Assembly (NCBI GenBank): GCA_016872775.1
Contig: VGZA01000015.1
Location: forward strand, 1 to 64,000
Reading direction: 5' to 3'
Source of the DNA: Planctomycetota bacterium
Lineage (GTDB): Bacteria; Planctomycetota; Planctomycetia; Pirellulales; Pirellulaceae
Length of the DNA stretch: 64,000 bases
Both the position numbers and the translations under genes were made by a program. The notes under the pieces were generated by a model. It saw nothing but the letters and a program-made list of their open reading frames with translations. It did no database searches and had not been told where the DNA came from. This document shows positions 1-64,000 of this stretch, piece by piece (positions within the stretch are counted from its first letter, which is position 1; the number at the start of each line of letters is the position of its first letter).

Positions 1-1428
1 GGTGCCAGACGCAGGGTCAGTGCGGGTACTTCGGATATGGACGCCGCTCAATAGTTGGCCGACAAGCTCGAAACGGAGGTCATGCAGAGAGTAAAAGGGC
101 TGGTCGACCCCGCAGCCGAACGCTTCAGTATTGAAGCTCGACGGCCAATTGCCGAGCATTTGAAGGAATATCAATCAGCGCTTCAGGCGAGGGGGAACGA
201 CACCGAATACGTGGGACAGACCGCTGCGAGGGTTGAGTTTATCGTTAGTAAGTGTAAGGCGGAGCGAATCGGAGAACTGACAGCATCGGATGTTCAAGCG
301 GCGATTGGGCGATTAAGGGACACTCGCAGCGCGGGAACCTGTAATAGCTACCTGAGATCCATCAAAGGATTCACGCGCTGGGCGTGGCGTGATAAGCGCA
401 CGCGTGACGATGCACTGTCCACATTGTCAGGACTTAACGAGGCGGCGGATCGGCAGCGAGTGCGGCGGGAATTGTCGGCCGATGAATTGTCGCGGTTGAT
501 TACCGCTGCCGAGCAGCGGACGCTACCGCAGCATACCATCTCTGGGGCGGACAGGGCGATGGTCTACCGGTTGGCGGCGGGAACCGGTTTTCGTGCGAAG
601 GAGCTGCGAAGCCTGACACCGGAGTCATTTGATCTGGATGCCGAACCGCCGACGGTGACAGTTGCAGCGGCGCACAGTAAACGCCGTCGTCAGGACGTGC
701 AACCGATTCGTCGAGATCTAGCCGAGGTACTCCGCCCATGGCTGGCGGGTAAGCTCGAACGGCGGCCAGTGTTCGATGGATTGCCCGATGACACTGCCAG
801 AATGCTCCGCAAGGACCTGGACGCTGCCAGGGCGGACTGGATTAATGAAGCCAAAAACGACCAGTGTGAGTTTGCCAGCCGCCAAGAGAGCGATTTTCTG
901 GCCTACAAGAATGCCACAGGTGAAGTCGCTGATTTCCACTCGATCCGCCATACGTACATTTCGGGTATTGTGGCCAGCGGTGCGTCGGTCAAGGTAGCTC
1001 AGACTTTGGCCCGTCACAGCACTCCGACACTGACGATTGGTAGGTATGCCCATGCCCGACTTCACGACCTGCAGGGGGCACTGGACGGCTTGCCCGACCA
1101 GTCACCCACAAACGAACCCAGGGTACTGCGAGCCACCGGAACGGATAACGCGCAGCCGAGCACAGGCTCGGATAAGAAGTGGGCGCATTTTGGTGCGCAG
1201 TTGGGCGGCGAATCGGGACAAAACGTGGCGAGAAGCGGCGAACCGGGAAAATTCGTCGGAGCCGTCGACGCAGAAAAAAGCACCGATGTTGATCGGTGCA
1301 AAGTCCTGTCTCTGTCAGCACTTGGCGACAATACTACCGCATCTGGCGAGATGCGGCGAGAAGCGGAGGGCACGGGACTCGAACCCGCAACCGGTTGCCC
1401 GGCACCACATTTCCAGTGTGGCCGCTAG
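1..1428 (+). pseudogene. Planctomycete-type tyrosine recombinase (integrase), interrupted by an in-frame TAG
   Basis: Site-specific recombinase of the phage integrase family. Counting residues from a TTG at 55, the catalytic set is visible: R180 (GTGFRAKEL), K209, H295-x-x-R298 (HSIRHTY), H321 and Y331 (IGRYAH). The same frame is open from base 1 to a TAG at 52-54, and the 17 codons before that stop read like the family's usual N-terminal stretch (RRVSAGTSDMDAAQ), followed after the stop by LADKLETEVM; I recall the family running through this junction without a break. The gene therefore looks like a nonsense-mutated integrase missing its start in this window. A shorter product could start at ATG 82, where GGAGGT at 75-80 is nearly touching the start codon. 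After about residue 345 the tail has no family resemblance, and its last codons (1365-1428) are antisense to a tRNA gene. Confidence 0.75.
1364..1428. other. Putative attachment-site end (attR-like) in the tRNA-Ser gene
   Basis: The tRNA-Ser 3' half is shared with the last 21 codons of the convergently oriented integrase. Tyrosine recombinases commonly use the T arm and 3' end of a tRNA gene as attachment site, leaving an intact tRNA next to int. The geometry implies that the integrated element extends left beyond base 1 and ends here. The matching direct repeat (attL) is not in this window, so exact core limits cannot be given. Confidence 0.55.
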
Positions 1429-1445
1429 CCATTCGCTTACCCTCC
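1364..1445 (-). tRNA. tRNA-Ser (anticodon GGA)
   Basis: Read on the minus strand, the sequence folds as a class II tRNA. The acceptor stem GGAGGGT pairs with GCCCTCC, ending in discriminator G at 1364. The anticodon stem CCACA/TGTGG encloses loop CTGGAAA with anticodon GGA. A long variable arm with a GC-rich stem follows, then the T arm GCGGG-TTCGAGT-CCCGT. The long variable arm, the GGA anticodon and G73 all fit serine. CCA is not encoded (bases 1361-1363 do not give it). The tRNA 3' end lies inside the 3' end of the integrase gene on the other strand, the classic arrangement of an integration site. Confidence 0.93.
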
Positions 1446-1668
1446 GGGAAGTATGTGAGGTATGGTAACTTGTCCGTTCGCGATTGCAAAGTGGAACAAA
1501 GGGGTTCGCTCGGTCGACGTTTGTCGGGACGGGTCGCGCTGGCCAGATCGGCATGGATGCGGTATTCTTGGCGACTGGGGACGCGCCCGTGGATAGAGAC
1601 TGTGGAGTGAGACCGTGAAATCGAGACCGTGGAGCGGTTGGTGTTGACCGCCGGATGAATACTCGCTG

Positions 1669-2250
1669 ATGAACCTGTTTGCCGCTCAACGTCATCGCTG
1701 CCCCCATTGTGGTACTCGCATCGCCGCGCACCACCGGGACTGTTGGCTTTGCGAGGAGGTCCGAGTAGCGCGGCGGGGACGGGCGCTGGCGGTTGTCGAG
1801 AGTTGGCAGTTTGATCTGGCGACCGCGTTGCTCACGATCACTTTGATCGCGGTCTGTCTTGCGGTGGGGCGGCTGGAACCGTTGGTCGGTATGGGCGTAA
1901 CGATGCTTTCCGGTTTAGCCTACATTCGTACGGCATTGGCGGTGCACGAACTGCGGGGTGACCGTCGCATCGGCGTAGGTACGCGTATCAACTGGTTCCT
2001 CGATTCCCTGGTCGTCATCGTGGCCGTTCTGGTATTCGGTCTACTTTCAGTAATTTCCGCCGTGGGGCTCTGTTTGGCGATGGGCTGGGGCATCGCGATC
2101 GCCATGGGGCTGGTTCAGACCGAAATCCCGGTCTGGTGTTTGATGACCGTGGGGTCGCTCTGTGGCTTGAGCCTCTTCGGTGCGATGCTGATCCGGCTGA
2201 TGCGATGCCTCTGGCCCGAACCGCAGGACTGGCTGGGAACAGAGAAGTGA
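1669..2250 (+). CDS. Zinc-ribbon membrane protein, function unknown
   Basis: The 193-residue protein starts with a CPHC...CWLC pair of cysteine knuckles (residues about 11-29), a typical zinc-ribbon, followed by four or so hydrophobic segments (about residues 45-60, 62-82, 105-130 and 150-175). It is therefore a predicted inner-membrane protein with a small cytoplasmic metal-binding head. The ATG at 1669 is the first good start and lies about 220 bases downstream of the tRNA. The next gene begins 12 bases after its stop in the same direction, so the two are probably one transcript. I do not recognise a named family. Confidence 0.8.
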   Translation: MNLFAAQRHRCPHCGTRIAAHHRDCWLCEEVRVARRGRALAVVESWQFDLATALLTITLIAVCLAVGRLEPLVGMGVTMLSGLAYIRTALAVHELRGDRRIGVGTRINWFLDSLVVIVAVLVFGLLSVISAVGLCLAMGWGIAIAMGLVQTEIPVWCLMTVGSLCGLSLFGAMLIRLMRCLWPEPQDWLGTEK

Positions 2251-2262
2251 GAAGAGAGAAGA

Positions 2263-2577
2263 ATGTCCGTAACGCGTCGCCAACAGATTGAATCGCTCCT
2301 TGCCCAGCAGCCCCGGGACTTGATGCTGCGGTATATGCTGGCGATGGAGTACCTTTCCGAGGGTACGGAGGAGCGGTATTTTCCGTTGTTTCGCGAGTTG
2401 ATGGCCGATTCGTATGTCCCGGCCTATTTTCGCGCCGCGCAGCAGTGGGTCGCGATGGAGCAGTTTGAGGAGGCGCGCGCCGCGCTGCGGGACGGCATAG
2501 AGTTGGCTCGAACCCAGGGCGACTTGAAGACGGCCGCGGAAATGGGCGAACTGCTAGCATCGATCGGGAGAAGTTAG
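2263..2577 (+). CDS. Small TPR-like protein
   Basis: This 104-residue, all-helical protein has the spacing of two to three degenerate tetratricopeptide units (PRDLMLRYMLAMEYLSEG, then VPAYFRAAQQW and FEEARAALRDGIELA). Such proteins act as protein-interaction scaffolds; no partner can be named. It has a purine-rich ribosome binding region (GAGAAGAGAGAAG) just before ATG 2263 and follows the zinc-ribbon membrane protein gene after 12 bases. A probable terminator at 2713-2746 closes this two-gene unit. Confidence 0.75.
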   Translation: MSVTRRQQIESLLAQQPRDLMLRYMLAMEYLSEGTEERYFPLFRELMADSYVPAYFRAAQQWVAMEQFEEARAALRDGIELARTQGDLKTAAEMGELLASIGRS

Positions 2578-2712
2578 GGCTTCTTCGGCGGAACGGATGT
2601 TTGCGCGGGTCGCCATCCCCGCGGCAGAGCGCGATCCCCGCGCCGATCCCGCGCCAACGCACGCCCCGCAAAGTCGATCCAGCCTTTGTAATCTGAAACT
2701 TGCGACCCTCCT

Positions 2713-2746
2713 GGCCGGGATTTCAACAGTCCACCGGCCTTTTTTT
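2713..2746 (+). terminator. Rho-independent terminator
   Basis: GGCCGG at 2713-2718 pairs with CCGGCC at 2734-2739, directly followed by a run of seven T (2740-2746). It lies after the TPR-like gene and before the secretin gene, both on the plus strand, so it separates the two transcripts. The loop of 15 bases is rather long. Confidence 0.6.
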
Positions 2747-2829
2747 GTGTTGAATCGTAACGGTCGTACCGATGATTCGGATTGTGCGAGACTTTTGCGC
2801 TCGTACGGCCTTTACTCAGGGGGGAAGTC

Positions 2830-5800
2830 ATGCGGGCCCATCGCTTTTTATTGCGGATTGCGAAACGGCTGCTGGGAATTACGGTCGCCGGGTGGATGTT
2901 GCTGGCTCTGGTAACCGCGGACCAGGCGTTCGCGCAGGAATCGAATGCGGTGCGGCAATCGTATGAAATGCGGCATGTCGAGCCCGGCGAAATCGCCAGT
3001 CGCGTGCAGCGACTGTTATCGGAGTTGATCGGTCCGACGGAGGTTTACGTCGATCGGCGCAGTGGGCGACTGGTGATCGAAGGTTCGCCGGAGGCGCAAA
3101 AGGTCGCCGCGCAACTGTTGAGGACACTGGATCGAGCACCCGAGGACGGGGAACGCGGCGAAGCGGAAGAAGATACCGTGATACGCGGGTACCGGGTTGC
3201 GGCGGATCAGCTTGAGTCGATGACCGCGCGTGTGCGTCGGCGATTCGGGCGCGACGCGGTGGCGATCGGCGCGGACACGCGTACTCGCCAGGTCGTGGTC
3301 AACGCGACGCCTGCGGTCCAACAGCAGGTTGCGAAGTTCGTGCAGTCATTGGCATCGGACGAGCCTGCCGCGTCGCGCAAACCGGCGCGGCTGCCTGCCG
3401 CGGAACCGGCGGTCGCGGCCGCCGCAGACGGTTCCCATCAGTTGCGCAATCTGACCGCCGACCAGTTCGTCCAGTCGCTGAAGAATATCTGGGGCGACCT
3501 GATCATCTTTTCCAAGACTCCGGAGGATGGTATTTCCACGGCCAAGATCCCGGCTGGAAATGGTTTGCCGGTGATGGTGCAGATCGATCACAAGCGCGAA
3601 CGAGTTGCGGCGGTCGGCAACCAGGAGGCCCGCAAGTCGTTCGATCGATTCCTCGCTGCACTCGACCAACCCCAGAATGACCCCGACCAGGAGTTGAAAG
3701 CGGTGACGTTGAATCGCGCGGATCGCGAACAGGTGCAGCGCGCGGTTGCGGCACTGCTGGTCTCCGGCGACACGACTAAAGACGAGGTCACCGCTAAAGA
3801 CGAGGTCACCGCGACGGTTCCATTGCGGGGCAATCGCAAGACCCGTCCGACGACCGAACGACTCGCGGCACGCACGAACCGAGTGGAAGCCCAAGGCCAG
3901 GACCCGAACGAACGGCGCAACCCCGAAGATCCGGAACAGCCGAACGAGAATCAGCCTGGCGGTCCGAGTATCGTGGCGGTCGATCCGGATGCCGGGTTGA
4001 TTGGCGAGGTACGGATCGAGTTCATCGAAGCGCTGAACCTCTACATCATCCGAGGCAAGCGCGCCGATGTGGAACGGGTCGTGCAACTGATCGAGCAGAT
4101 TGAGACGTTCGCCAAGACCGTAAAACCGAAAGTGGAAATTCGCGATCTGAAGAACGTCGCGGCAACGCCCCTGGCCGATCTGCTGAATCAGATCAACGAC
4201 CGGGTGCTTTCGCAGCGTCAGGGCACGGTGAGCATTACGTCTTTGGTCAAGCCCAACGCGTTGCTGCTGATCGGCCAGGAAGACAATGTCAACGTGGTAT
4301 TGGAGCTCATCGAGAAACTCGACCAGCCCACGCTGCCGAACGCGTTGTGGAAGGTCTTTCCGCTGAAACATGCGACGTCGACGGAAGTGGAAGCGACGGT
4401 TCGCAACTTGTTCAGCGGTATCACCACGGCTCCCGGGCAAGCCGGCGGCGGCGGGGGTCCGGGCGGCGGAGGGTTCGGTGGTGGCGGTGGCGGCGGACTC
4501 GGACAGCAACAGCCGATCGGCTTGCGACCTCGGATCACGGTCATCGGGGATGCCCGCAGCAATTCGATTGTGGTCCAGGCCAGTGCTCGCGACCTGGAAG
4601 AAGTCGCCGCGTTGATCGAGCGGTTGGACGTGGAGGGGTCGCAGGTCAAGAGCGAATTGCGAGTCTTCAAGCTTTCCAGCACGCTGGCGCAGGAGTTGGC
4701 GCCCGTTTTACAGGAAGCGATTCGAGGCCAGGCAGGCCAGCAACGCACCGGTGCCGGCGGACAGCAGGGATTTCCGGGCGGCGGACAGCAGTTCGGGCCG
4801 GGCGGCGGCGGCGGTCAATTCGGACAAGGACAACAGGGGCAGCAGCAGGGCGCCAACCAGCAGGCCCGCCAGGTCACCTCCGCGGGACTGGAATTCGTGC
4901 AGGTCGATCCGAAAAGCGGCAAGAAAGTGGTTGCTTCGGGCGTGGCGAGCGACGTGATCGTGACGGCCGACGTGGCGATCAACGCTTTGATTGTTCGCGC
5001 TCCGGCGAAGTCGATGGAATTGATCGCGGCCTTGATCCGCGAACTCGACGCCGGCCCGCAGACTTCGGCGCAGATCAAAGTCTTCACCATCGTGAACGGG
5101 GACGCCACCTATCTCGGCCAGACACTGCAGCAGTTGTTCGGCCAGCAGGTCACGATTGGACGGGGGACGGGCGGCGCCTTTGGCGCGGCGAACTTTGGAG
5201 CACTGGCAGGATTCGCCGGCGCGGCAGGCCAGACAGGCGCTGGTGAGACCAATCTCGTGCCGCTGCGCTTCGCCATCGATGGGCGGTCGAACAGCATCAT
5301 CGCTTCGGGATCTGCCTCCGATCTGAGCGTCGTGGAAGTCCTGCTGCTGCGGCTCGACGAAAACAACGTACGCTCGCGCAAAATCTCCGTCTTCCGTCTC
5401 AAGAACGCCTTCGCCAGCGATGTTGCGACCGCGATCACGAACTTCACCCAGAGCCAGCGGACGCTGTTCCAGCAGGATCAGATCTTCAATACGTCCGTCA
5501 GTCCCTGGGATCAGCTGGAACGTCAAGTCGTCGTGGTGGCGGAACCGCAGAGCAACAGCGTGATTGTCAGTTCCACGCCGAATCTCACCGAACCGATCAC
5601 CAAGATGATCGAACAACTCGACTTCCGTCCTTCGATGGTCATGGTCCAGGTGCTGATCGCGGAAGTGCAACTCTCGGACGTCTACGAGTTCGGCGTGGAG
5701 ATGGGGCTGCAGGACTCGCTGATTTTCGATCGCGGCAAGGCCGCGCTGGTCGGCAGCCTGCCGCCCGGAACTCCGGGATTCAATTTCAACAACGTTGGAC

Positions 5801-7023
5801 TGACGAATCAGAATGCTCGCCTGCAGGAGACGCTCGCCGGACAAGGTGTCAGCGGGTTCGGGCTGGGGCGTACCAACGCCCAACTCGGCTACGGCGGCAT
5901 GGTGCTTTCCGCCGCGAATGAGTCGATCAATCTTCTGGTGCGGGCCCTGCAGGACAACCAGCGGCTGCAAGTGCTCAGCCGCCCGCAGGTGATGGCGATC
6001 CACAATCGCCCGGCGCAAATCCTGGTGGGACAGAAGGTGCCGCGAATTTCCAACAGCACGATCAACAACCTGGGCAACACGCAGAATACGGTTCAGGATG
6101 TCGACGTCGGCCTGATTCTGAACATTATTCCGCAGATCAACAACGACGGGATTGTCACGCTTTACCTGGAAGCGCAGAAATCGGCGGTCGGTCCCGAAGA
6201 GCAGGGTATCGTGATTACGACCGGTGCCAACGGTGTTCCGGTCCGTTCGCCGCGGATCGACACTACCAGCGCGTTCACGACGATCAGCGCCCGGGATGGG
6301 CAGACCGTCGTCTTCGCGGGATTGATCACCAGTTCCAAAAACGCGGTCGTGCGGCGGGTGCCTTACCTTTCCGATATTCCGTTGCTGGGTCGCCTGTTCC
6401 GATTCGACAACGAGACGCAGCGCCGTACGGAGCTGCTGATAGTCATGACGCCGAAGATCGTGAAATACGACCCGGACTACGATTGGATCAATGCCACGGA
6501 ATCGGAGCGGATGAACTGGTGCCTGAGTGACGTCGTCGCGGTGCACGGCGACGTGGGATTGCGAGGCGGCAGCGACCTGTTCTGCAAAGACGCGTTGCCG
6601 ATCTGCTACCCGGATGTCGATCCGACCGGTTCGCTGTACTATTCGGAACCGGGATCGACGGGTGGCGGCAACGATGGTTCGACGCCTGTGCCTCCGGTCG
6701 AATCGGGGGCCTATTACGGCCCGCAACCGGAATCGGCGCAACCGCGGAGCGCCGACTGGAGACCAGCCGACCCGCGCGCACCGACGCCGACGGTCAGAAA
6801 TTCGTCGTCCCGTTCGAATCGGCCGCGACCGACCGTGAACCAGGCCGGGCACCAGGCCGGCTCGCGATCGCCCCAGCCACGGGCGGGTTCGTTGGGCAGC
6901 CCAAGTTACCCGGTGGCGCCGGCGGAGTACTTTCCCAACGGGCAAGGAAACGTGCAGGCCGCCGGACCGTCACCCACACCGCCCCCCGGCTACGGTCCGG
7001 ATGCGCCGGCGGGTTTCCGCTAA
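2830..7023 (+). CDS. Giant secretin (GspD/PilQ-like outer-membrane channel)
   Basis: Outer-membrane secretin of a type II secretion or type IV pilus-like system. ATG 2830 is preferred over the upstream codons because it starts a clean signal peptide (basic MRAHRFLLRIAKR, hydrophobic core, cut near DQAFAQ). The 1397-residue product is about twice the usual secretin length. Residues ~40-900 hold many repeated secretin-N-type modules (RSNSIVVQA, QSNSVIVSSTP, RSNSIIASG), separated by Gly/Gln-rich spacers at ~537-561, ~634-681 and ~777-807. The channel domain is at ~921-1214, with VMVQVLIAEV and the signature VPYLSDIPLLGRLFR. A Pro/Ser-rich tail of ~130 residues follows. No other secretion genes are adjacent. 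A perfect in-frame KDEVTA doubling sits at residues 317-328. Confidence 0.92.
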   Translation: MRAHRFLLRIAKRLLGITVAGWMLLALVTADQAFAQESNAVRQSYEMRHVEPGEIASRVQRLLSELIGPTEVYVDRRSGRLVIEGSPEAQKVAAQLLRTLDRAPEDGERGEAEEDTVIRGYRVAADQLESMTARVRRRFGRDAVAIGADTRTRQVVVNATPAVQQQVAKFVQSLASDEPAASRKPARLPAAEPAVAAAADGSHQLRNLTADQFVQSLKNIWGDLIIFSKTPEDGISTAKIPAGNGLPVMVQIDHKRERVAAVGNQEARKSFDRFLAALDQPQNDPDQELKAVTLNRADREQVQRAVAALLVSGDTTKDEVTAKDEVTATVPLRGNRKTRPTTERLAARTNRVEAQGQDPNERRNPEDPEQPNENQPGGPSIVAVDPDAGLIGEVRIEFIEALNLYIIRGKRADVERVVQLIEQIETFAKTVKPKVEIRDLKNVAATPLADLLNQINDRVLSQRQGTVSITSLVKPNALLLIGQEDNVNVVLELIEKLDQPTLPNALWKVFPLKHATSTEVEATVRNLFSGITTAPGQAGGGGGPGGGGFGGGGGGGLGQQQPIGLRPRITVIGDARSNSIVVQASARDLEEVAALIERLDVEGSQVKSELRVFKLSSTLAQELAPVLQEAIRGQAGQQRTGAGGQQGFPGGGQQFGPGGGGGQFGQGQQGQQQGANQQARQVTSAGLEFVQVDPKSGKKVVASGVASDVIVTADVAINALIVRAPAKSMELIAALIRELDAGPQTSAQIKVFTIVNGDATYLGQTLQQLFGQQVTIGRGTGGAFGAANFGALAGFAGAAGQTGAGETNLVPLRFAIDGRSNSIIASGSASDLSVVEVLLLRLDENNVRSRKISVFRLKNAFASDVATAITNFTQSQRTLFQQDQIFNTSVSPWDQLERQVVVVAEPQSNSVIVSSTPNLTEPITKMIEQLDFRPSMVMVQVLIAEVQLSDVYEFGVEMGLQDSLIFDRGKAALVGSLPPGTPGFNFNNVGLTNQNARLQETLAGQGVSGFGLGRTNAQLGYGGMVLSAANESINLLVRALQDNQRLQVLSRPQVMAIHNRPAQILVGQKVPRISNSTINNLGNTQNTVQDVDVGLILNIIPQINNDGIVTLYLEAQKSAVGPEEQGIVITTGANGVPVRSPRIDTTSAFTTISARDGQTVVFAGLITSSKNAVVRRVPYLSDIPLLGRLFRFDNETQRRTELLIVMTPKIVKYDPDYDWINATESERMNWCLSDVVAVHGDVGLRGGSDLFCKDALPICYPDVDPTGSLYYSEPGSTGGGNDGSTPVPPVESGAYYGPQPESAQPRSADWRPADPRAPTPTVRNSSSRSNRPRPTVNQAGHQAGSRSPQPRAGSLGSPSYPVAPAEYFPNGQGNVQAAGPSPTPPPGYGPDAPAGFR
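3778..3813 (+). repeat. 18-bp in-frame tandem duplication inside the secretin gene
   Basis: Two copies of an 18-base unit (3778-3795 and 3796-3813) differ at one base and encode KDEVTA twice in a charged linker. Length 18 keeps the frame. It looks like a recent slippage event. Confidence 0.85.
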
Positions 7024-7062
7024 GAATATTGCCAGGATCCATCTGTCAGGGATGAAACGATC

Positions 7063-8217
7063 ATGAGAAATCATAAGTTTGCGCAGGCGTTCATGCTGAT
7101 GGTGCTCGCGGCGACCGGCGGCCCGGGCTGTAAAACGGTTTCACTGCCGAACCCGCTGTCGAGTTGGACCAAGATTCAGGAGAGCAAGACCGCGGCACCC
7201 GCCAACATGGTCTGCATCTGGACGCCGGATGTACTGGCCAAATCGGCGCAAGCGCCCGCCCGGGGACTCGGCGGGCGGATCTTCTTCTACGATCAGAACC
7301 AGAAAGTTGTCGCCGCCGAAGGACAACTGATCATCTACGGTTACGATGATTCGAAGCCGGAGCACTCCACCGATCGTGTCCCGGACCGCAAGTTTGCTTT
7401 TACTCCAGAACAGTTGAAAAAGCACCACAGCGAATCACAACTCGGGCCGTCCTACAGCGTCTGGGTGCCTTGGGAGAAAGCGGGTGGTGAAGCGAAGCAG
7501 GTAACGCTCGTTCCGGTCTTCACTTCGACAACGGGTCGCGTCGTGATGGGCCAACCGACGGTCAGTATTCTGCCGGGTCCCGTGGGAGAAGGCGGACTCG
7601 CCAACGTCGTTCGCACGCGACAGTCGTCGTCGCTGCCGACGATCCAGCGCGTGACTCACGAGGATCGAAGTGCGACTGTCGAGCTTGCCTCGCCCGAGGA
7701 AAGTACGACGGGTGGTCCGGCGCAGCAGATGCGGACGACGACGATCGAGCTGCCCGAGGCAATTTCACGACGCATAAATCGCGGAGCTTTGAATTCGAGC
7801 CAGACCGGCCCGTACAACAATTCGCTCCTGAATGCCAGCGGCGACCAGAATCCAGCCCAGGCAACCGCGGGCGGGAACGGTCGGAGTGCCGCGGGGCAGA
7901 TGCCGAACGCCATCGCGACACAAGGGGTTAACGACGCGGCGTTCTCGCGGGAGTTACTGGATCGATTCGAACAATTCAACGCCAATGCGATGGCGAACAC
8001 AAACGCCCGTGTCCAAGCAACGCAGAATGCCGCGGCAAGCGCTACGGTGAATCCGACGAACCCGCCGCCGGCGAACCGCTGGCCGATTCCGCAATTTCAA
8101 GATCGTTTTGTACGTCCGAAATTCCCGGCTCCAGCCGGGCCAACCGGCCAATCAGGTCCTTCTCATTTTCCGAGCCAACGGTTCCCGTCAGAATCGCCGT
8201 TCGCCCCTCCATCGTAA
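7063..8217 (+). CDS. Probable exported lipoprotein downstream of the secretin
   Basis: The 384-residue protein has a signal peptide ending in GGPGC (Cys23), a weak lipobox, so outer-membrane or periplasmic attachment is plausible. Residues ~45-170 form a compact region (IFFYDQNQKVVAAEGQLIIYGYDD, VWVPWEKAGG) followed by a low-complexity Asn/Pro/Ala-rich tail. It begins 39 bases after the secretin stop on the same strand, so it may be a pilotin or accessory partner of that channel; this is inference from position only. Its last 176 bases are antisense to the end of the BON-domain gene. I do not know a named family. Confidence 0.75.
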   Translation: MRNHKFAQAFMLMVLAATGGPGCKTVSLPNPLSSWTKIQESKTAAPANMVCIWTPDVLAKSAQAPARGLGGRIFFYDQNQKVVAAEGQLIIYGYDDSKPEHSTDRVPDRKFAFTPEQLKKHHSESQLGPSYSVWVPWEKAGGEAKQVTLVPVFTSTTGRVVMGQPTVSILPGPVGEGGLANVVRTRQSSSLPTIQRVTHEDRSATVELASPEESTTGGPAQQMRTTTIELPEAISRRINRGALNSSQTGPYNNSLLNASGDQNPAQATAGGNGRSAAGQMPNAIATQGVNDAAFSRELLDRFEQFNANAMANTNARVQATQNAAASATVNPTNPPPANRWPIPQFQDRFVRPKFPAPAGPTGQSGPSHFPSQRFPSESPFAPPS

Positions 8218-8797
8218 CCGAGACATTTTCGGTGACATTCAAGCCTGGCAGATTGCGCAGTCGCGTGACGAACTGTTGACTTACCGCGACGGATGAAACC
8301 GGCTTGGGTGTGAACCCAAGCTTCACGGGAATTCGCATATTGGACCGGCCTCGGTTGTTCATATTGTTCTGGTTCATGTTGCCGAACATGCCGAACTGAT
8401 TGCGGCCCATCCCTCCCATCATGCCCATGCCCATTCCGCCCATTCCGCCTCGACCGCCCATGCCCATGCCACCTAGTCCACCGGTGCCACCCATGCCGGG
8501 CGCGGCGCCCATGCCTTGCAACAGGTTGCCGCTGCCGGACCCTCGAAATCCCGCGCCGCCGGCACCGAGCCCTTGAGCGTTGCCGAAAACGTCGCCACCG
8601 GATCCGCCACGCGCCGCGCCCGAGCCCGAGTTGGATCCGAAGCCGCTGGAGCTGGTGCCGAATGGACTCGCCGAACCGCCACCACCCAACGCGCCGGAAG
8701 CGCCGGAACGCCCCGCCGCATTGCTGCTGAACTGAGCCTGCGCCAGGCCGGCAACGACCAGATTGATACCGATGGCAATGACCAGAATGCGGGTCAT
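8042..8797 (-). CDS. Exported BON-domain protein with Gly/Met-rich region
   Basis: 251 residues. ATG 8797 is chosen because AAGGGA stands 7 bases before it and it opens a signal peptide (MTRILVIAIGINLVVAGLAQAQ). Residues ~25-150 are Gly/Ser-rich and then Gly/Met-rich (GGMGGMGMGMMGGMG), probably unstructured. Residues ~172-236 form a BON domain (FVTRLRNLPGLNVTENVSV, AILTGTVGSENEKDL, DVQNDLEI), which in other proteins binds phospholipid or cell-envelope ligands. Periplasmic or outer-envelope location is likely. The gene is convergent with, and overlaps, the lipoprotein gene at its 3' end. Its leader carries a perfect 16-bp tandem repeat at 8811-8842. Confidence 0.85.
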   Translation of the reverse strand: MTRILVIAIGINLVVAGLAQAQFSSNAAGRSGASGALGGGGSASPFGTSSSGFGSNSGSGAARGGSGGDVFGNAQGLGAGGAGFRGSGSGNLLQGMGAAPGMGGTGGLGGMGMGGRGGMGGMGMGMMGGMGRNQFGMFGNMNQNNMNNRGRSNMRIPVKLGFTPKPVSSVAVSQQFVTRLRNLPGLNVTENVSVTMEGRTAILTGTVGSENEKDLIGRLARLEPGISDVQNDLEIAESASGSPAAGSSDSP

Positions 8798-8810
8798 CTG
8801 TAGGTCCCTT

Positions 8811-8842
8811 ATTTCACAGAGAACAAATTTCACAGAGAACAA
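8811..8842. repeat. Perfect 16-bp tandem repeat in the leader of the BON gene
   Basis: The 16-mer ATTTCACAGAGAACAA occurs twice without spacer (8811-8826 and 8827-8842), starting 14 bases upstream of the BON gene start codon and abutting its ribosome binding site. It is AT-rich compared with its surroundings. It could be a doubled operator or a slippage product. Confidence 0.85.
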
Positions 8843-9033
8843 GGATGCCTCGGTCGGCCGCTCTGTCCAGCATGGCGTTCCGCTGCGGATGCATCCCGCT
8901 TCTCCAGGCTGCTATCATCTTCGTCCTTTTACTCGACGAATTCAATAGGAACGCGCGACGGTGGTACGGTTGCCTGGAAAATTCGTTAAATCCGGTGCAG
9001 AGTGGGGAACGGGGGACGGGGGGAACGGTCCGG

Positions 9034-9705
9034 TTATTCGGGGCCGCCTTCGCGCTTGGGCGGCCCGAGGCGCGTCGCGAGTTCCTCGAGCATGTCGAGG
9101 GCTTGCGTGTCGGAGGAGGCGAAGATCAGCCGGCCGTCGGGAGTGACGGAAACGCGAATCGCAGCGGGGTCGCGTTGCGGCGCCGGGGGCTGTTCATCGA
9201 CCGATGCGTCGAGCGCGTCGCGCGGTCCTTCCGGCGTGGCTTTTTCCCGCGGTGGGTGATTGGCCGGGCGTTGGGAACGTCGAGGATCTTAACGGCATGG
9301 GAGACGACGGCCATTTTGTCGGGCGCGGCAAGTACCAGCAGGCTGTTCTTCCGCGGATTGACGACCAGGCTGAATTCGAGTTTTCCCGCGCGGCCGCCAT
9401 GACCGCCTTGCCCGGGCCCGGCGGGCCGCCTTCCGACCGGCCTGGTTGAGGGCCACCGGGCTGACCCGGGACCGGCTGACCCGGTGCTGCCTGCGGGACC
9501 ACAATCGGTGTTCCGTCCGGCCCTACTTGCACAACAACCGGCGTGGGAGACGCGGTCGGTGCGTCCTGGCCGACGGACGAACGTCCGACGATGATATGGG
9601 AGCACAGCGAACGAGATCACAGCGAAGAGGGATCACCAGCGCGGCTGCCAGATTGCCGCTTCCCAGGCGAAAATGGCCTAAGTCTGCGGCGCCAACTCGG
9701 CGGAT
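9034..9705 (-). pseudogene. Decayed envelope protein with secretin-N-like module, several frameshifts
   Basis: Coding-like sequence runs on the minus strand through all three frames in turn. It begins with a membrane segment (NLAAALVI then FAVISFAVLPYHRR, frame change near 9640). A Pro/Gln-rich linker follows (SVGQDAPTASPTPVVV, VGPDGTPIVVPQAAPGQP, to about 9415). Next comes a secretin-N-like module (KLEFSLVVNPRKNSLLVLAA, VVSHAVKILDVP, about 9400-9275). The end is VSVTPDGRLIFASSDTQ and LDMLEELATRLGPPKREGG, closing at TAA 9034-9036. Each piece is convincing protein but at least four frame changes are needed, so I call it a pseudogene; the 5' end is uncertain. It lies upstream of the BON gene on the same strand. 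Confidence 0.65.
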
Positions 9706-9930
9706 TGCAACCTTCGATCTCCAGTGCCGGAGTATCGATGAATTGGTAAGTGGTATGATCGGCTTCGCACTATTTTGGAAGCGGCCGGTTCCCTCCGACA
9801 GTGTGGTTCGGGCGGGAGCGATCCGGGCGCGGCAGGTGGTTGGACGGATTGGGTCCCCAACGATCGAGTCTACTACCCTTGCGAATCCCCAGGATTTTGC
9901 GGACAAAGGGTCGGTCTGGAACTCCACGAT

Positions 9931-11331
9931 ATGTACGACACTATTATTATCGGCGCCGGAATGTCCGGACTGGCAGCGGGCATTCGACTGGCCCATTTTG
10001 ACCAGCGTGTCTGCATCCTCGAACGCCACACCACAATTGGCGGGCTGAATTCGTTTTACCGGCTGCGGGGTCGGGACTACGACGTCGGGTTACATGCGAT
10101 TACGAATTTCACGCCGCAGGGGACGAAACGAGGTCCATTAGCGAGGTTGTTGCGGCAGCTGCGGTTTCGCTGGGAAGATTTCGCGCTAGCTCCCCAGATC
10201 GGCTCGTCGATCGCTTTCCCTGGAATCCAACTCCGTTTCAATAACGACATTCAGTTGTTGCAGTCAGAGATTGAACGGGCGTTTCCCCGGCAGCGCGACG
10301 CGTTTCAACGGCTTTTGACGCAGATCGTGGACTACGATGATTTGAACGACGCGATGTTTGCCCTTTCCACGCGCGCCCGGCTGTCGGAGCTGATCACGGA
10401 TCCGCTGCTGGTGGAGATGCTGCTTTGTCCGCTGATGTGGTACGGCAACGCGCGGGAACACGACATGGACTGGGGGCAGTTCTGCATCATGTTTCGCAGT
10501 ATTTTTCTGGAAGGGATGGCGCGGCCGTTTCGCGGCGTGCGGCTGATCCTGAAGAATCTGGTGCGGCGCTTCCGTGAGTTGGGCGGGGAGCTGAAACTGC
10601 GATCGGGCGTGCGGCGCGTGCTGGTCGATGGCGATGTGGCGACCGGTGTGGTGCTCGAAAACGGAGAGGAACTGCGGGGACGCGTCATTCTGTCCTCGGC
10701 GGGGCTCGTGGAAACCCTGCGCATGTGCAATGATCGGAGCCATGTCGAAGCCCCGGCGCCGGGGCAGATGTCATTTATCGAGACGGTTTCAATTCTGGAC
10801 AAAATGCCCCGGGAGATCGGCCACGATCGAACGATCGTATTTTACAACGACTCCCCGAAGTTCGACTGGAGTGTGCCACAACAGGAACTTTGCGACTTGC
10901 GCACCGGCGTGATTTGTTCTCCCAATAATTTCGATTACGATGCGGGAGACGGGCAGCTTCCGGAAGGCGTCGTCCGCATCACTTCGATTGCCAATTACGA
11001 CCGCTGGTCCCGCCTGGATGCGGACCAATACGTGTTGGAAAAACTGAAGTGGTACGATCGAGCGGTCGCATCCGCGGTCAGGTTCATGCCCGAGTTCCGC
11101 GGCCATGTGATCGACACCGATATGTTCACACCCACGACGATCCGGCGATTCACTTCGCACGACAATGGTGCCGTGTACGGAGCACCGCGCAAACGACTGG
11201 AGGGGACCACGCATCTCAAGAATCTATTCCTGTGTGGAACCGATCAGGGGTTCGTGGGAATCGTCGGGTCGATCGTCAGCGGCATCGCCATGGCGAACAA
11301 GCATTGCCTGCGAGTCACTGAATCAAGTTGA
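9931..11331 (+). CDS. FAD-dependent oxidoreductase, phytoene desaturase/CrtI-like
   Basis: 466 residues from ATG 9931, chosen because the dinucleotide-binding motif must lie at the N-terminus: MYDTIIIGAGMSGLAAG with GAGMSG at residues 8-13 and the acidic end of beta-2 in CILERHTTIGG. The C-terminus has the second flavin motif (NLFLCGTDQGFVGIVGS). This is the layout of the CrtI/carotenoid isomerase-like amine-oxidase superfamily. Substrates in this superfamily include carotenoids, retinoids and other polyenes; none can be assigned here because no isoprenoid gene is adjacent. Longer in-frame starts upstream give a sequence with no similarity to the family. The gene is isolated between a pseudogene and an exported-protein gene. 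Confidence 0.87.
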   Translation: MYDTIIIGAGMSGLAAGIRLAHFDQRVCILERHTTIGGLNSFYRLRGRDYDVGLHAITNFTPQGTKRGPLARLLRQLRFRWEDFALAPQIGSSIAFPGIQLRFNNDIQLLQSEIERAFPRQRDAFQRLLTQIVDYDDLNDAMFALSTRARLSELITDPLLVEMLLCPLMWYGNAREHDMDWGQFCIMFRSIFLEGMARPFRGVRLILKNLVRRFRELGGELKLRSGVRRVLVDGDVATGVVLENGEELRGRVILSSAGLVETLRMCNDRSHVEAPAPGQMSFIETVSILDKMPREIGHDRTIVFYNDSPKFDWSVPQQELCDLRTGVICSPNNFDYDAGDGQLPEGVVRITSIANYDRWSRLDADQYVLEKLKWYDRAVASAVRFMPEFRGHVIDTDMFTPTTIRRFTSHDNGAVYGAPRKRLEGTTHLKNLFLCGTDQGFVGIVGSIVSGIAMANKHCLRVTESS

Positions 11332-11351
11332 AATAGAACGGAACACTGACG

Positions 11352-13235
11352 ATGGGCATTTTCGAGCGGCGAGCGGATCAACGGTTTTCATCGACAAGGT
11401 TGCCACGGACGGGCTATCCCCCGCTGAAAATGCTGTTGCCGAGGTTGTTGTTATCGGGCTTGTTGTGCGGCCACTTGATTCCGGTCGGCGCGCGTGCGGC
11501 GGACCGACTGGCATCCGCAGTGCCGGAGACAACGTTGTTTCTGCTTTCCACCGATGACTTTCAGAACGTCTCCGGCGGATGGCAGGCGTCGTCCTGGGGG
11601 CGGATGTTGAACTCCAGCCAGTTCGATCCTTTACGCGCATTTCTTGCCTCGAAACAGTCGGCCAGCCTGTTGAATATCGAGCCGTGGCTCGGTTTGAATT
11701 GGGAAAAGCTGGGCGAGTTTCAAGGGGCTGCCGGGTTAGCGTATGTCGCGGAAGATCGCAAAGGGGGCTGGGTGCTGTTTCTCAGCTTGGAAGGGAACGA
11801 AGCGCGGGTCGACGATTGTCTGCGTGTCGCCCAGGCGTACTTCGGAAAACAAAAAGCGAAAATACGAAAAGAGACGATGGAGGGCCACGAGGCGACCGTC
11901 GTGGAACAGAAACGCAGTCCGGCGGGCACCGCGGAAATGCGCGTGTTCCTCAAGACGGACCGCTGGTTGTTGATTGGCGATTCGCTCGAGGGAGTTCGCA
12001 TTGCGGCTCGCCCGCCCGGTGCCGCGACGCTGGCCCAATCAGCGCCGTACCGGGATGTTCGCGCCCTGATGGAAGAACGATTCGAAGCGGCAACGGGAAA
12101 CATCGACTGGTTCCTGCGGCCCCTGGAATTGTGGGCAGCGATTGACTCGGCGCCCAAAAACCGCCGCAAGGGTGAAAAAGATGTTCGTGCGGCGATGCGG
12201 AAGATGGGCTTTCGAGCCGTGCAGGCCGCGGGTGGCGTGGCTCGTGTCGACAAAGACCAGCCGTTGGAATACCAGGGCGCGATTCTGGCCCCCGGCGCGT
12301 ATCGCGACGCGATGAAAATGCTGGAACTGATGCCGATCGAGAACACGAATCCACCGGCCTGGATTCCCGCCGATACCGCCTTTTACCTGTCGGCAAGCTG
12401 GGATTTCCGCGTCGCGATGCGGGCGATCGGTCTGTTGTTCAGCGAAATTGACAGTCCTGGCGCCGAAACGGCTTTCGAGGATGCCCTGGATGGATTGGCG
12501 CAGGAAGTCGATGGGCCCCGCGTCGACGTTCGCAAAGAGATCTTTGACCAACTCGATCCGCAATTCCTTTCCCTGACGCGTTATGACCCATCGATCGCCG
12601 ATAAGCAGAACCCGATTGGCAAGCGATCGATGTGGGTCTGCTCACCGAAAGAAACGGATCGGATGCGCAAAACGATAACGCGCCTGTTGAAGAACGAAAC
12701 CAACGTCGGCGTGCGTGAAGCCGGCGACGCATCGCTGTGGTCGTCGAACAATGGTTTGGGGATTCTCGCCGATCAAGCGCCGATCCAGGGAATTCTCTGC
12801 GCGGAGAGTCTGCTGTTGATTTCATCGACTTCGGACGATCTTCGTCCTTTGCTGGGCAAGCGGGAAACCGAGCGACCGCTGGTGGACAGCGAGGCATATC
12901 GGGGATTCCAGCGGCGCTGCGCGGATTGGCGCGCGGACGATGCTTGCGTTCGCCAACTCGGCCAGCCCGAATTCGTGATGCGGCCGTTGCTCGACGCTTT
13001 GGCGTCCAACCAGCCGCTACAGGATGCCGCGATGCCGGTTCGCATGTTGCGGTTCCTGTTGATCGGCGACTACCAGGGGGAACTTCCCGACAAGCTGGTA
13101 CCTCGCTTCGAACAATTCGACGTGATTCCCGCTCCCCTTGCCGGATTGGCATGGCGCGAGCCGGATAAGGGCGGAGGTTCGGCGGCCAATCGCGGATTCA
13201 CGATGCGTGGCGCGGTCATCAACACGCAACCGTAA
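11352..13235 (+). CDS. Exported DUF3352-like protein
   Basis: Up to 627 residues. Two starts are possible: ATG 11352, or ATG 11430, which directly opens a signal peptide (MLLPRLLLSGLLCG, cut near GARAAD). Neither has a strong ribosome binding site. The mature part begins with VPETTLFLLSTDDFQNV, resembling planctomycete DUF3352-type proteins, and repeats that theme at IPADTAFYLSASWDF, suggesting two related halves. No catalytic motif is seen. Periplasmic or envelope location is expected. It starts 20 bases after the FAD oxidoreductase and ends 11 bases before the MBL-fold gene, all on one strand, so the three may be cotranscribed. Confidence 0.75.
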   Translation: MGIFERRADQRFSSTRLPRTGYPPLKMLLPRLLLSGLLCGHLIPVGARAADRLASAVPETTLFLLSTDDFQNVSGGWQASSWGRMLNSSQFDPLRAFLASKQSASLLNIEPWLGLNWEKLGEFQGAAGLAYVAEDRKGGWVLFLSLEGNEARVDDCLRVAQAYFGKQKAKIRKETMEGHEATVVEQKRSPAGTAEMRVFLKTDRWLLIGDSLEGVRIAARPPGAATLAQSAPYRDVRALMEERFEAATGNIDWFLRPLELWAAIDSAPKNRRKGEKDVRAAMRKMGFRAVQAAGGVARVDKDQPLEYQGAILAPGAYRDAMKMLELMPIENTNPPAWIPADTAFYLSASWDFRVAMRAIGLLFSEIDSPGAETAFEDALDGLAQEVDGPRVDVRKEIFDQLDPQFLSLTRYDPSIADKQNPIGKRSMWVCSPKETDRMRKTITRLLKNETNVGVREAGDASLWSSNNGLGILADQAPIQGILCAESLLLISSTSDDLRPLLGKRETERPLVDSEAYRGFQRRCADWRADDACVRQLGQPEFVMRPLLDALASNQPLQDAAMPVRMLRFLLIGDYQGELPDKLVPRFEQFDVIPAPLAGLAWREPDKGGGSAANRGFTMRGAVINTQP

Positions 13236-13246
13236 GTGGGGCTCGT

Positions 13247-13987
13247 ATGCGACTCCTGGTTTTAGGAACCGCCGGCTACCATCCGAACCAGCGGCGCGAC
13301 ACATCCTGTTTCCTGCTGCCTGAACCAGGCTGGATCCTCGACGCCGGCACCGGCATGCACCGAGTGCGCCGCTGGCTGAATACCCGTTCGCTGGATATCT
13401 TTCTATCCCATGCCCACCTCGACCATATCGTCGGGCTGACATTTTTGCCCGACGTCGTCTGGAACAAGAACGTGACCCGCGTCACGGTGCATGCCGAGCC
13501 CGCAAAGCTGGCGGCGATCGAACGGCACCTGTATGCGCCGGACCTGTTTCCCCTGCGTCCCGATTTTCAACAACATCCGCTCGATGGCGCGCCTTTTGTG
13601 ATCGAGGACTGCCGAATTTCCACGTTTCCTCTGCGGCACCCAGGCGGTTCGTTGGGCTTCCGCTTCGACTGGCCAGATCGCTCGCTGGCGTATGTGACCG
13701 ACACCACCGCTGCCGCGGACTCGGAGTATCTTCGGGCGATTCGAGGTGTCGATTTATTGATCCACGAGTGTAATTTTCGGGACGGCGACCGTGACTGGGC
13801 GGAGAAGACCGGGCACAGCCACACCTCGGCCGTGGCCGAGCTGGCGGCGGCTGCCGGCGTTGGCAGGCTGCTCATGACCCATTTTAATCCGCTCGATGAT
13901 GACCCCGATCCGGTTGGGCTCGAAGCTGCCCGGCGAATCTTCCCCAGGACGCTGCTGGCGGAAGAGGGCATGGAACTCGATTTCTGA
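13247..13987 (+). CDS. MBL-fold metallohydrolase, RNase Z-like
   Basis: 246 residues with the metallo-beta-lactamase fold signature HAHLDH at 55-60, which binds two metal ions. Further ligands are the His in FPLRHPGGS, the Asp in YVTDTT and the His in LMTHFNP. The N-terminus (MRLLVLGTAGYHPN, DTSCFLLPEPGWILDAGTG) matches the RNase Z/phosphodiesterase branch rather than beta-lactamases. The RNase Z exosite arm is absent, so a phosphodiesterase or other hydrolase role is as likely as tRNA processing. It follows the DUF3352-like gene by 11 bases. Confidence 0.88.
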   Translation: MRLLVLGTAGYHPNQRRDTSCFLLPEPGWILDAGTGMHRVRRWLNTRSLDIFLSHAHLDHIVGLTFLPDVVWNKNVTRVTVHAEPAKLAAIERHLYAPDLFPLRPDFQQHPLDGAPFVIEDCRISTFPLRHPGGSLGFRFDWPDRSLAYVTDTTAAADSEYLRAIRGVDLLIHECNFRDGDRDWAEKTGHSHTSAVAELAAAAGVGRLLMTHFNPLDDDPDPVGLEAARRIFPRTLLAEEGMELDF

Positions 13988-14019
13988 AAGTTCCCGCGGG
14001 ACACGCCGTTGCGGAATCT

Positions 14020-14166
14020 TCAGAACAGTCGGTTGAACGAGACCTGCAGCTCGGAATCGAACACGCGCTCGGGAGCGGCGCGAAGCGGCACGACGGCGCC
14101 GATGCGGAGATTGGAGAGCGGCGCCAATTGCAAATGGATGCCGGCGGTATAGAGGTGCAGATCGGC
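14020..14166 (-). pseudogene. C-terminal relic of an outer-membrane beta-barrel protein
   Basis: On the minus strand 48 codons read ADLHLYTAGIHLQLAPLSNL, then RIGAVVPLRAA and ERVFDSELQVSFNRLF before a stop. The alternating hydrophobic strands and the final phenylalanine are the hallmark of an outer-membrane barrel's last strands. Nothing upstream in any frame continues such a barrel, so the gene has lost its 5' part. The REP-like pair begins about 200 bases upstream. Confidence 0.5.
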
Positions 14167-14360
14167 GGAACGCCCTGAGTTACCAGGCGAGCCAACGCGC
14201 CGTAACGAATCATGATCGGCTCCCTCTGCGCAACCAACGGTGGGTCTCATCGCCGCCTGCTGCTAGCAACCGCTGCCAGGCGCACTCCATACGCCGAGGT
14301 TATCCTCACTCTTGGGCAAAACCGCTTCCATGCCTTCACCCGATATTTCCGCTTCGCCCC

Positions 14361-14463
14361 ACGTAGCTCGAAACTTGTTTCGAGTCGCGTCGTTGCAATT
14401 ACACGTGGAGCAACAGGGGGGACTCGAAATAAGTTTCGAGCTACGCCAGAGTTTCGAGCTACG
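14361..14463. repeat. REP-like inverted pair, locus 1
   Basis: Left copy 14361-14385 (ACGTAGCTCGAAACTTGTTTCGAGT) is itself palindromic: CTCGAAAC-TT-GTTTCGAG. An inverted copy at 14422-14445 differs at one base, and a further half copy (AGTTTCGAGCTACG) lies at 14450-14463. The 36-base interior contains a small GTTGC/GCAAC stem. The same unit occurs at 26175 and 50785. The last half copy ends 6 bases before the stop of the convergent EEP-family gene. Confidence 0.85.
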
Positions 14464-14469
14464 AACGCG

Positions 14470-15489
14470 TCAGTTTGCGGCGAGTACCGCGGTGACGGGG
14501 AAATGATCGGAGGGAGTGCGTCCTGAGCGTTCGGTGCGATCGATGGAGGCCGATTGGACGCGGAAGTCGCGGGAGGCGCCGATCCAGTCGATTCTTGGAC
14601 CGTCGATCTGATCGGCCTTGAAATTGGAGAATGTCCCTTCGCCGGCCTTCCGTTCCGGATGAGCGGTTCGGAAAGTATCGACGACGGGCGAGCGCAGCCC
14701 ATCGACGTCGTCGAAGAGCCTGCGGTACGGCTCGCTGTTTTCACCGGTATTAAAATCTCCGGTCAGGATGATCCGCGAGCGGTCCAGTTCACGCGCCGCC
14801 CGGGCGCGGATCCGCCGCGCCGACTCCAGGCGGGCCGTCGTTCCTCGGTGGTCAAAGTGGGTATTCAGGAACAGAATTGGCCGGGCAAGGGGCTGGCGGC
14901 GGTCGCGCAGCTGGACCCAGGTCACCATGCGGGGCAAGGAGCTGTCCCAGCTCTTGCTGCCGGCGATCTCCGGCGATTCGCTCAACCAGAAATGTCCGCC
15001 GTCGAGTTTTTCAAATCGGTCGCGCGCATAATAGAGCGCCATCATTTCACCTCGGTCGGCGCCGTCGTCGCGGCCGGCTGCGAGCAGTTCGAATGCGGGC
15101 AGTGCCGCGGCGAGTTCATCGCGCTGGGCCGCCAGCGTTTCCTGGGTTCCGAGCAGATCCGGGTTGAAGTTACGGATCGTCTCCACCAGGAACTCCTTGC
15201 GATGCTTCCAGTGGTTTTCGCCGTCGTCGGCCGTGCCATAACGGATGTTGAAACTCATCACCCGCAGCGTCACATTTCCCTCATCGCCAGCGATCGAGGT
15301 CGTGGCGACCAAGCAGAAGGCGGCGGCGAGCAGGCACGTCAATATTTGTCGCAGCGCGCGGCAACCGCGGAACCGCGACGGTCGAACAACCAGCGGATCA
15401 GCGGATTGCGCGCCGCGGGCTGGTGCCGCGTGCGCGGGGAAGTTCTCAGCGAATTGGTGCAACATCGATTGGTCCTGAAGGCCGTCCAA
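14470..15489 (-). CDS. Exported endonuclease/exonuclease/phosphatase family protein
   Basis: 339 residues. Motifs of the EEP fold are clear: LRVMSFNIRYG at the first strand, DLLGTQET with the metal-binding Glu, FLNTHFDHRG, ILTGDFNTGENSEPY and the C-terminal PSDHFPVTA containing the catalytic His. The family hydrolyses phosphodiesters or phosphomonoesters in nucleic acids, inositol phosphates or sphingomyelin; the close match to planctomycete secreted members suggests an extracellular phosphoesterase. A hydrophobic signal segment (LTCLLAAAFCLVATTSIAG) sits at residues ~50-68 after a basic stretch, so ATG 15465 (residue 9) is an equally good start. The neighbour upstream is transcribed divergently. 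Confidence 0.88.
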   Translation of the reverse strand: MDGLQDQSMLHQFAENFPAHAAPARGAQSADPLVVRPSRFRGCRALRQILTCLLAAAFCLVATTSIAGDEGNVTLRVMSFNIRYGTADDGENHWKHRKEFLVETIRNFNPDLLGTQETLAAQRDELAAALPAFELLAAGRDDGADRGEMMALYYARDRFEKLDGGHFWLSESPEIAGSKSWDSSLPRMVTWVQLRDRRQPLARPILFLNTHFDHRGTTARLESARRIRARAARELDRSRIILTGDFNTGENSEPYRRLFDDVDGLRSPVVDTFRTAHPERKAGEGTFSNFKADQIDGPRIDWIGASRDFRVQSASIDRTERSGRTPSDHFPVTAVLAAN

Positions 15490-15664
15490 ACGGGTCGAGG
15501 CGGCCGAAGGGGGATTTTTTTCGCGGGGGCCGTTACCGCGACGGCTTCTCCACTCCGCGTGCTAGATATTACCACAGAGTCCGCTGTCCACTTGCCCTTG
15601 GCAGCAGCGGAGGAAAAACTAGCATAATCGATATCCAGTGGCAACCTTGCGGTGGGAACCGTTT

Positions 15665-16903
15665 ATGGCAAGTGACAGCAAACGTATCGGGATTTTGACC
15701 AGTGGCGGCGATTGTCCGGGATTGAACGCGGTGATCCGCGGTGCGGTCAAGAGCGCGAACAGGCACGGTTTCGATGTGGTCGGATTCCTGCGTGGGTACG
15801 AGGGGTTGGTCGACCCGGTGAGCTTCGTTCCGCTGAATCACAAGAACACCACGGGCATTCTCAGCCAGGGTGGCACGATCCTGGGCTCGACGAACAAAGG
15901 TCGATTCGCGGCGACGGTCGGCGTCTCGAATCGCGTGGAACTCGATCCGGAATTGCTGGCCGGCGTGCGAACGACGTTTGAGCAGTTGAATCTGCACGGA
16001 TTGATTTGCGTGGGTGGCGACGGCTCGCTGGCCGTTTCCCAGCAGTTTCACGAGTACGGATTGCCTGTGGTCGGCGTGCCCAAAACGATCGATAACGACT
16101 TGTCGGCGACGGCGTTCACGTTCGGATTCGACAGTGCGGTTGATTGCGCCACCGATGCACTTGACCGGCTGCATACGACGGCGGCGAGCCACGATCGGGT
16201 GATGATCCTGGAGGTCATGGGCCGCCATGCCGGCTGGATCGCGCTGCATGCGGGGATCGCGGCGGGCGGTGACGTCATACTGATTCCGGAGATTCCATGG
16301 ACGTTTGAAAACGTCTGCCAAAAAATCCTGGAACGCGATCGGCAAGGCAAGCGGTTTACGCTGATTGTCGTCGCGGAAGGCGCGAAGCTGCCATCGGGCG
16401 CGGTCGTGACTCAGGAGCCCGAGCAGAAAGACCGCCAGACGCGACTCGGAGGTATCGGCTCGATCGTCGCGCAGGAAATCGAGTCGCGACTTGGCCGCGA
16501 GACACGCACGGTCGTGCTTGGGCATCTGCAGCGCGGGGGTGTGCCGACCACTTTCGACCGCGTGTTGGCCACGCAGTATGGCGCGCACGCAGTGCGGCTG
16601 ATCGTGCAGCGTCGATTCGGCGAAATGGTCTGCTATCATCCGCCTCGCATGGAGAGCGTTCCGATTATCGAGGCGGTCAATGAGCTTTCCACGGTCGACG
16701 TCAATGGTTCGGCGGTGCAGGCTGCCCGGGCGCTGAGCGTCTCTTTTGGCGACGATCCGCAGCCGGTCGGGCCGTTTCAATTATCCGGCCCGCCCGCGAA
16801 GGAGATTCCAGCGGGCCCGCCTGCCGCTTCCGCCGACCACCCGAAAAAATCTTCAGAGGGTATCGCGCCCACGGAGTTCGATCGCCCCGTCTTTTTCGCC
16901 TGA
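15665..16903 (+). CDS. 6-phosphofructokinase, group III type, predicted ATP-dependent
   Basis: Phosphorylates fructose 6-phosphate in glycolysis, in the cytoplasm. ATG 15665 is preferred over an in-frame start 27 bases earlier because the fold begins at once (KRIGILTSGGDCPGLNAVIRG). Substrate and catalytic motifs are PKTIDND, VMGRHAGWIAL, and GHLQRGG. The residue equivalent to E. coli G104 is Gly (GGDGS), which favours ATP over pyrophosphate, while position 124 is Lys (PKTIDND) as in PPi-type enzymes; this G104/K124 pairing is known from group III PFKs. The 412 residues exceed bacterial PfkA (~320) because of extra C-terminal sequence. No other glycolytic gene is nearby. Confidence 0.92.
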   Translation: MASDSKRIGILTSGGDCPGLNAVIRGAVKSANRHGFDVVGFLRGYEGLVDPVSFVPLNHKNTTGILSQGGTILGSTNKGRFAATVGVSNRVELDPELLAGVRTTFEQLNLHGLICVGGDGSLAVSQQFHEYGLPVVGVPKTIDNDLSATAFTFGFDSAVDCATDALDRLHTTAASHDRVMILEVMGRHAGWIALHAGIAAGGDVILIPEIPWTFENVCQKILERDRQGKRFTLIVVAEGAKLPSGAVVTQEPEQKDRQTRLGGIGSIVAQEIESRLGRETRTVVLGHLQRGGVPTTFDRVLATQYGAHAVRLIVQRRFGEMVCYHPPRMESVPIIEAVNELSTVDVNGSAVQAARALSVSFGDDPQPVGPFQLSGPPAKEIPAGPPAASADHPKKSSEGIAPTEFDRPVFFA

Positions 16904-17025
16904 TTCGGCTCCACCCCTTTGTGTGTGCCCATCGTGTGCCAGGGGTGCCCTTTGCCCGCTATAATGATGGGCGATCGAAGGGTGCGGCGCGTTGCGCCGT
17001 GCGCGCAACGGTCGAAGGGGGACGC

Positions 17026-18327
17026 ATGTTGAAGCGGCTGGAGTGGGGACTGGGGCTGATTACTTTGTTCGTGAGCGCGCAGCTTTCTACGGCGGAGGAC
17101 GCGCTCTTGGACCGCGTTGTTTTGCGCGCCGGCGAGCGCGGTCGCGCCGCGGGACCGATGCATTGGACGGTCGAATTGCCGTCCGCGGCGCTCCGCGATG
17201 GAAATGAACTCCCCGCGGTGCGGGTAACCAGCGACGATCAGCACGAGTTGCCGGCGCAAATCGGCGGCTTGCGCTTATCCGCCGCAAAGCAGCCCGTGCC
17301 CGACGCACGCCGCGAATTGACGGTCATTCTCCCGGCGCTGCAGCCTGGCGAGTCACTGCAGTTGACGGCCCGATACACGTCGAGCGACCGCCGGGAACCG
17401 TCGAACGACAAAACTGCTCGCGCATTCCGCTGGAACGATACGCCGGGTAAATTCGCCGACCTGCTGTTCGGCGATCGTCCGGTACTGCGGTATATGTACG
17501 AGAAGCTTGATGAGACTTCGGCGGATCGTCGAGCCGAAACGTACAAGCCGTACCATCATCTCTTCGATCCGTCGGGGATGCGGCTGGTTACCAAAGGACC
17601 CGGCGGGCTCTTTCCACACCACCGCGGGCTGTTCTACGGATTCAACCGTATCGAGTATGGTCCGGAGCGGGTCAAGGCCGATGTCTGGCACTGTAACCGC
17701 GGTGAATTCCAATCGCATGAGCAGGTCGTCGTTCAGGAAGCGGGCCCCGTTTATGGCCGGCATCGAGTACGGATCGATTGGCATGGCCCGGACGGCAAGG
17801 TCTTTGCCCGGGAGGAACGCGAACTCACAGCTTACGACGTCAACGGCGGCTCGATGATTGAGTTCCGCTCGATCTTGGATTCCACGGCGGGCAAGGTGCG
17901 ACTCGATGGCGACCCGCAGCACGCCGGGTTCCAGTTTCGCGCGTCGCAGGAAGTTCCGGACAAGACCGCGGCGCAGACCTACTACCTGCGTCCCGACGGC
18001 GCCGGACAGCCAGGCAGCTTCCGAAACTGGGACGACAAGATGCGCGATCCTCGTACAATCAACCTGCCCTGGCTGGGGCTCTGCTTTGTGCTCGGAGAAC
18101 AGCGCTACACCTGCCTCTACCTCGATCATGCCGACAATCCGAAGGAGGCGCGCTACAGCGAACGTGACTACGGGCGTTTCGGTTCCTATTTTGAATACGA
18201 AATCGAGCCGTCGAAACCACTGTTCGTTAATTATCGGCTCTGGCTGCAGGCGGGCGAGCTTACCACGACCCAAGCCGAGGCGCAGTCCGAATCGTTCACC
18301 AGGCCACTACGCATCGGTCGGACTTGA
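17026..18327 (+). CDS. Exported DUF6807 (PmoA-like) family protein
   Basis: 433 residues from ATG 17026, which follows GGGGGAC and starts a signal peptide (MLKRLEWGLGLITLFVSAQL, cut near STAED). The body matches the planctomycete family annotated as methane oxygenase PmoA, now DUF6807: RPVLRYMYEK, GPGGLFPHHRGLFYGF, DVWHCNRGEFQSH and the C-terminal YFEYEIEPSKPLFVNYRLWL. Despite the database name, this is not a methane monooxygenase subunit; the fold is a beta-sandwich and the function unknown, probably acting on sugars or the cell envelope outside the cytoplasm. The gene stands alone. Confidence 0.87.
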   Translation: MLKRLEWGLGLITLFVSAQLSTAEDALLDRVVLRAGERGRAAGPMHWTVELPSAALRDGNELPAVRVTSDDQHELPAQIGGLRLSAAKQPVPDARRELTVILPALQPGESLQLTARYTSSDRREPSNDKTARAFRWNDTPGKFADLLFGDRPVLRYMYEKLDETSADRRAETYKPYHHLFDPSGMRLVTKGPGGLFPHHRGLFYGFNRIEYGPERVKADVWHCNRGEFQSHEQVVVQEAGPVYGRHRVRIDWHGPDGKVFAREERELTAYDVNGGSMIEFRSILDSTAGKVRLDGDPQHAGFQFRASQEVPDKTAAQTYYLRPDGAGQPGSFRNWDDKMRDPRTINLPWLGLCFVLGEQRYTCLYLDHADNPKEARYSERDYGRFGSYFEYEIEPSKPLFVNYRLWLQAGELTTTQAEAQSESFTRPLRIGRT

Positions 18328-18591
18328 AGTCGAGGGATCATTGTCCATTGTCGGTCGCGCGGCTCGGGCTGGAGCCGCTTGCCTTCCGAGCAGCTTCTTT
18401 GGTTTTCCATCGAGCGGTATCTCGCTGATCCTGTCGATGCTGCGGAACAGTCGGACGGTCTGTGCCGAGTGATTCAGTCGCGAGATCGAACCTGGAATGT
18501 TGATTCGGTACGGAGCCTTTGTGGCCCGGAGCCGCTGCACTTGCAGGGCGCGCTCCACCAGGAAGAAATCGTGGATCATCATCAACCGCAT
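18307..18591 (-). CDS. Possible small basic protein, unknown
   Basis: A 94-codon reading frame from ATG 18591 with plausible protein composition (MIHDFFLVERALQVQRLRAT, YRINIPGSISRLNHSAQTV, FRSIDRISEIPLDGKP), predicted helical and basic. GGGGA lies directly before the start. It overlaps the end of the DUF6807 gene by 21 bases, tail to tail. I know no homologue, and the frame continues open upstream, so it may be chance. Confidence 0.35.
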   Translation of the reverse strand: MRLMMIHDFFLVERALQVQRLRATKAPYRINIPGSISRLNHSAQTVRLFRSIDRISEIPLDGKPKKLLGRQAAPARAARPTMDNDPSTSSPTDA

Positions 18592-18882
18592 TTCCCCGGC
18601 CAGGGAATGGACGGTCGGAATGGACGGCCTCGGCGATCGGCGCCGCGGAGGTTGCGCCGGGACCCCTTGCTGTCGTTTCTTACATCGCCATCGAGTCGCT
18701 ACTACCTCCAGGGGAGTAGATACCACAGCTGAGTGTAGCGGAACCGCACCCCGGAATGCAATCGTTTTCCCTGGGGCCGAAGTGCTGGAAAGGGGAGTCG
18801 ACGGGAAGGGATCGGCTGGGAAGAATTGAGCGGATTGCCTACAATTCCGCGGCTGACCGAATCCGATCTGGAGTACCCACCG
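18328..18882. other. Region between DUF6807 and DUF4254 genes
   Basis: Apart from the possible small protein on the minus strand at 18307-18591, I see no gene. The remaining ~290 bases (18592-18882) would hold the promoter of the DUF4254 gene; no clear -35/-10 pair or hairpin stands out. Confidence 0.5.
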
Positions 18883-19479
18883 ATGTTTGACGTTCCGGCC
18901 GTGCTGTCGATGCATGAACAGACCGTGGCGCGCTGGCACCAGGAGCCGCTGGATAATCCGTACGAGGATTTTCTGGGGCTGGCCTGCCAGCAGCACCAGT
19001 TCAATTTTCAGTTGTGGCACGAAGAAGACATCGCGCGCAGTCCCGATGTCGGCGATGCGCGGATCGCACAGGTCAAGCGGGCAATCGACCGGTTCAATCA
19101 ACAGCGGAACGATGCCATTGAAAAACTCGACGATTGGCTGAGCGACGCGCTTGCCGCGCGGTCGATCGTCGCCGAGCCGAACGGGCCGATCAACACCGAG
19201 ACGCCGGGCAGCGCCGTCGATCGACTTTCGATCATCGCGCTGCGGATTTACCATCTGGACGAACAGGCGGCGCGCATCGAAGCGTCGGATGAGCACCGCC
19301 GGGCCGTAGCGCGGAAAGCGGCAATCTGCCGGTTGCAGCGGGATGAGCTGGGCCGGTCGTTGAGCGAACTGTTGGCCGAGATCGGGACCGGCCGCAAGCG
19401 GCACCGCACCTACCGGCAGTTCAAGATGTACAACGATCCGGCTCTCAATCCGTATCTTTATCAGGCCTCGAACCGCTGA
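18883..19479 (+). CDS. DUF4254 family protein
   Basis: 198 residues from ATG 18883; an in-frame TTG at 18826 is less likely. Family-like features are the N-terminal HEQTVARWH, the NPYEDFLGLACQQHQFNFQL stretch, LWHEEDIAR, and the central VDRLSIIALRIYHLDEQA. The protein is helical with many conserved His, Trp and Glu residues. DUF4254 genes often lie near glycosyltransferases, but none is here. Its end overlaps the convergent SDR gene by 35 bases. Confidence 0.8.
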   Translation: MFDVPAVLSMHEQTVARWHQEPLDNPYEDFLGLACQQHQFNFQLWHEEDIARSPDVGDARIAQVKRAIDRFNQQRNDAIEKLDDWLSDALAARSIVAEPNGPINTETPGSAVDRLSIIALRIYHLDEQAARIEASDEHRRAVARKAAICRLQRDELGRSLSELLAEIGTGRKRHRTYRQFKMYNDPALNPYLYQASNR

Positions 19480-20317
19480 TGCGGAATCCGCCGTTCACCG
19501 CAAGCGTCTGGCCGGTGATAAATGAAGCGGCGGGGCAGGCCAGGAATAGCGCCGCTTCGGCGACTTCCTCGGCGGTGCCCCAGCGTTCCAGCAGCGATTC
19601 CTGGCAAGCTCGATCACGCCAGTATTCGGGAGCCGTTTCGCCCCACTTGGTTCGGATCCAGCCAGGGGCCAGGCAGTTGACCCGCACGCGCGGCGCGAGG
19701 CTTCGCGCCAGACTGCGGCTGAACGCGGCAATGGCGCCCTTTGCGGCGCAGAAGAGCTCACCGCTCTCGCCGGCCATTCCCCAGTCCACCTGATCCCAAC
19801 TCATGTTCAAAATCACGGGCAAACCCGGCGCCGGACTGCTCGCCGTCGTGTCGCGAGGCGAGCCGGCGACGGTATCGCGAAGAGGCGCGCCCGGAATCTC
19901 GCGCGCGGTCATCTGCTGACCTGCGAGCCGGGACAGGCGAATCGTCGCCTGGACATCGACGCGCCACAGGAGTTCGAGCTTCTGATCGAACGGCAGCGAT
20001 CGCGCGGGGGTGGTGAGCAGGTCGACTCCGGCGTTGTTGATCCAGATATCGCAGCCATTCCTCCAGCTCCAACACTGACGGAAGAATTCCTCGAGTTGCG
20101 CGCTGTCGCCGAGATCGGCCAGCAGCATGCGGGAGTCGCGGCCAAGTCGTTGGATTTCAGCGGCGGTTGCCTGTGCCTGATCACGATTGGCGCAGGCATG
20201 CACGACGATATCGGCACCCGCCCGCGCCAGGCGCACGGCCATGGCGCGGCCGATTCCGCTGGACGAACCTGTCACGACGGCCACGTGGCCCAGCAATGGC
20301 AACTCCGATTCCGACAT
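19445..20317 (-). CDS. SDR-family protein with catalytic Tyr replaced by Phe
   Basis: 290 residues from ATG 20317. The Rossmann motif TGSSSGIG (16-23), NNAG (94-97) and the C-terminal SFITGQTLAVNGGF are those of classical short-chain dehydrogenases. The active-site YxxxK is FCAAK (F189, K193; codon TTC at 19751-19753), so the catalytic tyrosine is missing; Ser173 and Lys193 remain. About 25 extra Pro/Ser/Thr-rich residues (about 138-163) precede the catalytic strand. It may bind NAD(P) without ordinary dehydrogenase activity. It lies 52 bases downstream of the 1335-residue protein gene on the same strand and may be cotranscribed. Confidence 0.85.
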   Translation of the reverse strand: MSESELPLLGHVAVVTGSSSGIGRAMAVRLARAGADIVVHACANRDQAQATAAEIQRLGRDSRMLLADLGDSAQLEEFFRQCWSWRNGCDIWINNAGVDLLTTPARSLPFDQKLELLWRVDVQATIRLSRLAGQQMTAREIPGAPLRDTVAGSPRDTTASSPAPGLPVILNMSWDQVDWGMAGESGELFCAAKGAIAAFSRSLARSLAPRVRVNCLAPGWIRTKWGETAPEYWRDRACQESLLERWGTAEEVAEAALFLACPAASFITGQTLAVNGGFRISGSRPDKDTD

Positions 20318-20369
20318 ACGGCATTCCCTCACGCGGGGAGCGACCCGTGACTCGCGCTGGCCCTCGTTC

Positions 20370-23300
20370 CTATTTTCGCTCGTCGATGTTGCGGCGCTGC
20401 AGCTGATCGAGTTGGTCGTTCGCGTCCTTCAAGCTGAATTTGCACTGCGGAATGCGTCCGCGCAGTTCCTCGGCATCGTCCAGGCGTCGCAGGGGGTCCC
20501 GTGCAGCCTCCACTTCATCTTCCAGTGCCACCAGCCAGGCGGGGACATCGAGTCCGACGCCGGTCGGCCTGCGGGTCAGCGATTCGGCCTCATGTTCCAA
20601 CAGTTCGAAAACTGGGCGGGGGCCGTTCGCGGTGGCTTCGCGGATCGCCGGTTCCACCAGCGCCCGGATACGGTCGATCGCCATCGGTCGCACGAATCGC
20701 TCCGCAACCTGGTCGGCGATGGTGGGCATCCGCATGGAATATTTCTTCTGCAGCAACGACAGTTTTTCGCCGTAATGGTCCGCCTCGCTATTGATCCGAT
20801 CGGTAAGAGCCCGGCGCCACATTTTGGCGGCCGCATTCTGCTCGGCGCGAACGAGCACTTCATGGGCCCAGACCACCGGTTTCAGATTCCAGGCGACGCG
20901 ATCGTATCGGGTCCGCAAACGGAGAAAATCGAGTAGCGTGTAGATCAGTTCGCCTCGGTCCGATTGGGTGGTCGTGCTGTTGTAATCGCGATATTCGCCG
21001 TAGTTTTCGAAGATCGCTTCGAGCAGCAGGGTGAGGTGTTCGACGATATAGAGCCGCGAGGTACCCTGCTGGATGGCGGCGAGGAACGGTGCGGCGAATT
21101 CATCGTCACTCTCCTCGGCCTGATCCAGCCAGTTGTCGACACCCTGGTGCAGGATGGAGCGGATATTTCCCAGGTTCAGGAATCGCTGGGTGAACCGATC
21201 ACTGCCGAAACGCTGAATAAACTCCAGCATATGCTCCCAAGCCTGTTTGTCGTGGACTTTTTCCAGGACCGACAGACGCAACGTACGGCTATGGTTGAGC
21301 CAGCAGAGCAGCAGTGATTCGGTCAGTTTTTCCAGGCAAGCAACCAGCATGGACGCCGAGGTCTCCTCGCGAGCCCGACCGGTACCGTGGCCCCACTGCG
21401 AACTGGAGGCGACCAGCGACTCCACGATCGCCTTGTAGCCCCGTTTGAAAAGTTCGTCGAATTCCGTCACGGCGCCGTGGCCGACCGGGTGGTCGGTCTC
21501 CATGCGCCGGGAGACGTCGAGCAGTTCGCAGGTCTCGCGGATCAACCCCAGTCGCGGCAGAAAGGCCAGCAGGTCCTGGATCCCTCGCTGGCGCACGCGC
21601 GTGGCGACGATCACGCGCGGATGGCCGCCGCGACCCAGTGGTACATAGAGCAACGGTTTCGAGGCCAGCGATTTGATCAGGTTAGGCCAATACTCGCGAA
21701 CGCGGCCGCGGTCCCCTTTGAGGATGGCGGCCAGGACGGCGGTGATCTGCCGCTGATCTTGATCGTCCGCGCGCGATTCCTTCGGCGCTGCGTCCAGGGC
21801 CGCCGCCAGGATCCGCTCGGCGTCGGTAACTTCGACGGTGATCGATACGATCTGGTCGAGCAGCGATTCCTTGGTGGCACGGCGGTTATCGAATTCCAGC
21901 ATCGAGTCCATATCGGTGCGGGGCAACGGGATCTTATATCTTTGAATCGTGTCGAGCAGTTCGACAAGGCGTTCCCGGTTCACTTCCGCCTGCGCGCGCC
22001 AGCGTTCCATCGCATCCTGGCGTTCCTTGTCGGCTCGGGCGTCGCCGGTGGGGCTATCGGACCAGTATTGACAGGTCACGACCGATTTCCAGAGCCGTGC
22101 CAGGCATCCGATGAATGCGGCGCGATCGACCACCCGATCGGCTTCCATCGCCAGTTCGTCGTGCGAGCCGAGGTTACTTTCGAAAACGGCTCCCTCCATG
22201 CCGTCATCGGTCGTATCCCGGTAGACCATTTCCTCGTAGGCCGCGTTGAAGAGCTCGTCGCTGGCCGGCGCGTCCTCGTCGAGCGGATCCTGGCTTTCGT
22301 CGGCGTCGTCCTCTGCCGGGCGGTGGGAGTTCGAGCCCTCCCTGTTCTTCCGCCCCGCCTCACCCGACTCGTTCAATTGGAACTGCGGCACTTCCCAGTA
22401 CGATTCGGCATTCGCTTCGAAGAAGTCGAGCATTCTCCGCAGCATCGACGTCGGGTTCAGCCGCATTCGCTCGATTTCCACGGGAGGCAGATTGACCAGT
22501 CGCAGCAGCCAGTGCTCGGCCAATACGTGAAACGAGCTCTCGCCGACATGCAACGGGATTTTCTCGGCCTGGCTGAGCCAATGGACGAGCAGGGCGAGCG
22601 AGGCGACAAAGTCGTTTTTTTCCAGCAGTGCGTCGATGACGAGCGCGTAGGCGCGCGACGAATCGAACATTTCGGCGTACGGCGCCCAGAAACCGACATC
22701 GCCGGCGGCGGCGCCGCCCTTGTGCCAGAGGTTGAGCGCTTCCGCGACTTTTTCCGCCGCGCGGTAGGCGTCCAGGGAATCGATCGCTTCCACACAGATC
22801 ACTTCGTGCGCGGCGAAGCGGTGCCACCATTCCGCCGTGGAGCGAAATGCTCTCGCTACTTCGCGGCAGCGGTCTTTCTGGTCGCGCGCGGCGAATTCAC
22901 TCCAGACGCGGGCGTAGCCGTTACAGGTCTGTTCGATCACCCGTACCAGTTCGTCCGCGCGATGATCGTGGACGCTGTTTTCAAGAGCGGGAAAGAGGCT
23001 GAAATTCGCGTCGAAGCCCAGGATGTTCCGGGGATCAATCACCGCGCCGCATTCGATCCCGCGCTGCAGGAAGTCGATGATGCGGGGCAACAGGCTGTTC
23101 GCATGCTGCGGGTCGCCGCGGCGGATCGCCAGGTCGAGTTCGGTGAGCCAGCAGTCGATCTGGCAGAGCATCCGCGCCGAGGCGGTCGGCACGACGTTGA
23201 CCTGCCGCGTGGCGGCGGCGGCAAATCCCATTCGGGCGAAGATCCGGGCCAGATGCACATGTTCCAGCTGCGAAGCGCGGCGGCATGCCAGCTCCGCATT

Positions 23301-24377
23301 CAAATGTTGCCGCGCGGCGCCAAACGGCTGCTTGCGTTCCTTGCTTTCGCGGCGCAAACGGTCGGCATGCTTGCCCGGCATCCCCGCCAACAATCGCTCG
23401 TAAAACTCATCGCGGTAGACCGCGATCCGCGGAAGGAGCGTCGAAAGTGTGACGGAGGAACTGTGGCTGTCCGGTCCCGCGCCGCTCACGCCGGCGGCCA
23501 TCAAAATGGTCCCCGCCAGGACCGCCGCCGCTTCGAATTCCAGTTCTTCGCGAGAAAGTTCCGTCATCAATTCGACGCGCCTCATCAACGCTTCCAACGC
23601 GACTTCCTGTGCCACGTAGCGACGATAGAATCCCTTGTTGTCGATCACGTGCGGATCCCACTGACCAAAATGATAATTCGGCCGCTTGTTCGCCGGATGA
23701 TCGAAATCGTAGGCGCGCGGATCGACTGCCAGTTCGTCCAGCCGCGCCGGATCAAAGCAGGCCTCGCGCAGGATGTCGGGGTCGGTTGCTTCCAGGATTT
23801 CCAGGGCCCGTTGAATCACCGGTCGAGCCGGGCCGAAGACGACTCCGGCGCCGCGGATAAATAAGGGAACCGGCCGCACCGATTCGTGCGGGTAAGGTTC
23901 GACCTTCTGATTCTCGAGGGTGGCCACCGGCCGATGCCCGATGAAGTCGTTCAGCCGCTCGATCACCGCAGGCACAATCCGGGCCGGTTCGGTCCAGGGG
24001 CCGCCTTCGCGCAGAATTTGCTCGCAGACTCGTCCGACAAAAAAGGGATTGAATAGCCGCTCCGCCGTCTGGTGGAACAAAAGATCCCGGTGAAAGTCCA
24101 AATAGCCTGGGAGCACGTGCCGTTCCAACAACTCGATCACCGCACCCGCCTGACCGTCGTCCGCTTCATGCGATTTCCGGGTGGGGATCTTTTCCCGCAA
24201 GGCGGCGAGCACAACCCCGTACAGGGGCTCCCCCCCGGAGTAGTGGGAGCACGATTCCCAGCATGTATTGAGCGCCGCATGGAACTGCGGGTCGCTGGCT
24301 CCGGAAGAAAAATTCAGGTAGCCGAGCACTTGTTCGAGGGCTTGCGCGCCCTTTCGGTCAAGTCCTCGTGCCGCCAT
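20370..24377 (-). CDS. Giant protein of unknown function (1335 residues)
   Basis: I do not recognise any domain in this 1335-residue protein. It is soluble (no signal peptide, no membrane segment) and mostly helical, with an acidic, poorly structured linker at about residues 670-710 (DDADESQDPLDEDAPASDE) dividing it into two parts. The N-terminal half is rich in conserved-looking Trp, His and Cys (LNTCWESCSHYSGGE, GQWDPHVIDNKGFYRRYVAQ). The C-terminal half has long amphipathic helices. ATG 24377 is the first start; the next gene upstream is divergent after 356 bases. The SDR gene follows on the same strand. Confidence 0.8.
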   Translation of the reverse strand: MAARGLDRKGAQALEQVLGYLNFSSGASDPQFHAALNTCWESCSHYSGGEPLYGVVLAALREKIPTRKSHEADDGQAGAVIELLERHVLPGYLDFHRDLLFHQTAERLFNPFFVGRVCEQILREGGPWTEPARIVPAVIERLNDFIGHRPVATLENQKVEPYPHESVRPVPLFIRGAGVVFGPARPVIQRALEILEATDPDILREACFDPARLDELAVDPRAYDFDHPANKRPNYHFGQWDPHVIDNKGFYRRYVAQEVALEALMRRVELMTELSREELEFEAAAVLAGTILMAAGVSGAGPDSHSSSVTLSTLLPRIAVYRDEFYERLLAGMPGKHADRLRRESKERKQPFGAARQHLNAELACRRASQLEHVHLARIFARMGFAAAATRQVNVVPTASARMLCQIDCWLTELDLAIRRGDPQHANSLLPRIIDFLQRGIECGAVIDPRNILGFDANFSLFPALENSVHDHRADELVRVIEQTCNGYARVWSEFAARDQKDRCREVARAFRSTAEWWHRFAAHEVICVEAIDSLDAYRAAEKVAEALNLWHKGGAAAGDVGFWAPYAEMFDSSRAYALVIDALLEKNDFVASLALLVHWLSQAEKIPLHVGESSFHVLAEHWLLRLVNLPPVEIERMRLNPTSMLRRMLDFFEANAESYWEVPQFQLNESGEAGRKNREGSNSHRPAEDDADESQDPLDEDAPASDELFNAAYEEMVYRDTTDDGMEGAVFESNLGSHDELAMEADRVVDRAAFIGCLARLWKSVVTCQYWSDSPTGDARADKERQDAMERWRAQAEVNRERLVELLDTIQRYKIPLPRTDMDSMLEFDNRRATKESLLDQIVSITVEVTDAERILAAALDAAPKESRADDQDQRQITAVLAAILKGDRGRVREYWPNLIKSLASKPLLYVPLGRGGHPRVIVATRVRQRGIQDLLAFLPRLGLIRETCELLDVSRRMETDHPVGHGAVTEFDELFKRGYKAIVESLVASSSQWGHGTGRAREETSASMLVACLEKLTESLLLCWLNHSRTLRLSVLEKVHDKQAWEHMLEFIQRFGSDRFTQRFLNLGNIRSILHQGVDNWLDQAEESDDEFAAPFLAAIQQGTSRLYIVEHLTLLLEAIFENYGEYRDYNSTTTQSDRGELIYTLLDFLRLRTRYDRVAWNLKPVVWAHEVLVRAEQNAAAKMWRRALTDRINSEADHYGEKLSLLQKKYSMRMPTIADQVAERFVRPMAIDRIRALVEPAIREATANGPRPVFELLEHEAESLTRRPTGVGLDVPAWLVALEDEVEAARDPLRRLDDAEELRGRIPQCKFSLKDANDQLDQLQRRNIDERK

Positions 24378-24733
24378 GAATCCCCTCCCTCGTGAAAACA
24401 GAGGCCCCGTCCCCAGTCCGCACCAATTCTCTCGGCAGCCTCGTCACCACAGCCAGGTTGGCCGCCGTTGGCCCAGACTGCGGGTCGACGGCCCATCCCG
24501 CATGGGGTGCCGCGGTACCTAGGAAGGATTTTCGCGCTCCCCCGGGGTCTAATTTAGGGGGCGCTGTGCCGCGAGGGAAGGGCCGAACGCGGAATGCCGA
24601 GTTAGAACGTGAAAATCCGGACGATCTGAATTATCATGCAGGAGACCGACTTCCCGGGTCCGCCACCGCGCGGTGCCCAGTCCCGTTTTCCATACCGGTC
24701 GTCCGACCTGGATACAACCTTGAGGTCTTCCGC
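24378..24733. other. Divergent intergenic region
   Basis: This region separates the giant-protein gene (minus) from the PQQ-propeller gene (plus) and must hold both promoters. An imperfect inverted repeat, GCGCTCCCCC at 24534-24543 against GGGGGCGC at 24557-24564, is the only structure I see. The plus frame is open throughout but its translation there lacks any protein-like character. Confidence 0.5.
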
Positions 24734-26179
24734 ATGTTGCATTGCCGAAACTGCTGTTACGGACTCGTTGTCGTCATACTTGGCACGGTCGGAGTCGCCG
24801 AGGCTCAGAGTTCCGGAATCCTGTCACCCAATTTAGCGCGGCGCTATGGCCTCGACCGCGTCTGGGCGACTCAGGTCGAAGTGGGCCGGGATCGTGGTGG
24901 TGTCGTGCACATAACGCCCCACGTGAGCTCTATTCGCAAGCGGACCATCTTCGACGTCGTGCACGCTGCGGGGACCCTGTCGATATCGGAACAGCAGCTT
25001 AGCCCGCAGGGGTTGCCGTTCGGCATCGACGGAGCTCGGAAGTATGCCGAGGATCGCGTTAAGGAACTTGCGGCCAAACAGCCTGCCAACGCCGACCCGC
25101 CCCGGATCGAATCGCGCGACGTGCCGGAGATCACGCTCTATGCCGCGACATCGTTGGGTGCCGTGCACGCGATCGACGCGGAAACCGGCAAGACCAAGTG
25201 GGTGGCGGCGCTGGGCAATCTGAACTACCCGATGTCGGAAGTCTCGGCCAACGACAACTATGTGGCTTACATGAACGGGTCAAGTGTGTTTGTGCTCGAT
25301 TCGCTCGACGGCAAACTCGTCTGGACCCATCGGTCGGCGGGGGTTGCCGCGGCCGGCCCGGCCGTCACCGATACGCATCTGTTTCTGCCCACCGTCGTCG
25401 GCAGCATGGAGGTTCGTTTGCTCTCCAGTACCCGCGAGACCGCTTGGCACTATCGAACGGCGGGGAAGACGCGCGTACCGCCGGTCGGTTCGTCCGACAG
25501 CGTCGCCTGGACAACGGACAACGGACAACTGATTGTCGCGGCCGCGGATCCTCGCGCCATTCGCTTTCGACTGGAAGCGAAACAACCGTTTTATGCGTCG
25601 CCGGCATTCGCCGGCGCCAGCCGTGTCGTGGCGGCGACGGTCGACGGTTTCGTGCATTGCATGGACCGGGTCAGCGGAGCGGCCGTCTGGAAAACGGCGG
25701 TGGGCGACCGCTGTTTCGTGGCGCCGTATTGTGTCCAGGATTCGGTCTTGATCCTGACCGAAGGACATGATCTCGTCTGCTTGAACCTGCAGAATGGCTT
25801 GGAGCAGTGGCGAGCGATCGGCATCCGACTGGTGCTCTCCAGCAGCATGGAAAAACTTTATTGCGCCGGCGACATCGGGCGGATAGTGATCCTCGATAAT
25901 AAAAACGGAACGCGGCTTGCCACGGTCGAAACAGAAGAATTCGATCTCCATGTGGTCAACGCGCAGTCCGATCGTATCTATCTCGGGAATCGCGGTGGAA
26001 CGCTGCAATGCTTGCGGGAAATCGGCAATCGCTGGCCGATCGTGCACGTCAATCGCGAATCCGCGTCGGACGAAAAGCCGGCGACAACGCCTCGAACCAA
26101 AGCCGGCCAGGACACAGGCGACGACCCGTTCGCGACTCCGAAAGCCAAGCAGGAGGGTGATCCATTCGCCAACCCGTAG
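24734..26179 (+). CDS. Exported PQQ-type beta-propeller protein (BamB-like)
   Basis: 481 residues from ATG 24734, which begins a signal peptide (MLHCRNCCYGLVVVILGTVG, cut near AEAQ). Repeated propeller blades follow the PQQ pattern: LYAATSLGAVHAIDAETGKT and KWVAAL, VFVLDSLDGKLVWTH, VHCMDRVSGAAVWKT, LVCLNLQNGLEQW. Such proteins usually serve as envelope scaffolds (BamB) rather than enzymes; the quinone-dehydrogenase residues are not evident. The tail is Lys/Asp/Pro-rich with a doubled DPFA motif. Its TAG stop (26177-26179) lies inside a copy of the REP-like repeat. Confidence 0.85.
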   Translation: MLHCRNCCYGLVVVILGTVGVAEAQSSGILSPNLARRYGLDRVWATQVEVGRDRGGVVHITPHVSSIRKRTIFDVVHAAGTLSISEQQLSPQGLPFGIDGARKYAEDRVKELAAKQPANADPPRIESRDVPEITLYAATSLGAVHAIDAETGKTKWVAALGNLNYPMSEVSANDNYVAYMNGSSVFVLDSLDGKLVWTHRSAGVAAAGPAVTDTHLFLPTVVGSMEVRLLSSTRETAWHYRTAGKTRVPPVGSSDSVAWTTDNGQLIVAAADPRAIRFRLEAKQPFYASPAFAGASRVVAATVDGFVHCMDRVSGAAVWKTAVGDRCFVAPYCVQDSVLILTEGHDLVCLNLQNGLEQWRAIGIRLVLSSSMEKLYCAGDIGRIVILDNKNGTRLATVETEEFDLHVVNAQSDRIYLGNRGGTLQCLREIGNRWPIVHVNRESASDEKPATTPRTKAGQDTGDDPFATPKAKQEGDPFANP

Positions 26180-26198
26180 CTCGAAACTTGTTTCGAGT
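26175..26198. repeat. REP-like palindromic unit, locus 2 (single copy)
   Basis: CGTAGCTCGAAACTTG plus TTTCGAGT matches the left unit of locus 1 exactly. It is alone here; no inverted partner follows. Its TAG (26177-26179) is the stop codon of the PQQ-propeller gene. Confidence 0.85.
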
Positions 26199-26383
26199 GC
26201 TCAGGCGACTCCCCCCGTCACGCTTCCGGGTTCATCGCGAGGGTCGCGATGCCTCGGAAAAGCGAAGAGAGGAGGGAGAAACGAGCATACGTTCTCACTT
26301 CTCTTTATTGACCGGTGTGCGCATTCAGGCAAGAATCGACGACATTCATCGGTGTGGGAGCGGTTCAAACTGAGGGATGCTCT

Positions 26384-27709
26384 ATGCGGTGTCGTTATGC
26401 CTGTGGGTCGGCCGAACACGAACTTGGTCGGCGCGCGTTTCTGCGGCAATCGGGTCGTGGCGTGGCCGGAATGGGGCTTGCCGGACTGGTTTCGGGGCTG
26501 GGAGGAATGGTCACCGGAACGCCGGCGGTGGCGGACGCGATGCGGCGCGGCGGCAAGCAGATTCTGAATATTTTTCTGCATGGCGGCGTGAGTCAGCTGG
26601 AAACCTGGGACCCGAAGCCGAACACGGACACCGGCGGGCCGTTCCGTACGATCGCCACAACCGTGCCGGGACTGCATCTCTGCGAACTGCTGCCCTGCAC
26701 TGCGCGGCAGATGCATCGACTGGCCGTGGTGCGGAGTCTCGACACCAAGAATGGAGACCATGCGCGCGGGGTGGTGGAAATGACGACCGGCCGAAAGCAG
26801 ATGCCGGGCGCGGATTTTCCGCACTTGGGGGCCGTGTCGGCCAAGGCGTTGCTTCCCGACTCGTTCTCCTTGCCGGCCCACATCCTGATTCGGAGTTCGC
26901 CGGGCAAGCGGAACGTCGAATCGGAGTTTCACAAAGCGGCCTACCTTGGTCCCCGCTTCGCCAGCATGGCGATCTACGATTGCAAGCCGCCGCAGCTGGC
27001 GACGGGGCCGACCTCAAGCGCCGACGGAAATCTTGACCAGTTACGCAACGATCTGCGCCGAAGTCTCAATCAGCGTTTCGCCGGGCGTCGCCGCACGGCC
27101 GACACCGAGGCGTACAACTTTACTTTTGATCAGGCTCGCGATCTTCTGGCCCAAAGCGACGTGTTTCGGATCGAGCGAGAGTCGATGGCCGACCAGGAGC
27201 GATATGGCGGCAGCGAGTTCGGGCGGCACTGCCTGCTGGCACGCAGACTTCTGGAACATGGTGTGCCTTACGTGCAGGTGAACCACGCCGACTACGACAC
27301 GCATCATGAGAATTTTGATTTCCATATCGAGCAGCTCGGGGAATTCGACCAGCCATTCGCCCGATTAGTCGAGGATCTTGCCGAACGGGGGCTGCTGGAG
27401 ACTACTGTTGTGTGCGTGATGAGCGAGTTTGGAAGGACTCCCAAGATCAACAAGACTTACGGGCGTGACCATTGGGGTACCGCCTGGAGCGTTGTCATGG
27501 GTGGGGCGGGGGTTCAGCCGGCGGCGGTCATCGGTCGAACCAATGCCAACGGTACGCAGGTTACGGATCGCGAGGTCGATCACGGTCACATTTTCCACAC
27601 GATTTTGCGAGCGGTTGGCGTCGATTCGGGTGGCGAATTTCAGGTTGGCGGGCGGAGTTTTCCGATCGCCGACCCGGCGCGCAAGCCGATCGAGGAGTTG
27701 CTGGCATGA
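26384..27709 (+). CDS. DUF1501 protein with twin-arginine signal
   Basis: 441 residues. ATG 26384 is chosen because GAGGGA precedes it by 7 bases and it places the Tat motif RRAFLRQS close to the N-terminus, followed by a weakly hydrophobic Gly/Ala-rich segment. The body shows DUF1501 hallmarks (ILNIFLHGGVSQLETWDPKP, MTTGRK, NHADYDTHHENFD, VVCVMSEFGRTPKIN, GRDHWG), which relate it to the alkaline phosphatase/sulfatase superfamily. Export in folded form is expected. DUF1501 genes normally pair with DUF1549/DUF1553 cytochrome-like genes in planctomycetes; here the partner is instead a WD40 gene whose ATG overlaps the stop by four bases. Confidence 0.92.
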   Translation: MRCRYACGSAEHELGRRAFLRQSGRGVAGMGLAGLVSGLGGMVTGTPAVADAMRRGGKQILNIFLHGGVSQLETWDPKPNTDTGGPFRTIATTVPGLHLCELLPCTARQMHRLAVVRSLDTKNGDHARGVVEMTTGRKQMPGADFPHLGAVSAKALLPDSFSLPAHILIRSSPGKRNVESEFHKAAYLGPRFASMAIYDCKPPQLATGPTSSADGNLDQLRNDLRRSLNQRFAGRRRTADTEAYNFTFDQARDLLAQSDVFRIERESMADQERYGGSEFGRHCLLARRLLEHGVPYVQVNHADYDTHHENFDFHIEQLGEFDQPFARLVEDLAERGLLETTVVCVMSEFGRTPKINKTYGRDHWGTAWSVVMGGAGVQPAAVIGRTNANGTQVTDREVDHGHIFHTILRAVGVDSGGEFQVGGRSFPIADPARKPIEELLA

Positions 27710-28713
27710 CGAACGAGTCGGCCATGCCGGTCGATCCTCGCAAGCTGGAACTGGTACGCGAACTGGGCCACGACCGTCCGCTCACGGCCTGCCACTGGGA
27801 GCCGGGGTCGCGTTTTCTGTACTGCGGCGCCGAGGACAATCTGGTCCATCGCTGGGAGCTCGCAAGTGGTACGCGTACGGCGATGGCGGCGCACGACAGT
27901 TGGGTGCGAGCGTTTGCCTCGTCTCCCAACGGCGAATTCCTGTACACGGGCGGTTACGATGGTCGGTTGATCACCTGGTCCGCCGCCGCGGAGAATCCGG
28001 TGCCGCTGCGCGCGATCGAAGCGCACGATGGCTGGATCCGGGCACTGGCGATCAGCGGTGACGGCCGGTACCTGGCGAGTTGCGGCAACGACCGCCAGAT
28101 CAATATCTGGGACGCGGCCAGCGGCGCGAGGCTTCAGTCGCTGCGCGGTCATACGACGCACGTGTACCAATTGATTTACGCGAAGGATGCGCGGCGGATT
28201 TTTTCCTGCGATTTGCGCGGCGTTGTTTTCGAGTGGACGGTTGAATCGGGGGTCGGGCGTGAACTGGTTACGGTGAAGGCGTTGCACGAGTACGATACGA
28301 CGTTCCGCGCCGATATTGGCGGCGCGCGGTGTGTCGCGGCGCGCAGCGACGGCGAGCAGATCGCGCTGGGCGGTATCAGCAACGTGTCGAATGCCTTTGC
28401 CGGCATCGGTGAGATCGTCGTAGCGCTGTTGAATTCCCAATCGGGAAAAATCGACCAGGTACTGCAGGCCAAGGACAAGACGCAGGGAACGACCTGGGGC
28501 GTGGCGCATCATCCCGACGGTTTTTGGATCGGAGTCTCGGGCGGCGCGGGGAGAGGCTGGCTGTATTTTTGGAAAGGCGACGAATCCCACGAGTTCCATC
28601 GTGTCGAGCTGAAGCACGATGGCCGCGGCATGAGTCTTTCTCCCGATCGACGGCAACTGGCGGTTGCCCACGCCGACATGCAGCTGCGAATCTACGCGAT
28701 CGGCGGCCCGTGA
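27706..28713 (+). CDS. WD40-repeat protein coupled to the DUF1501 gene
   Basis: 335 residues from ATG 27706. The start overlaps the DUF1501 stop (ATGA), so translation is probably coupled. WD repeats are visible: CHWEPGSRFLYCGAEDNLVH, DSWVRAFASSPNGEFLYTGG, DGWIRALAISGDGRYLASCG and NDRQINIWDAASG, then weaker blades to the C-terminus. There is no signal peptide, so the propeller stays in the cytoplasm while its partner is exported, which makes a scaffold or maturation role conceivable. No enzymatic motif is seen. Confidence 0.9.
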   Translation: MTNESAMPVDPRKLELVRELGHDRPLTACHWEPGSRFLYCGAEDNLVHRWELASGTRTAMAAHDSWVRAFASSPNGEFLYTGGYDGRLITWSAAAENPVPLRAIEAHDGWIRALAISGDGRYLASCGNDRQINIWDAASGARLQSLRGHTTHVYQLIYAKDARRIFSCDLRGVVFEWTVESGVGRELVTVKALHEYDTTFRADIGGARCVAARSDGEQIALGGISNVSNAFAGIGEIVVALLNSQSGKIDQVLQAKDKTQGTTWGVAHHPDGFWIGVSGGAGRGWLYFWKGDESHEFHRVELKHDGRGMSLSPDRRQLAVAHADMQLRIYAIGGP

Positions 28714-28753
28714 AAAGGGAGGCGGAGAACGCAGCAGCGCGGGGGGGAACGCG

Positions 28754-30997
28754 TCAGGCGTTGGCGCGGCGGCCTCGTTCGCGCAGCTGGGCGATTTTCT
28801 GTTCCAGCGCTTGGCGGGGACAGCAGCCGTTGTTGTGGGCCTCGAGCATCGAAAGCATGATCGACGGGTAGGTGTCGAAGATCGACAGTCCGCCGCATTC
28901 GGCGGCCCAGAAGCGAGCCAATTCCCGTGACGGCGGCCCTTTTTCCGGGTCGTAAGCTTCGGGAACCACCGATACCAGCGCCAGTCGGCCGGCGATGGCT
29001 CCGGCGGCCGTTCGAGAAGCGGGATCGATGAGTTCGCCGACGTTCCCCGGCAGGATCGATTTTCCCGGTGTCATCTTGATCGGCGGCTGCTGGCCGCGCA
29101 ACACGCGGCGATGGCCGGGTACCTTGACGCGATCCCGTCCACGCCCCTTTTTCAGACGCCGGGAATCATCCTGGTAGGCCTTGTGGCTCATCAGCGCGTG
29201 CCCGTTAATCCAGGCGAAACCATCTTCGGGAAGCTCCTGGCCATGGTCCAACGCGACGAAAGGCGTGGCACTCAAGTTCCCGTTCGCGAACTGCTGCAGC
29301 GTGACCAGCATGCGATCCTTGGGACTTTGCCGGCCCCGTCCGTGCGCCAACCGGCCAATCAGATGGTAGAGCACATCCGGAGAAACCCGTGTCGCGACGA
29401 TCAGGTGCCGCAGGCTGAGCAGGTCGAGCGATTCTTTGACGACCGAAGCCGACGACACCAGTACATGGGGGCCATCGCCCGAAGTATCGAACCAGATCTG
29501 CAGCGCCTCCCGATCCTCCTCGTCGCCGTGAAATGGCCGAACGGCGGCGGAAGGGTGCAGTTTTTCATAAGCCTGCCGCAGCCGTTCGACATACAGGTCG
29601 ACGAGCCGCGCGTGGACGACGACCAGCGTGTTCACGTGGAACGGTTGGGGCAGTCCCAGCGCCTTGAAGCTATCGAGCGGCTGGGCGTAGAAGTGCATCA
29701 GTTGGCGCAGTGCTTCCTCGGTTTCGGCCGGGTAGTGCAGATCTTCGGCGGAGGGGAACAACCGCACGCCCAGATCGGGGAGGATTCCGCGCCGGATCGA
29801 CTCCGGGAAACTATGCGCCGGCGATCGGCGGTCCCACGACTTACCGTACCATTGCGACCCGGCGGCAAAGACCAGCGGTGAGTGTTCGGCGCCGGCCGCT
29901 ACGACCGGCTCCTGGAAGGCGATCGGTTGCCTTCGCTGGGCCTCGTCGCAGAGCACGACGCGAATATGCCGGTGCAATTCCTGTTGAAAGCGACCGATCT
30001 GTTGAGCGCTGGTGAAAACCGACGCGGGTTCCAGCACGACGCGTGCGTCGGCGCGGGAACAATTGGCGACGCCGATACCGTCGCGCGTGAACAACGGGTA
30101 GTCGTGCGGGATTGCGAACGCCGCGTCGCCCGTATGCGAAACCAGCCGCTGCGCTTCCTCCGGGATCGGAGGAAAGGTGAGTATTTCCACGGATCCGAAC
30201 GGGCCGCGCACCAAGGTTGCCATCGAAGCGAGTACCTGCAGGACGTTTTCCAGCATCGGAGCCTCCGATGCATCGATCGTCGCTTTGCATGACTGCAGGT
30301 GGCAGGACACCAGTTCGCGTGCCTGTTCGAGGGTGGCGGGCCGTTGTGCGAACAGGCGTTGGAACGCGGCTTTGGGAAAATACTTCTTCATGAACGGGCC
30401 GTCGATGCGACAGAGCGCCTGGCGCCGACGTTGGATGTCGCGTTCGTTCGGAAGGTAGGGCGGCGCCCGCAGTATGCGGCGGCGTCCCATGCCTTTGCCG
30501 CGAACCTTGTCCGACAGGTGATACGGCTTCGCCGTGCAGTAGGCGATCTTGCCGGCCATTCGTCCCCGCATCTGCAGGCGGATGCACGCCTGCATCACCA
30601 CGCCAAGCGTGAGCGTCTTGCCTGTCCCCGGCGCGCCCTGGATGAAGAACGATTTTGGCGATTTCTGGCCGTCGGTGATCGAGGCCGCCAGCCAGATCAG
30701 ATGGGCAAACTGGTGATCGCGCAGCGTTTTCTCGTTGACGCGACGCTTGCCAAGTTGCAAATCCTGCAAAACGGTCCAAAGCTCCACGGCAAGCTGCCGG
30801 TGAAACTCGGGAGCGTTCGCAAACCGCAGATTGACGAATTCCCGAGCCGATTCGGGCGGATAGATGCTGTCCGGATTCTCGCCCGGCGGAAACACCTTGG
30901 TCATGACGGGTATCAGCTTGTGATACAGCGAGGCAAAGGCGGGAGCCGGCTCACGGCTGCTGCCCGATCCGTTCATGATGGTGATCGCAGGCCGCAC
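28754..30997 (-). CDS. SF2 helicase-like ATPase, divergent family
   Basis: 747 residues from GTG 30997, supported by AAGGAAG (31006-31012 on the plus-strand numbering) 8 bases upstream; ATG 30973 is the alternative. ATPase motifs: a Q-motif-like LRDHQFAHLIWLA (~92-104), Walker A GAPGTGKT (121-128), motif II DEAQ (351-354), FAAGSQW near motif III (~377-383), motif V-like VSSASVVKESLDLLSLRH (~514-531) and motif VI-like LIGRLAHGRGR (~546-556). About 220 residues separate motifs I and II, a large insertion. I cannot assign it to a known helicase clan. It is divergent from the multi-HTH gene, with 168 bases between starts, so a shared function is plausible. Confidence 0.75.
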   Translation of the reverse strand: MRPAITIMNGSGSSREPAPAFASLYHKLIPVMTKVFPPGENPDSIYPPESAREFVNLRFANAPEFHRQLAVELWTVLQDLQLGKRRVNEKTLRDHQFAHLIWLAASITDGQKSPKSFFIQGAPGTGKTLTLGVVMQACIRLQMRGRMAGKIAYCTAKPYHLSDKVRGKGMGRRRILRAPPYLPNERDIQRRRQALCRIDGPFMKKYFPKAAFQRLFAQRPATLEQARELVSCHLQSCKATIDASEAPMLENVLQVLASMATLVRGPFGSVEILTFPPIPEEAQRLVSHTGDAAFAIPHDYPLFTRDGIGVANCSRADARVVLEPASVFTSAQQIGRFQQELHRHIRVVLCDEAQRRQPIAFQEPVVAAGAEHSPLVFAAGSQWYGKSWDRRSPAHSFPESIRRGILPDLGVRLFPSAEDLHYPAETEEALRQLMHFYAQPLDSFKALGLPQPFHVNTLVVVHARLVDLYVERLRQAYEKLHPSAAVRPFHGDEEDREALQIWFDTSGDGPHVLVSSASVVKESLDLLSLRHLIVATRVSPDVLYHLIGRLAHGRGRQSPKDRMLVTLQQFANGNLSATPFVALDHGQELPEDGFAWINGHALMSHKAYQDDSRRLKKGRGRDRVKVPGHRRVLRGQQPPIKMTPGKSILPGNVGELIDPASRTAAGAIAGRLALVSVVPEAYDPEKGPPSRELARFWAAECGGLSIFDTYPSIMLSMLEAHNNGCCPRQALEQKIAQLRERGRRANA

Positions 30998-31165
30998 GGT
31001 CGGGGCTTCCTTCGGCTGAAGTCGACGTTCGGTGGGATACTTTCAAGGCGGGGCTCGACGAAAAACGTCGCTGAATGGACCGCTGTCGTCGGTTCGATTA
31101 TCATACTATCCCGCCCTAGCAGAATCCACCCCTGCCCCCCTTGCCCTCCCCAGGTAACTTCCGTG
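30998..31165. promoter_or_regulatory. Divergent promoter region between helicase-like and multi-HTH genes
   Basis: These 168 bases separate the two start codons and must hold both promoters. A sequence rich in alternating A/T (GATTATCATACTAT, about 31098-31111) is the only AT-rich patch and a candidate -10 zone for either direction. The neighbouring HTH protein is an obvious candidate autoregulator here; no clear palindrome is visible. Confidence 0.4.
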
Positions 31166-33328
31166 ATGTCTCCGGCTCGCATCGATACCGTCGAGTTGTC
31201 CACGCGCGGCGTTGCGGGGCATGCCTTACGCCGCGTCCAGAAGTTGAACAATACCTTGCGTGGCACCCGGCAACTGGTTGCTAAATCGGGAGAGCAACCG
31301 GCGCAGTCGATCGCACTGCTGCTGGCGCAGACGCGCGTGCTGGTGCTGAAGATGGGCAGGCGGGAATTCGGCAACGCCGCCGGCATGCACTTCCACGCCG
31401 TGAAGAACGTGGAGACGCCCGGTTCCCATCCGCAACATGAGTCGTTCTCGCGCGTTTATCGAACGTGGTCCCGAATCGCCAGGTCGGAAAAAGGACCGTT
31501 TCTGCCCGTGCGGGGACAGGTGGCGAAGGCCTGCGACAAACTGCTGGAGTTGCTCGTCCCGGAAAAGGACGAGCACGGCAGATCGCTGCGCGCCACAATC
31601 GACGGACTGTACCGCAAATGGATGTATCAGTCCGGGCAAGAGGCGTTTGAAGCGGCGTCGAAGCTCGCGAATCCTCTCCACGTTCCCTTGACCTACGGCG
31701 CGCTCTGGCAGAGGCGCGAAGTCGGCATGGTGCCGGACTTTGACGAGGTACGTTCGATCGGCACTCGATTGCGACTTGATCTGGGCGAGGCGGCGGCGAT
31801 CTGGGAAGGGTGCAAAACCCGCCAGCTCCTGGAACGCGGACTGCCGCCTCCCTTGGTCCGGTTGATCGTCGCCATGCAACTGCAATGTCCCGGCCTGCGC
31901 ATGACCGCCGCCTCGGTCCGGGAGCACCTGCGCGTCAGCGAAAAGACGGCCCAAGCGATCAACAACGGTCAGCTGGTGAAATTCAAGGATATTCGCAACG
32001 CGGTGCAATCGATACTCGACACCCGGAGTGCGGCGGCACTGGAGAAGGACTGGCAGGCGGCCTGGGAGCGCAACCGTTCTCAGGAGGACTTTGGAACGGC
32101 GTTACCACGTATCTGTGCGGAGAATGGCTGGAGCAATCACACGCTGGCGGTATTGCTGCGCATTCGACCGCCCGAGGAGCGCGGAATTGCGAGTTCGGCG
32201 CGAGGAAAGGCACGGCTACGCGCCGAGTCGTATCGTCCTTCGGCGGAGATCCGCAGGATGTACCAGGAAAAGTGCTTTTCCGGCCAGGCGCCCGCGAAAG
32301 CGGTGATCGACATGGTGGCACTGGAAGGGAAGCGGGAAGCGAGCGGCGAGAACCAGCGCGACTACCTGACGCGGCTGTTCCTGGAGGGTGTCGAGCGGCA
32401 ACTTTCCCGCAAAGGCACCGCCGCGCACGGTTCGCCGTTGCGCTGGCATCGTATCCTGTGCGGTGTCACGCCGGGACAACTGGCGAACCTGTCGGGGATC
32501 CCCAAGGATCATCTGCTGCTGGTCGAACGGGGCAATCGAAAAGTAAACGCCGCGGAAATAAAACGCTTGTTGAAATTGATCGAGTCGTTTCCGGCGGAAA
32601 AGGTGAAACAGGCTCGGGCCCGATTGACGGAATTGAATTCCCCGCCGGAAAATGCTCGACAAGCCGTGGAACGGTTGCGAGATCGTCACGGCGGTTATAA
32701 CCCGCTTTGCCGGTTGTTGAATGATGACCCCGAGCGGCAGGTGAGCTTCACTCCGGTACGACTGAAACGTATCGCGCGCGGGGCCGAAGTCCCCCCCTTG
32801 CCAATACTGGAACGGATGCTGACCCGCGGCGGCAGTCAGCTGGTTCCCGCGCTGATCGACGACTGGTATCAGAGAGTGCCGGATTACCTGCGGAACCATC
32901 CGAAACTCCGCTGGAAACACCCACTGGTGCGCGGCTTTGGCGTCGTCGTGTTCGAGAAATGGCTGAGCTTGCGGCATTTCTGGGAAGACCAGTTCCGCGA
33001 CGATTTCAGCTATTCGATTATCACTCGCAATTTTCAGCAACTGAATGGCAACGGCGCCGATTACCATTGGGCGACGGTCAGCCGGTACCTGAATGCGGCG
33101 GGGCTCGGCTCCACCGATCCCCGGCGAGCCTTCCTGCAGCAGTTGTTCGAGCGCCGCGACGAAATCACAACCGCCCTCCAGGCGAATCAGCGATCCAAAA
33201 TCGCCGGCGTCGTCGCGGAAGTTTTGCGGCAGTGGCGCAAGGGGGAGCGATCGGCGGGCCGCGATCCGCTGACGACCGAACGGATACTCGGGTTGACCGC
33301 GGAAGAACGCAACGGAGCCAGTAAATGA
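31166..33328 (+). CDS. Large protein with several degenerate XRE-type helix-turn-helix modules
   Basis: 720 residues from ATG 31166 (an adjacent in-frame GTG lies at 31163). I see at least four segments with the XRE/Cro pattern of a recognition helix followed by a turn and a last helix: ~57-95 (MGRREFGNAAGMHFHAVKNV), ~245-284 (ASVREHLRVSEKTAQAINNG), ~426-472 (GQLANLSGIPKDHLLLVERG) and ~515-553 (FTPVRLKRIARGAEVPPLPI). Weaker ones are at ~174-205 and ~615-660. The rest is helical and strongly basic. No enzyme motif, signal or membrane segment is present. Most XRE proteins have one such domain, so an array is unusual. It is divergent from the helicase-like gene. Function unknown; DNA binding is inferred. 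Confidence 0.72.
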   Translation: MSPARIDTVELSTRGVAGHALRRVQKLNNTLRGTRQLVAKSGEQPAQSIALLLAQTRVLVLKMGRREFGNAAGMHFHAVKNVETPGSHPQHESFSRVYRTWSRIARSEKGPFLPVRGQVAKACDKLLELLVPEKDEHGRSLRATIDGLYRKWMYQSGQEAFEAASKLANPLHVPLTYGALWQRREVGMVPDFDEVRSIGTRLRLDLGEAAAIWEGCKTRQLLERGLPPPLVRLIVAMQLQCPGLRMTAASVREHLRVSEKTAQAINNGQLVKFKDIRNAVQSILDTRSAAALEKDWQAAWERNRSQEDFGTALPRICAENGWSNHTLAVLLRIRPPEERGIASSARGKARLRAESYRPSAEIRRMYQEKCFSGQAPAKAVIDMVALEGKREASGENQRDYLTRLFLEGVERQLSRKGTAAHGSPLRWHRILCGVTPGQLANLSGIPKDHLLLVERGNRKVNAAEIKRLLKLIESFPAEKVKQARARLTELNSPPENARQAVERLRDRHGGYNPLCRLLNDDPERQVSFTPVRLKRIARGAEVPPLPILERMLTRGGSQLVPALIDDWYQRVPDYLRNHPKLRWKHPLVRGFGVVVFEKWLSLRHFWEDQFRDDFSYSIITRNFQQLNGNGADYHWATVSRYLNAAGLGSTDPRRAFLQQLFERRDEITTALQANQRSKIAGVVAEVLRQWRKGERSAGRDPLTTERILGLTAEERNGASK

Positions 33329-33418
33329 TGCGATCGCGGGGCGTCAAACTGGATATGGCGCCGTCGAGGCGCGGATCGGAATGTTTCCGGGAAAAAGGCG
33401 TTGAGCGAGGAGTGAACC

Positions 33419-34882
33419 ATGGCAGGAGTGTTATTGGAGAAGCCGGGGCGAGCGGCGTCGCGAATAAGAACGCAAGCGGGTGCACTGTTCTGTATCGCCG
33501 TCAGCCTGGTGCTGGCCTCCCCTGAGAGCCGCCATTTCGCGCCCGCCGCACAGGCGCGGGATTCCTCGCCGCCGCCCGCAAACTGGAAACATCACGCTCC
33601 GCGCGAAGAACTGCGACCCGCGTTCGAGTACGATCCGGCCGGTGGCTGGAACGACGCGCCACGCTGGGTGATTCGCACCGACGGCCGCGAAGGTCTGATC
33701 GGATGGTGGGAAACCGTCGTGCCCGTCGAAGGCGGTCAGGCATACGGGTTCGAAGTGCGTCGCAAGTGCCAGGGCGTTCCCGATCCTCGCCAATCGTGTT
33801 ATGCCCGAGTCTTCTGGCAGGATGAAAACGGCGGTTCGGTCCTGCGCGATCAACCGGTGTTTGCAAGCTACATGCCCGGCGCTGTGCCGCAGGCCTTGCC
33901 GGACTATCCGCCGGACCGCAGCAGCGATAGCGGTGAGCTCCGTCGCGACGACGGCCACTGGACGATTGTCGGTGATACATACATGGCGCCACGTGCCGCC
34001 CGCCGCGCGGTCGTGCAGCTCGTGTTTCGCTGGGCCGCCAATGCGTCGGTCGAATGGAGCGGGTTTCAATTCCGGCCGCTCCCGGAGAAACCACGTCGTC
34101 TGGTCCGGCTGGCCACCGTGCACAAAGTGCCCAGCGAAGGATCGACCAGTCTGGAGAAATGCCAGATTTTCGCGCCGCTGATCGCCCGGGCGGCGGAACA
34201 AAAAGCCGACCTGATCGTGTTGCCAGAGACGTTGACGGCGCTGCGCGGAACGTGGAACTACGAGGCCGCGGCGGAGCCGATTCCCGGACCGTCCACCGAC
34301 TACTTCGGGCAACTCGCGAACAAGCACGACCTCTATATCGTTGCGGGACTGGTCGAACGGGATCGACATCTGCTTTACAACGTGGCGGTCCTGATCGGCC
34401 CGGACGGCAAGGTGGTCGGCAAATATCGCAAAGTCTGTCTGCCGCGCGGCGAACACGACGCGGGAATTCAACCCGGCAAGGAATTTCCCGTATTCGAAAC
34501 GCGGTTTGGCAAGGTTGGCATGATGGTCTGTTACGACGGCTTTTTTCCCGAACCGGCTCGGGAATTAGCCAAGAATGGCGCCGAGGTGATCGCGTTTCCT
34601 GTCGCGGGTTGCAATCCGATGCTGGCGGCGTCCCGCGCCTGCGAAAACCACGTGTATATCGTCAGCAGCACGTACACGCCCGTCGAATCAAACTGGATGG
34701 TTTCGGCAATCTTCGGCCACGACGGGGTCCCCTTGTCGCAGGCGAAAGAATGGGGCTCGATCGCCGTCGCGGAAGTCGACTTGAACCAGCCGTTGCTCTG
34801 GCCCAGCATGGGCGATTTTCGCGGGGAAATGCATCGAGCCCGGCCCGGCCATGTGCCGGCCGCCGCCAGCGCCCCGCGCTGA
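33419..34882 (+). CDS. Exported nitrilase-superfamily amidohydrolase
   Basis: Carbon-nitrogen hydrolase of 487 residues. ATG 33419 follows GGAGTGAACC and opens a signal-like segment ([16 protein letters not shown], ~20-35). Residues ~65-220 form an extra beta-rich domain ([37 protein letters not shown]), which resembles a carbohydrate-binding sandwich. The nitrilase domain starts at ~226, and its triad is complete: E270 ([11 protein letters not shown]), K338 ([11 protein letters not shown]) and C371 (MMVCYDGFF). Members cleave amides, ureides or nitriles; the substrate is open. An exported nitrilase fused to such an N-terminal domain is typical of planctomycetes and Verrucomicrobia. The gene stands alone, 95 bases before the pseudouridine synthase. 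Confidence 0.9.
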
Positions 34883-34977
34883 TCGGATTCGACAGCGGCC
34901 CAAAGGTAACCGGCAGGTGATCGCCGGCCCGATTCCGGCACGCCAGCGATTGACGATTATCGAGGAACGCGGATCCT

Positions 34978-35907
34978 ATGCCACTGACGGAACGGCAATT
35001 CACAGTTCCGAAAGACTCGCCGTTTTGCGGCGGACGCATCGACCGACTCGTGCAGGAATTAGTCGGAGGCGGTCGCGCCCATATCGCGGGGCTGTTTGAA
35101 CAGTCATGCGTGGAGTTGAACGGCGAGCGCATTCTGGAGGACTGGATGCGAATCTACCCGGGCGACCGGGTGCGGGTCCGTTATGATCAGCATCGCAACT
35201 ATCAGCCGGCACGTCGCCCTCGATCGCACCGCGGATTCACGGTCATGTTCGAGGACCGCGACTGCCTCGTCGTCGATAAAGCGGCGGAGATTCTTACGGT
35301 GCCAACGCGGCGTGGCGAACCCAACACGCTGGTCGACCTTCTCGGCCAATACCTGAGGCGATCGCGCCTGGGACATCAGGCGTGGACGGTGCATCGGCTG
35401 GATCGGGATGTGTCGGGTTTGCTTGTCTTTGGCAAATCGGAGCCGTGCGCCGCCGCGTTGCGGGATCAGTTTGCGGCGCGTAAGCCCGAGCGTCGCTATG
35501 TGGCCATTGTCCGTGGTAAACTGCCGGCCGACCACGGCACATTTCGCAGCCATCTGGCGACCGACCGCGATCTGAACCGTTATTCGACCGACGATGAAGA
35601 GATCGGGCAGTTGGCGATTACGCATTATCGAGTTCTGCAGCGCGCTGCCGATACGACACTGGTGGAGGTCCGTTTGGAGACGGGCCGCCGCAATCAGATT
35701 CGGGTTCATTTCGCCGAGCATGGCTACCCCTTGCTGGGCGATCCGCGCTACGGCGGTCCCGCGCCCCGGCATCCACGATGGCCGTATCGTCGTGTGGCGT
35801 TACACGCCCGGACCTTGGGATTCCAGCACCCAACGACGGGCCAGCGGATGCTGTTTGAATCGCGATATCCGCCCGAAATGGTCCGATTCCTGATCCAGGT
35901 CGCTTGA
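34978..35907 (+). CDS. RluA-family RNA pseudouridine synthase
   Basis: Converts uridine to pseudouridine in rRNA or tRNA. The 309 residues contain an N-terminal S4-like RNA-binding part (RIDRLVQELVGG, VELNGERILEDWMRIYPGDR) and the catalytic domain with FEDRDCLVVDKAAEILTVPT, the signature HRLDRDVSGLLVFGK (catalytic D142) and the C-terminal GRRNQIRVHFAEHGYPLLGD. Which uridine is modified cannot be told from sequence, although members with an S4 domain most resemble RluC/RluD. The ATG at 34978 is the only good start. No operon partners. Confidence 0.93.
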   Translation: MPLTERQFTVPKDSPFCGGRIDRLVQELVGGGRAHIAGLFEQSCVELNGERILEDWMRIYPGDRVRVRYDQHRNYQPARRPRSHRGFTVMFEDRDCLVVDKAAEILTVPTRRGEPNTLVDLLGQYLRRSRLGHQAWTVHRLDRDVSGLLVFGKSEPCAAALRDQFAARKPERRYVAIVRGKLPADHGTFRSHLATDRDLNRYSTDDEEIGQLAITHYRVLQRAADTTLVEVRLETGRRNQIRVHFAEHGYPLLGDPRYGGPAPRHPRWPYRRVALHARTLGFQHPTTGQRMLFESRYPPEMVRFLIQVA

Positions 35908-36045
35908 AACCGATCGCGATCGCGAACAAGGCCGCGGCATTTGCGGTTGCTTTGCCGGTCTGCGGCGGGTAGAACGCAGGCTGCAACCGGCCGGAATTGA
36001 TCGGATCGAGGTGGCCGCTGCGCCGATTCATGGAGGCAACGGGGA

Positions 36046-36729
36046 ATGATGCAGGGCATGGCATGTTGGGGTCTGATCAGTGCCGCGCTCCTTGCCGGGG
36101 GGAATGAAGATCGGCCGGCGCGCGAGTTACGCGAATATGGTGTCTGGGTCGATCAAACCCTGTCCGGCAAGCTGGAGTTGGAAATCGACGAGCGTGGGGC
36201 GGACGCGGTCAGCGTGAGCTTCAAGACCGAAGTGAAACACACGTTCTACAAGATCTACAACTACAGCTATTCGTTGCACGGACGCGAGCAATGGGCGAAC
36301 GGAAGGCTGCTGTCGTTACGCTCCGAAGCCAATGACGACGGAAAGAAGTTCCGGGTGCAGGCCGATCTTCGCGGCGAGGAGAATTGGGTGATCGTGAACG
36401 ACAAAAAGCGTGCCTCGGCGGAAGTCACCTGGACAACCCTGTTTTGGAATTTGCCCGATCCCGAGGCGCTGTCGGGCGAAGTGCTGATTCTGGACGTGGA
36501 CACCGGTGCGCCGCTCAAGGCGCGGCTGTCCCCCGAAAAGATCGAATCGATCGAACTGAGCGGGAAGCCGCGAGACTGCTGGCATGTACGGGTCACCGAA
36601 CCCAAAGTCGTCGACCTCTGGTTCGACGGACGGAGACGGCTGGTGCGACAGGTATCAACCGAGGATGGGTTTGCGACGGAAATCCGCCTCAAGTCGATCC
36701 GTAACCTCGCCACGACGCGGGATCGCTGA
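36046..36729 (+). CDS. DUF6134-like exported protein
   Basis: 227 residues; ATG 36046 follows GGGGA. A short hydrophobic stretch (ACWGLISAALLAGG) may be a signal peptide. The remainder is beta-rich with the pattern of DUF6134 proteins: REYGVWVDQTLSGKLELEID, VKHTFYKIYNYSYSLHGREQ, WANGRLLSLRSEANDDGKKF, and the C-terminal DLWFDGRRRLVRQVSTEDG. The family is thought to be envelope-associated; no activity is known. The ankyrin gene follows after 22 bases with its own ribosome binding site. Confidence 0.78.
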   Translation: MMQGMACWGLISAALLAGGNEDRPARELREYGVWVDQTLSGKLELEIDERGADAVSVSFKTEVKHTFYKIYNYSYSLHGREQWANGRLLSLRSEANDDGKKFRVQADLRGEENWVIVNDKKRASAEVTWTTLFWNLPDPEALSGEVLILDVDTGAPLKARLSPEKIESIELSGKPRDCWHVRVTEPKVVDLWFDGRRRLVRQVSTEDGFATEIRLKSIRNLATTRDR

Positions 36730-36751
36730 AACTTGGATAGGAGAAGTGACG

Positions 36752-37402
36752 GTGCAGCACGACGAGTTTCGCGAAGCGATACAAAATGGAGATCTGGAAG
36801 CGGTGCGCGGCGCGCTGGCGGCCGATCCGGGACTCGCAAGTCGCACGATCGTCTGGGATCTGCAAAAGAAGAATGAGTCGGACCCATTGCATTTCGTCAG
36901 CGACTGCGTCGCGCACGGCTGGTTGACGAACGGTACGGAGGCGGCGATTGCGGAGTTGCTGATTGCGCATGGAGCGCCGATTAACGGCAGTCCAGGCCGG
37001 GAGGCTCCCTTGATCGGGGCGGTATCGCTGGGCGCGGAGCGTGTCGCCCGATTGCTGATCGAAGCGGGTGCCGACCTGGAGTCGCGATCGATCTTTGGAT
37101 CGCGCGCAATCCACTGGGCCGCCTGGGTCGGTTCGGCATCGATCGTGGAACGGTTGATCGTCCGTGGTGCGGAGATCGAACCCCGCTGCACCGAATTCGC
37201 GGCCACCCCGCTGTTCTGGGCCGTGCGTAGTTGGGGACCGGACGGTCCCCGCGAAAAAAAAGAGCAGGTTGCCGCCGCGCGCCTGCTGATCGACGCCGGC
37301 GCGTCGGTGCACTCAAAAAACAAACAAGGGGTCTCCGCGTTGGACCTTGCCCGATCGAACCCGCGACAAGAAATGTTCGAGCTGATGCGAAGCGTTGCCT
37401 AG
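36752..37402 (+). CDS. Ankyrin-repeat protein
   Basis: 216 residues from GTG 36752, placed by AGGAGA at 36739-36744, 7 bases upstream; an ATG is not available. Four to five ankyrin units are visible: DEFREAIQNGDLEAVRGALA, AAIAELLIAHGAPINGSPG, EAPLIGAVSLGAERVARLLI, EAGADLESRSIFGSRAIHWA, AAARLLIDAGASVHSKNKQG. Ankyrin repeats bind other proteins. There is no signal peptide, so it is cytoplasmic. It follows the DUF6134-like gene and may share its transcript. Confidence 0.88.
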   Translation: MQHDEFREAIQNGDLEAVRGALAADPGLASRTIVWDLQKKNESDPLHFVSDCVAHGWLTNGTEAAIAELLIAHGAPINGSPGREAPLIGAVSLGAERVARLLIEAGADLESRSIFGSRAIHWAAWVGSASIVERLIVRGAEIEPRCTEFAATPLFWAVRSWGPDGPREKKEQVAAARLLIDAGASVHSKNKQGVSALDLARSNPRQEMFELMRSVA

Positions 37403-37493
37403 TCTTGTAGGGTCGGTCGAGGTATTCCAAGCCCAAGCCGGCACCGGACTCCGGTTCACACTCAATTCCGATTTGGCACGATTCTGGTAGGCC

Positions 37494-38381
37494 TCAGATT
37501 TCCAGATACTCTTCGAGTGCTTCGCGCATCACGCGCGGGTCGGGATCGACGCCGGTCCAGATCTTGAAGCCGATCACGGCCTGATTGACGAGCATTCCCA
37601 ATCCGTCGAGTGTACGGCAGCCGCGCGAGGCCGCTTCGCGGAGAAAGCGGGTTTGCGGAGGATTGAAGATCACGTCGGCCACGATCATTTCGGCGGTCAG
37701 CGATCCCGCGTCGACCGGTACGCGAGCCTGTCCATCTCCCAGGCCGATGGAGGTGGCATTGACGACGATTTGAGTCGTTGGGGGGACGGCATAATCGCCG
37801 TGCCATACCACACTGTTCGCGGCGATGCCAACCTTGTCCCGTAGCAGCGACGCCAGTTCCTCGCCCCGTTCCGGAGTACGATTAACGACGGTGATGTTCG
37901 CAGGCCTGGTCAACCCCAGTTCCACGGCAATGGCCCGCGCGGCCCCGCCGGCTCCGAGAATGGCGATCTCCTTCGAGGCGGGATCGGTCATCTCCCGCAG
38001 TGACTTGACGAAGCCTCTGCCATCGGTATTGTCGCCGATCAGCTTGTCCTCTTGGCGATATACGCAGTTGACGGCGCCCATCAACTCGGCGGACGGCGTC
38101 AATCCATCCAGTAACGGCACGACGGCCACCTTATGTGGGATGGTGAAATTACCGCCCCGAAATCCCATCGCCCGCATCCCGCGCACGGCGTCCGCAAGCT
38201 GGACGGGAGAAACCTCAAGCGTCAGATAGCGCCACTCCAGACCCGCGGCAGCGAAGGCCCGTTCCATCATGAACTGGGTCGGATTGCCGGCAACAGGCTG
38301 CCCCATGCAGCAGACGAGATCCTGGATCGCGGGGTTGGACACGACGATTTTTCTCCGCTGGGTACGACCGGGGCCGAACAT
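37494..38381 (-). CDS. Shikimate dehydrogenase-like protein (AroE family) with altered substrate motif
   Basis: NADP-dependent 3-dehydroshikimate reductase family, aromatic amino-acid pathway. 295 residues. Present: the catalytic Lys and Asp (FTIPHK and GDNTDGRGF), the dinucleotide motif GAGGAARAIA and VNRTPERGEEL for NADP. The N-terminal HSxSP motif that binds the shikimate carboxylate through two serines is here AGNPTQF, with Asn and Thr instead. This may change the substrate or be tolerated; Thr can replace a hydroxyl but Asn is unusual. Start uncertain: ATG 38381 or the GTG about 14 codons in. The gene is isolated, with no other aro genes nearby. Confidence 0.87.
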   Translation of the reverse strand: MFGPGRTQRRKIVVSNPAIQDLVCCMGQPVAGNPTQFMMERAFAAAGLEWRYLTLEVSPVQLADAVRGMRAMGFRGGNFTIPHKVAVVPLLDGLTPSAELMGAVNCVYRQEDKLIGDNTDGRGFVKSLREMTDPASKEIAILGAGGAARAIAVELGLTRPANITVVNRTPERGEELASLLRDKVGIAANSVVWHGDYAVPPTTQIVVNATSIGLGDGQARVPVDAGSLTAEMIVADVIFNPPQTRFLREAASRGCRTLDGLGMLVNQAVIGFKIWTGVDPDPRVMREALEEYLEI

Positions 38382-38480
38382 CCGTCATAAAGTGCACATT
38401 CTGCGAATATTGGGTCGATCATGCAACGACCCACAGTCCAATTCGTTGGCAGGGCGAACACCGACAAGCACCCTGGATGA

Positions 38481-39314
38481 ATGCAGCCACGAACAATATT
38501 GATCGGCCTGTTTGTGATGGCGTTGGTTTCGTCGACCTGGGCGACGATGGTGCGCCAGCGATCGTTGAATCGGGATCGATTGGCCGAGGCTCCAATCGCC
38601 GGCGCGCGGCAGCCGGTCGGGATCGGAATTGGACTGGGTTCGGCGGCAGTCGGACTTCTGGCGATCTGGCTGGTGAACGGGTCGGCAAGTCGGGTTTGCC
38701 GAACGGCCGCATGGTGTGCCGGGTGCCTCGCATTTGCCTCGGGGGCGGTATGGTCGGAAGGGCTCGCAACGGCCCGCATCGGCAGTGGCCAGTTCACGCG
38801 GGAGGTCTGGCTCTGGGTTGGATGGCAGATGAGCGGCGCGCTGTTGCTGAGCCTGCCATTTGTGGTCGATCAGATTTGCCAGTTAACGACGGCGCGTCGC
38901 GCCGCGTTTCAGACGAGCATCGCCGGGCTGTTGTCGCTGACGACCGCCGTGGCGCTGCTGCTCGGCATCGGTCTGCATGTCCGTTTCCCCGCGCCGTTCG
39001 CGGGCCGACTGCTGCCGCTCAGTCTCAGTGCTGCGATACTTCCCTGGCTCAGTTTCGCAACATGGCGAGCCCGGCGTCGGTGGCATGTCCAACTGCTTGC
39101 CTGCCTGGCGGGAATACCGGCAACGGCCAGTTGCTATGCGTTCGCGTCCGTTCCGGGGACCTATGCGGATCAGTTGCGGGTCGCCGCCGCGAGCGGATTG
39201 GTTTTCGCCGTGGCGTTCGCCCTGCTGCGCGCCACGGGAGGTCATGAATCGGCAGAGCCGACAAACAGCGAGGCCGATTTGTTACTCCGTCGCCGGGCTT
39301 TGATCAGGACGTAG
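38481..39314 (+). CDS. Multispanning membrane protein, unknown
   Basis: 277 residues with about six to seven hydrophobic segments: ILIGLFVMALVSSTW, IGIGLGSAAVGLLAIWLV, AWCAGCLAFASGAVW, LLLSLPFVVDQICQL, IAGLLSLTTAVALLLGIGL, LLPLSLSAAILPWLSFA, VAAASGLVFAVAFALL. No transporter signature or family is recognised. It overlaps the 3' end of the convergent methyltransferase gene by 73 bases. Confidence 0.72.
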   Translation: MQPRTILIGLFVMALVSSTWATMVRQRSLNRDRLAEAPIAGARQPVGIGIGLGSAAVGLLAIWLVNGSASRVCRTAAWCAGCLAFASGAVWSEGLATARIGSGQFTREVWLWVGWQMSGALLLSLPFVVDQICQLTTARRAAFQTSIAGLLSLTTAVALLLGIGLHVRFPAPFAGRLLPLSLSAAILPWLSFATWRARRRWHVQLLACLAGIPATASCYAFASVPGTYADQLRVAAASGLVFAVAFALLRATGGHESAEPTNSEADLLLRRRALIRT

Positions 39315-40054
39315 GGCGGCAGAAAACGGCACCGATAGGCAAAAGAGCCGACCGTCGCGTCCGGAATGGCGTGGAACGGTTCGAGGAGATCCTCGATCAA
39401 GAATCCTTCTCTGCACATGCCGCCGAGCAACTCTTCCCAACGATGCAGGTACTCGATCGTTCTTTCCTCGCGGTGCCGGCTGCCTTGGACCATCGGCAAG
39501 GGGCCTTGCCGATAGTAAGGCTCGGTCAATTCGAATCCGTGCGGCGACGGCGTCACCGATCCTTGCAGGCTGCCGGGTTGTTTGTGCTGGCTGACGTAGA
39601 TCCCGTTCGGGCGAGTGACGCGCGCGACCTCTCGATAGACTTTGATTACGGAAGGGACGTAGCAGCTGCTGACTGGTTGGATCACGATATCAAATTGCCC
39701 CGGGGAGAAAACACGGAGGTCATCCATCGAGGCCTGGACGGTGCGCACGTCCAGATTTCGTTCCTGAGCGACGTGCCGATCGAGGGCCAGCATGGCCGGG
39801 CTGATGTCGACCACGACGACCTGCGCGCCGGCCGCCGCGTACAAAACGCTTTGACGGCCACCTCCGGCGGCGAGGCAGAGCAGTTGCTTTCCACGGATGC
39901 TGGGACCCAGCCAGCCCAAGCCGTCGACGGTTCGCAGCGGGTTCACAAAATCGTCGTCGGTCGCCGGTCGTGTGAAGCCCTGACGGTGGCGAACCATGTC
40001 ATCCCAGGCGCGCCGGTTCTGTTCGTAGATTGGAAACGGGGGTTCGGAATCCAT
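39242..40054 (-). CDS. SAM-dependent methyltransferase
   Basis: 270 residues from ATG 40054. The class I fold is seen in LCLAAGGGRQSVLYAAAGA (a variant of the GxGxG loop), VVVVDISPAMLALDR with the acidic residue that binds the ribose, and FDIVIQPVSSCYVP at strand 4. The loop AAGGG rather than DxGxG resembles small-molecule methyltransferases of the UbiE/Methyltransf_11 kind. Its substrate is unknown. It starts 11 bases downstream of the ABC permease gene on the same strand, so it may be the third gene of that transcript. Confidence 0.83.
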   Translation of the reverse strand: MDSEPPFPIYEQNRRAWDDMVRHRQGFTRPATDDDFVNPLRTVDGLGWLGPSIRGKQLLCLAAGGGRQSVLYAAAGAQVVVVDISPAMLALDRHVAQERNLDVRTVQASMDDLRVFSPGQFDIVIQPVSSCYVPSVIKVYREVARVTRPNGIYVSQHKQPGSLQGSVTPSPHGFELTEPYYRQGPLPMVQGSRHREERTIEYLHRWEELLGGMCREGFLIEDLLEPFHAIPDATVGSFAYRCRFLPPYVLIKARRRSNKSASLFVGSADS

Positions 40055-40065
40055 CTTGGGCTCCG

Positions 40066-42411
40066 CTAGAATTCGGCCGATTGCATATAAATGCAACCGA
40101 TGCCGAGAACCGTGACCAGGAACAGAGCGCCGCTCCAGACCGGATTCCAGGGATCGAGCGTTTTTCGAGCGGTTTGCAGGTCGGTTTGCCCGGCGTCCGA
40201 GGGGACGGTCGATTTTCCGGAAACGACGAACTGCAATGTTTCGGTCAATTCGCCCGGTTTAGGCAGCACATTATGCAGGGGGCTGAGCAGGTAATGATAG
40301 AGGTTTTCGCTCATCGACGGCGTGCTGGAAAAGCGCCGGACGACTTTGAATTCCGTGCGGCCTCCGTCGCCCGCGGTTGGCGCTTCGGGCTGGTATTCGA
40401 CAACTTGATTCGAACCGCGCGCGACGAGCAATGTGTCGCCGCCACCAAAAGTTGCCGTCGCGATCTTTCCTTGTTCCGAAATTCGCGGTCGTTCAGGGCG
40501 GGCTCGCGCACCCAGATACCACAGCGATCCGTTATGCAGCACGACGGCGAAACGATCGCCATTCGCCGATGCGGTAATGCATCGGGGGGGCGTGTTCCCT
40601 TCCCAACTCCATTCACCACATTCGGTCATGCCTGGTAACTCGTATAGTCGTACCCGGCCGTCCTCGAGTCCGATTAGCAGTCGATCGGTACCGATCGCGA
40701 TCAGTCCGTCGAGCGTCGGTTCGATTTCAAGTTTGGTTTCGGATAACCTGCGGTAACCACCGCCGGTGACGGGCTCAAGCAGAGTGACGGTGGCGCGCCC
40801 GAAAATCGCCAGTCGTCCCTGGACGCTGTTGATCGACGCGACGGCATTCTCGCCCAGACTGACGGCAGGATCCGGTCCGACCTGTCGGAACGGGTCGCGG
40901 CTTAAGAGCGGCAAATTGAACCCGAACAGCTTGGGTCCGTTATTGTCGGAGATCGGATCGCCTTCCAGGCGGAACAAGCCGGTTTGCGAAAAGGCGAGCA
41001 GGTTTCCGTCCGGTTCGACGAGCAGGTCACGCGTACCGAACGGCAACGACACGCCGTCCTGATCTCGCCATTCGCGATCGGGGTGGCCGATATGCAGCAC
41101 CGGCTGCTGCATGAAGTTCCGCTCCACGACCACGTATTGGCCTCGATTCCGGTCGAAATTCATGCCGAACGGCCGCAGTTGCTTCGGGACGCGCGGCGTG
41201 ATGCCGATCGCCAGCCGCATCTGCATCCGTTCCGGACTGTCAGATTCGAGAATTTCTACCCATTCGTTTTTCTCGGGATCCCAGCGGTAGGTGTTGCCGA
41301 CCTCGTTCGCGATGATCATCTCGTCGCCGGCGCGCACGACGCGGTTGATCATGATCTTGTTGATATACCAGTTCTCGATCCCGCTATGCAGCCATCCCAG
41401 CAGCGAACAGGCCAGCCAGAACGCGACGCTCAGGATCACACACAGGATCGGACTGCGCCAGACGACTCCGGCCAGCGAGGAAACCGAATAATTGATCGCG
41501 AACAGGAACATGAACAAGGGGATGCTGGCCAGAATCTGGTGGTTCCAGATGGCGAAGCGTGTGCCCAGGATCAGCCAGACGCCGACAGCAAAATATCCGG
41601 CGGTGATCAGCGTGTAGACGCAGCCACCGAAGAATTTGGTGAGAAACAGCAGCCAGCGTTGGATCGGCTTGCTGAGCAGCAGGTGCAGCGAACCGGGCTC
41701 GAAGGTCTGTGGCACGATCGAGGAAGAGATCACCAGCGCGATTCCGACGCCGATGACACCCACGAACCAGGACATCAACCAGACGACCCGCTCCTCAACC
41801 AGCCCTTGAAATCGGGACTTACTGATCGGCAGAGGGGTAAACATGTTGGCGGACAGGTAGCGGACCTGCAACGATGTTGCCGGACTGGACGCGATCAGTT
41901 CCGGATAGGCGGCCTCGATCAGCAGCCGATTACGGCGGGCGATATCCTCTTCGTTGAGCCCTTTTTTCCGCAGCAGTTCCTGGAGTTCCTCGTCGTTGAT
42001 TTCCACGGCCTGCCACGATTCCTGGTCGTAGAATTCGTCGGTCTTCATCAGCTTGTTGAGGGAACGCTGCAGCCCGGCGACAACGCCGATCATCTTCATC
42101 GATCCGCTGGTATCTTCGGGCTTGGGCGCCCGGAAGTCGCGGATTTTTTCCTGGAGTTGCTCGTCCAGTTTCGACATGATCCAGTTCGACGGGGAAGGCG
42201 CGGAGGTTCGGCTCTCGTCGCGAATCTGCTCGGCAAGCCGGGGCCAGGTCTGCACCGAATTACCGCTGAGTAACGTTGTTTTCTGTTCGCGATAGCCGAA
42301 CGGCGCCACGGCGAGCAGCACCAGGGTGATCAGCCCCAGGATGAAGATCAGGGTTCGAGAGGCCAGTGCCTCGTGGAACGAGTCTTTGAGAATCGCCAGG
42401 TACGGGCGCAT
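40066..42411 (-). CDS. ABC-2 type permease with inserted propeller-like region
   Basis: 781 residues. The N-terminus has the first ABC-2 membrane helix (SRTLIFILGLITLVLLAVAP, ~18-37), followed by a cytoplasmic or periplasmic helical region and four to five helices between ~205 and 350 (WLMSWFVGVIGVGIALVISS, HQILASIPLFMFLFAINYSV). Residues ~360-745 are beta-rich and soluble, with propeller-like strands (DLLVEPDGNLLAFSQTGLFR, DGLIAIGTDRLLIGLEDGRV, RCITASANGDRFAVVLHNGS), and the last helix is at ~757-776. It pairs with the ATPase gene 2 bases upstream, so it is the membrane part of an exporter. The cargo cannot be inferred. Confidence 0.85.
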   Translation of the reverse strand: MRPYLAILKDSFHEALASRTLIFILGLITLVLLAVAPFGYREQKTTLLSGNSVQTWPRLAEQIRDESRTSAPSPSNWIMSKLDEQLQEKIRDFRAPKPEDTSGSMKMIGVVAGLQRSLNKLMKTDEFYDQESWQAVEINDEELQELLRKKGLNEEDIARRNRLLIEAAYPELIASSPATSLQVRYLSANMFTPLPISKSRFQGLVEERVVWLMSWFVGVIGVGIALVISSSIVPQTFEPGSLHLLLSKPIQRWLLFLTKFFGGCVYTLITAGYFAVGVWLILGTRFAIWNHQILASIPLFMFLFAINYSVSSLAGVVWRSPILCVILSVAFWLACSLLGWLHSGIENWYINKIMINRVVRAGDEMIIANEVGNTYRWDPEKNEWVEILESDSPERMQMRLAIGITPRVPKQLRPFGMNFDRNRGQYVVVERNFMQQPVLHIGHPDREWRDQDGVSLPFGTRDLLVEPDGNLLAFSQTGLFRLEGDPISDNNGPKLFGFNLPLLSRDPFRQVGPDPAVSLGENAVASINSVQGRLAIFGRATVTLLEPVTGGGYRRLSETKLEIEPTLDGLIAIGTDRLLIGLEDGRVRLYELPGMTECGEWSWEGNTPPRCITASANGDRFAVVLHNGSLWYLGARARPERPRISEQGKIATATFGGGDTLLVARGSNQVVEYQPEAPTAGDGGRTEFKVVRRFSSTPSMSENLYHYLLSPLHNVLPKPGELTETLQFVVSGKSTVPSDAGQTDLQTARKTLDPWNPVWSGALFLVTVLGIGCIYMQSAEF

Positions 42412-42413
42412 GA

Positions 42414-43385
42414 TCAGTCTTTCTTCGAGGCGAGCAGTTTCAGGAAGGCGTCCTCCAGCGTCAATCGCTGCCGCTGGAGATTGAGGATACTGATTTCAGC
42501 GGCCCGTAGTCGGTCCACGAACTGGTCGACGCGATGCTGGTCTTGAAACCTCAGGACAACCTCATATTGACCGGGCGAGGTTGGCTGCCAGGACAGGATG
42601 CTCCAGGCGCTCATTGCCGACTCGACTTGCGACTTTTCTCCGCGGACCTCCACGGTGAGTTCGAAGTCTTGTTCGCAATCGCCGGATAGTTGTTCCCGCA
42701 GCGTGTCGACCTCGCCGACAAATCGCAGCTCACCATGGTCCAGGATCGCGACCCGATCGCAGACCAACTCGACTTCCTGCAGGATGTGGCTATTGAGAAA
42801 GACGGTGTGGCCGTCGTCCTTGAGTCGCTGCAACAGGGTCCGCACCTGGGCGCGGCCGACGGGGTCCAGCCCGTCGGTCGGTTCGTCGAGGATGATCAGG
42901 CGTGGCTGGTGGAGCAGCGCCTGGGCGAGCCCCAATCGCTGCAGCATGCCTTTGGAATACTGGGAGATGTTATCGCGGGCCCGTTCGATTAAACCGACCA
43001 GTTCCAGCAATTGATTTCCCCGCAGGCAAATTTCCCGCGCCGACAGCCCGCTCAACTGCCCGTAGAAGTTCAGTGCGGATCGCGCGGTGTGGTAGCGTGG
43101 GATCCGCAGGTTTTCGGGCAGGTAACCGATCTCGCGGCGGCTGGCGCGAACACCCACCCGATGCCCCAGCAATGTCGCGTCGCCGGAGGTCTTCCGGGCG
43201 ATTCCAAGCAGGATTTTGATAAACGTCGTCTTGCCGGCCCCGTTCGGTCCAAGCAGTCCGAAAATTTCGCCGGGGCGGACCGTAAGCGTCAGCCCGCGCA
43301 GCGCGTGGATTGGACGCCGCCTCAGCCAGCCGCCACGGTAGGTTTTCCGCAGGTCGGAAACGTCGATGATCGTGCTGGCATTCAT
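42414..43385 (-). CDS. ABC transporter ATP-binding protein (ABC-2 exporter)
   Basis: 323 residues. Nucleotide-binding motifs: Walker A GLLGPNGAGKTTFI, signature YSKGMLQRLGLA (the SKGM form usual for ABC-2 exporters instead of LSGGQ), Walker B RLIILDEPTDGLDP and the switch His in FLNSHIL. The ~100 residues after the NBD (DILDHGELRFVGEV onward) form the C-terminal domain common in this subfamily. It energises the permease encoded 2 bases downstream. The gene is divergent from the trypsin-like protease gene. Confidence 0.93.
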   Translation of the reverse strand: MNASTIIDVSDLRKTYRGGWLRRRPIHALRGLTLTVRPGEIFGLLGPNGAGKTTFIKILLGIARKTSGDATLLGHRVGVRASRREIGYLPENLRIPRYHTARSALNFYGQLSGLSAREICLRGNQLLELVGLIERARDNISQYSKGMLQRLGLAQALLHQPRLIILDEPTDGLDPVGRAQVRTLLQRLKDDGHTVFLNSHILQEVELVCDRVAILDHGELRFVGEVDTLREQLSGDCEQDFELTVEVRGEKSQVESAMSAWSILSWQPTSPGQYEVVLRFQDQHRVDQFVDRLRAAEISILNLQRQRLTLEDAFLKLLASKKD

Positions 43386-43563
43386 GATTCGCGGCTCAAA
43401 TCCCGGTTCGGTACCATCCCATTCGTCACGAACGGCTCCATCTTAGGTGCCGGCCGACGACACTGCCAGTCGCCTCGGCGGCACGCTTGCAGTTCCAGGC
43501 ATTGCGGGAATAATAGAAAATAGGCAGAGGATGCGGCGCGAACCGATCGGGAAGGCGGCGGCG

Positions 43564-45843
43564 ATGGACGTTGTATGTCGATGTGCGAACTGCGCGACTC
43601 AGTTCAAAGTCGACGCCAAATACTCGGGACGAAAGGCGAAATGCCCACGCTGCGCGGCGGTCACCATCGTGCCCACGGCGGATACCGTGCACGATGCGAT
43701 CGATCGCCGACCGGACGCGGGGCGGTTCCAGACCGGGGACGCGACGCAGGATGCCGTCACCATTCCTGAACTCCCCGATTTTCCGGCGCAAAAAACCAAG
43801 GCTGCCTCGGCGCCTTCCCCGTCCACTGCGAAGCCGAAGGAAGATCCCGCGGAACTTCCGTTGCCATCGATCGTGAAAGCGGCACCGGGCAAAGAGCCGT
43901 CGCGAAACGCGCGGACAACTCGACGTCGCAGGTCCCCGTTGGTCTGGATTGCCGCGACAGCCCTGGTCGCGGTACTGCTGGTCGTTCTGGGCGTCGTCGT
44001 CGTCGCTCAATCCTGGTTCGGTTGGGAACGCAGCCCATCCCTGGTGCTGGACTGGCCCGAACGGGACCGCACAGGGGATGCCGCCATCGATCTGGATGGC
44101 CGGAAAATCGCCATCCCTTCCACGGGCGAAATTCGCGTCGAGCTGCGACCAGGAAAACATCGACTGGTGCTGAAGCGTCGAGGTTATCCACAAATCGAAT
44201 GGTCGTTCGCGGCCGAACCCGGCAAAACGATCGCCTATAAGCCGGTCTGGGAATCGCCACGATTCGGACCCGACGGGACCGGTACCGTCGGGCAAACTAA
44301 TCCGGCAAAGACCGGCGACGACGTCACGAGTTCCCCGCTGGGCTTCCCCGGCTGGCTGCAGATTCTCGATCAAGCCAAGAAACGGGCCACAGAAAAGAAA
44401 CGCGACATCCTGATCGTGTTCGCGGGGTCGGACTGGCATGCGAAGTCGATCAAAATGGCGAATAATATCTTTTCAAACCCGAAGTTTCTGGCGTACGCCG
44501 AGCCGCGATTTTCCTTGGTCGTCATCGACGTCCCGAGAACCTCGGCGGGCTTCAATCTGCTGGCCGATTCCGCTCAGAACCAGTTCCTGTTGCAGCAATA
44601 CGAGATTCGCAGCACCGACCGGCTGCCGCAAGTGATCCTGGCCGATGCGAAAGGGCAACCGTACGCCCGCGACGGGGCATTTGACGACACCGTCGAAAAG
44701 TACCTGCAGCATCTCACCTTGCTGCAGTCGAACCGCACCGAACGGGACCAGATCCTGGCGGCAGCGCGTGCCGGACAGGAAAAGGAAAAACGATTGACAG
44801 CGGCTGAGCGAGGACTGCAATGGTTGAATGGCAAGGCGTTCGCCCGATTCTACGCGCGCGATCTCCAGGAATGGCTGACGCTGGCTCGCCGCCTCGACCC
44901 GAAAAATGAAGGCGGCCGGCAGGAACTGTTCTTCGAGGGCGAATGGAGTTCCCGACTGCAAACGGCATTACGCGACAGCAGCGAAATGCGAAACTGGCTG
45001 AACGAACTGATTTCCTGGAGCCAGCAGCATAAGTTCCAGGATTCCAACCGGGCGGTCCGGTTGCACCTGCTGGGAGCCGTCGTCGCCTCGGAACGACTTC
45101 GGGACCAGGAATTAACCTCCGAACTGGTGCGGCTCGCCGAACTCTATTCCCCCAAAGATGAAAAGCTCCGCGAAGCGATGTCGGCAATCAGCAAGCAGAT
45201 GAGGGAGCGCAATCAGATTTCGTCCGGGACCGGTTTTATCGTTTCCCTCGACGGTCATATCCTCTCCAACCATCACGTCATTGAAGGGCCGGGCAAGACG
45301 GTGGTCCGTGTACCGGGAACGGATCAACGCGTCGCGGCGACGGTCGTCGCCTTGGACGACAACAAAGATCTCGCCGTGCTAAAGGCCAACCCCGAGGAAC
45401 TGGGACTGGTCGTGCCGCTTCATATTTCAAATGTCAAGGTCGGTCGCGGCACCAATGTCGCGGCCTTCGGATATCCCCTCGGTGATCTCATCGGTTCGGG
45501 GTTGAAGCTGACATCCGGTTTGATCACCGGTACGGACGAGACTGGGATGATGATCATCGATGCGCGGATCAATCCCGGTAACAGTGGCGGGCCGCTATGC
45601 GACAAGTCCGGGCATGTGATCGGAATGATCACCGCCAAAAGTCGCGCCGGCGATGGACTCGATAGTTACGGCGTCGCGATCCCCGCCAAAGACCTGTTGG
45701 CTTTTCTCACCGAACGCGTGCCGTCGATCGCGCTCCAACCGGCCGACGCCGCCTCGCCCACCATCCTCGAATGGCCACAGGTCGATTCGCTCGTACAGAA
45801 CTCGGTGGTGATGATTCTTAAGATTCGTGATGGAGCGGAATGA
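43564..45843 (+). CDS. Membrane-anchored trypsin-like serine protease with zinc ribbon and thioredoxin-like domain
   Basis: 759 residues from ATG 43564. The N-terminus is a zinc ribbon (C5, C7, C10 and C27, C30; CRCANC ... CPRC). A Pro/Lys-rich linker, one membrane helix (~125-148) and a beta domain (~155-230) follow. A thioredoxin-fold segment (ILIVFAGSDWHAKSIKMANN) has lost its CxxC. Next is a helical stretch, then the protease domain at ~550-745 with the intact HtrA-like triad: H571 (ILSNHHV), D602 (KDLAV) and S674 (GNSGGP). No PDZ domain is visible. The protease domain is after the helix, so its side of the membrane depends on orientation. An envelope quality-control role is plausible. 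Confidence 0.85.
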   Translation: MDVVCRCANCATQFKVDAKYSGRKAKCPRCAAVTIVPTADTVHDAIDRRPDAGRFQTGDATQDAVTIPELPDFPAQKTKAASAPSPSTAKPKEDPAELPLPSIVKAAPGKEPSRNARTTRRRRSPLVWIAATALVAVLLVVLGVVVVAQSWFGWERSPSLVLDWPERDRTGDAAIDLDGRKIAIPSTGEIRVELRPGKHRLVLKRRGYPQIEWSFAAEPGKTIAYKPVWESPRFGPDGTGTVGQTNPAKTGDDVTSSPLGFPGWLQILDQAKKRATEKKRDILIVFAGSDWHAKSIKMANNIFSNPKFLAYAEPRFSLVVIDVPRTSAGFNLLADSAQNQFLLQQYEIRSTDRLPQVILADAKGQPYARDGAFDDTVEKYLQHLTLLQSNRTERDQILAAARAGQEKEKRLTAAERGLQWLNGKAFARFYARDLQEWLTLARRLDPKNEGGRQELFFEGEWSSRLQTALRDSSEMRNWLNELISWSQQHKFQDSNRAVRLHLLGAVVASERLRDQELTSELVRLAELYSPKDEKLREAMSAISKQMRERNQISSGTGFIVSLDGHILSNHHVIEGPGKTVVRVPGTDQRVAATVVALDDNKDLAVLKANPEELGLVVPLHISNVKVGRGTNVAAFGYPLGDLIGSGLKLTSGLITGTDETGMMIIDARINPGNSGGPLCDKSGHVIGMITAKSRAGDGLDSYGVAIPAKDLLAFLTERVPSIALQPADAASPTILEWPQVDSLVQNSVVMILKIRDGAE

Positions 45844-45873
45844 GGAACGGGTTGCGGGGACGGGTTACGGGGG

Positions 45874-48030
45874 CTAGTTTGGGCGGCGTACGATCGATCG
45901 ATCGGCGTCAAAGCGCCAGTATTGCCGTGGTCCGTTCGACTCCGCCCGCAGCCAGGGTCGGGAATTAGCGGAAGTGGCTCCGCGCAGGATCGCCTGAATG
46001 TCGCGCAATACAGGACCACTGCTTCCGTAGTAGGAATGGCCCAGAATGCTGTGGTCGATCAGCGACACGTCGATCGTTTCGATGCCGGGCAGGATCAGCA
46101 GGTTGGCTCCTGATTCTCCGGCGCGCGAGTAGCCATGTACCAGTCGGGACGCCATCAGCGCCTGGTCGTTGGACGATGCGTACAGCGTGATCCGTTCCGC
46201 GGCGGGGCGAATGGCGGGGGCGATCCGGCTGCGGAACTCGTCGGCGTCGATGTCGGGCGCCGCCAGAATCACCTCGTTGAACAACGGCGGCTGGGATGGA
46301 AAATGAGCCGCCAGTTCCTGCACCGCGCTGGCCATAGCGCGGCTGCCCATGCTGTGGGCGATCAGGTGTACGCGCTGAGCATCGCTGCGCGTCACGACGT
46401 CGAGAAGGAACTGCTTCAAATGCGGCGTCGACCAAGCCACCGAGGTCTCATCGACCATGTAATCCGAGAGTTCGCCTTGCGACGGCCAACTGAAAAAGAT
46501 CGGTGCGCCGTCAAATTCCAGATCGTGCGCCATCTGGGCGGTGCGACGGGCCGCGGCATCAAACGTCACGTTGTAGCCGTGCACGAACACAAACAGATCC
46601 TGCCGCGACGAACCACGCACGCGACCGCGAACCTCCTGGAACAATTTCTCGGCCGGAAGCGGCTCGACCCGCTGCAGCACAATATGCCGATCTTCCCGCT
46701 CGCGAAACTCCAATCGCAAGATCGACGGACGTTCGATATTTCCTGTCTGGTGGATGGGAGGGATCGAAACGTCGCAGTAGCCATACTGCAGCGAACCTCG
46801 CTCCGCACCGAAGGCCAACGACGGCCGCGGGGTGCTGGAACCGGAGGCGAGATTGGTTCCCGTTCCCAGTACCAGCAGGCCTCCGAGCGACAGGCCGCCG
46901 ACGGCGCAGGCCAGCGCCAGCTTTTTACGACGCGAGTAAATGCAGCTGGCGGCGACGATCGAAATGACGGCCAGTACGATCCCAAGCACAAGGGGCGCCG
47001 CGCCGCGGCTTACGCCGCTGAGCAGCCTGCGATCCGTTCCATAGTAGACGCGGACGGTATTCAACCCGGGCGAGGTTCCGCCGGATTTTGTGTCAGGTCG
47101 GTTTTCCGTGGCGCGTGGCGCACCCGGGGCCGATGCCGCCGCGCCGTCGAGGCCCGGTTCCAATGGCGTCGAAGGGGCATCAGGTGCTGCGGCGTCGGGG
47201 ATGGCTCGCGCCGGAAGCGGCTCTGCCTCGCGGGTATTTGACGCCGATTCCTCGCCGCTCGTCGCGAGGCGATCGACGGCGTCTTGACCGCCTTCCCTCT
47301 CGGAATTCTTTTCGTCGTCATCGCTCGCCCCAGGTGCCAGATCCGCCGCGCGCGGCACGGGAGGCTCGCTTGGTTCAACAACCGTTTCACTCGACGATTC
47401 GGCATCCATCCGCGCGTCGGGAATCAGCGGCGGTGCCAGTAATCGGGCGGCCGATTTCGGCGGGGTTACGCCCGTCTCCTGTCGGGGATTCGAACGCGGG
47501 CTACGAATCGCTGCGCCGGCGGAATCGGTGTCTCGCAGCGGGTTCCACAGCAGGTCCTTTGCCGGCATCCGTCGGCCGATCAACGTGCGCAGCGGATTGC
47601 CGTCATTCCGATCCGTCTGGTCCGCTAGTGGATCCGGCGTCAGTGTCGTTGGCTCCGGTCCACCGCCGTCGACCAAGGCGTCTCGCTTATCTTGGGACGG
47701 CGGCCACGATTCCGACGCCGGAACCTGTTGGGGCGCGTCCGCCGCCACGCTGGCTTCCGATTCCGGCTCAACTTCCGATTCGCCTTGGCGCAAAAAGCCC
47801 GGGATCGGTAATGTCGGCAGACCGTCGAGCAAAGACTGTTCGCTGGCGGGGGGCGACGAAGAATCTGGAGGCGATTCCAGTCCGCGATCGTCCGTGGCCG
47901 ACGACTCATCGGATAACGCCGATGGGTCCGGGCGCGCAGCACTGGCGGTCGCTTTCGATGGTTCGGATTTCTTCCCGCAACCAGCGATTCCTATCAGTGC
48001 TACCAACGCCACCAAGTACAGCAGTCGCAT
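45874..48030 (-). CDS. DUF900 alpha/beta-hydrolase lipoprotein with disordered N-terminus and membrane helices
   Basis: 718 residues from ATG 48030, which starts a lipoprotein signal (MRLLYLVALVALIGIAGC). Residues ~20-330 are a long, acidic Pro/Ser/Ala/Asp-rich linker, most likely disordered. Two hydrophobic segments follow (LVLGIVLAVISIVAASCIY and LALACAVGGLSLGGLLVLG) between YYGTDR and the catalytic domain. The hydrolase has FVFVHGYNVTFDAAARRTAQ, nucleophile Ser in AHSMGSRAM, Asp in APDIDADEF and His near the end (DHSILGHS), as in DUF900 esterases. YYGTDR normally lies near the start of a DUF900 protein, so the membrane pair is an insertion. No substrate known. Confidence 0.84.
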   Translation of the reverse strand: MRLLYLVALVALIGIAGCGKKSEPSKATASAARPDPSALSDESSATDDRGLESPPDSSSPPASEQSLLDGLPTLPIPGFLRQGESEVEPESEASVAADAPQQVPASESWPPSQDKRDALVDGGGPEPTTLTPDPLADQTDRNDGNPLRTLIGRRMPAKDLLWNPLRDTDSAGAAIRSPRSNPRQETGVTPPKSAARLLAPPLIPDARMDAESSSETVVEPSEPPVPRAADLAPGASDDDEKNSEREGGQDAVDRLATSGEESASNTREAEPLPARAIPDAAAPDAPSTPLEPGLDGAAASAPGAPRATENRPDTKSGGTSPGLNTVRVYYGTDRRLLSGVSRGAAPLVLGIVLAVISIVAASCIYSRRKKLALACAVGGLSLGGLLVLGTGTNLASGSSTPRPSLAFGAERGSLQYGYCDVSIPPIHQTGNIERPSILRLEFREREDRHIVLQRVEPLPAEKLFQEVRGRVRGSSRQDLFVFVHGYNVTFDAAARRTAQMAHDLEFDGAPIFFSWPSQGELSDYMVDETSVAWSTPHLKQFLLDVVTRSDAQRVHLIAHSMGSRAMASAVQELAAHFPSQPPLFNEVILAAPDIDADEFRSRIAPAIRPAAERITLYASSNDQALMASRLVHGYSRAGESGANLLILPGIETIDVSLIDHSILGHSYYGSSGPVLRDIQAILRGATSANSRPWLRAESNGPRQYWRFDADRSIVRRPN

Positions 48031-48189
48031 ACGCGTGACCGTGAATGGAGAACGAACGAACGGCGCGCGAACTTGCTCGCCATTCACTTTCATCGGGTCG
48101 CAACGACGCTGAGTTTGATGCGGCTTAGGGAAACTCCGTCGATTCTGCCGGATTCGCGGTCGGAGCAGCTCGAAGCGAACGCCGACCCC

Positions 48190-48744
48190 CTAGGGATCGG
48201 TCTGCGAATTCACCGACCGATTCGCCATCCAGATACCGCGTCTTGCCTGCTTTGCCTCTTTCTCCGCCTGGATAACCTGGCGTCGCAGCGACGCGGAATC
48301 GCTGGAATGCGTTTCGGCAGGCAGCAACCCATCCCGGACAATTTCGACATTGATCAGGCGGTCGCCTCGAAAAACCCAGGCCAGCGTTGTCCCATCCACG
48401 CCATTGCGTCTGCGATCGAACCGCAGTCGAACCGTTGCCGTGTCAAGTTGCGTTCGCAGGAACTGTTGGAGACGCGAATTGCCGTCGAGTCCGCTTGGAG
48501 TGGCGACTGCCAGCATTGACACCGTCAGGGAAGGACTGCCCGGTGGTGCATGGAGGGGGCGAACGAGCAGTTGGCCCTTTTCGCGGATCTCGAGCAACTG
48601 ATATTCGCCTTCCATCGGGGGCTCAACCGATGGCGGATCCGAGTGCGTGCCCAGCTGCCAGGCGATACGGAACAAGATGAGCGCCCCGATCGCCGCCACG
48701 CCTATCCGCTGGGCCGTCCCATGGTTTCGCAATCGGACAGGCAT
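48190..48744 (-). CDS. Membrane-anchored SNase-like (staphylococcal nuclease fold) protein
   Basis: 184 residues from ATG 48744. A single membrane helix (IGVAAIGALILFRIAWQLG, ~10-28) anchors a beta-rich domain resembling the SNase/thermonuclease fold: VSMLAVATP, FLRTQLDTATVRLRFDR, GTTLAWVFRGDRLINVEIVR and DGLLPAE, ending in AKQARRGIW. The nuclease family's catalytic Arg/Glu pair cannot be matched with certainty, so activity is doubtful. It lies 19 bases downstream of the small Cys protein gene, same strand. Confidence 0.7.
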   Translation of the reverse strand: MPVRLRNHGTAQRIGVAAIGALILFRIAWQLGTHSDPPSVEPPMEGEYQLLEIREKGQLLVRPLHAPPGSPSLTVSMLAVATPSGLDGNSRLQQFLRTQLDTATVRLRFDRRRNGVDGTTLAWVFRGDRLINVEIVRDGLLPAETHSSDSASLRRQVIQAEKEAKQARRGIWMANRSVNSQTDP

Positions 48745-48763
48745 CAGGACTTTATGCCGGGTG

Positions 48764-49072
48764 CTAATTCTTACTGTAACCGATCGATGTCGGCAGATCG
48801 CGCCCGACCGGGTTCTTCGCGAACTTTCGATAACATTCCTTGCATAGATCGAAGCTGCGCCGCTGGTAAATGGAGTCGCTGACGACACTGTCAGTTTCGG
48901 ATTCAAGTTCGTTGAGAATCTCCTGGATCTCGAGCAGGTGGTCGCGGTCGTCGTCAGGTTCGTCGTAATTCAGCGGTTCCATTGCCGCCTGGATCTCGAG
49001 TCGCACGATATAGCGCAATTCCAGATCGGGATCAATCGTTCGCCTGCAGCGATCACAGGAACAATGAATCAT
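48764..49072 (-). CDS. Small Cys-rich protein, putative zinc binding
   Basis: 102 residues. Metal-ligand-like cysteines sit at both ends: MIHCSCDRC at the start and DLCKECYRKF near residue 76-85, so a split zinc ribbon is likely. In between are an acidic stretch (NYDEPDDDRDHLLEIQEIL) and a helix. This looks like a small planctomycete-conserved protein of unknown role. The start ATG 49072 gives the first Cys cluster; the SNase-like gene follows after 19 bases. Confidence 0.75.
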   Translation of the reverse strand: MIHCSCDRCRRTIDPDLELRYIVRLEIQAAMEPLNYDEPDDDRDHLLEIQEILNELESETDSVVSDSIYQRRSFDLCKECYRKFAKNPVGRDLPTSIGYSKN

Positions 49073-49518
49073 GACTTGGAACCCTGGGCACGCAGGAAAA
49101 TTATGAACGAATAAAGTCGTCTGACTCCAATCCTAATCCGAGTCGATGGCGTGGGGCAAGCCACAATTTCCTGCGCCGGTAATTCCTTGGAAAAAGGTAC
49201 CGTGATCGCCGCGATGATCGGAGGGCGTCAAAGACAACGCCGATGGTTCGTTACCTGCCTAGCGGGAGCGCGATGGTATCGCAACGGACCCAGGCCACCG
49301 CCCTGCGCGCTGATGAAGTGCCGGTTCCGGCAAGGGAAGGCGCGCGGTTGCGAGCGATACGTCCGCTCGCTGCGACACGGTTCGACAGACCTGTTCCCGC
49401 CGCTGCCGATTCGATCATGGGCGGCACGAACAATCCGCTAGCAGTTCGACCGACTGTGTCCGGTCGGCAGGATCGCCCCTGCTTGGGGCACGATCCTGCT
49501 TGGGGCCTGGAAGCCGGA
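49073..49518. other. Intergenic region downstream of the ferredoxin gene
   Basis: No convincing gene. The 12-mer CCTGCTTGGGGC occurs twice (49478-49489 and 49495-49506), the first forming a GCCCC/GGGGC hairpin; placed just past the ferredoxin stop it could help end that transcript, but no T-run follows. The rest is featureless. Confidence 0.5.
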
Positions 49519-49797
49519 TTACTGTTCTGCGAGCGGGGGCTTTTTTTCCGTAATCACGGGGCACTGTGCAGCCAGTTCGGCGTTCAGTTCCTTGAATGGC
49601 TTCCATTCTTCCGGCAGGTTATCCTCGTGGAATATCGCTTCCACAGGGCATTCCGGAACACATGCTTCGCAATCGATGCACTCGTCCGGATGGATGTAGA
49701 GCATCTGTTCGCCTTCGTAGAAGCATTCGACAGGGCAGACCACGACACAGTCGGTATACTTGCAGGCAAAGCACGGTTGCGCAACCACGTGAGCCAT
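49519..49797 (-). CDS. fdxA: Seven-iron ferredoxin (FdxA / Azotobacter FdI type)
   Basis: Electron carrier with one 3Fe-4S and one 4Fe-4S cluster. The 92 residues carry the characteristic cysteine pattern: C9, C17 and C50 for the 3Fe cluster and C21, C40, C43 and C46 for the 4Fe cluster; C12 and C25 match the extra cysteines of Azotobacter FdI. AGGAG precedes ATG 49797 by 9 bases. It is cytoplasmic. No oxidoreductase partner gene is adjacent, and the gene stands alone between two gene-free stretches. Confidence 0.95.
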
Positions 49798-50200
49798 GAC
49801 GCATCAACTCCTTGGCAAAAAATGACGGAAAATCCCTCGCAAAAAACAGCTGTAGATCGGCTTTTTTCGGTTTTGGCCGCGTGACTTCGCCAAAGAAATC
49901 GGAAAAATCAGCGGCCTATCGGAGTCCAAAGTGGCTCGGACTACCGAGGGGCCAATGAGTGCAAGTCAAGCCGGACCAACAGTTTCGACGATATTTTAGG
50001 TTGTCGTTCGGACGTTGACCAGAGGACAGCCGGTTCCGTCCGCCGCAATTAAAGTCCACCTCGCGCATTTGGCTTGCCTCGTTTGCAGGTCGGAAATAAA
50101 ATCTTGGATATTAAGAATAACCGTCAAGAAAGTTCCGCACAGCAGTCAAAACAAGGCATCGGCCGAATCCGTGGGCGGCGATGGTTAGTCGAGGGAAAAC
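49798..50200. other. Divergent intergenic region between ferredoxin and sigma-factor genes
   Basis: 403 bases, AT-richer than the surroundings, presumably holding the promoters of both genes. An imperfect A-run/T-run inverted repeat (AAAAAACAGC near 49843 and GCTTTTTT near 49861) lies in the ferredoxin leader. No RNA gene or small reading frame is evident. Confidence 0.5.
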
Positions 50201-50782
50201 GTGTCACTATCCGACATTGACCGAGAGCTCTTGCAGGATTGCCTGGAGCGGAAACCTCGTGCATGGGAGGCGTTTGTCGACCGTTTTCTGGGACTTGTGG
50301 TGCATGTCATCAACCACACGGCACAATCCCGGTCGATTCGACTCTCCGTTGACGATTCGGAAGATCTTGCTGCGGAAGTATTTCTGGCGATTGTGAACGA
50401 AAATTTTGGGGTCCTGCGCCGCTTCCGGGGCGATGCCAGTCTGGCGACCTACCTGGCCGTGATCGCTCGTCGGGTGGTCGTCAAAGAACTGCTTCGCCGC
50501 AAGACAAACGTCAGTATCAGCGAGTTGGCGGATTCGCCGTACAACCCAGTCGATCAGAACCCGCCGCCGGACGAGCGGCTCAGCGACAAGGACGAGATCG
50601 AGCGGCTTCTGGACCGGCTGGACAGCCCGGAACGGGAAGTGGTGCGAATGTTCTACGTCGAAGGCAAGTCGTACCAGGAAATTTCCAGGCAGGTGGGAAT
50701 GCCCGAAAACACCATCGGGTCAACGCTCAGCCGCGCCAAGGACAAGTTGCGCCGGTCCCCGTCCGGCTCCGGTGTTCACTGA
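50201..50782 (+). CDS. ECF-type RNA polymerase sigma factor
   Basis: 193 residues from GTG 50201, placed by GAGGGA 6 bases upstream. Region 2 (AWEAFVDRFLGLVVHVINHT, EDLAAEVFLAIVNENF, RRFRGDASLATYLAVIARRV) binds the -10 element and region 4 (EREVVRMFYVEGKSYQEISR, TIGSTLSRAKDKLRR) the -35. It is ~25% longer at the linker than minimal ECFs. No anti-sigma factor is encoded next to it. The convergent neighbour, across a REP-like pair, is a lone receiver-domain regulator, but a functional link is only inference. Confidence 0.92.
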   Translation: MSLSDIDRELLQDCLERKPRAWEAFVDRFLGLVVHVINHTAQSRSIRLSVDDSEDLAAEVFLAIVNENFGVLRRFRGDASLATYLAVIARRVVVKELLRRKTNVSISELADSPYNPVDQNPPPDERLSDKDEIERLLDRLDSPEREVVRMFYVEGKSYQEISRQVGMPENTIGSTLSRAKDKLRRSPSGSGVH

Positions 50783-50784
50783 GT

Positions 50785-50913
50785 CGTAGCTCGAAACTTC
50801 CGTAGCTCGAAACTTGTTTCGCATTTTTCACTTCGTCGCGTTCTCCACGCCCTTCTCGCACCGCGGTGCGGCGATTGGCTCGGCGCGGGACTCGAAACAA
50901 GTTTCGAGCTACG
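50785..50913. repeat. REP-like inverted pair, locus 3
   Basis: A partial unit at 50785-50800 is followed by CGTAGCTCGAAACTTG and TTTCG at 50801-50821, and an inverted copy closes the element at 50890-50913. The 68-base interior includes the palindrome CGCACCGCGGTGCG and is unlike that of locus 1. The right copy's complement supplies the TAG stop (50909-50911) of the response regulator; the left copy starts 3 bases after the sigma-factor stop. The pair could serve as a two-way terminator. Confidence 0.85.
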
Positions 50914-51424
50914 TGGTTTGCGAAATGCTCGCGATATGGAAATGCGCCCCGGGCACCGGTGTCAGAGCCGCATTGGGCAGCGCGGCGGAGGTGTTGGCAA
51001 CGGTGTGGGTGTGCCGGATGCGGCTTCGGACCAGGTGGGGCATCCAGAGCGCCTTTTCGACCAGTTCGATCAGCACGTAGGGATCGAACGGTTTGCGCAG
51101 GTAATATGATCCGCCGGCATCATGCACGCGGCGGATGATGTCGGGAACCTGTTGCGCGGAAACGAACAACTGCGGAATATCGGGGCAGTTCCCCGTGAGC
51201 TTCAGATCGCGGCACATTTCCAGGCCGCTGGCCCCGCGAAGGTTCACGTCACAGATCATCAGGTCGATCGGGTTGGACTGCAGGGCTTTCAGCGCCGCTT
51301 CAAAGTCCTGAGCGCAATGGCACTCATAGCCGCTCATGTCCAGGACCGCGGCCATCGCCGTCAGCGTGATTGCGTCGCTGTCGATGATCAGAATGGCTGC
51401 GCGATTCAGGGTTCGATCGGTCAT
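50909..51424 (-). CDS. Single-domain response regulator (receiver protein)
   Basis: 171 residues, with receiver domain at ~10-125: acidic pair D15/D17, phosphoacceptor D59 (LMICDVN), S87 and K109 (YLRKPF). The C-terminal ~45 residues (HTHTVANTSAALPNAALTP) contain no output domain. AAGGAA precedes ATG 51424. It would act by protein contact downstream of a histidine kinase, which is not encoded here. The stop codon comes from the REP-like repeat, so the tail may have been altered by repeat insertion. Confidence 0.88.
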   Translation of the reverse strand: MTDRTLNRAAILIIDSDAITLTAMAAVLDMSGYECHCAQDFEAALKALQSNPIDLMICDVNLRGASGLEMCRDLKLTGNCPDIPQLFVSAQQVPDIIRRVHDAGGSYYLRKPFDPYVLIELVEKALWMPHLVRSRIRHTHTVANTSAALPNAALTPVPGAHFHIASISQTT

Positions 51425-51672
51425 GGCATTCGAGTTCCTTGTTGGGGGGTGGTGCGGTTGCCGTGCGCTGCGAATGCCTGCCGTGGCATTTTCTTTTTTC
51501 GTCGCGCAAAGTTGACCAGATGAGGAAACTGGACGCGACCGGCAAAATCGTTGCGACCCGTGCCATTGCGCGAAGTGGAATAGGCTTGACCTGCTCGCCG
51601 GGAGATGTGGGGTATAAGGAGGGCTGAGCCGATGGCGATCGAGGCGGAATCCTTGTGCAGCGCTCTGGAGGG

Positions 51673-52032
51673 TCAGATCTGACAGAGTTCGATCACATGC
51701 CCGTCGGGATCGTTCACATACATCTGCAATGCGCCGTCGGGGCGAACCTGGCGGTGCGACGCGATCCCGATCTCACGGACGTGGGACTCCCAGGCATCGA
51801 GATTGTCGACGCGCAGCGCGAAATGCGTGCCACGATGGTGGGAAGCGACGGGAATCGTCCGGCCGCCGATCAGGTGCAGTTCCTGGTCGATCCCCAGCCG
51901 AAACCAGGCACCGGGAAAGGTAAACGCGGGGCGTGGAATCTCGTTGAGACGCAGTACTTCGCGGTAAAAAATGGAACTCGCCTCTACGTCCGCGACGTGG
52001 ATCGCCACATGGTTCAACTGTAACTGTCGCAT
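51673..52032 (-). CDS. VOC-family (glyoxalase/dioxygenase-like) protein
   Basis: 119 residues with the vicinal-oxygen-chelate fold: LNHVAIHVADVEASSIFYRE at the first module and DPDGHVIELCQ at the end, with candidate metal ligands His8, His (LHLIGG) and Glu (IELCQ). The family isomerises or cleaves small molecules using a divalent metal; lactoylglutathione lyase is one possibility. GGTA lies before ATG 52032, 3 bases after the large TPR gene's stop, so both are likely on one transcript. Confidence 0.85.
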   Translation of the reverse strand: MRQLQLNHVAIHVADVEASSIFYREVLRLNEIPRPAFTFPGAWFRLGIDQELHLIGGRTIPVASHHRGTHFALRVDNLDAWESHVREIGIASHRQVRPDGALQMYVNDPDGHVIELCQI

Positions 52033-52035
52033 TGC

Positions 52036-55000
52036 CTAGGTACCTCCCGAGTGAACGCTTTCCGCGGGTGCCGCCGACATCTCCAGGATCTCATCGGTCG
52101 TGAACTCGACGAACTCGCCGCGACGCAATCGCGGGTCGAGTCTTGAATTGGCTGTCAATCTGCCTCGCAGAACCTGCGTTCCGGACGGTGGTTGAATATT
52201 GGTAAGTTCGAGTTGCTCTTCGGCGCTGCCGAGACGATTAAGAACGACGACGCGCCGCGTGCCGGTTGCCGCGGATACCAGTTGCCGGCCGATCTGGCGT
52301 CGGACACGGCGGGAAACGACCGTCGCATTCCGCGATTCATCGGCCGGATAGAGGTCAACGGTTACGGTCGGAAAATGGCTCCAGTCGGCTTCGGATTCCC
52401 GCGTCAGTCGCTCGAGCACTGGTGGTGTCAGCGGCACAAGTCGGCGGAATTGGGGAAGGTAGAGGGCCGAGCAGCCGGTGTCGAACAGCCCCTGCATCAA
52501 CCGGCTCCGCGACTTGCCGTACAGGTCCGACTCGGGGCCGAGGAGCGTAATTTCGCACCAAGCTCCAGTGGTCGACAGGCCGGACATGGAACCGTCCCCG
52601 GCCCGGATTTCTTGGCCATCAACAACCAGAGGGCCATGCATTTGCGTCAGCAGGCCCGCGCGGGCATCGGAGCCGAAGGAGATCGTTTTGTCTTGGGGCG
52701 GAATCTGGTCGTCCAAGGAGGCGACGTCGCCTCCCTGGATGCTTTGTGTCACCGCCAGCGCGATGGCGCGCGGATCGCTGGGAGGGGTGCGCCAGATCGC
52801 GATCAGTCGGAAGTCGGGGTAGCGGTAGGTAACGTGGGGAGGAAATTGCTGACGAAATTGAGTGAATTCGGGCGACCACAGCGGTTCGACGATCGTATCC
52901 GCGAGGTACAACTCCGCCGTCGAGCCGCCCGAGTTTCGCAGCGACTCGGCAATCCGCAAGGCGTTTTCGACGTCCCGTCGGGCAATGGCGACCATCAGGC
53001 AGTGGATCGTGTCGTTGTCGTGATTCCACCACGATTCCGCCTGATTCCATGCCTCGTCCGTGCGATGCAAGCGCAGCAGCGAATGCAGCAGCCTTCGTCG
53101 CAGGATGTATGCCAGCGGCGAATTCAACAATTGCTCCGGTCGCAACAGCAGTCCCCGAACGCATTCGACGTCGTTCCCCATCTTGGCCGCCAGTTCGGCG
53201 CTCCAATAGACTTGTTGCTCGACAGGCTGCTGGGCGCCGCGCTGCCAGACCAGGAGTTGTTCCGCCACCTGCCATTGGCGGAGTTCGATCGCGTGACGCA
53301 TGACAAGTCCGAAGTACTCGCCCGTCGGATCGACCTGGGGGATGATCTCCGCGAGTCGTTCGGCGCGCAGTCGCAACTGGACTCGCGACTGGGTCAGTAC
53401 AGACCGTTGCGATGCATCACCGGTTGTCGCCAGCTGGGCGGCAAGCATGGCGTCCGCCTCTTCCCAACGCTGTTCGTGCGCGGCGATGATCGACTCGTAA
53501 ATCGGCAACATCGCGTCGGAGGGGAAGCTCGAGCGATGGGCCGCGATCAGCGCGGCGAACTGATCGCGCAGCGGTTCCCCCACGCAATGCACCGCAATCG
53601 GTTCAAACGGAGTCTTCCCGGGCGACAGGATTGGCCGCGGGTATTTCCGGTAGGCCTCGACGGCGCGTCCCGACCGAACCATGCGCTGCACCCACTCATC
53701 CAGCAGTTCCTGGTTGTGAATTCCCGAGTCGATCGATGAGGTGAGTAAATCGATTGATTCCTCTTCGCGGCTCTGGTATCTGAGGTAGCGGCTCCAGGCG
53801 ATAATCCCTGCCGGTGATGCCGGTTGTAGTTCGTGATGCCGCTGCACGACTCTATGAAAACCGGCCGCGGGAATTTCCCCCAGTTCGTACTGCATCGCAA
53901 GGTATTGGAATGCCTCTTCACGGTCGTCGCCGATCGAATAGATCGACAGCACGTCGGCGTCTTCGTCGAGCAGCATCGCGCGCAGATACTCGAGCGGCGA
54001 TCGGAGCAGTGGGTCTTCCTCGTCGGGCAATGCGCTGCCGCGCGCTATCGCGGTGGGCGCCCCGGCGGGGCTAGCGACGGTTGTCGCCGCCCCAGCGGGA
54101 GCCGTCTTCGGTTGCTGGAAAAGATCGACGGCGCGCCGCAGGAAGTACTCGGCCTGGGGAATGTCATCCTTGAGTCGGGCCAGCGCTCCGGAGAGAAAAC
54201 AGTCGGCACAGCTGTCCGGCAGGTGTTCGCGGGCGAACTCAGCGAGCCATTCGATGTGCCGTGCATGTGCGGGGTCGGTCGAGTCGGCTGCCGTGCTGAG
54301 CAGGAATGACTCCAGCGTCGGGAGTCGCGTCAAAACGCGAGCCAGTTCGTCGGGCGGCCTTCCAGGTGAACTGAACAGGCATTCGCGCAAGACCTGCTCG
54401 TTCTCGGGCAAGAATTGCAACAGTCCGCGCCAGGTGGCATGGGCTTCGTCGTGCCGTCCGAGATTGGCGAGCAATCGAGCCTTCATGCGGCCGATATCGG
54501 GGCCGGTACCGAGCACCGCTTCGTAACGCTCGAGTGCCCGCAGCGACGACTCCCGGTTCCCCTGGTAGTCGCGCACCAAAGCCTCCAGGTAGTGGAATCC
54601 TGGCAGTTGATCGGGATGCCGGCAACGTTTCAACGCTTCCAGAGTGGCGCGCCCTCGATCGAGGTAGGTCGCATTGTAGGCCGCGGCCAACAGCAGCGCA
54701 CCGCGAAGATTGTCGGGAACCCGTCCCGCGTCGACGTCGATGAAAAGCTGTTCCATCGCTTCCCGGTAATTCGGCGAATCGGAGTCGAGCGTGGAGGGAA
54801 GGTCCCAGCGGGCGAGCCTGTCGTAAAAGTCGCTGAATTCGCTGCCGCTGCATCGCCGAGCGATTCGCTGGGACGCTCGCTCGCCAAACGGCAGGGCATT
54901 CCAGTCGTAGATCCGCCATTCCCCTTGGTAAGAAGTCAACCACCAGATCATCGGAACGGCAAATTCGCCTTCCCAGCAGTAGGTCATCAACGTGAGATCC

Positions 55001-55488
55001 CGCCGGTCAACGCTGCGGTGGGCATGCACGATGTCGCAACGTTGAAACGCATGTGGCGTGAACAAGTTTTCACCCAGCATCAAACGGAAAGAGGCCGAAC
55101 CGAGCAACGTTTGGCGCCCAAATTCCGGGTATTGCTTCGTCTGTTCGAAGAACCGGTCGAGATCGACAAATTCGAGGAAGGGTTTCCGCGTTTCGCCGCG
55201 CAGGCTTTTCAGCAGTTGATCGAAGTATGCCTCCAGGGATTTCAAGTCGCGCTTGCCGATTCCACGCGTTTTGCTCCGCAGAGAATCCCGAGCGAACGCG
55301 AAATCGTCGTCCGGGTCGACCGGCGCGAGAGCCTGAAACGTTTGCAGCGGGACGGCGATTGCGACGAGGACAATCAGGGTGATGACCGCGAAAACGGCCA
55401 GGGCCCCGAGCCAGCATCCGCGACGGCCGCCGTGGGCCGTTTCGGCCTGGACGATTTCAAATGGAGGGTGGGTAGGGCCGTACGACAT
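52036..55488 (-). CDS. Very large membrane-anchored TPR-like protein
   Basis: 1150 residues. One membrane helix at ~28-48 (WLGALAVFAVITLIVLVAIA) anchors the protein; the rest lies on one side. Residues ~80-210 form a compact region (LRLMLGENLFTPHAFQRCDI, EFAVPMIWWLTSYQGEWRIY) that looks like a separate domain. From ~260 on, helical TPR-like units prevail (ALLLAAAYNATYLDRGRATL, SLRALERYEAVLGTGPDIGR, AKAEYFLRRAVDL-type), with Pro/Ala linkers, and the end is beta-rich (RRVVVLNRLGSAEEQLELTN). No enzyme motif is recognised. The upstream neighbour is divergent; a VOC gene follows. Confidence 0.75.
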   Translation of the reverse strand: MSYGPTHPPFEIVQAETAHGGRRGCWLGALAVFAVITLIVLVAIAVPLQTFQALAPVDPDDDFAFARDSLRSKTRGIGKRDLKSLEAYFDQLLKSLRGETRKPFLEFVDLDRFFEQTKQYPEFGRQTLLGSASFRLMLGENLFTPHAFQRCDIVHAHRSVDRRDLTLMTYCWEGEFAVPMIWWLTSYQGEWRIYDWNALPFGERASQRIARRCSGSEFSDFYDRLARWDLPSTLDSDSPNYREAMEQLFIDVDAGRVPDNLRGALLLAAAYNATYLDRGRATLEALKRCRHPDQLPGFHYLEALVRDYQGNRESSLRALERYEAVLGTGPDIGRMKARLLANLGRHDEAHATWRGLLQFLPENEQVLRECLFSSPGRPPDELARVLTRLPTLESFLLSTAADSTDPAHARHIEWLAEFAREHLPDSCADCFLSGALARLKDDIPQAEYFLRRAVDLFQQPKTAPAGAATTVASPAGAPTAIARGSALPDEEDPLLRSPLEYLRAMLLDEDADVLSIYSIGDDREEAFQYLAMQYELGEIPAAGFHRVVQRHHELQPASPAGIIAWSRYLRYQSREEESIDLLTSSIDSGIHNQELLDEWVQRMVRSGRAVEAYRKYPRPILSPGKTPFEPIAVHCVGEPLRDQFAALIAAHRSSFPSDAMLPIYESIIAAHEQRWEEADAMLAAQLATTGDASQRSVLTQSRVQLRLRAERLAEIIPQVDPTGEYFGLVMRHAIELRQWQVAEQLLVWQRGAQQPVEQQVYWSAELAAKMGNDVECVRGLLLRPEQLLNSPLAYILRRRLLHSLLRLHRTDEAWNQAESWWNHDNDTIHCLMVAIARRDVENALRIAESLRNSGGSTAELYLADTIVEPLWSPEFTQFRQQFPPHVTYRYPDFRLIAIWRTPPSDPRAIALAVTQSIQGGDVASLDDQIPPQDKTISFGSDARAGLLTQMHGPLVVDGQEIRAGDGSMSGLSTTGAWCEITLLGPESDLYGKSRSRLMQGLFDTGCSALYLPQFRRLVPLTPPVLERLTRESEADWSHFPTVTVDLYPADESRNATVVSRRVRRQIGRQLVSAATGTRRVVVLNRLGSAEEQLELTNIQPPSGTQVLRGRLTANSRLDPRLRRGEFVEFTTDEILEMSAAPAESVHSGGT

Positions 55489-55621
55489 AGGCGATTAACC
55501 TAGCACACCGGGGGTTACGCTCACGTCCCGAGGCCGACAGCGGAGTCCGATCGATTTCAAACCGTTGAGGCAGTTAAGTTTATCGCAGTATGCCGGGGAA
55601 CTCGCAAGAGTGGTGAGGCCG

Positions 55622-57949
55622 ATGTCGCTGGTCAGGCTACCAGCGTCACGTATAATTACGCAAGCCTGTCGTGGCGTCGACGTGGTGGTGCCGCGATCCA
55701 GGGCCATGTGCCGGAGACAGGTCGTGTTCTGCATACCGAACAGATCGGACTGGAGACGCCCAATCGCGCCACCGGCGGTTCGCCATCGATTGCTGCTGTT
55801 CGCGCTCTGCGCGGTCGGTCTGGCCTCTTCCGCACCGGTTTTACTCGACGCGCGTTCCGTCATCGCCGACGAGGTCCCCCCTCCTGCCCTAGTCCAGCCG
55901 GTCGACGTCCATTTGCTTACCTTGCCGCTGCCGATTACCGGATCGGTCGACACGAACGCGATGCAGACGATCGATCGGGCCTTGCGGAACCTGTCGACGG
56001 ACGGCCCCCGACCGATTCTAGTGATCGAGTTCCGTGGTTCGGACGAGCAGACCGGAGTGGGAAGTCAGTTCGAGCGATCGTTGGCGCTGGCGCGATTCCT
56101 GGCCGGAGACCGCTTGCGACGAGTGCGAACCGTCGCTTACGTGCCGCACACATTACAAGGTCACGCAGTTCTGGTCGCGCTAGCCTGCGAAGAGATCATC
56201 GTCGCTCCGGATGCAACGTTCGGGGAGGCTGGTCTTGGCGAGTCGTTCATCGATCCGACGATGCGGCGCGGCTACGAGGAGGTCGCGGAACGGCGCAGGG
56301 TCATCCCGGCGCCCGTCGCGATCGGAATGCTGGATCGCAACGCCGACGTTTTCAAAGTGCAGACCAGCGAGGGAGTACGCTATGCCAGCGGCGCCGAATT
56401 GGAGGCGTTGCAGAAAGAATCGGCCGTGCGCGCTGTCGACCGGGTCATTCCGGCCGGTGAAATGGGACGATTCAGCGGCCGGGAACTCCGCTTGACGTAT
56501 GGATTCGCCAGCCACCTGGCGGCGGACAAGAATGAACTGGCCAATGCCCTCAAGATACCGTTGGCTCGACTGCAACAGGATCCTTCGCTCCAAAACGGAT
56601 GGCACGCCGTGCGTGTCGATCTGCGAGGCCCGATCAACCGAACGACCATGAACTGGGTAACCCGGTCACTGCAATCCCGGCTGGAACAGAATACGACGAA
56701 CTTCATCTGCCTCGCAATCGACTCCTCGGGAGGCGACTTGTCCGCCAGTTTGAACTTTGCCCAGTTCCTGGCAAGGCTCGACCCGGCCCGCGTCCGAACG
56801 GTCGCCTTCGTGCCGGAACAGGCTCGAGCGGATGCCGCGCTGATTGCATTGGCTTGCCAGCAGCTAGTCGTCGGCGGCAACGCCATCCTGGGCGGGCCGG
56901 GAGAACGGATCGACAGGGAACAGCTTGCGGAGTTGGGACAGCCGCTTTCGGTCATGGCGATGGAACGAGGGACCAACTGGTCGTTGCCACTTGCACTGGT
57001 CGATTCGTCCGTACGTGTATTCAAATACACCCGCGAAGGCACGGGCGAAATCCGCTACTTGTCGGTTGACGAACTTGACTCGATGAAGGATGCCGCACCG
57101 TGGAAGCAGGATGCCTCAATTTCCACGGCGGACGGCCTGCACGGTCGCGACGCGGAAGAGTTAGGATTGGCTCAGTTTCGCGCCGACCGATTCGACGAAA
57201 TGTTGCGGCTGTATTCGCTGGAGTCCGAACCCGAGACGATTCGTCCCAATTGGGCCCACGAGTTCATCGAGGGACTGGCCGATCCAAAAATCGCCGGGTT
57301 GCTGCTGTTCGTCGCCTGGTTCGCCCTGATGATCGAGTTCATGACTCCGGCATTTACGGGCGCGGGGCTGGTTTCGGGCATCTGCTTTGTGTTGTACTTC
57401 TGGAGCCAGTTCCTGCATGGCACCGCGGGATGGCTGGAAATTGTGCTGTTCCTGTGTGGCGCCGTTTGCGTGATCATCGAGATCTTCCTGTTGCCAGGGT
57501 TTGGCATTGTGGGACTGACCGGAGGCGCGTTGATGATCGTCTCGATCGTTCTGGCCAGCCAGACCTTCGTAATCCCCAGCAATACGTACCAGCTGGACCA
57601 GTTTCCCAAATCACTGCTGATGATGGTGGCGGCGGTCGGTGGCGCCTGTATTTCCCTGGGGCTAATGCGGCGGTACATGCACCGGGCACCGTTCTTGCGG
57701 CGGTTGATGCTGCCTCCCGTGGATCTGGAGACATTGCAGGAATTGGGCAAGCGCGAGTCGCTGGTTGACTTTACCTATCTGCACGGCAAACGCGGGACGA
57801 CAACCACACCGTTATTGCCCTCCGGCAAAGCCCGATTCGGCGACGCGATCGTGGATGTGATCAGCGACGGGCAGATGATCGCGAACAATACACCGATCGT
57901 CGTTTCCGAGGTCATCGGGAATCGCGTGCGGGTGCGGTCGCTGAGTTGA
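55622..57949 (+). CDS. NfeD-family membrane protein with tandem ClpP-like domains
   Basis: 775 residues from ATG 55622 (GTGAGG upstream; ATG 55706 and TTG 55565 are alternatives). After a hydrophobic segment (LLLFALCAVGLASSAPVLL) come two related ClpP-fold domains, at nt ~55900-56500 and ~56600-57170: RPILVIEFRGSDEQ with AVLVALACEEIIVAPDATFG, then ICLAIDSSGGDLSASLNF with ALIALACQQLVVGGNAILGG. Four to five membrane helices (57290-57700) and an OB-like NfeD tail (SLVDFTYLHGKRG, VVSEVIGNRVRV) follow. NfeD proteins pair with stomatin-like proteins, absent here. The second domain keeps SSGGD; the first lacks a comparable serine motif, so activity is uncertain. Confidence 0.86.
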   Translation: MSLVRLPASRIITQACRGVDVVVPRSRAMCRRQVVFCIPNRSDWRRPIAPPAVRHRLLLFALCAVGLASSAPVLLDARSVIADEVPPPALVQPVDVHLLTLPLPITGSVDTNAMQTIDRALRNLSTDGPRPILVIEFRGSDEQTGVGSQFERSLALARFLAGDRLRRVRTVAYVPHTLQGHAVLVALACEEIIVAPDATFGEAGLGESFIDPTMRRGYEEVAERRRVIPAPVAIGMLDRNADVFKVQTSEGVRYASGAELEALQKESAVRAVDRVIPAGEMGRFSGRELRLTYGFASHLAADKNELANALKIPLARLQQDPSLQNGWHAVRVDLRGPINRTTMNWVTRSLQSRLEQNTTNFICLAIDSSGGDLSASLNFAQFLARLDPARVRTVAFVPEQARADAALIALACQQLVVGGNAILGGPGERIDREQLAELGQPLSVMAMERGTNWSLPLALVDSSVRVFKYTREGTGEIRYLSVDELDSMKDAAPWKQDASISTADGLHGRDAEELGLAQFRADRFDEMLRLYSLESEPETIRPNWAHEFIEGLADPKIAGLLLFVAWFALMIEFMTPAFTGAGLVSGICFVLYFWSQFLHGTAGWLEIVLFLCGAVCVIIEIFLLPGFGIVGLTGGALMIVSIVLASQTFVIPSNTYQLDQFPKSLLMMVAAVGGACISLGLMRRYMHRAPFLRRLMLPPVDLETLQELGKRESLVDFTYLHGKRGTTTTPLLPSGKARFGDAIVDVISDGQMIANNTPIVVSEVIGNRVRVRSLS

Positions 57950-57952
57950 CAA

Positions 57953-58234
57953 TCAGTCCAGGTCGAAATCGGGATTGTATTCGCGACGCGCGACGTGCGG
58001 GACCTCATCCGACCCGTTATCGCTAATCGACTCGATCCACTCCCCTTCGCCCGCATCGACGATTCCTTCCGCCGCGGCGAATTTCGAACCGACCCGACCG
58101 TGGGCCCGGTCGGCCCGATCAAAAATACCGCCATAACAGCCGTAATCGTCGTCAAATGGCGCGCAGCAAATTGTGCAGCCGCTGGCAGCCATGCATGGTG
58201 CCAGCAAGACCAGGATGCGGATCAAGCGAGTCAT
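57953..58234 (-). CDS. Small lipoprotein, Pirellulales-type
   Basis: 93 residues from ATG 58234, starting a lipoprotein signal with lipobox AASGC (MTRLIRILVLLAPCMAASGC). The mature protein begins CTICCAPFDDDYGCYGG and has the motif HGRVGSKFAAAEG. I recall similar small lipoproteins as widespread in Pirellulales, function unknown. It is convergent with the NfeD-family gene, with 3 bases between stops. Confidence 0.78.
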   Translation of the reverse strand: MTRLIRILVLLAPCMAASGCTICCAPFDDDYGCYGGIFDRADRAHGRVGSKFAAAEGIVDAGEGEWIESISDNGSDEVPHVARREYNPDFDLD

Positions 58235-58403
58235 AGGCGGAGAATTCCGGTTGGTACCTGCGATGAGCTTTTGTGCTGACGAGATCGGCAACCCCGTCCC
58301 GGCAACTTGAGGAAAGTCTGCCGATTATGCCGACTTGTCCGCCGGTTTCGGCTGCCGGACGGCTAATGCTCGGTTTTTTCTTGACGTCAATTCGCACTTC
58401 TAG

Positions 58404-58421
58404 ACGGGCCTGGAGGCCCGT
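58404..58421. repeat. Perfect hairpin followed by a further copy of its arm
   Basis: ACGGGCCT-GG-AGGCCCGT at 58404-58421 forms an 8-bp stem; CCTACGGGCCC follows at once. It lies between a small lipoprotein and the HAD-like gene. The form resembles planctomycete dispersed palindromes or a strong terminator without a T-run. Confidence 0.6.
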
Positions 58422-58487
58422 CCTACGGGCCCCATCCTGCGTCGGACCCAGGCCATGCTCGATCTGCCCATCTTACCGGGTCGCGCT

Positions 58488-59327
58488 TCAACCAGCTTTC
58501 GCGCGGGGAAACGGCAACGCGTCACCAGGCAGCGCGTCACCAGGCAGCGACCGTCGCGCGATGTTGTCTGGCTCGTGCACCAGCGGGTTCAGATCGTCGA
58601 GCCTGTCGACAGTGATATCGGCGATCTGCCCGGTGCTGCGCAATGTCGCGGTGCGTATTCCGACTCTTCGGGCTCCTTGCAATGATCGGCTGTCCGCGGC
58701 GGCGAAGAGGATTTCCGATCGCGGCATGGCGATTTCCTCGATCGCCGCGAGGTAACACTCCGCATCCGGCATGGCGACCCCCAGATCGCGCGAACTGATC
58801 GCCGATTTGAGCCGCTGGCCGATCGCCATCCTGCCCAGCTTATCCAGTAACCGTTGTTTGCATTCCGTCGTATTCGCGAGGACCACGAGATCGGCACCGC
58901 GGGTGTGCAACAGCGCGAGTGCGGCGGGGACGCCGGGCATCGGGCGCAATTCGCGTTCGTATTGTGCCCGCTTGGCCGTCGCCGCGATGGCCAGCTCGTC
59001 GATCTGGCCTTTGCGAAGCCCGACGCGGAGCAGAAAATCGCGCCAAGCGTCCCAGAAATCGCGGCGGCCACGGTACGACTCGGAAAGAAACTCCGTTTCG
59101 AACAGATGGAAAAACGGCTGGTACTGCGTGTGTAGTCCCATGCGGCCGAGTACCTTCAGCAGCCAGCGTTGCCAGGCGGTATCGTCGTAAAGTATTCCTG
59201 CGGGTTCGACGAGGATTGCCCGAAACCGGTCGGCCGCCGCGATTCCGATCGGTCGGCGTTCCGTCGTCGCGTCGAGACGGCGGCGGTCGCGGGAGTAAAT
59301 TGAGGGAATTACCCAACCTGTTTCCAT
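58488..59327 (-). CDS. Degenerate HAD-family hydrolase-like protein
   Basis: 279 residues with the overall layout of a haloacid dehalogenase-type hydrolase: a first strand FRAILVEPAGILYDD, a helical cap, LVVLANTTE (motif II), and ILFAAADSRSLQGARRVGIR (motif IV). But the nucleophile motif DxDGT is VEPAGIL, the motif III Lys region reads GVAMPDAECY, and motif IV lacks the DD pair. It therefore looks catalytically dead and may be a binding or regulatory protein. A 15-bp tandem duplication adds LPGDA near the C-terminus. It follows the cytidylyltransferase-like gene by 41 bases on the same strand. Confidence 0.8.
   Translation of the reverse strand: METGWVIPSIYSRDRRRLDATTERRPIGIAAADRFRAILVEPAGILYDDTAWQRWLLKVLGRMGLHTQYQPFFHLFETEFLSESYRGRRDFWDAWRDFLLRVGLRKGQIDELAIAATAKRAQYERELRPMPGVPAALALLHTRGADLVVLANTTECKQRLLDKLGRMAIGQRLKSAISSRDLGVAMPDAECYLAAIEEIAMPRSEILFAAADSRSLQGARRVGIRTATLRSTGQIADITVDRLDDLNPLVHEPDNIARRSLPGDALPGDALPFPRAKAG
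58519..58548 (-). repeat. 15-bp in-frame tandem duplication in the HAD-like gene
   Basis: Two perfect copies of GCGTCACCAGGCAGC (58519-58533 and 58534-58548) encode LPGDA twice in the C-terminal tail. Confidence 0.88.
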
Positions 59328-59368
59328 AGATGTTCGATTCCTTTCGAAGCGCTATGGATACTATTTCG

Positions 59369-60133
59369 TCAAACGGCGTCGGAACGATTAAGCAACGCCA
59401 TCCGATGGCGGATTTGGGGTTGGTGGTTCAGGAGCCTCGCGATCTGCTGCCAGTCGAGACTTTCGGGGCCCAATGCGTCGTAGATTGCCTGGGCATGGTC
59501 GAGATCTTCCTCGGAGTTCACGGCCAGCCTCAGATCGTCACGATCGAGCGCCTGCGGCGCGGGGAGGATGCGGGTTTGAAACAGTTGGGGGTGTGTTCGC
59601 ACGTACCGCATCGCATCCTGCCTGTCGAGCGGATCGGTCGCGTCCCGGTTGGCGCGTGCCAATGCGTCGGACCTGCACCACTCCGCGAAAAGGCCGGTGC
59701 GCGATGCAAGCGTCGCGCAGTTTCTTGAATTGCCGTAACTGATGTACTCGAATGACGGTTCGACTTGCGCTTCGCGCACCAGCCGATCGATGAGCACGGG
59801 GTCAACGAAGGGGTGATCGACGCGCACGCGCACGACCGCGTCCGCGGAAAATTTCTTGGCCGCCGCGGCGAGTCGGCCCAGCGCGTCGGCTTGTTTCCCG
59901 AAAAACACCGGTACGTTGGCCGGAGTAATCGCATCGATCAATTGCCGCCGCGGATCTCGGTAGTCGGCAACCACCACCACGGTCGAGAGCGTTTGCGCGT
60001 CGGTAACGCGGCGCACGACCCAGTCCAGAATCGAACGATTCCCGAGGCGTTTCGCCGGCAGAGAAACGGTCTGGCCGCCGGCCACCGGCGCACTGGACGC
60101 ACTGACGTCGACGAGTCCGATGGTGCTCGACAT
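59369..60133 (-). CDS. Cytidylyltransferase-like nucleotidyltransferase
   Basis: 254 residues from ATG 60133, placed by AAGGAGG 7 bases upstream. Layout resembles SpsF/NeuA-type CMP-sugar synthases: LPAKRLGNRSILDWVVRRV (normally LPSKRLPGKPLL), VRVRVDHPFVDP around the metal Asp, and LRLAVNSEEDLDHAQAIYDA. The N-terminal PxRxGS loop is shortened and Pro/Ser-rich, so NTP binding may be altered. These enzymes activate sugars for surface polysaccharides. The degenerate HAD gene follows 41 bases downstream and may be its partner. Confidence 0.78.
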   Translation of the reverse strand: MSSTIGLVDVSASSAPVAGGQTVSLPAKRLGNRSILDWVVRRVTDAQTLSTVVVVADYRDPRRQLIDAITPANVPVFFGKQADALGRLAAAAKKFSADAVVRVRVDHPFVDPVLIDRLVREAQVEPSFEYISYGNSRNCATLASRTGLFAEWCRSDALARANRDATDPLDRQDAMRYVRTHPQLFQTRILPAPQALDRDDLRLAVNSEEDLDHAQAIYDALGPESLDWQQIARLLNHQPQIRHRMALLNRSDAV

Positions 60134-60315
60134 GACCAATCCTCCTTGCTGCCGAATCCTTTCGAGGCGTCGAGGATCGCGCCGGCCGAAGCGAAGGATT
60201 CGTGGATCGAGTTTAGCAGGGATTTTCGGACCGGGTCAAGTCAAACCCTGGCGGCCGACCCTGGCAGCCGGCGATCGATCTGCTAGCATGATGCCTTCCT
60301 TCTCGGAGTTAACCG

Positions 60316-61584
60316 ATGTCCGTTGCACTCATTCGACGCAAGTTCCTCCGCGACTCGGCGACCCTGCTGGCCGGTTCCTTTGCCGTTCCCTACTTCGTCC
60401 GCGGTACGGCGTTCGGCGCCAACGACCGCGTTCAGACAGCGCACATCGGTGTGCGGAACCAGGGTTCGTCCAACCTGCGTGGATTGATCAACCAGGCTGT
60501 GGCGGTTTGCGACGTCGACCAGGAAGTGCTGGCCAAGGCCGTCAAGCAGGTCGAGCAGACGGGACGGGAATGTTTGGCATTCAGCGATTACCGGCGATTG
60601 CTGGAGCGGAAGGATGTCGACGCGGTGGTGATTTCGACGCCCGACCATTGGCACGCGTCGATGACAATTCATGCCTGCCAGGCGGGCAAGGATGTCTATT
60701 GTGAGAAGCCGTTGACTTTGACGATCCGCGAGGGGCGACGCATGGTCGACGCGGCCCGCAAGTACGAGCGTGTGGTGCAGACCGGATCGCAGCAAAGGTC
60801 GGACGCGAACTTTCGCCGAGCCTGCGAACTGGTTCGCGCGGGACGACTGGGGAAACTGCGGCAGGTGCTGGCGGGAATCCCCGCCCCCAATCACCCCGGC
60901 GCGCCGGTCCCGGATTCCGATCCACCGCCGGAACTCGACTACGACTTCTGGCTCGGGCCAGCGCCGGCCCGAGTGTATAACGCGAATCGCGTGCATTACA
61001 ACTTCCGTTTTTTTCGCGACTATTCCGGCGGCCAAATGACGAATTTTGGTGCTCACCATATTGATATCGCGCACTGGGGGATGGGCTGCGACGATCGCGG
61101 ACCGATCTCGATTCGCGGTGAAGGAACATTCCATCCGCAGCGCTGGCACGAAGTCACGGAAACTTGCCGAGTGGTCTACGAGTATCCCGACAATGTCGAG
61201 ATGATTGTCGGCCAGGGCCAGGCGGATATTCCTGAGGGGACGACTTTCATCGGCGAGCGGGGACGGATTCATGTGACCAGGGGGAAACTCACCGCTTCGG
61301 ACGAATCGCTGCTGAAAGAACCACTCGAAAGCGATTCGCCGCGTCTCTATGTCAGCGACAATCACCACAAGGACTTTCTGGACTGCATCCGGTCGCGCAA
61401 GCTTCCGATCTGCGATGTCGAGATCGGCCACCGCACCGCGACTGCCTGCCATCTGGCAAATATCGCCATTCAATTAGGCCGCCCCTTGCGCTGGGACGCC
61501 GTCAAGGAGGAATTTCCAGGCGACGCCGAAGCGAATGCCTTGCTGCAGCGTCCGTATCGAAAGCCTTGGAATCTGGAGAGTTGA
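60316..61584 (+). CDS. Gfo/Idh/MocA oxidoreductase with Tat-type signal
   Basis: 422 residues; GGAG precedes ATG 60316 by 8 bases. The N-terminus RRKFLRDSATLLAGS is a twin-arginine signal, common in planctomycete members. The dinucleotide region has lost the canonical GxGxxG (TAHIGVRNQGSSNLRGLINQ) but keeps AVCDVDQEVL. The catalytic signature CEKPLTL and the C-terminal YNFRFFRDYSGGQMTNFGAH and HHIDIAHWGMG are typical. An exported sugar oxidoreductase acting on polysaccharide-derived sugars is likely. It is divergent from the cytidylyltransferase gene. Confidence 0.92.
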   Translation: MSVALIRRKFLRDSATLLAGSFAVPYFVRGTAFGANDRVQTAHIGVRNQGSSNLRGLINQAVAVCDVDQEVLAKAVKQVEQTGRECLAFSDYRRLLERKDVDAVVISTPDHWHASMTIHACQAGKDVYCEKPLTLTIREGRRMVDAARKYERVVQTGSQQRSDANFRRACELVRAGRLGKLRQVLAGIPAPNHPGAPVPDSDPPPELDYDFWLGPAPARVYNANRVHYNFRFFRDYSGGQMTNFGAHHIDIAHWGMGCDDRGPISIRGEGTFHPQRWHEVTETCRVVYEYPDNVEMIVGQGQADIPEGTTFIGERGRIHVTRGKLTASDESLLKEPLESDSPRLYVSDNHHKDFLDCIRSRKLPICDVEIGHRTATACHLANIAIQLGRPLRWDAVKEEFPGDAEANALLQRPYRKPWNLES

Positions 61585-61593
61585 TCAACAGCA

Positions 61594-63948
61594 ATGACGA
61601 GCGAATCGGAAAGCGAGCCGAAGCCGGCGCCGCCCCATGACGGCGCGAATGGTTCCGCCGACAAACCAGTTCCCGCCGCGGAAGATTCCCCGGCGGACGC
61701 GGCGCAATTGCCCGCAGCCTCGACTAACGCGGTCTCCCAGCCGGGTTCGGCTCCAAACCCAGGGTCCGCGTCAGACCACGGCGCGCATTCCGGGCACGGC
61801 GCGAGCCTGTTCACTCGCATGCGCGAGGCGACCGGTACGGTCTACGGCGACATCGGCACTTCCGTGCTTTACACGGTGATGGAGATTACTCGGGAGACAG
61901 TGCGGTTGAAGTACGCCGACGGGGATCCGGAGTCGATGATCGCCGCGGGCGGTTCGGGCCTGGTCACCACACAGGATGCAATCGGCGGATTCAGTCTGGT
62001 ACTTTGGGCGCTGATTTTCCTGACCGTGAAATACGACCTGTTGATCATGCGCGCCGATAATCGGGGTGAAGGCGGAGATTTTGCTCTCTGGGGATTGTTG
62101 AAAGGCTATACGGGAAAAATCATGGGAGGATCGTTGCTGGCCTTCCTGATTGTCGCGGCAGCTGGATTGCTGTCTGCGGATGGGATCATCACGCCGCCGG
62201 TGAGCATGCTGGGAGCGTACGAACCTTTAGGCGAGAAATGGGCGTTGTTCGCCACCCTGGTCAGCCTGTTCGCGTTGTTCAAACCGCAGTGGCGCGGCAC
62301 GAGCAAGGTCGGCGGTATGTTCGGCTGGTTCATGATGCTGATCTGGTTTCCCTGGATCGCCATCAAGGGGATTCCCTGGGTTGTAGGGAATCCCGAGGTC
62401 TTCTCGGCGTTCAATCCGATCCATGCCGTCCGTTTTCTCTGGAGCTTTCCCAGTCTCGGCGCGTTTGTCGTTCTCGGCATGGTGGTATTGGCGATCACCG
62501 GTGGCGAAGCGAAGTATGCCGATATCGGGCATTTCGCCAAGCGCGGCGATCATACGGTACGTGAATCGGAAAGCGTCGACCCGCGAAATTCCGGGCGGCG
62601 ACCGGTGATGTTCGCATGGTTCTTTCTTGTTTTCCCCTGCCTGCTGTTGAACTATGGCGGGCAAGTCGCCTATCTGCTCCACGAAGGAGTTCCGCCGCGC
62701 GGCAATACGTTTTACGCCCTGACTTTCCGTACCGGGAATGAATCGATCGATAACGCAATCCTGGTGATCGACCTGGGCGTCTCCGCCATCGCCGCGTTCA
62801 TTGCCTCGCAGGCGCTGATCACCGGCATGTTTTCGATCGTAAAACAGGCGATCGTGCTTGGCTTCAGCCCGCGACATCTCGTGCGATACACCAACCGCGA
62901 AACGGAGGGCCAGGTCTATATTCCGGTGGTGAACTGGTCGATGTTCATCGGTTGTATCGTGGTCAGCCTGATGTTCCGCACCGCGGGTAACCTCGCGTCG
63001 GCCTACGGTATCGCGGTGACCGGAACCATGGGAATCACCACCTTGGCGTTCGGGTACGTGGCCTACTACCGCTGGCGATGGAAACTCGCGCTGGTGCTGG
63101 CGGTTTGCATTCCGATCATGTCGGTCGATTTATTATTGTTCGGCAGCAACTTGCTGAAGTTCACCAGCGGCGGTTATTTCCCCGTCATGATCGCCACCGG
63201 CTTGGTGATCATCATGATGTCCTGGCAATGGGGTCGTTCGCATCTCGCCAAGGCTTTCTACGATTTTGGCGTTCGCGATGGCAAGAGGCTGGAGTGGCTG
63301 GTCGCGCTGCGGGATATGCTGGACGAAATCGAAATCACCATCCGCGAGAACCTGCCGTTCGCGCGGTCGTTGATCCAGGGGCGGCGACGGTTGGTGGAGA
63401 GCGACCGCGCGGCGGTCTTTCTCTGCTCCCGCCCGATTCGAAGCTGCGACGACTACGTGCCCGTGAGCATGCGGATATTCCTGAAAAAATACGGCGTTCT
63501 GCCGTCTCATGTCACGTTGCTGTATGTGAATCAGATCGGCGTCGCCGAGGCGAACAGTGCGCAGCGCTACGAGGTCGTCAACCTTGGCAACGATATCGAT
63601 TCGGTCATTGTCACTTATGGCTACATGGAGCAGCCCGATATTCGCGGCGCCTTACGGGAATTGCATCGGAGGGGGCAGATTCATATCGCCGCGGAGCGGT
63701 GGATTATCGAGGTGGGTGAGGAAGAGATTTTCGTCGAACCCGACCTGTCGCTCTGGAAGCAGTTTTGGGTCGGGCTGTTCCGCTGGGTACTGAACTTCTC
63801 CACGCCAGCCCACAAGTACTTCGGGTTGACGTACGACGCGGCCATTTCCAAGGAACTGATTCCCGTCGTATTCACGGTCAAAGGCGCCAAGGTCAAGTTG
63901 CCCGAACTGGAGATCATCGAATCGGAGTTGTTGCCGACGTCGCACTGA
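61594..63948 (+). CDS. KUP-family potassium transporter
   Basis: 784 residues. Proton-coupled potassium uptake across the inner membrane. The N-terminal ~65 residues are an Ala/Pro/Ser-rich extension absent from ordinary Kup. Then come GDIGTSVLYTVM (usually GDIGTSPLYA), NRGEGGDFALWGLL (usually NHGEGGI), ADGIITPPVSMLGAYEPL (usually ADGxITPAISVL), and 11-12 membrane helices; the C-terminal domain from ~545 is soluble. It begins 10 bases after the Gfo/Idh/MocA gene but is unlikely to share its role. Confidence 0.92.
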   Translation: MTSESESEPKPAPPHDGANGSADKPVPAAEDSPADAAQLPAASTNAVSQPGSAPNPGSASDHGAHSGHGASLFTRMREATGTVYGDIGTSVLYTVMEITRETVRLKYADGDPESMIAAGGSGLVTTQDAIGGFSLVLWALIFLTVKYDLLIMRADNRGEGGDFALWGLLKGYTGKIMGGSLLAFLIVAAAGLLSADGIITPPVSMLGAYEPLGEKWALFATLVSLFALFKPQWRGTSKVGGMFGWFMMLIWFPWIAIKGIPWVVGNPEVFSAFNPIHAVRFLWSFPSLGAFVVLGMVVLAITGGEAKYADIGHFAKRGDHTVRESESVDPRNSGRRPVMFAWFFLVFPCLLLNYGGQVAYLLHEGVPPRGNTFYALTFRTGNESIDNAILVIDLGVSAIAAFIASQALITGMFSIVKQAIVLGFSPRHLVRYTNRETEGQVYIPVVNWSMFIGCIVVSLMFRTAGNLASAYGIAVTGTMGITTLAFGYVAYYRWRWKLALVLAVCIPIMSVDLLLFGSNLLKFTSGGYFPVMIATGLVIIMMSWQWGRSHLAKAFYDFGVRDGKRLEWLVALRDMLDEIEITIRENLPFARSLIQGRRRLVESDRAAVFLCSRPIRSCDDYVPVSMRIFLKKYGVLPSHVTLLYVNQIGVAEANSAQRYEVVNLGNDIDSVIVTYGYMEQPDIRGALRELHRRGQIHIAAERWIIEVGEEEIFVEPDLSLWKQFWVGLFRWVLNFSTPAHKYFGLTYDAAISKELIPVVFTVKGAKVKLPELEIIESELLPTSH

Positions 63949-63981
63949 TTCGTGAGCTGCCATTATCCGGAGACCGCTCTG

Positions 63982-64000
63982 ATGGATTCGTTGCTCAATC
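63982..64000 (+). CDS. Possible gene start at the window edge
   Basis: ATG 63982 opens a frame (MDSLLN) cut off by the window end, with GGAG at 63969-63972 upstream. Too little is visible to name it. Confidence 0.25.

Follow-up and report, generated by a model that had tools for sequence, protein, structure and literature searches.

SF2 helicases and translocases (DEAD/DEAH, SNF2, Mfd, and ResIII) are built around sequence blocks I, Ia, II, and IV–VI, which follow one another in that order, and the XRE-type regulators, such as restriction controller proteins, ClgR, and SinR, are known for their helix-turn-helix (HTH). Helicase-like motors also occur in compact mobile units, including Helitrons, in which an HUH nuclease and an SF1 helicase are joined in one protein. 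Defence modules, too, are often patchy in distribution, horizontally transferred, motor-bearing, and under purifying selection. One published account (PMC7159879) places SF2 helicases and HTH domains among the components of larger conflict systems. Our literature search, whose scope ended short of bioRxiv and most subscription journals, returned nothing that was plainly on a pair of genes like the one reported here.

The pair lies in a 64,000-nucleotide stretch of planctomycete DNA (hereafter, the window) and consists of two genes, A and B (Table 1), both of which are intact. The initial annotation had described them as a 747-residue SF2-type ATPase standing head-to-head with a 720-residue protein, and had put them forward as a candidate undescribed two-gene system. 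This proposal is supported as far as the analysis reaches. The arrangement is head-to-head in all eight distinct elements that we found, so the separation of the homologues in other genomes, which had been named as grounds for refutation, was not seen; purifying selection acts on both genes, as judged from their substitution rates; and each whole protein, on the basis of its sequence, appears to fall outside every family in Pfam, NCBIfam, PHROGs, and PADLOC. Compared with SF2 helicases, A has the same block order, but its motifs I and II are set about 220 residues apart and its C-terminal part is uncatalogued. B has one HTH like that of the XRE-type regulators, at residues 418-474, but the rest of the protein, about 660 residues, belongs to no known family. 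The likeness to Helitrons and other HUH/helicase elements, which lies in the helicase-like motor and in the compactness of the mobile unit, is a functional analogy only, since here there are two genes, an SF2-type motor, and no recognized HUH domain (no HUH family in Pfam at E ≤ 10). With helicase-containing anti-phage systems, the pair shares a compact, patchy, and horizontally moving character and a motor ATPase; however, the fit to PADLOC (a library dating from 2023) is in fragments only, and no effector was recognized. We consider the make-up of the pair to be new in kind, although it would count as a variant of a familiar type if a role in defence were proven.

Table 1. Coordinates of the two genes and their features in the window
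Feature	Position	Strand	Remarks
Gene A	28754..30997	-	747 aa; SF2-type ATPase/helicase-like, by motif order; uncatalogued family, none above cut-off
Walker A GAPGTGKT, A residues 121-128	30614..30637	-	Invariant in 6/6 sequences of alignment A1
Motif II DEAQ, A residues 351-354	29936..29947	-	Invariant in 6/6 sequences of A1
Motif VI-like IGRLAHGR, A residues 547-554	29336..29359	-	Invariant in 6/6 sequences of A1
Intergenic gap	30998..31165	.	168 bp between start codons; likely shared divergent promoter
CCCCGCC block	31047..31053	-	Possible operator
TATCAT (+) / TATGAT (-) core	31099..31105	.	Possible -10 in both directions
Gene B	31166..33328	+	720 aa from ATG at 31166; mostly helical; one sure XRE-type HTH
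Conserved GMHFHAVKN.ETPG.HPQHES..R.YR.W, B residues 73-101	31382..31468	+	One of the two best-conserved stretches of B; XRE-like by eye only
Possible second HTH, B residues 227-306	31844..32083	+	Weak; one structure row
XRE-type HTH, B residues 418-474	32417..32587	+	HTH_31; best Z 8.8

Gene A starts with GTG, a start codon kept in all six distinct relatives for which the start is printed. The annotation's view of A as an SF2-type ATPase is supported by alignment A1 (the window and five relatives, six sequences), in which GAPGTGKT, DEAQ, and GRLAHGR (residues 548-554) do not vary, and the insertion of some 220 residues that it saw between motifs I and II agrees with the spacing we measured. 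Across seven sequences, conservation in A is highest in the 24-residue stretches 119-142, 154-177, 342-365, 395-418, 485-508, 509-532, and 546-569, which we read, naming them by eye, as motifs I, Ia, II, an unnamed block, and motifs IV, V, and VI, respectively. A Walker A motif, a DExx motif, a motif V-like block, and an arginine-rich motif VI, the features by which SF2 proteins are recognized, are present in this order. Support for A as an SF2-type motor comes from this motif order and, more weakly, from RecA2-like structure matches, and its predicted activity, from knowledge of the family, is that of an ATP-driven SF2 translocase or helicase.

No Pfam family exceeded its own cut-off in A. 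The best match was the Schlafen group 3 helicase domain, PF09848, which at 23.2 bits fell under the cut-off of 24 and covered only the P-loop (24 residues of a 354-position model), and the best SF2 family was ResIII (E 0.0063), again over the P-loop and under its cut-off. NCBIfam and PHROGs gave weak fragments only (best E 0.0032 and 0.0044, respectively), as did PADLOC, where AbiO (5.9e-4, residues 108-131), mad8 (0.0073), and Nhi (0.0085) were all sub-threshold. The sole match of the A profile among PDB sequences, to Helraiser over the P-loop, was not significant (E 1). The structure prediction called for in the annotation gave a poor AlphaFold model of A, built from six sequences (pLDDT 42), for which Foldseek found no match at E ≤ 0.001. 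In a structure comparison covering the families in the VIA-align lists, residues 429-585 of this poor model, where the second of the two RecA-like domains expected of an SF2 protein would lie, aligned at Z 5.2-5.7 with RecA2 domains, among them those of DDX proteins, ALC1, and Mfd; the top rows were a phage terminase and NAT10, both at Z 6.3, and none reached Z 8.

The 720-residue B protein, which has an upstream extension in the form of a 1009-aa ORF, had been thought to comprise an array of four to six degenerate XRE-like HTH modules. One module is sure: HTH_31 of Pfam was found at residues 425-471 (E 2.6e-8; 34.5 bits, the cut-off being 27), and structure comparison supports an HTH at 418-474. 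A second is weak, as residues 227-306 matched the HigA antitoxin (3trb_B) with a Z of 6.2 and an rmsd of 3.1 over 76 residues, a level that, according to the tool, may reflect nothing more than a common arrangement. The remainder of the array mostly found no support. When segments 1-182, 179-411, and 479-720 were each scanned alone, no Pfam family appeared at E ≤ 10, and a profile self-comparison (shallow, with Neff 1.65) gave no off-diagonal match indicative of an internal repeat (best P 0.63). The suggested action on repeated DNA, which had been derived from the array, is likewise unsupported. The protein may nevertheless contain more degenerate HTHs, given the mediocre quality of its model (mean pLDDT 59). 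The model is almost wholly helical, and Foldseek found no match to it at E ≤ 0.001. Elsewhere, the best PDB sequence was C.BclI (0.079), NCBIfam gave nothing, the best E in PHROGs was 0.12, and PADLOC produced fragments of HTH_VI (0.005) and Control_protein (0.01). From knowledge of such families, we predict that B is a DNA-binding protein and that it probably regulates the promoter which it shares with A.

The most conserved stretches of B are residues 356-379, 73-96, 49-72, and 176-199. The near-invariant, His/Glu-rich segment at 73-101 (in which H75, H77, E83, H88, H91, E92, and Y98 are invariant) is among its most conserved parts, and the recognized HTH is not. Two short strings in B were considered by eye as possible marks of a strand-cutting or recombining enzyme, and neither gained support. 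The HFH string at 75-77, as an HUH nuclease, looks by eye like an XRE helix, matches no HUH family in Pfam at E ≤ 10, and lies where confidence in the model is low; the string TTVSRY was considered by eye as part of a tyrosine recombinase, and no such family was found in Pfam at E ≤ 10.

The gap between A and B is about 130-170 bp across the elements, the start codon of B being uncertain in some relatives. All eight gaps contain TATRAT, and the start of CCCGCC lies 50 bp from that of TATRAT in seven of them and 53 bp from it in the window; a shared divergent promoter together with a regulator site would explain this conservation. The window also has a promoter-like site for B (TGGACC-17-TATCAT), which is no evidence by itself, as two such sites were present against 0.7 expected. 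The two genes diverge in step, with dS for A and B of 0.317 and 0.315 (C57/C271), 0.85 and 0.81 (L006/L007), and 0.69 and 0.65 (C232/G016). Where it was defined, dN/dS was 0.06-0.20 for both genes (4 of 42 comparisons were undefined, and many were near saturation). The G+C content is 60-64% in the pair and in its surroundings alike.

The eight elements come from seven genomes, that of the window included, with only one or two copies per genome. Besides the window, they are G016 (contig L004), C232 (L003) and C271 (L005) of genome G488, C57 of genome G487, L006, L007, and L008, in the last of which gene A is cut by the end of the contig. Gene A was matched in 2 of 60 near relatives, counting the window genome, and gene B in the same two; gene A occurs in 4 of 241 genomes of the family and in 2 of 396 of the order. 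A scan of genome contigs for gene A with exact peptide patterns, which reach close relatives only, returned six loci. When 392 genomes were searched for gene A at E ≤ 1, 35 had matches, and those listed were short fragments except for the window's own gene, the best of the others having an E of 0.0067. Besides the window genome, the search for gene B in 392 genomes of the phylum yielded a single HTH fragment (E 7.8e-4). This fragment, from a distant planctomycete (G424, locus L012), is covered by the B profile at residues 416-470 only, and is likely an ordinary XRE domain. No relatives were found in viral contigs with exact peptide patterns (which distant relatives can escape), nor in the plasmid and phage collections searched.

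The most telling feature of the pair, which was absent from the initial annotation, is that it appears to move horizontally as a tightly bordered unit. In an all-against-all blastn of the eight elements and their available flanks (E ≤ 1e-10), only the pair aligned between loci. On the side of B, similarity stopped 9-25 nt past the stop codon in all six pairs formed by C57, C271, G016, and L008; any pair that included C232, L006, L007, or the window aligned only as far as a point inside B, short of this border. On the side of A, two further contigs of G487 (C7 and C230) start inside the end of the gene, share 167 bp at 98.2% identity, and diverge 53 nt past the stop codon, and C57, on which the pair is complete, finishes with these same first 55 bases. 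There are therefore at least two A-ends at different sites, in G487 or in two strains of it; one B-end was seen there. From about 19 nt past the stop of B to 53 nt past the stop of A, the unit in G487 would span about 4.6 kb. At the C271 locus of G488, a region homologous to a glycosidase-like gene on contig C194 of G487 (596 aa) begins about 19 nt beyond the stop of B and lacks about the first 424 residues; beyond the stop of A, only 186 bp are available, in which we did not see the glycosidase continue by eye, and a simple insertion is one possible reading. Among the more distant copies, the DNA immediately past A shows no conservation.

Divergence tells the same way. G487 and G488 belong to one genus, and their closest elements (C57 and C271) are 90% identical, with a dS of 0.32, whereas the dS of host ORFs between the two genomes was 0.73-1.76 in 10 of 10 compared (median identity 0.79). 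These ORFs came from two syntenic regions (open frames of at least 150 codons; tblastn at E ≤ 1e-30 with at least 100 aligned residues), those without a tblastn match being left out of the 10. The element would thus be younger in these hosts than the split between them. Moreover, the two elements of G488 (C232 and C271) are only 81% identical to each other. The arguments from dS and from the borders draw on copies located on contigs of 5.0-9.4 kb from metagenome-assembled genomes (MAGs), for which mis-binning is possible: the pair-bearing contigs C57, C271, and C232 are 5.0, 5.8, and 6.6 kb, in MAGs with an estimated contamination of 3-5%, and mis-binned contigs would undo both the dS argument and that from the two elements of G488. 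The safer copies are those of the window (on a 107.6-kb contig), G016 (31.4 kb), and L007 (29.5 kb). Location at different places, tight borders, and a divergence below that of the hosts, as expected of a mobile unit, are all seen, in a picture that depends in part on the binning of MAGs.

The usual traces of transposition were not detected. End-to-end comparison of six elements revealed no inverted repeats common to the copies; in two of the six, the end-to-end match was reached by at most 7 of 200 shuffles, but its letters differ between them. We found no target duplication, and no empty site in the three genomes of the genus of G487; likewise, the WD40 gene that flanks the pair in the window was not found near relatives of the carbon-nitrogen hydrolase (16 loci with flanks of about 1.5 kb), and no empty site was found there. 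Scans of Pfam, NCBIfam, and PHROGs at E ≤ 10 detected no DDE, serine, or tyrosine recombinase, though a very divergent one could escape them, and no nuclease domain was recognized in the pair with these libraries or PADLOC.

Repeats and possible transposase remnants lie close to some copies. In G487, a repeat with TTTGACA...TGTCA units (L089:1-75 and the last 55 bases of L090, both on C19; L020:1-55) occurs at both ends of the 32-kb contig C19 and beside the pair, and its copies are possibly the ends of another mobile element. A palindromic repeat adjoins the A-end in C230 (L021, about 168-280); it recurs, at 73-97% identity, at about a dozen further sites across G487 and G488 and looks like a MITE-type repeat family. 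In the flank of the C232 copy (L003:1-1270), there are by eye apparent fragments of an IS110-like transposase gene.

In the window, the neighbours on the side of A are DUF1501 and WD40 proteins and those on the side of B are a carbon-nitrogen hydrolase and a pseudouridine synthase, with PFK, a shikimate dehydrogenase, and a potassium transporter further out. A DUF1501 gene is near both the pair in the window and that in L007, but on opposite sides, and such genes are numerous in planctomycetes. The statement that neither neighbour is a defence gene is upheld, none being present among the window neighbours scanned, and the idea that the pair might lie near such genes finds no backing in the window. 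Three genes from the pair there is a large orphan, a 1335-aa ORF at 20370-24377 (-) for which Pfam, PADLOC, NCBIfam, and PHROGs all gave nothing at E ≤ 10.

The explanation that we favour, to which we assign a probability of roughly 45%, is that A and B are the whole of a compact (~4.6 kb), horizontally mobile unit that works on DNA and perhaps moves itself. In such a unit, B would mark a DNA site, either the ends of the unit or a target, and A would be recruited to this site, where it would unwind or remodel the DNA. This work may serve the movement or copying of the unit itself, and strands would be cut by an unrecognized site of A or B, or by a host enzyme. We prefer movement of the unit to action on foreign DNA, as the two genes seem to make up the mobile unit by themselves. 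The stricter proposal, in which an SF2 motor and a large helical DNA-binder form the entire machinery of a self-moving element that has no DDE, HUH, serine, or tyrosine recombinase and whose cutting site is in an unrecognized domain, strikes us as rather unlikely. The His/Glu-rich residues 73-101 of B would be an example of a candidate cutting domain, although they are more like an XRE recognition helix.

The main rival, which we regard as a less probable but serious reading, is a roaming defence or conflict module, in which B senses or binds invader DNA or represses the pair, A translocates on the invader, an unrecognized effector acts, and other elements spread the genes because they are useful. 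Its appeal lies in how patchily the pair is distributed (4 of 241 genomes in the family and 2 of 60 near relatives, including that of the window), together with horizontal transfer, the helicase-like motor, and purifying selection. However, what PADLOC recognized was confined to P-loop or HTH fragments, all below threshold, with AbiO the best; no effector domain came to light; no defence genes were present among the scanned neighbours in the window or noticed by eye in the flanks of relatives that we inspected; and the borders are tighter than would be expected of carried cargo.

Improbable, in our view, is that the pair is passive cargo of a neighbouring transposon or of illegitimate recombination, with a function unrelated to either mobility or defence. 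The lack of a recombinase in the pair is in keeping with this, as is the start of C57 in the repeat found at both ends of C19, which resembles the end of another element; yet the outer ends of different copies have no sequence in common, and in the closest relatives the common DNA reaches no more than tens of bases past either gene. Least probable of all is long residence in the chromosome, with vertical inheritance and frequent loss, of a pair that serves DNA repair, replication, or gene regulation. The G+C content equal to that of the surroundings, the near-saturated dS between the window copy and the others, and the low dN/dS would agree with this reading, but it is at odds with an element dS well below that of the hosts in G487 and G488, the different neighbours at each locus, the dissimilar copies within G488, and the two A-ends in G487.

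With two genes, one shared promoter, and a length of about 4.6 kb, the unit is small enough to be directly testable. If it were a defence module instead, two unrecognized protein families would join the anti-phage repertoire. If, as we favour, the pair is a mobile unit, and if it moves itself, it would represent a class of mobile elements that lacks every known recombinase, in Planctomycetota, a phylum whose mobile elements have been little studied.
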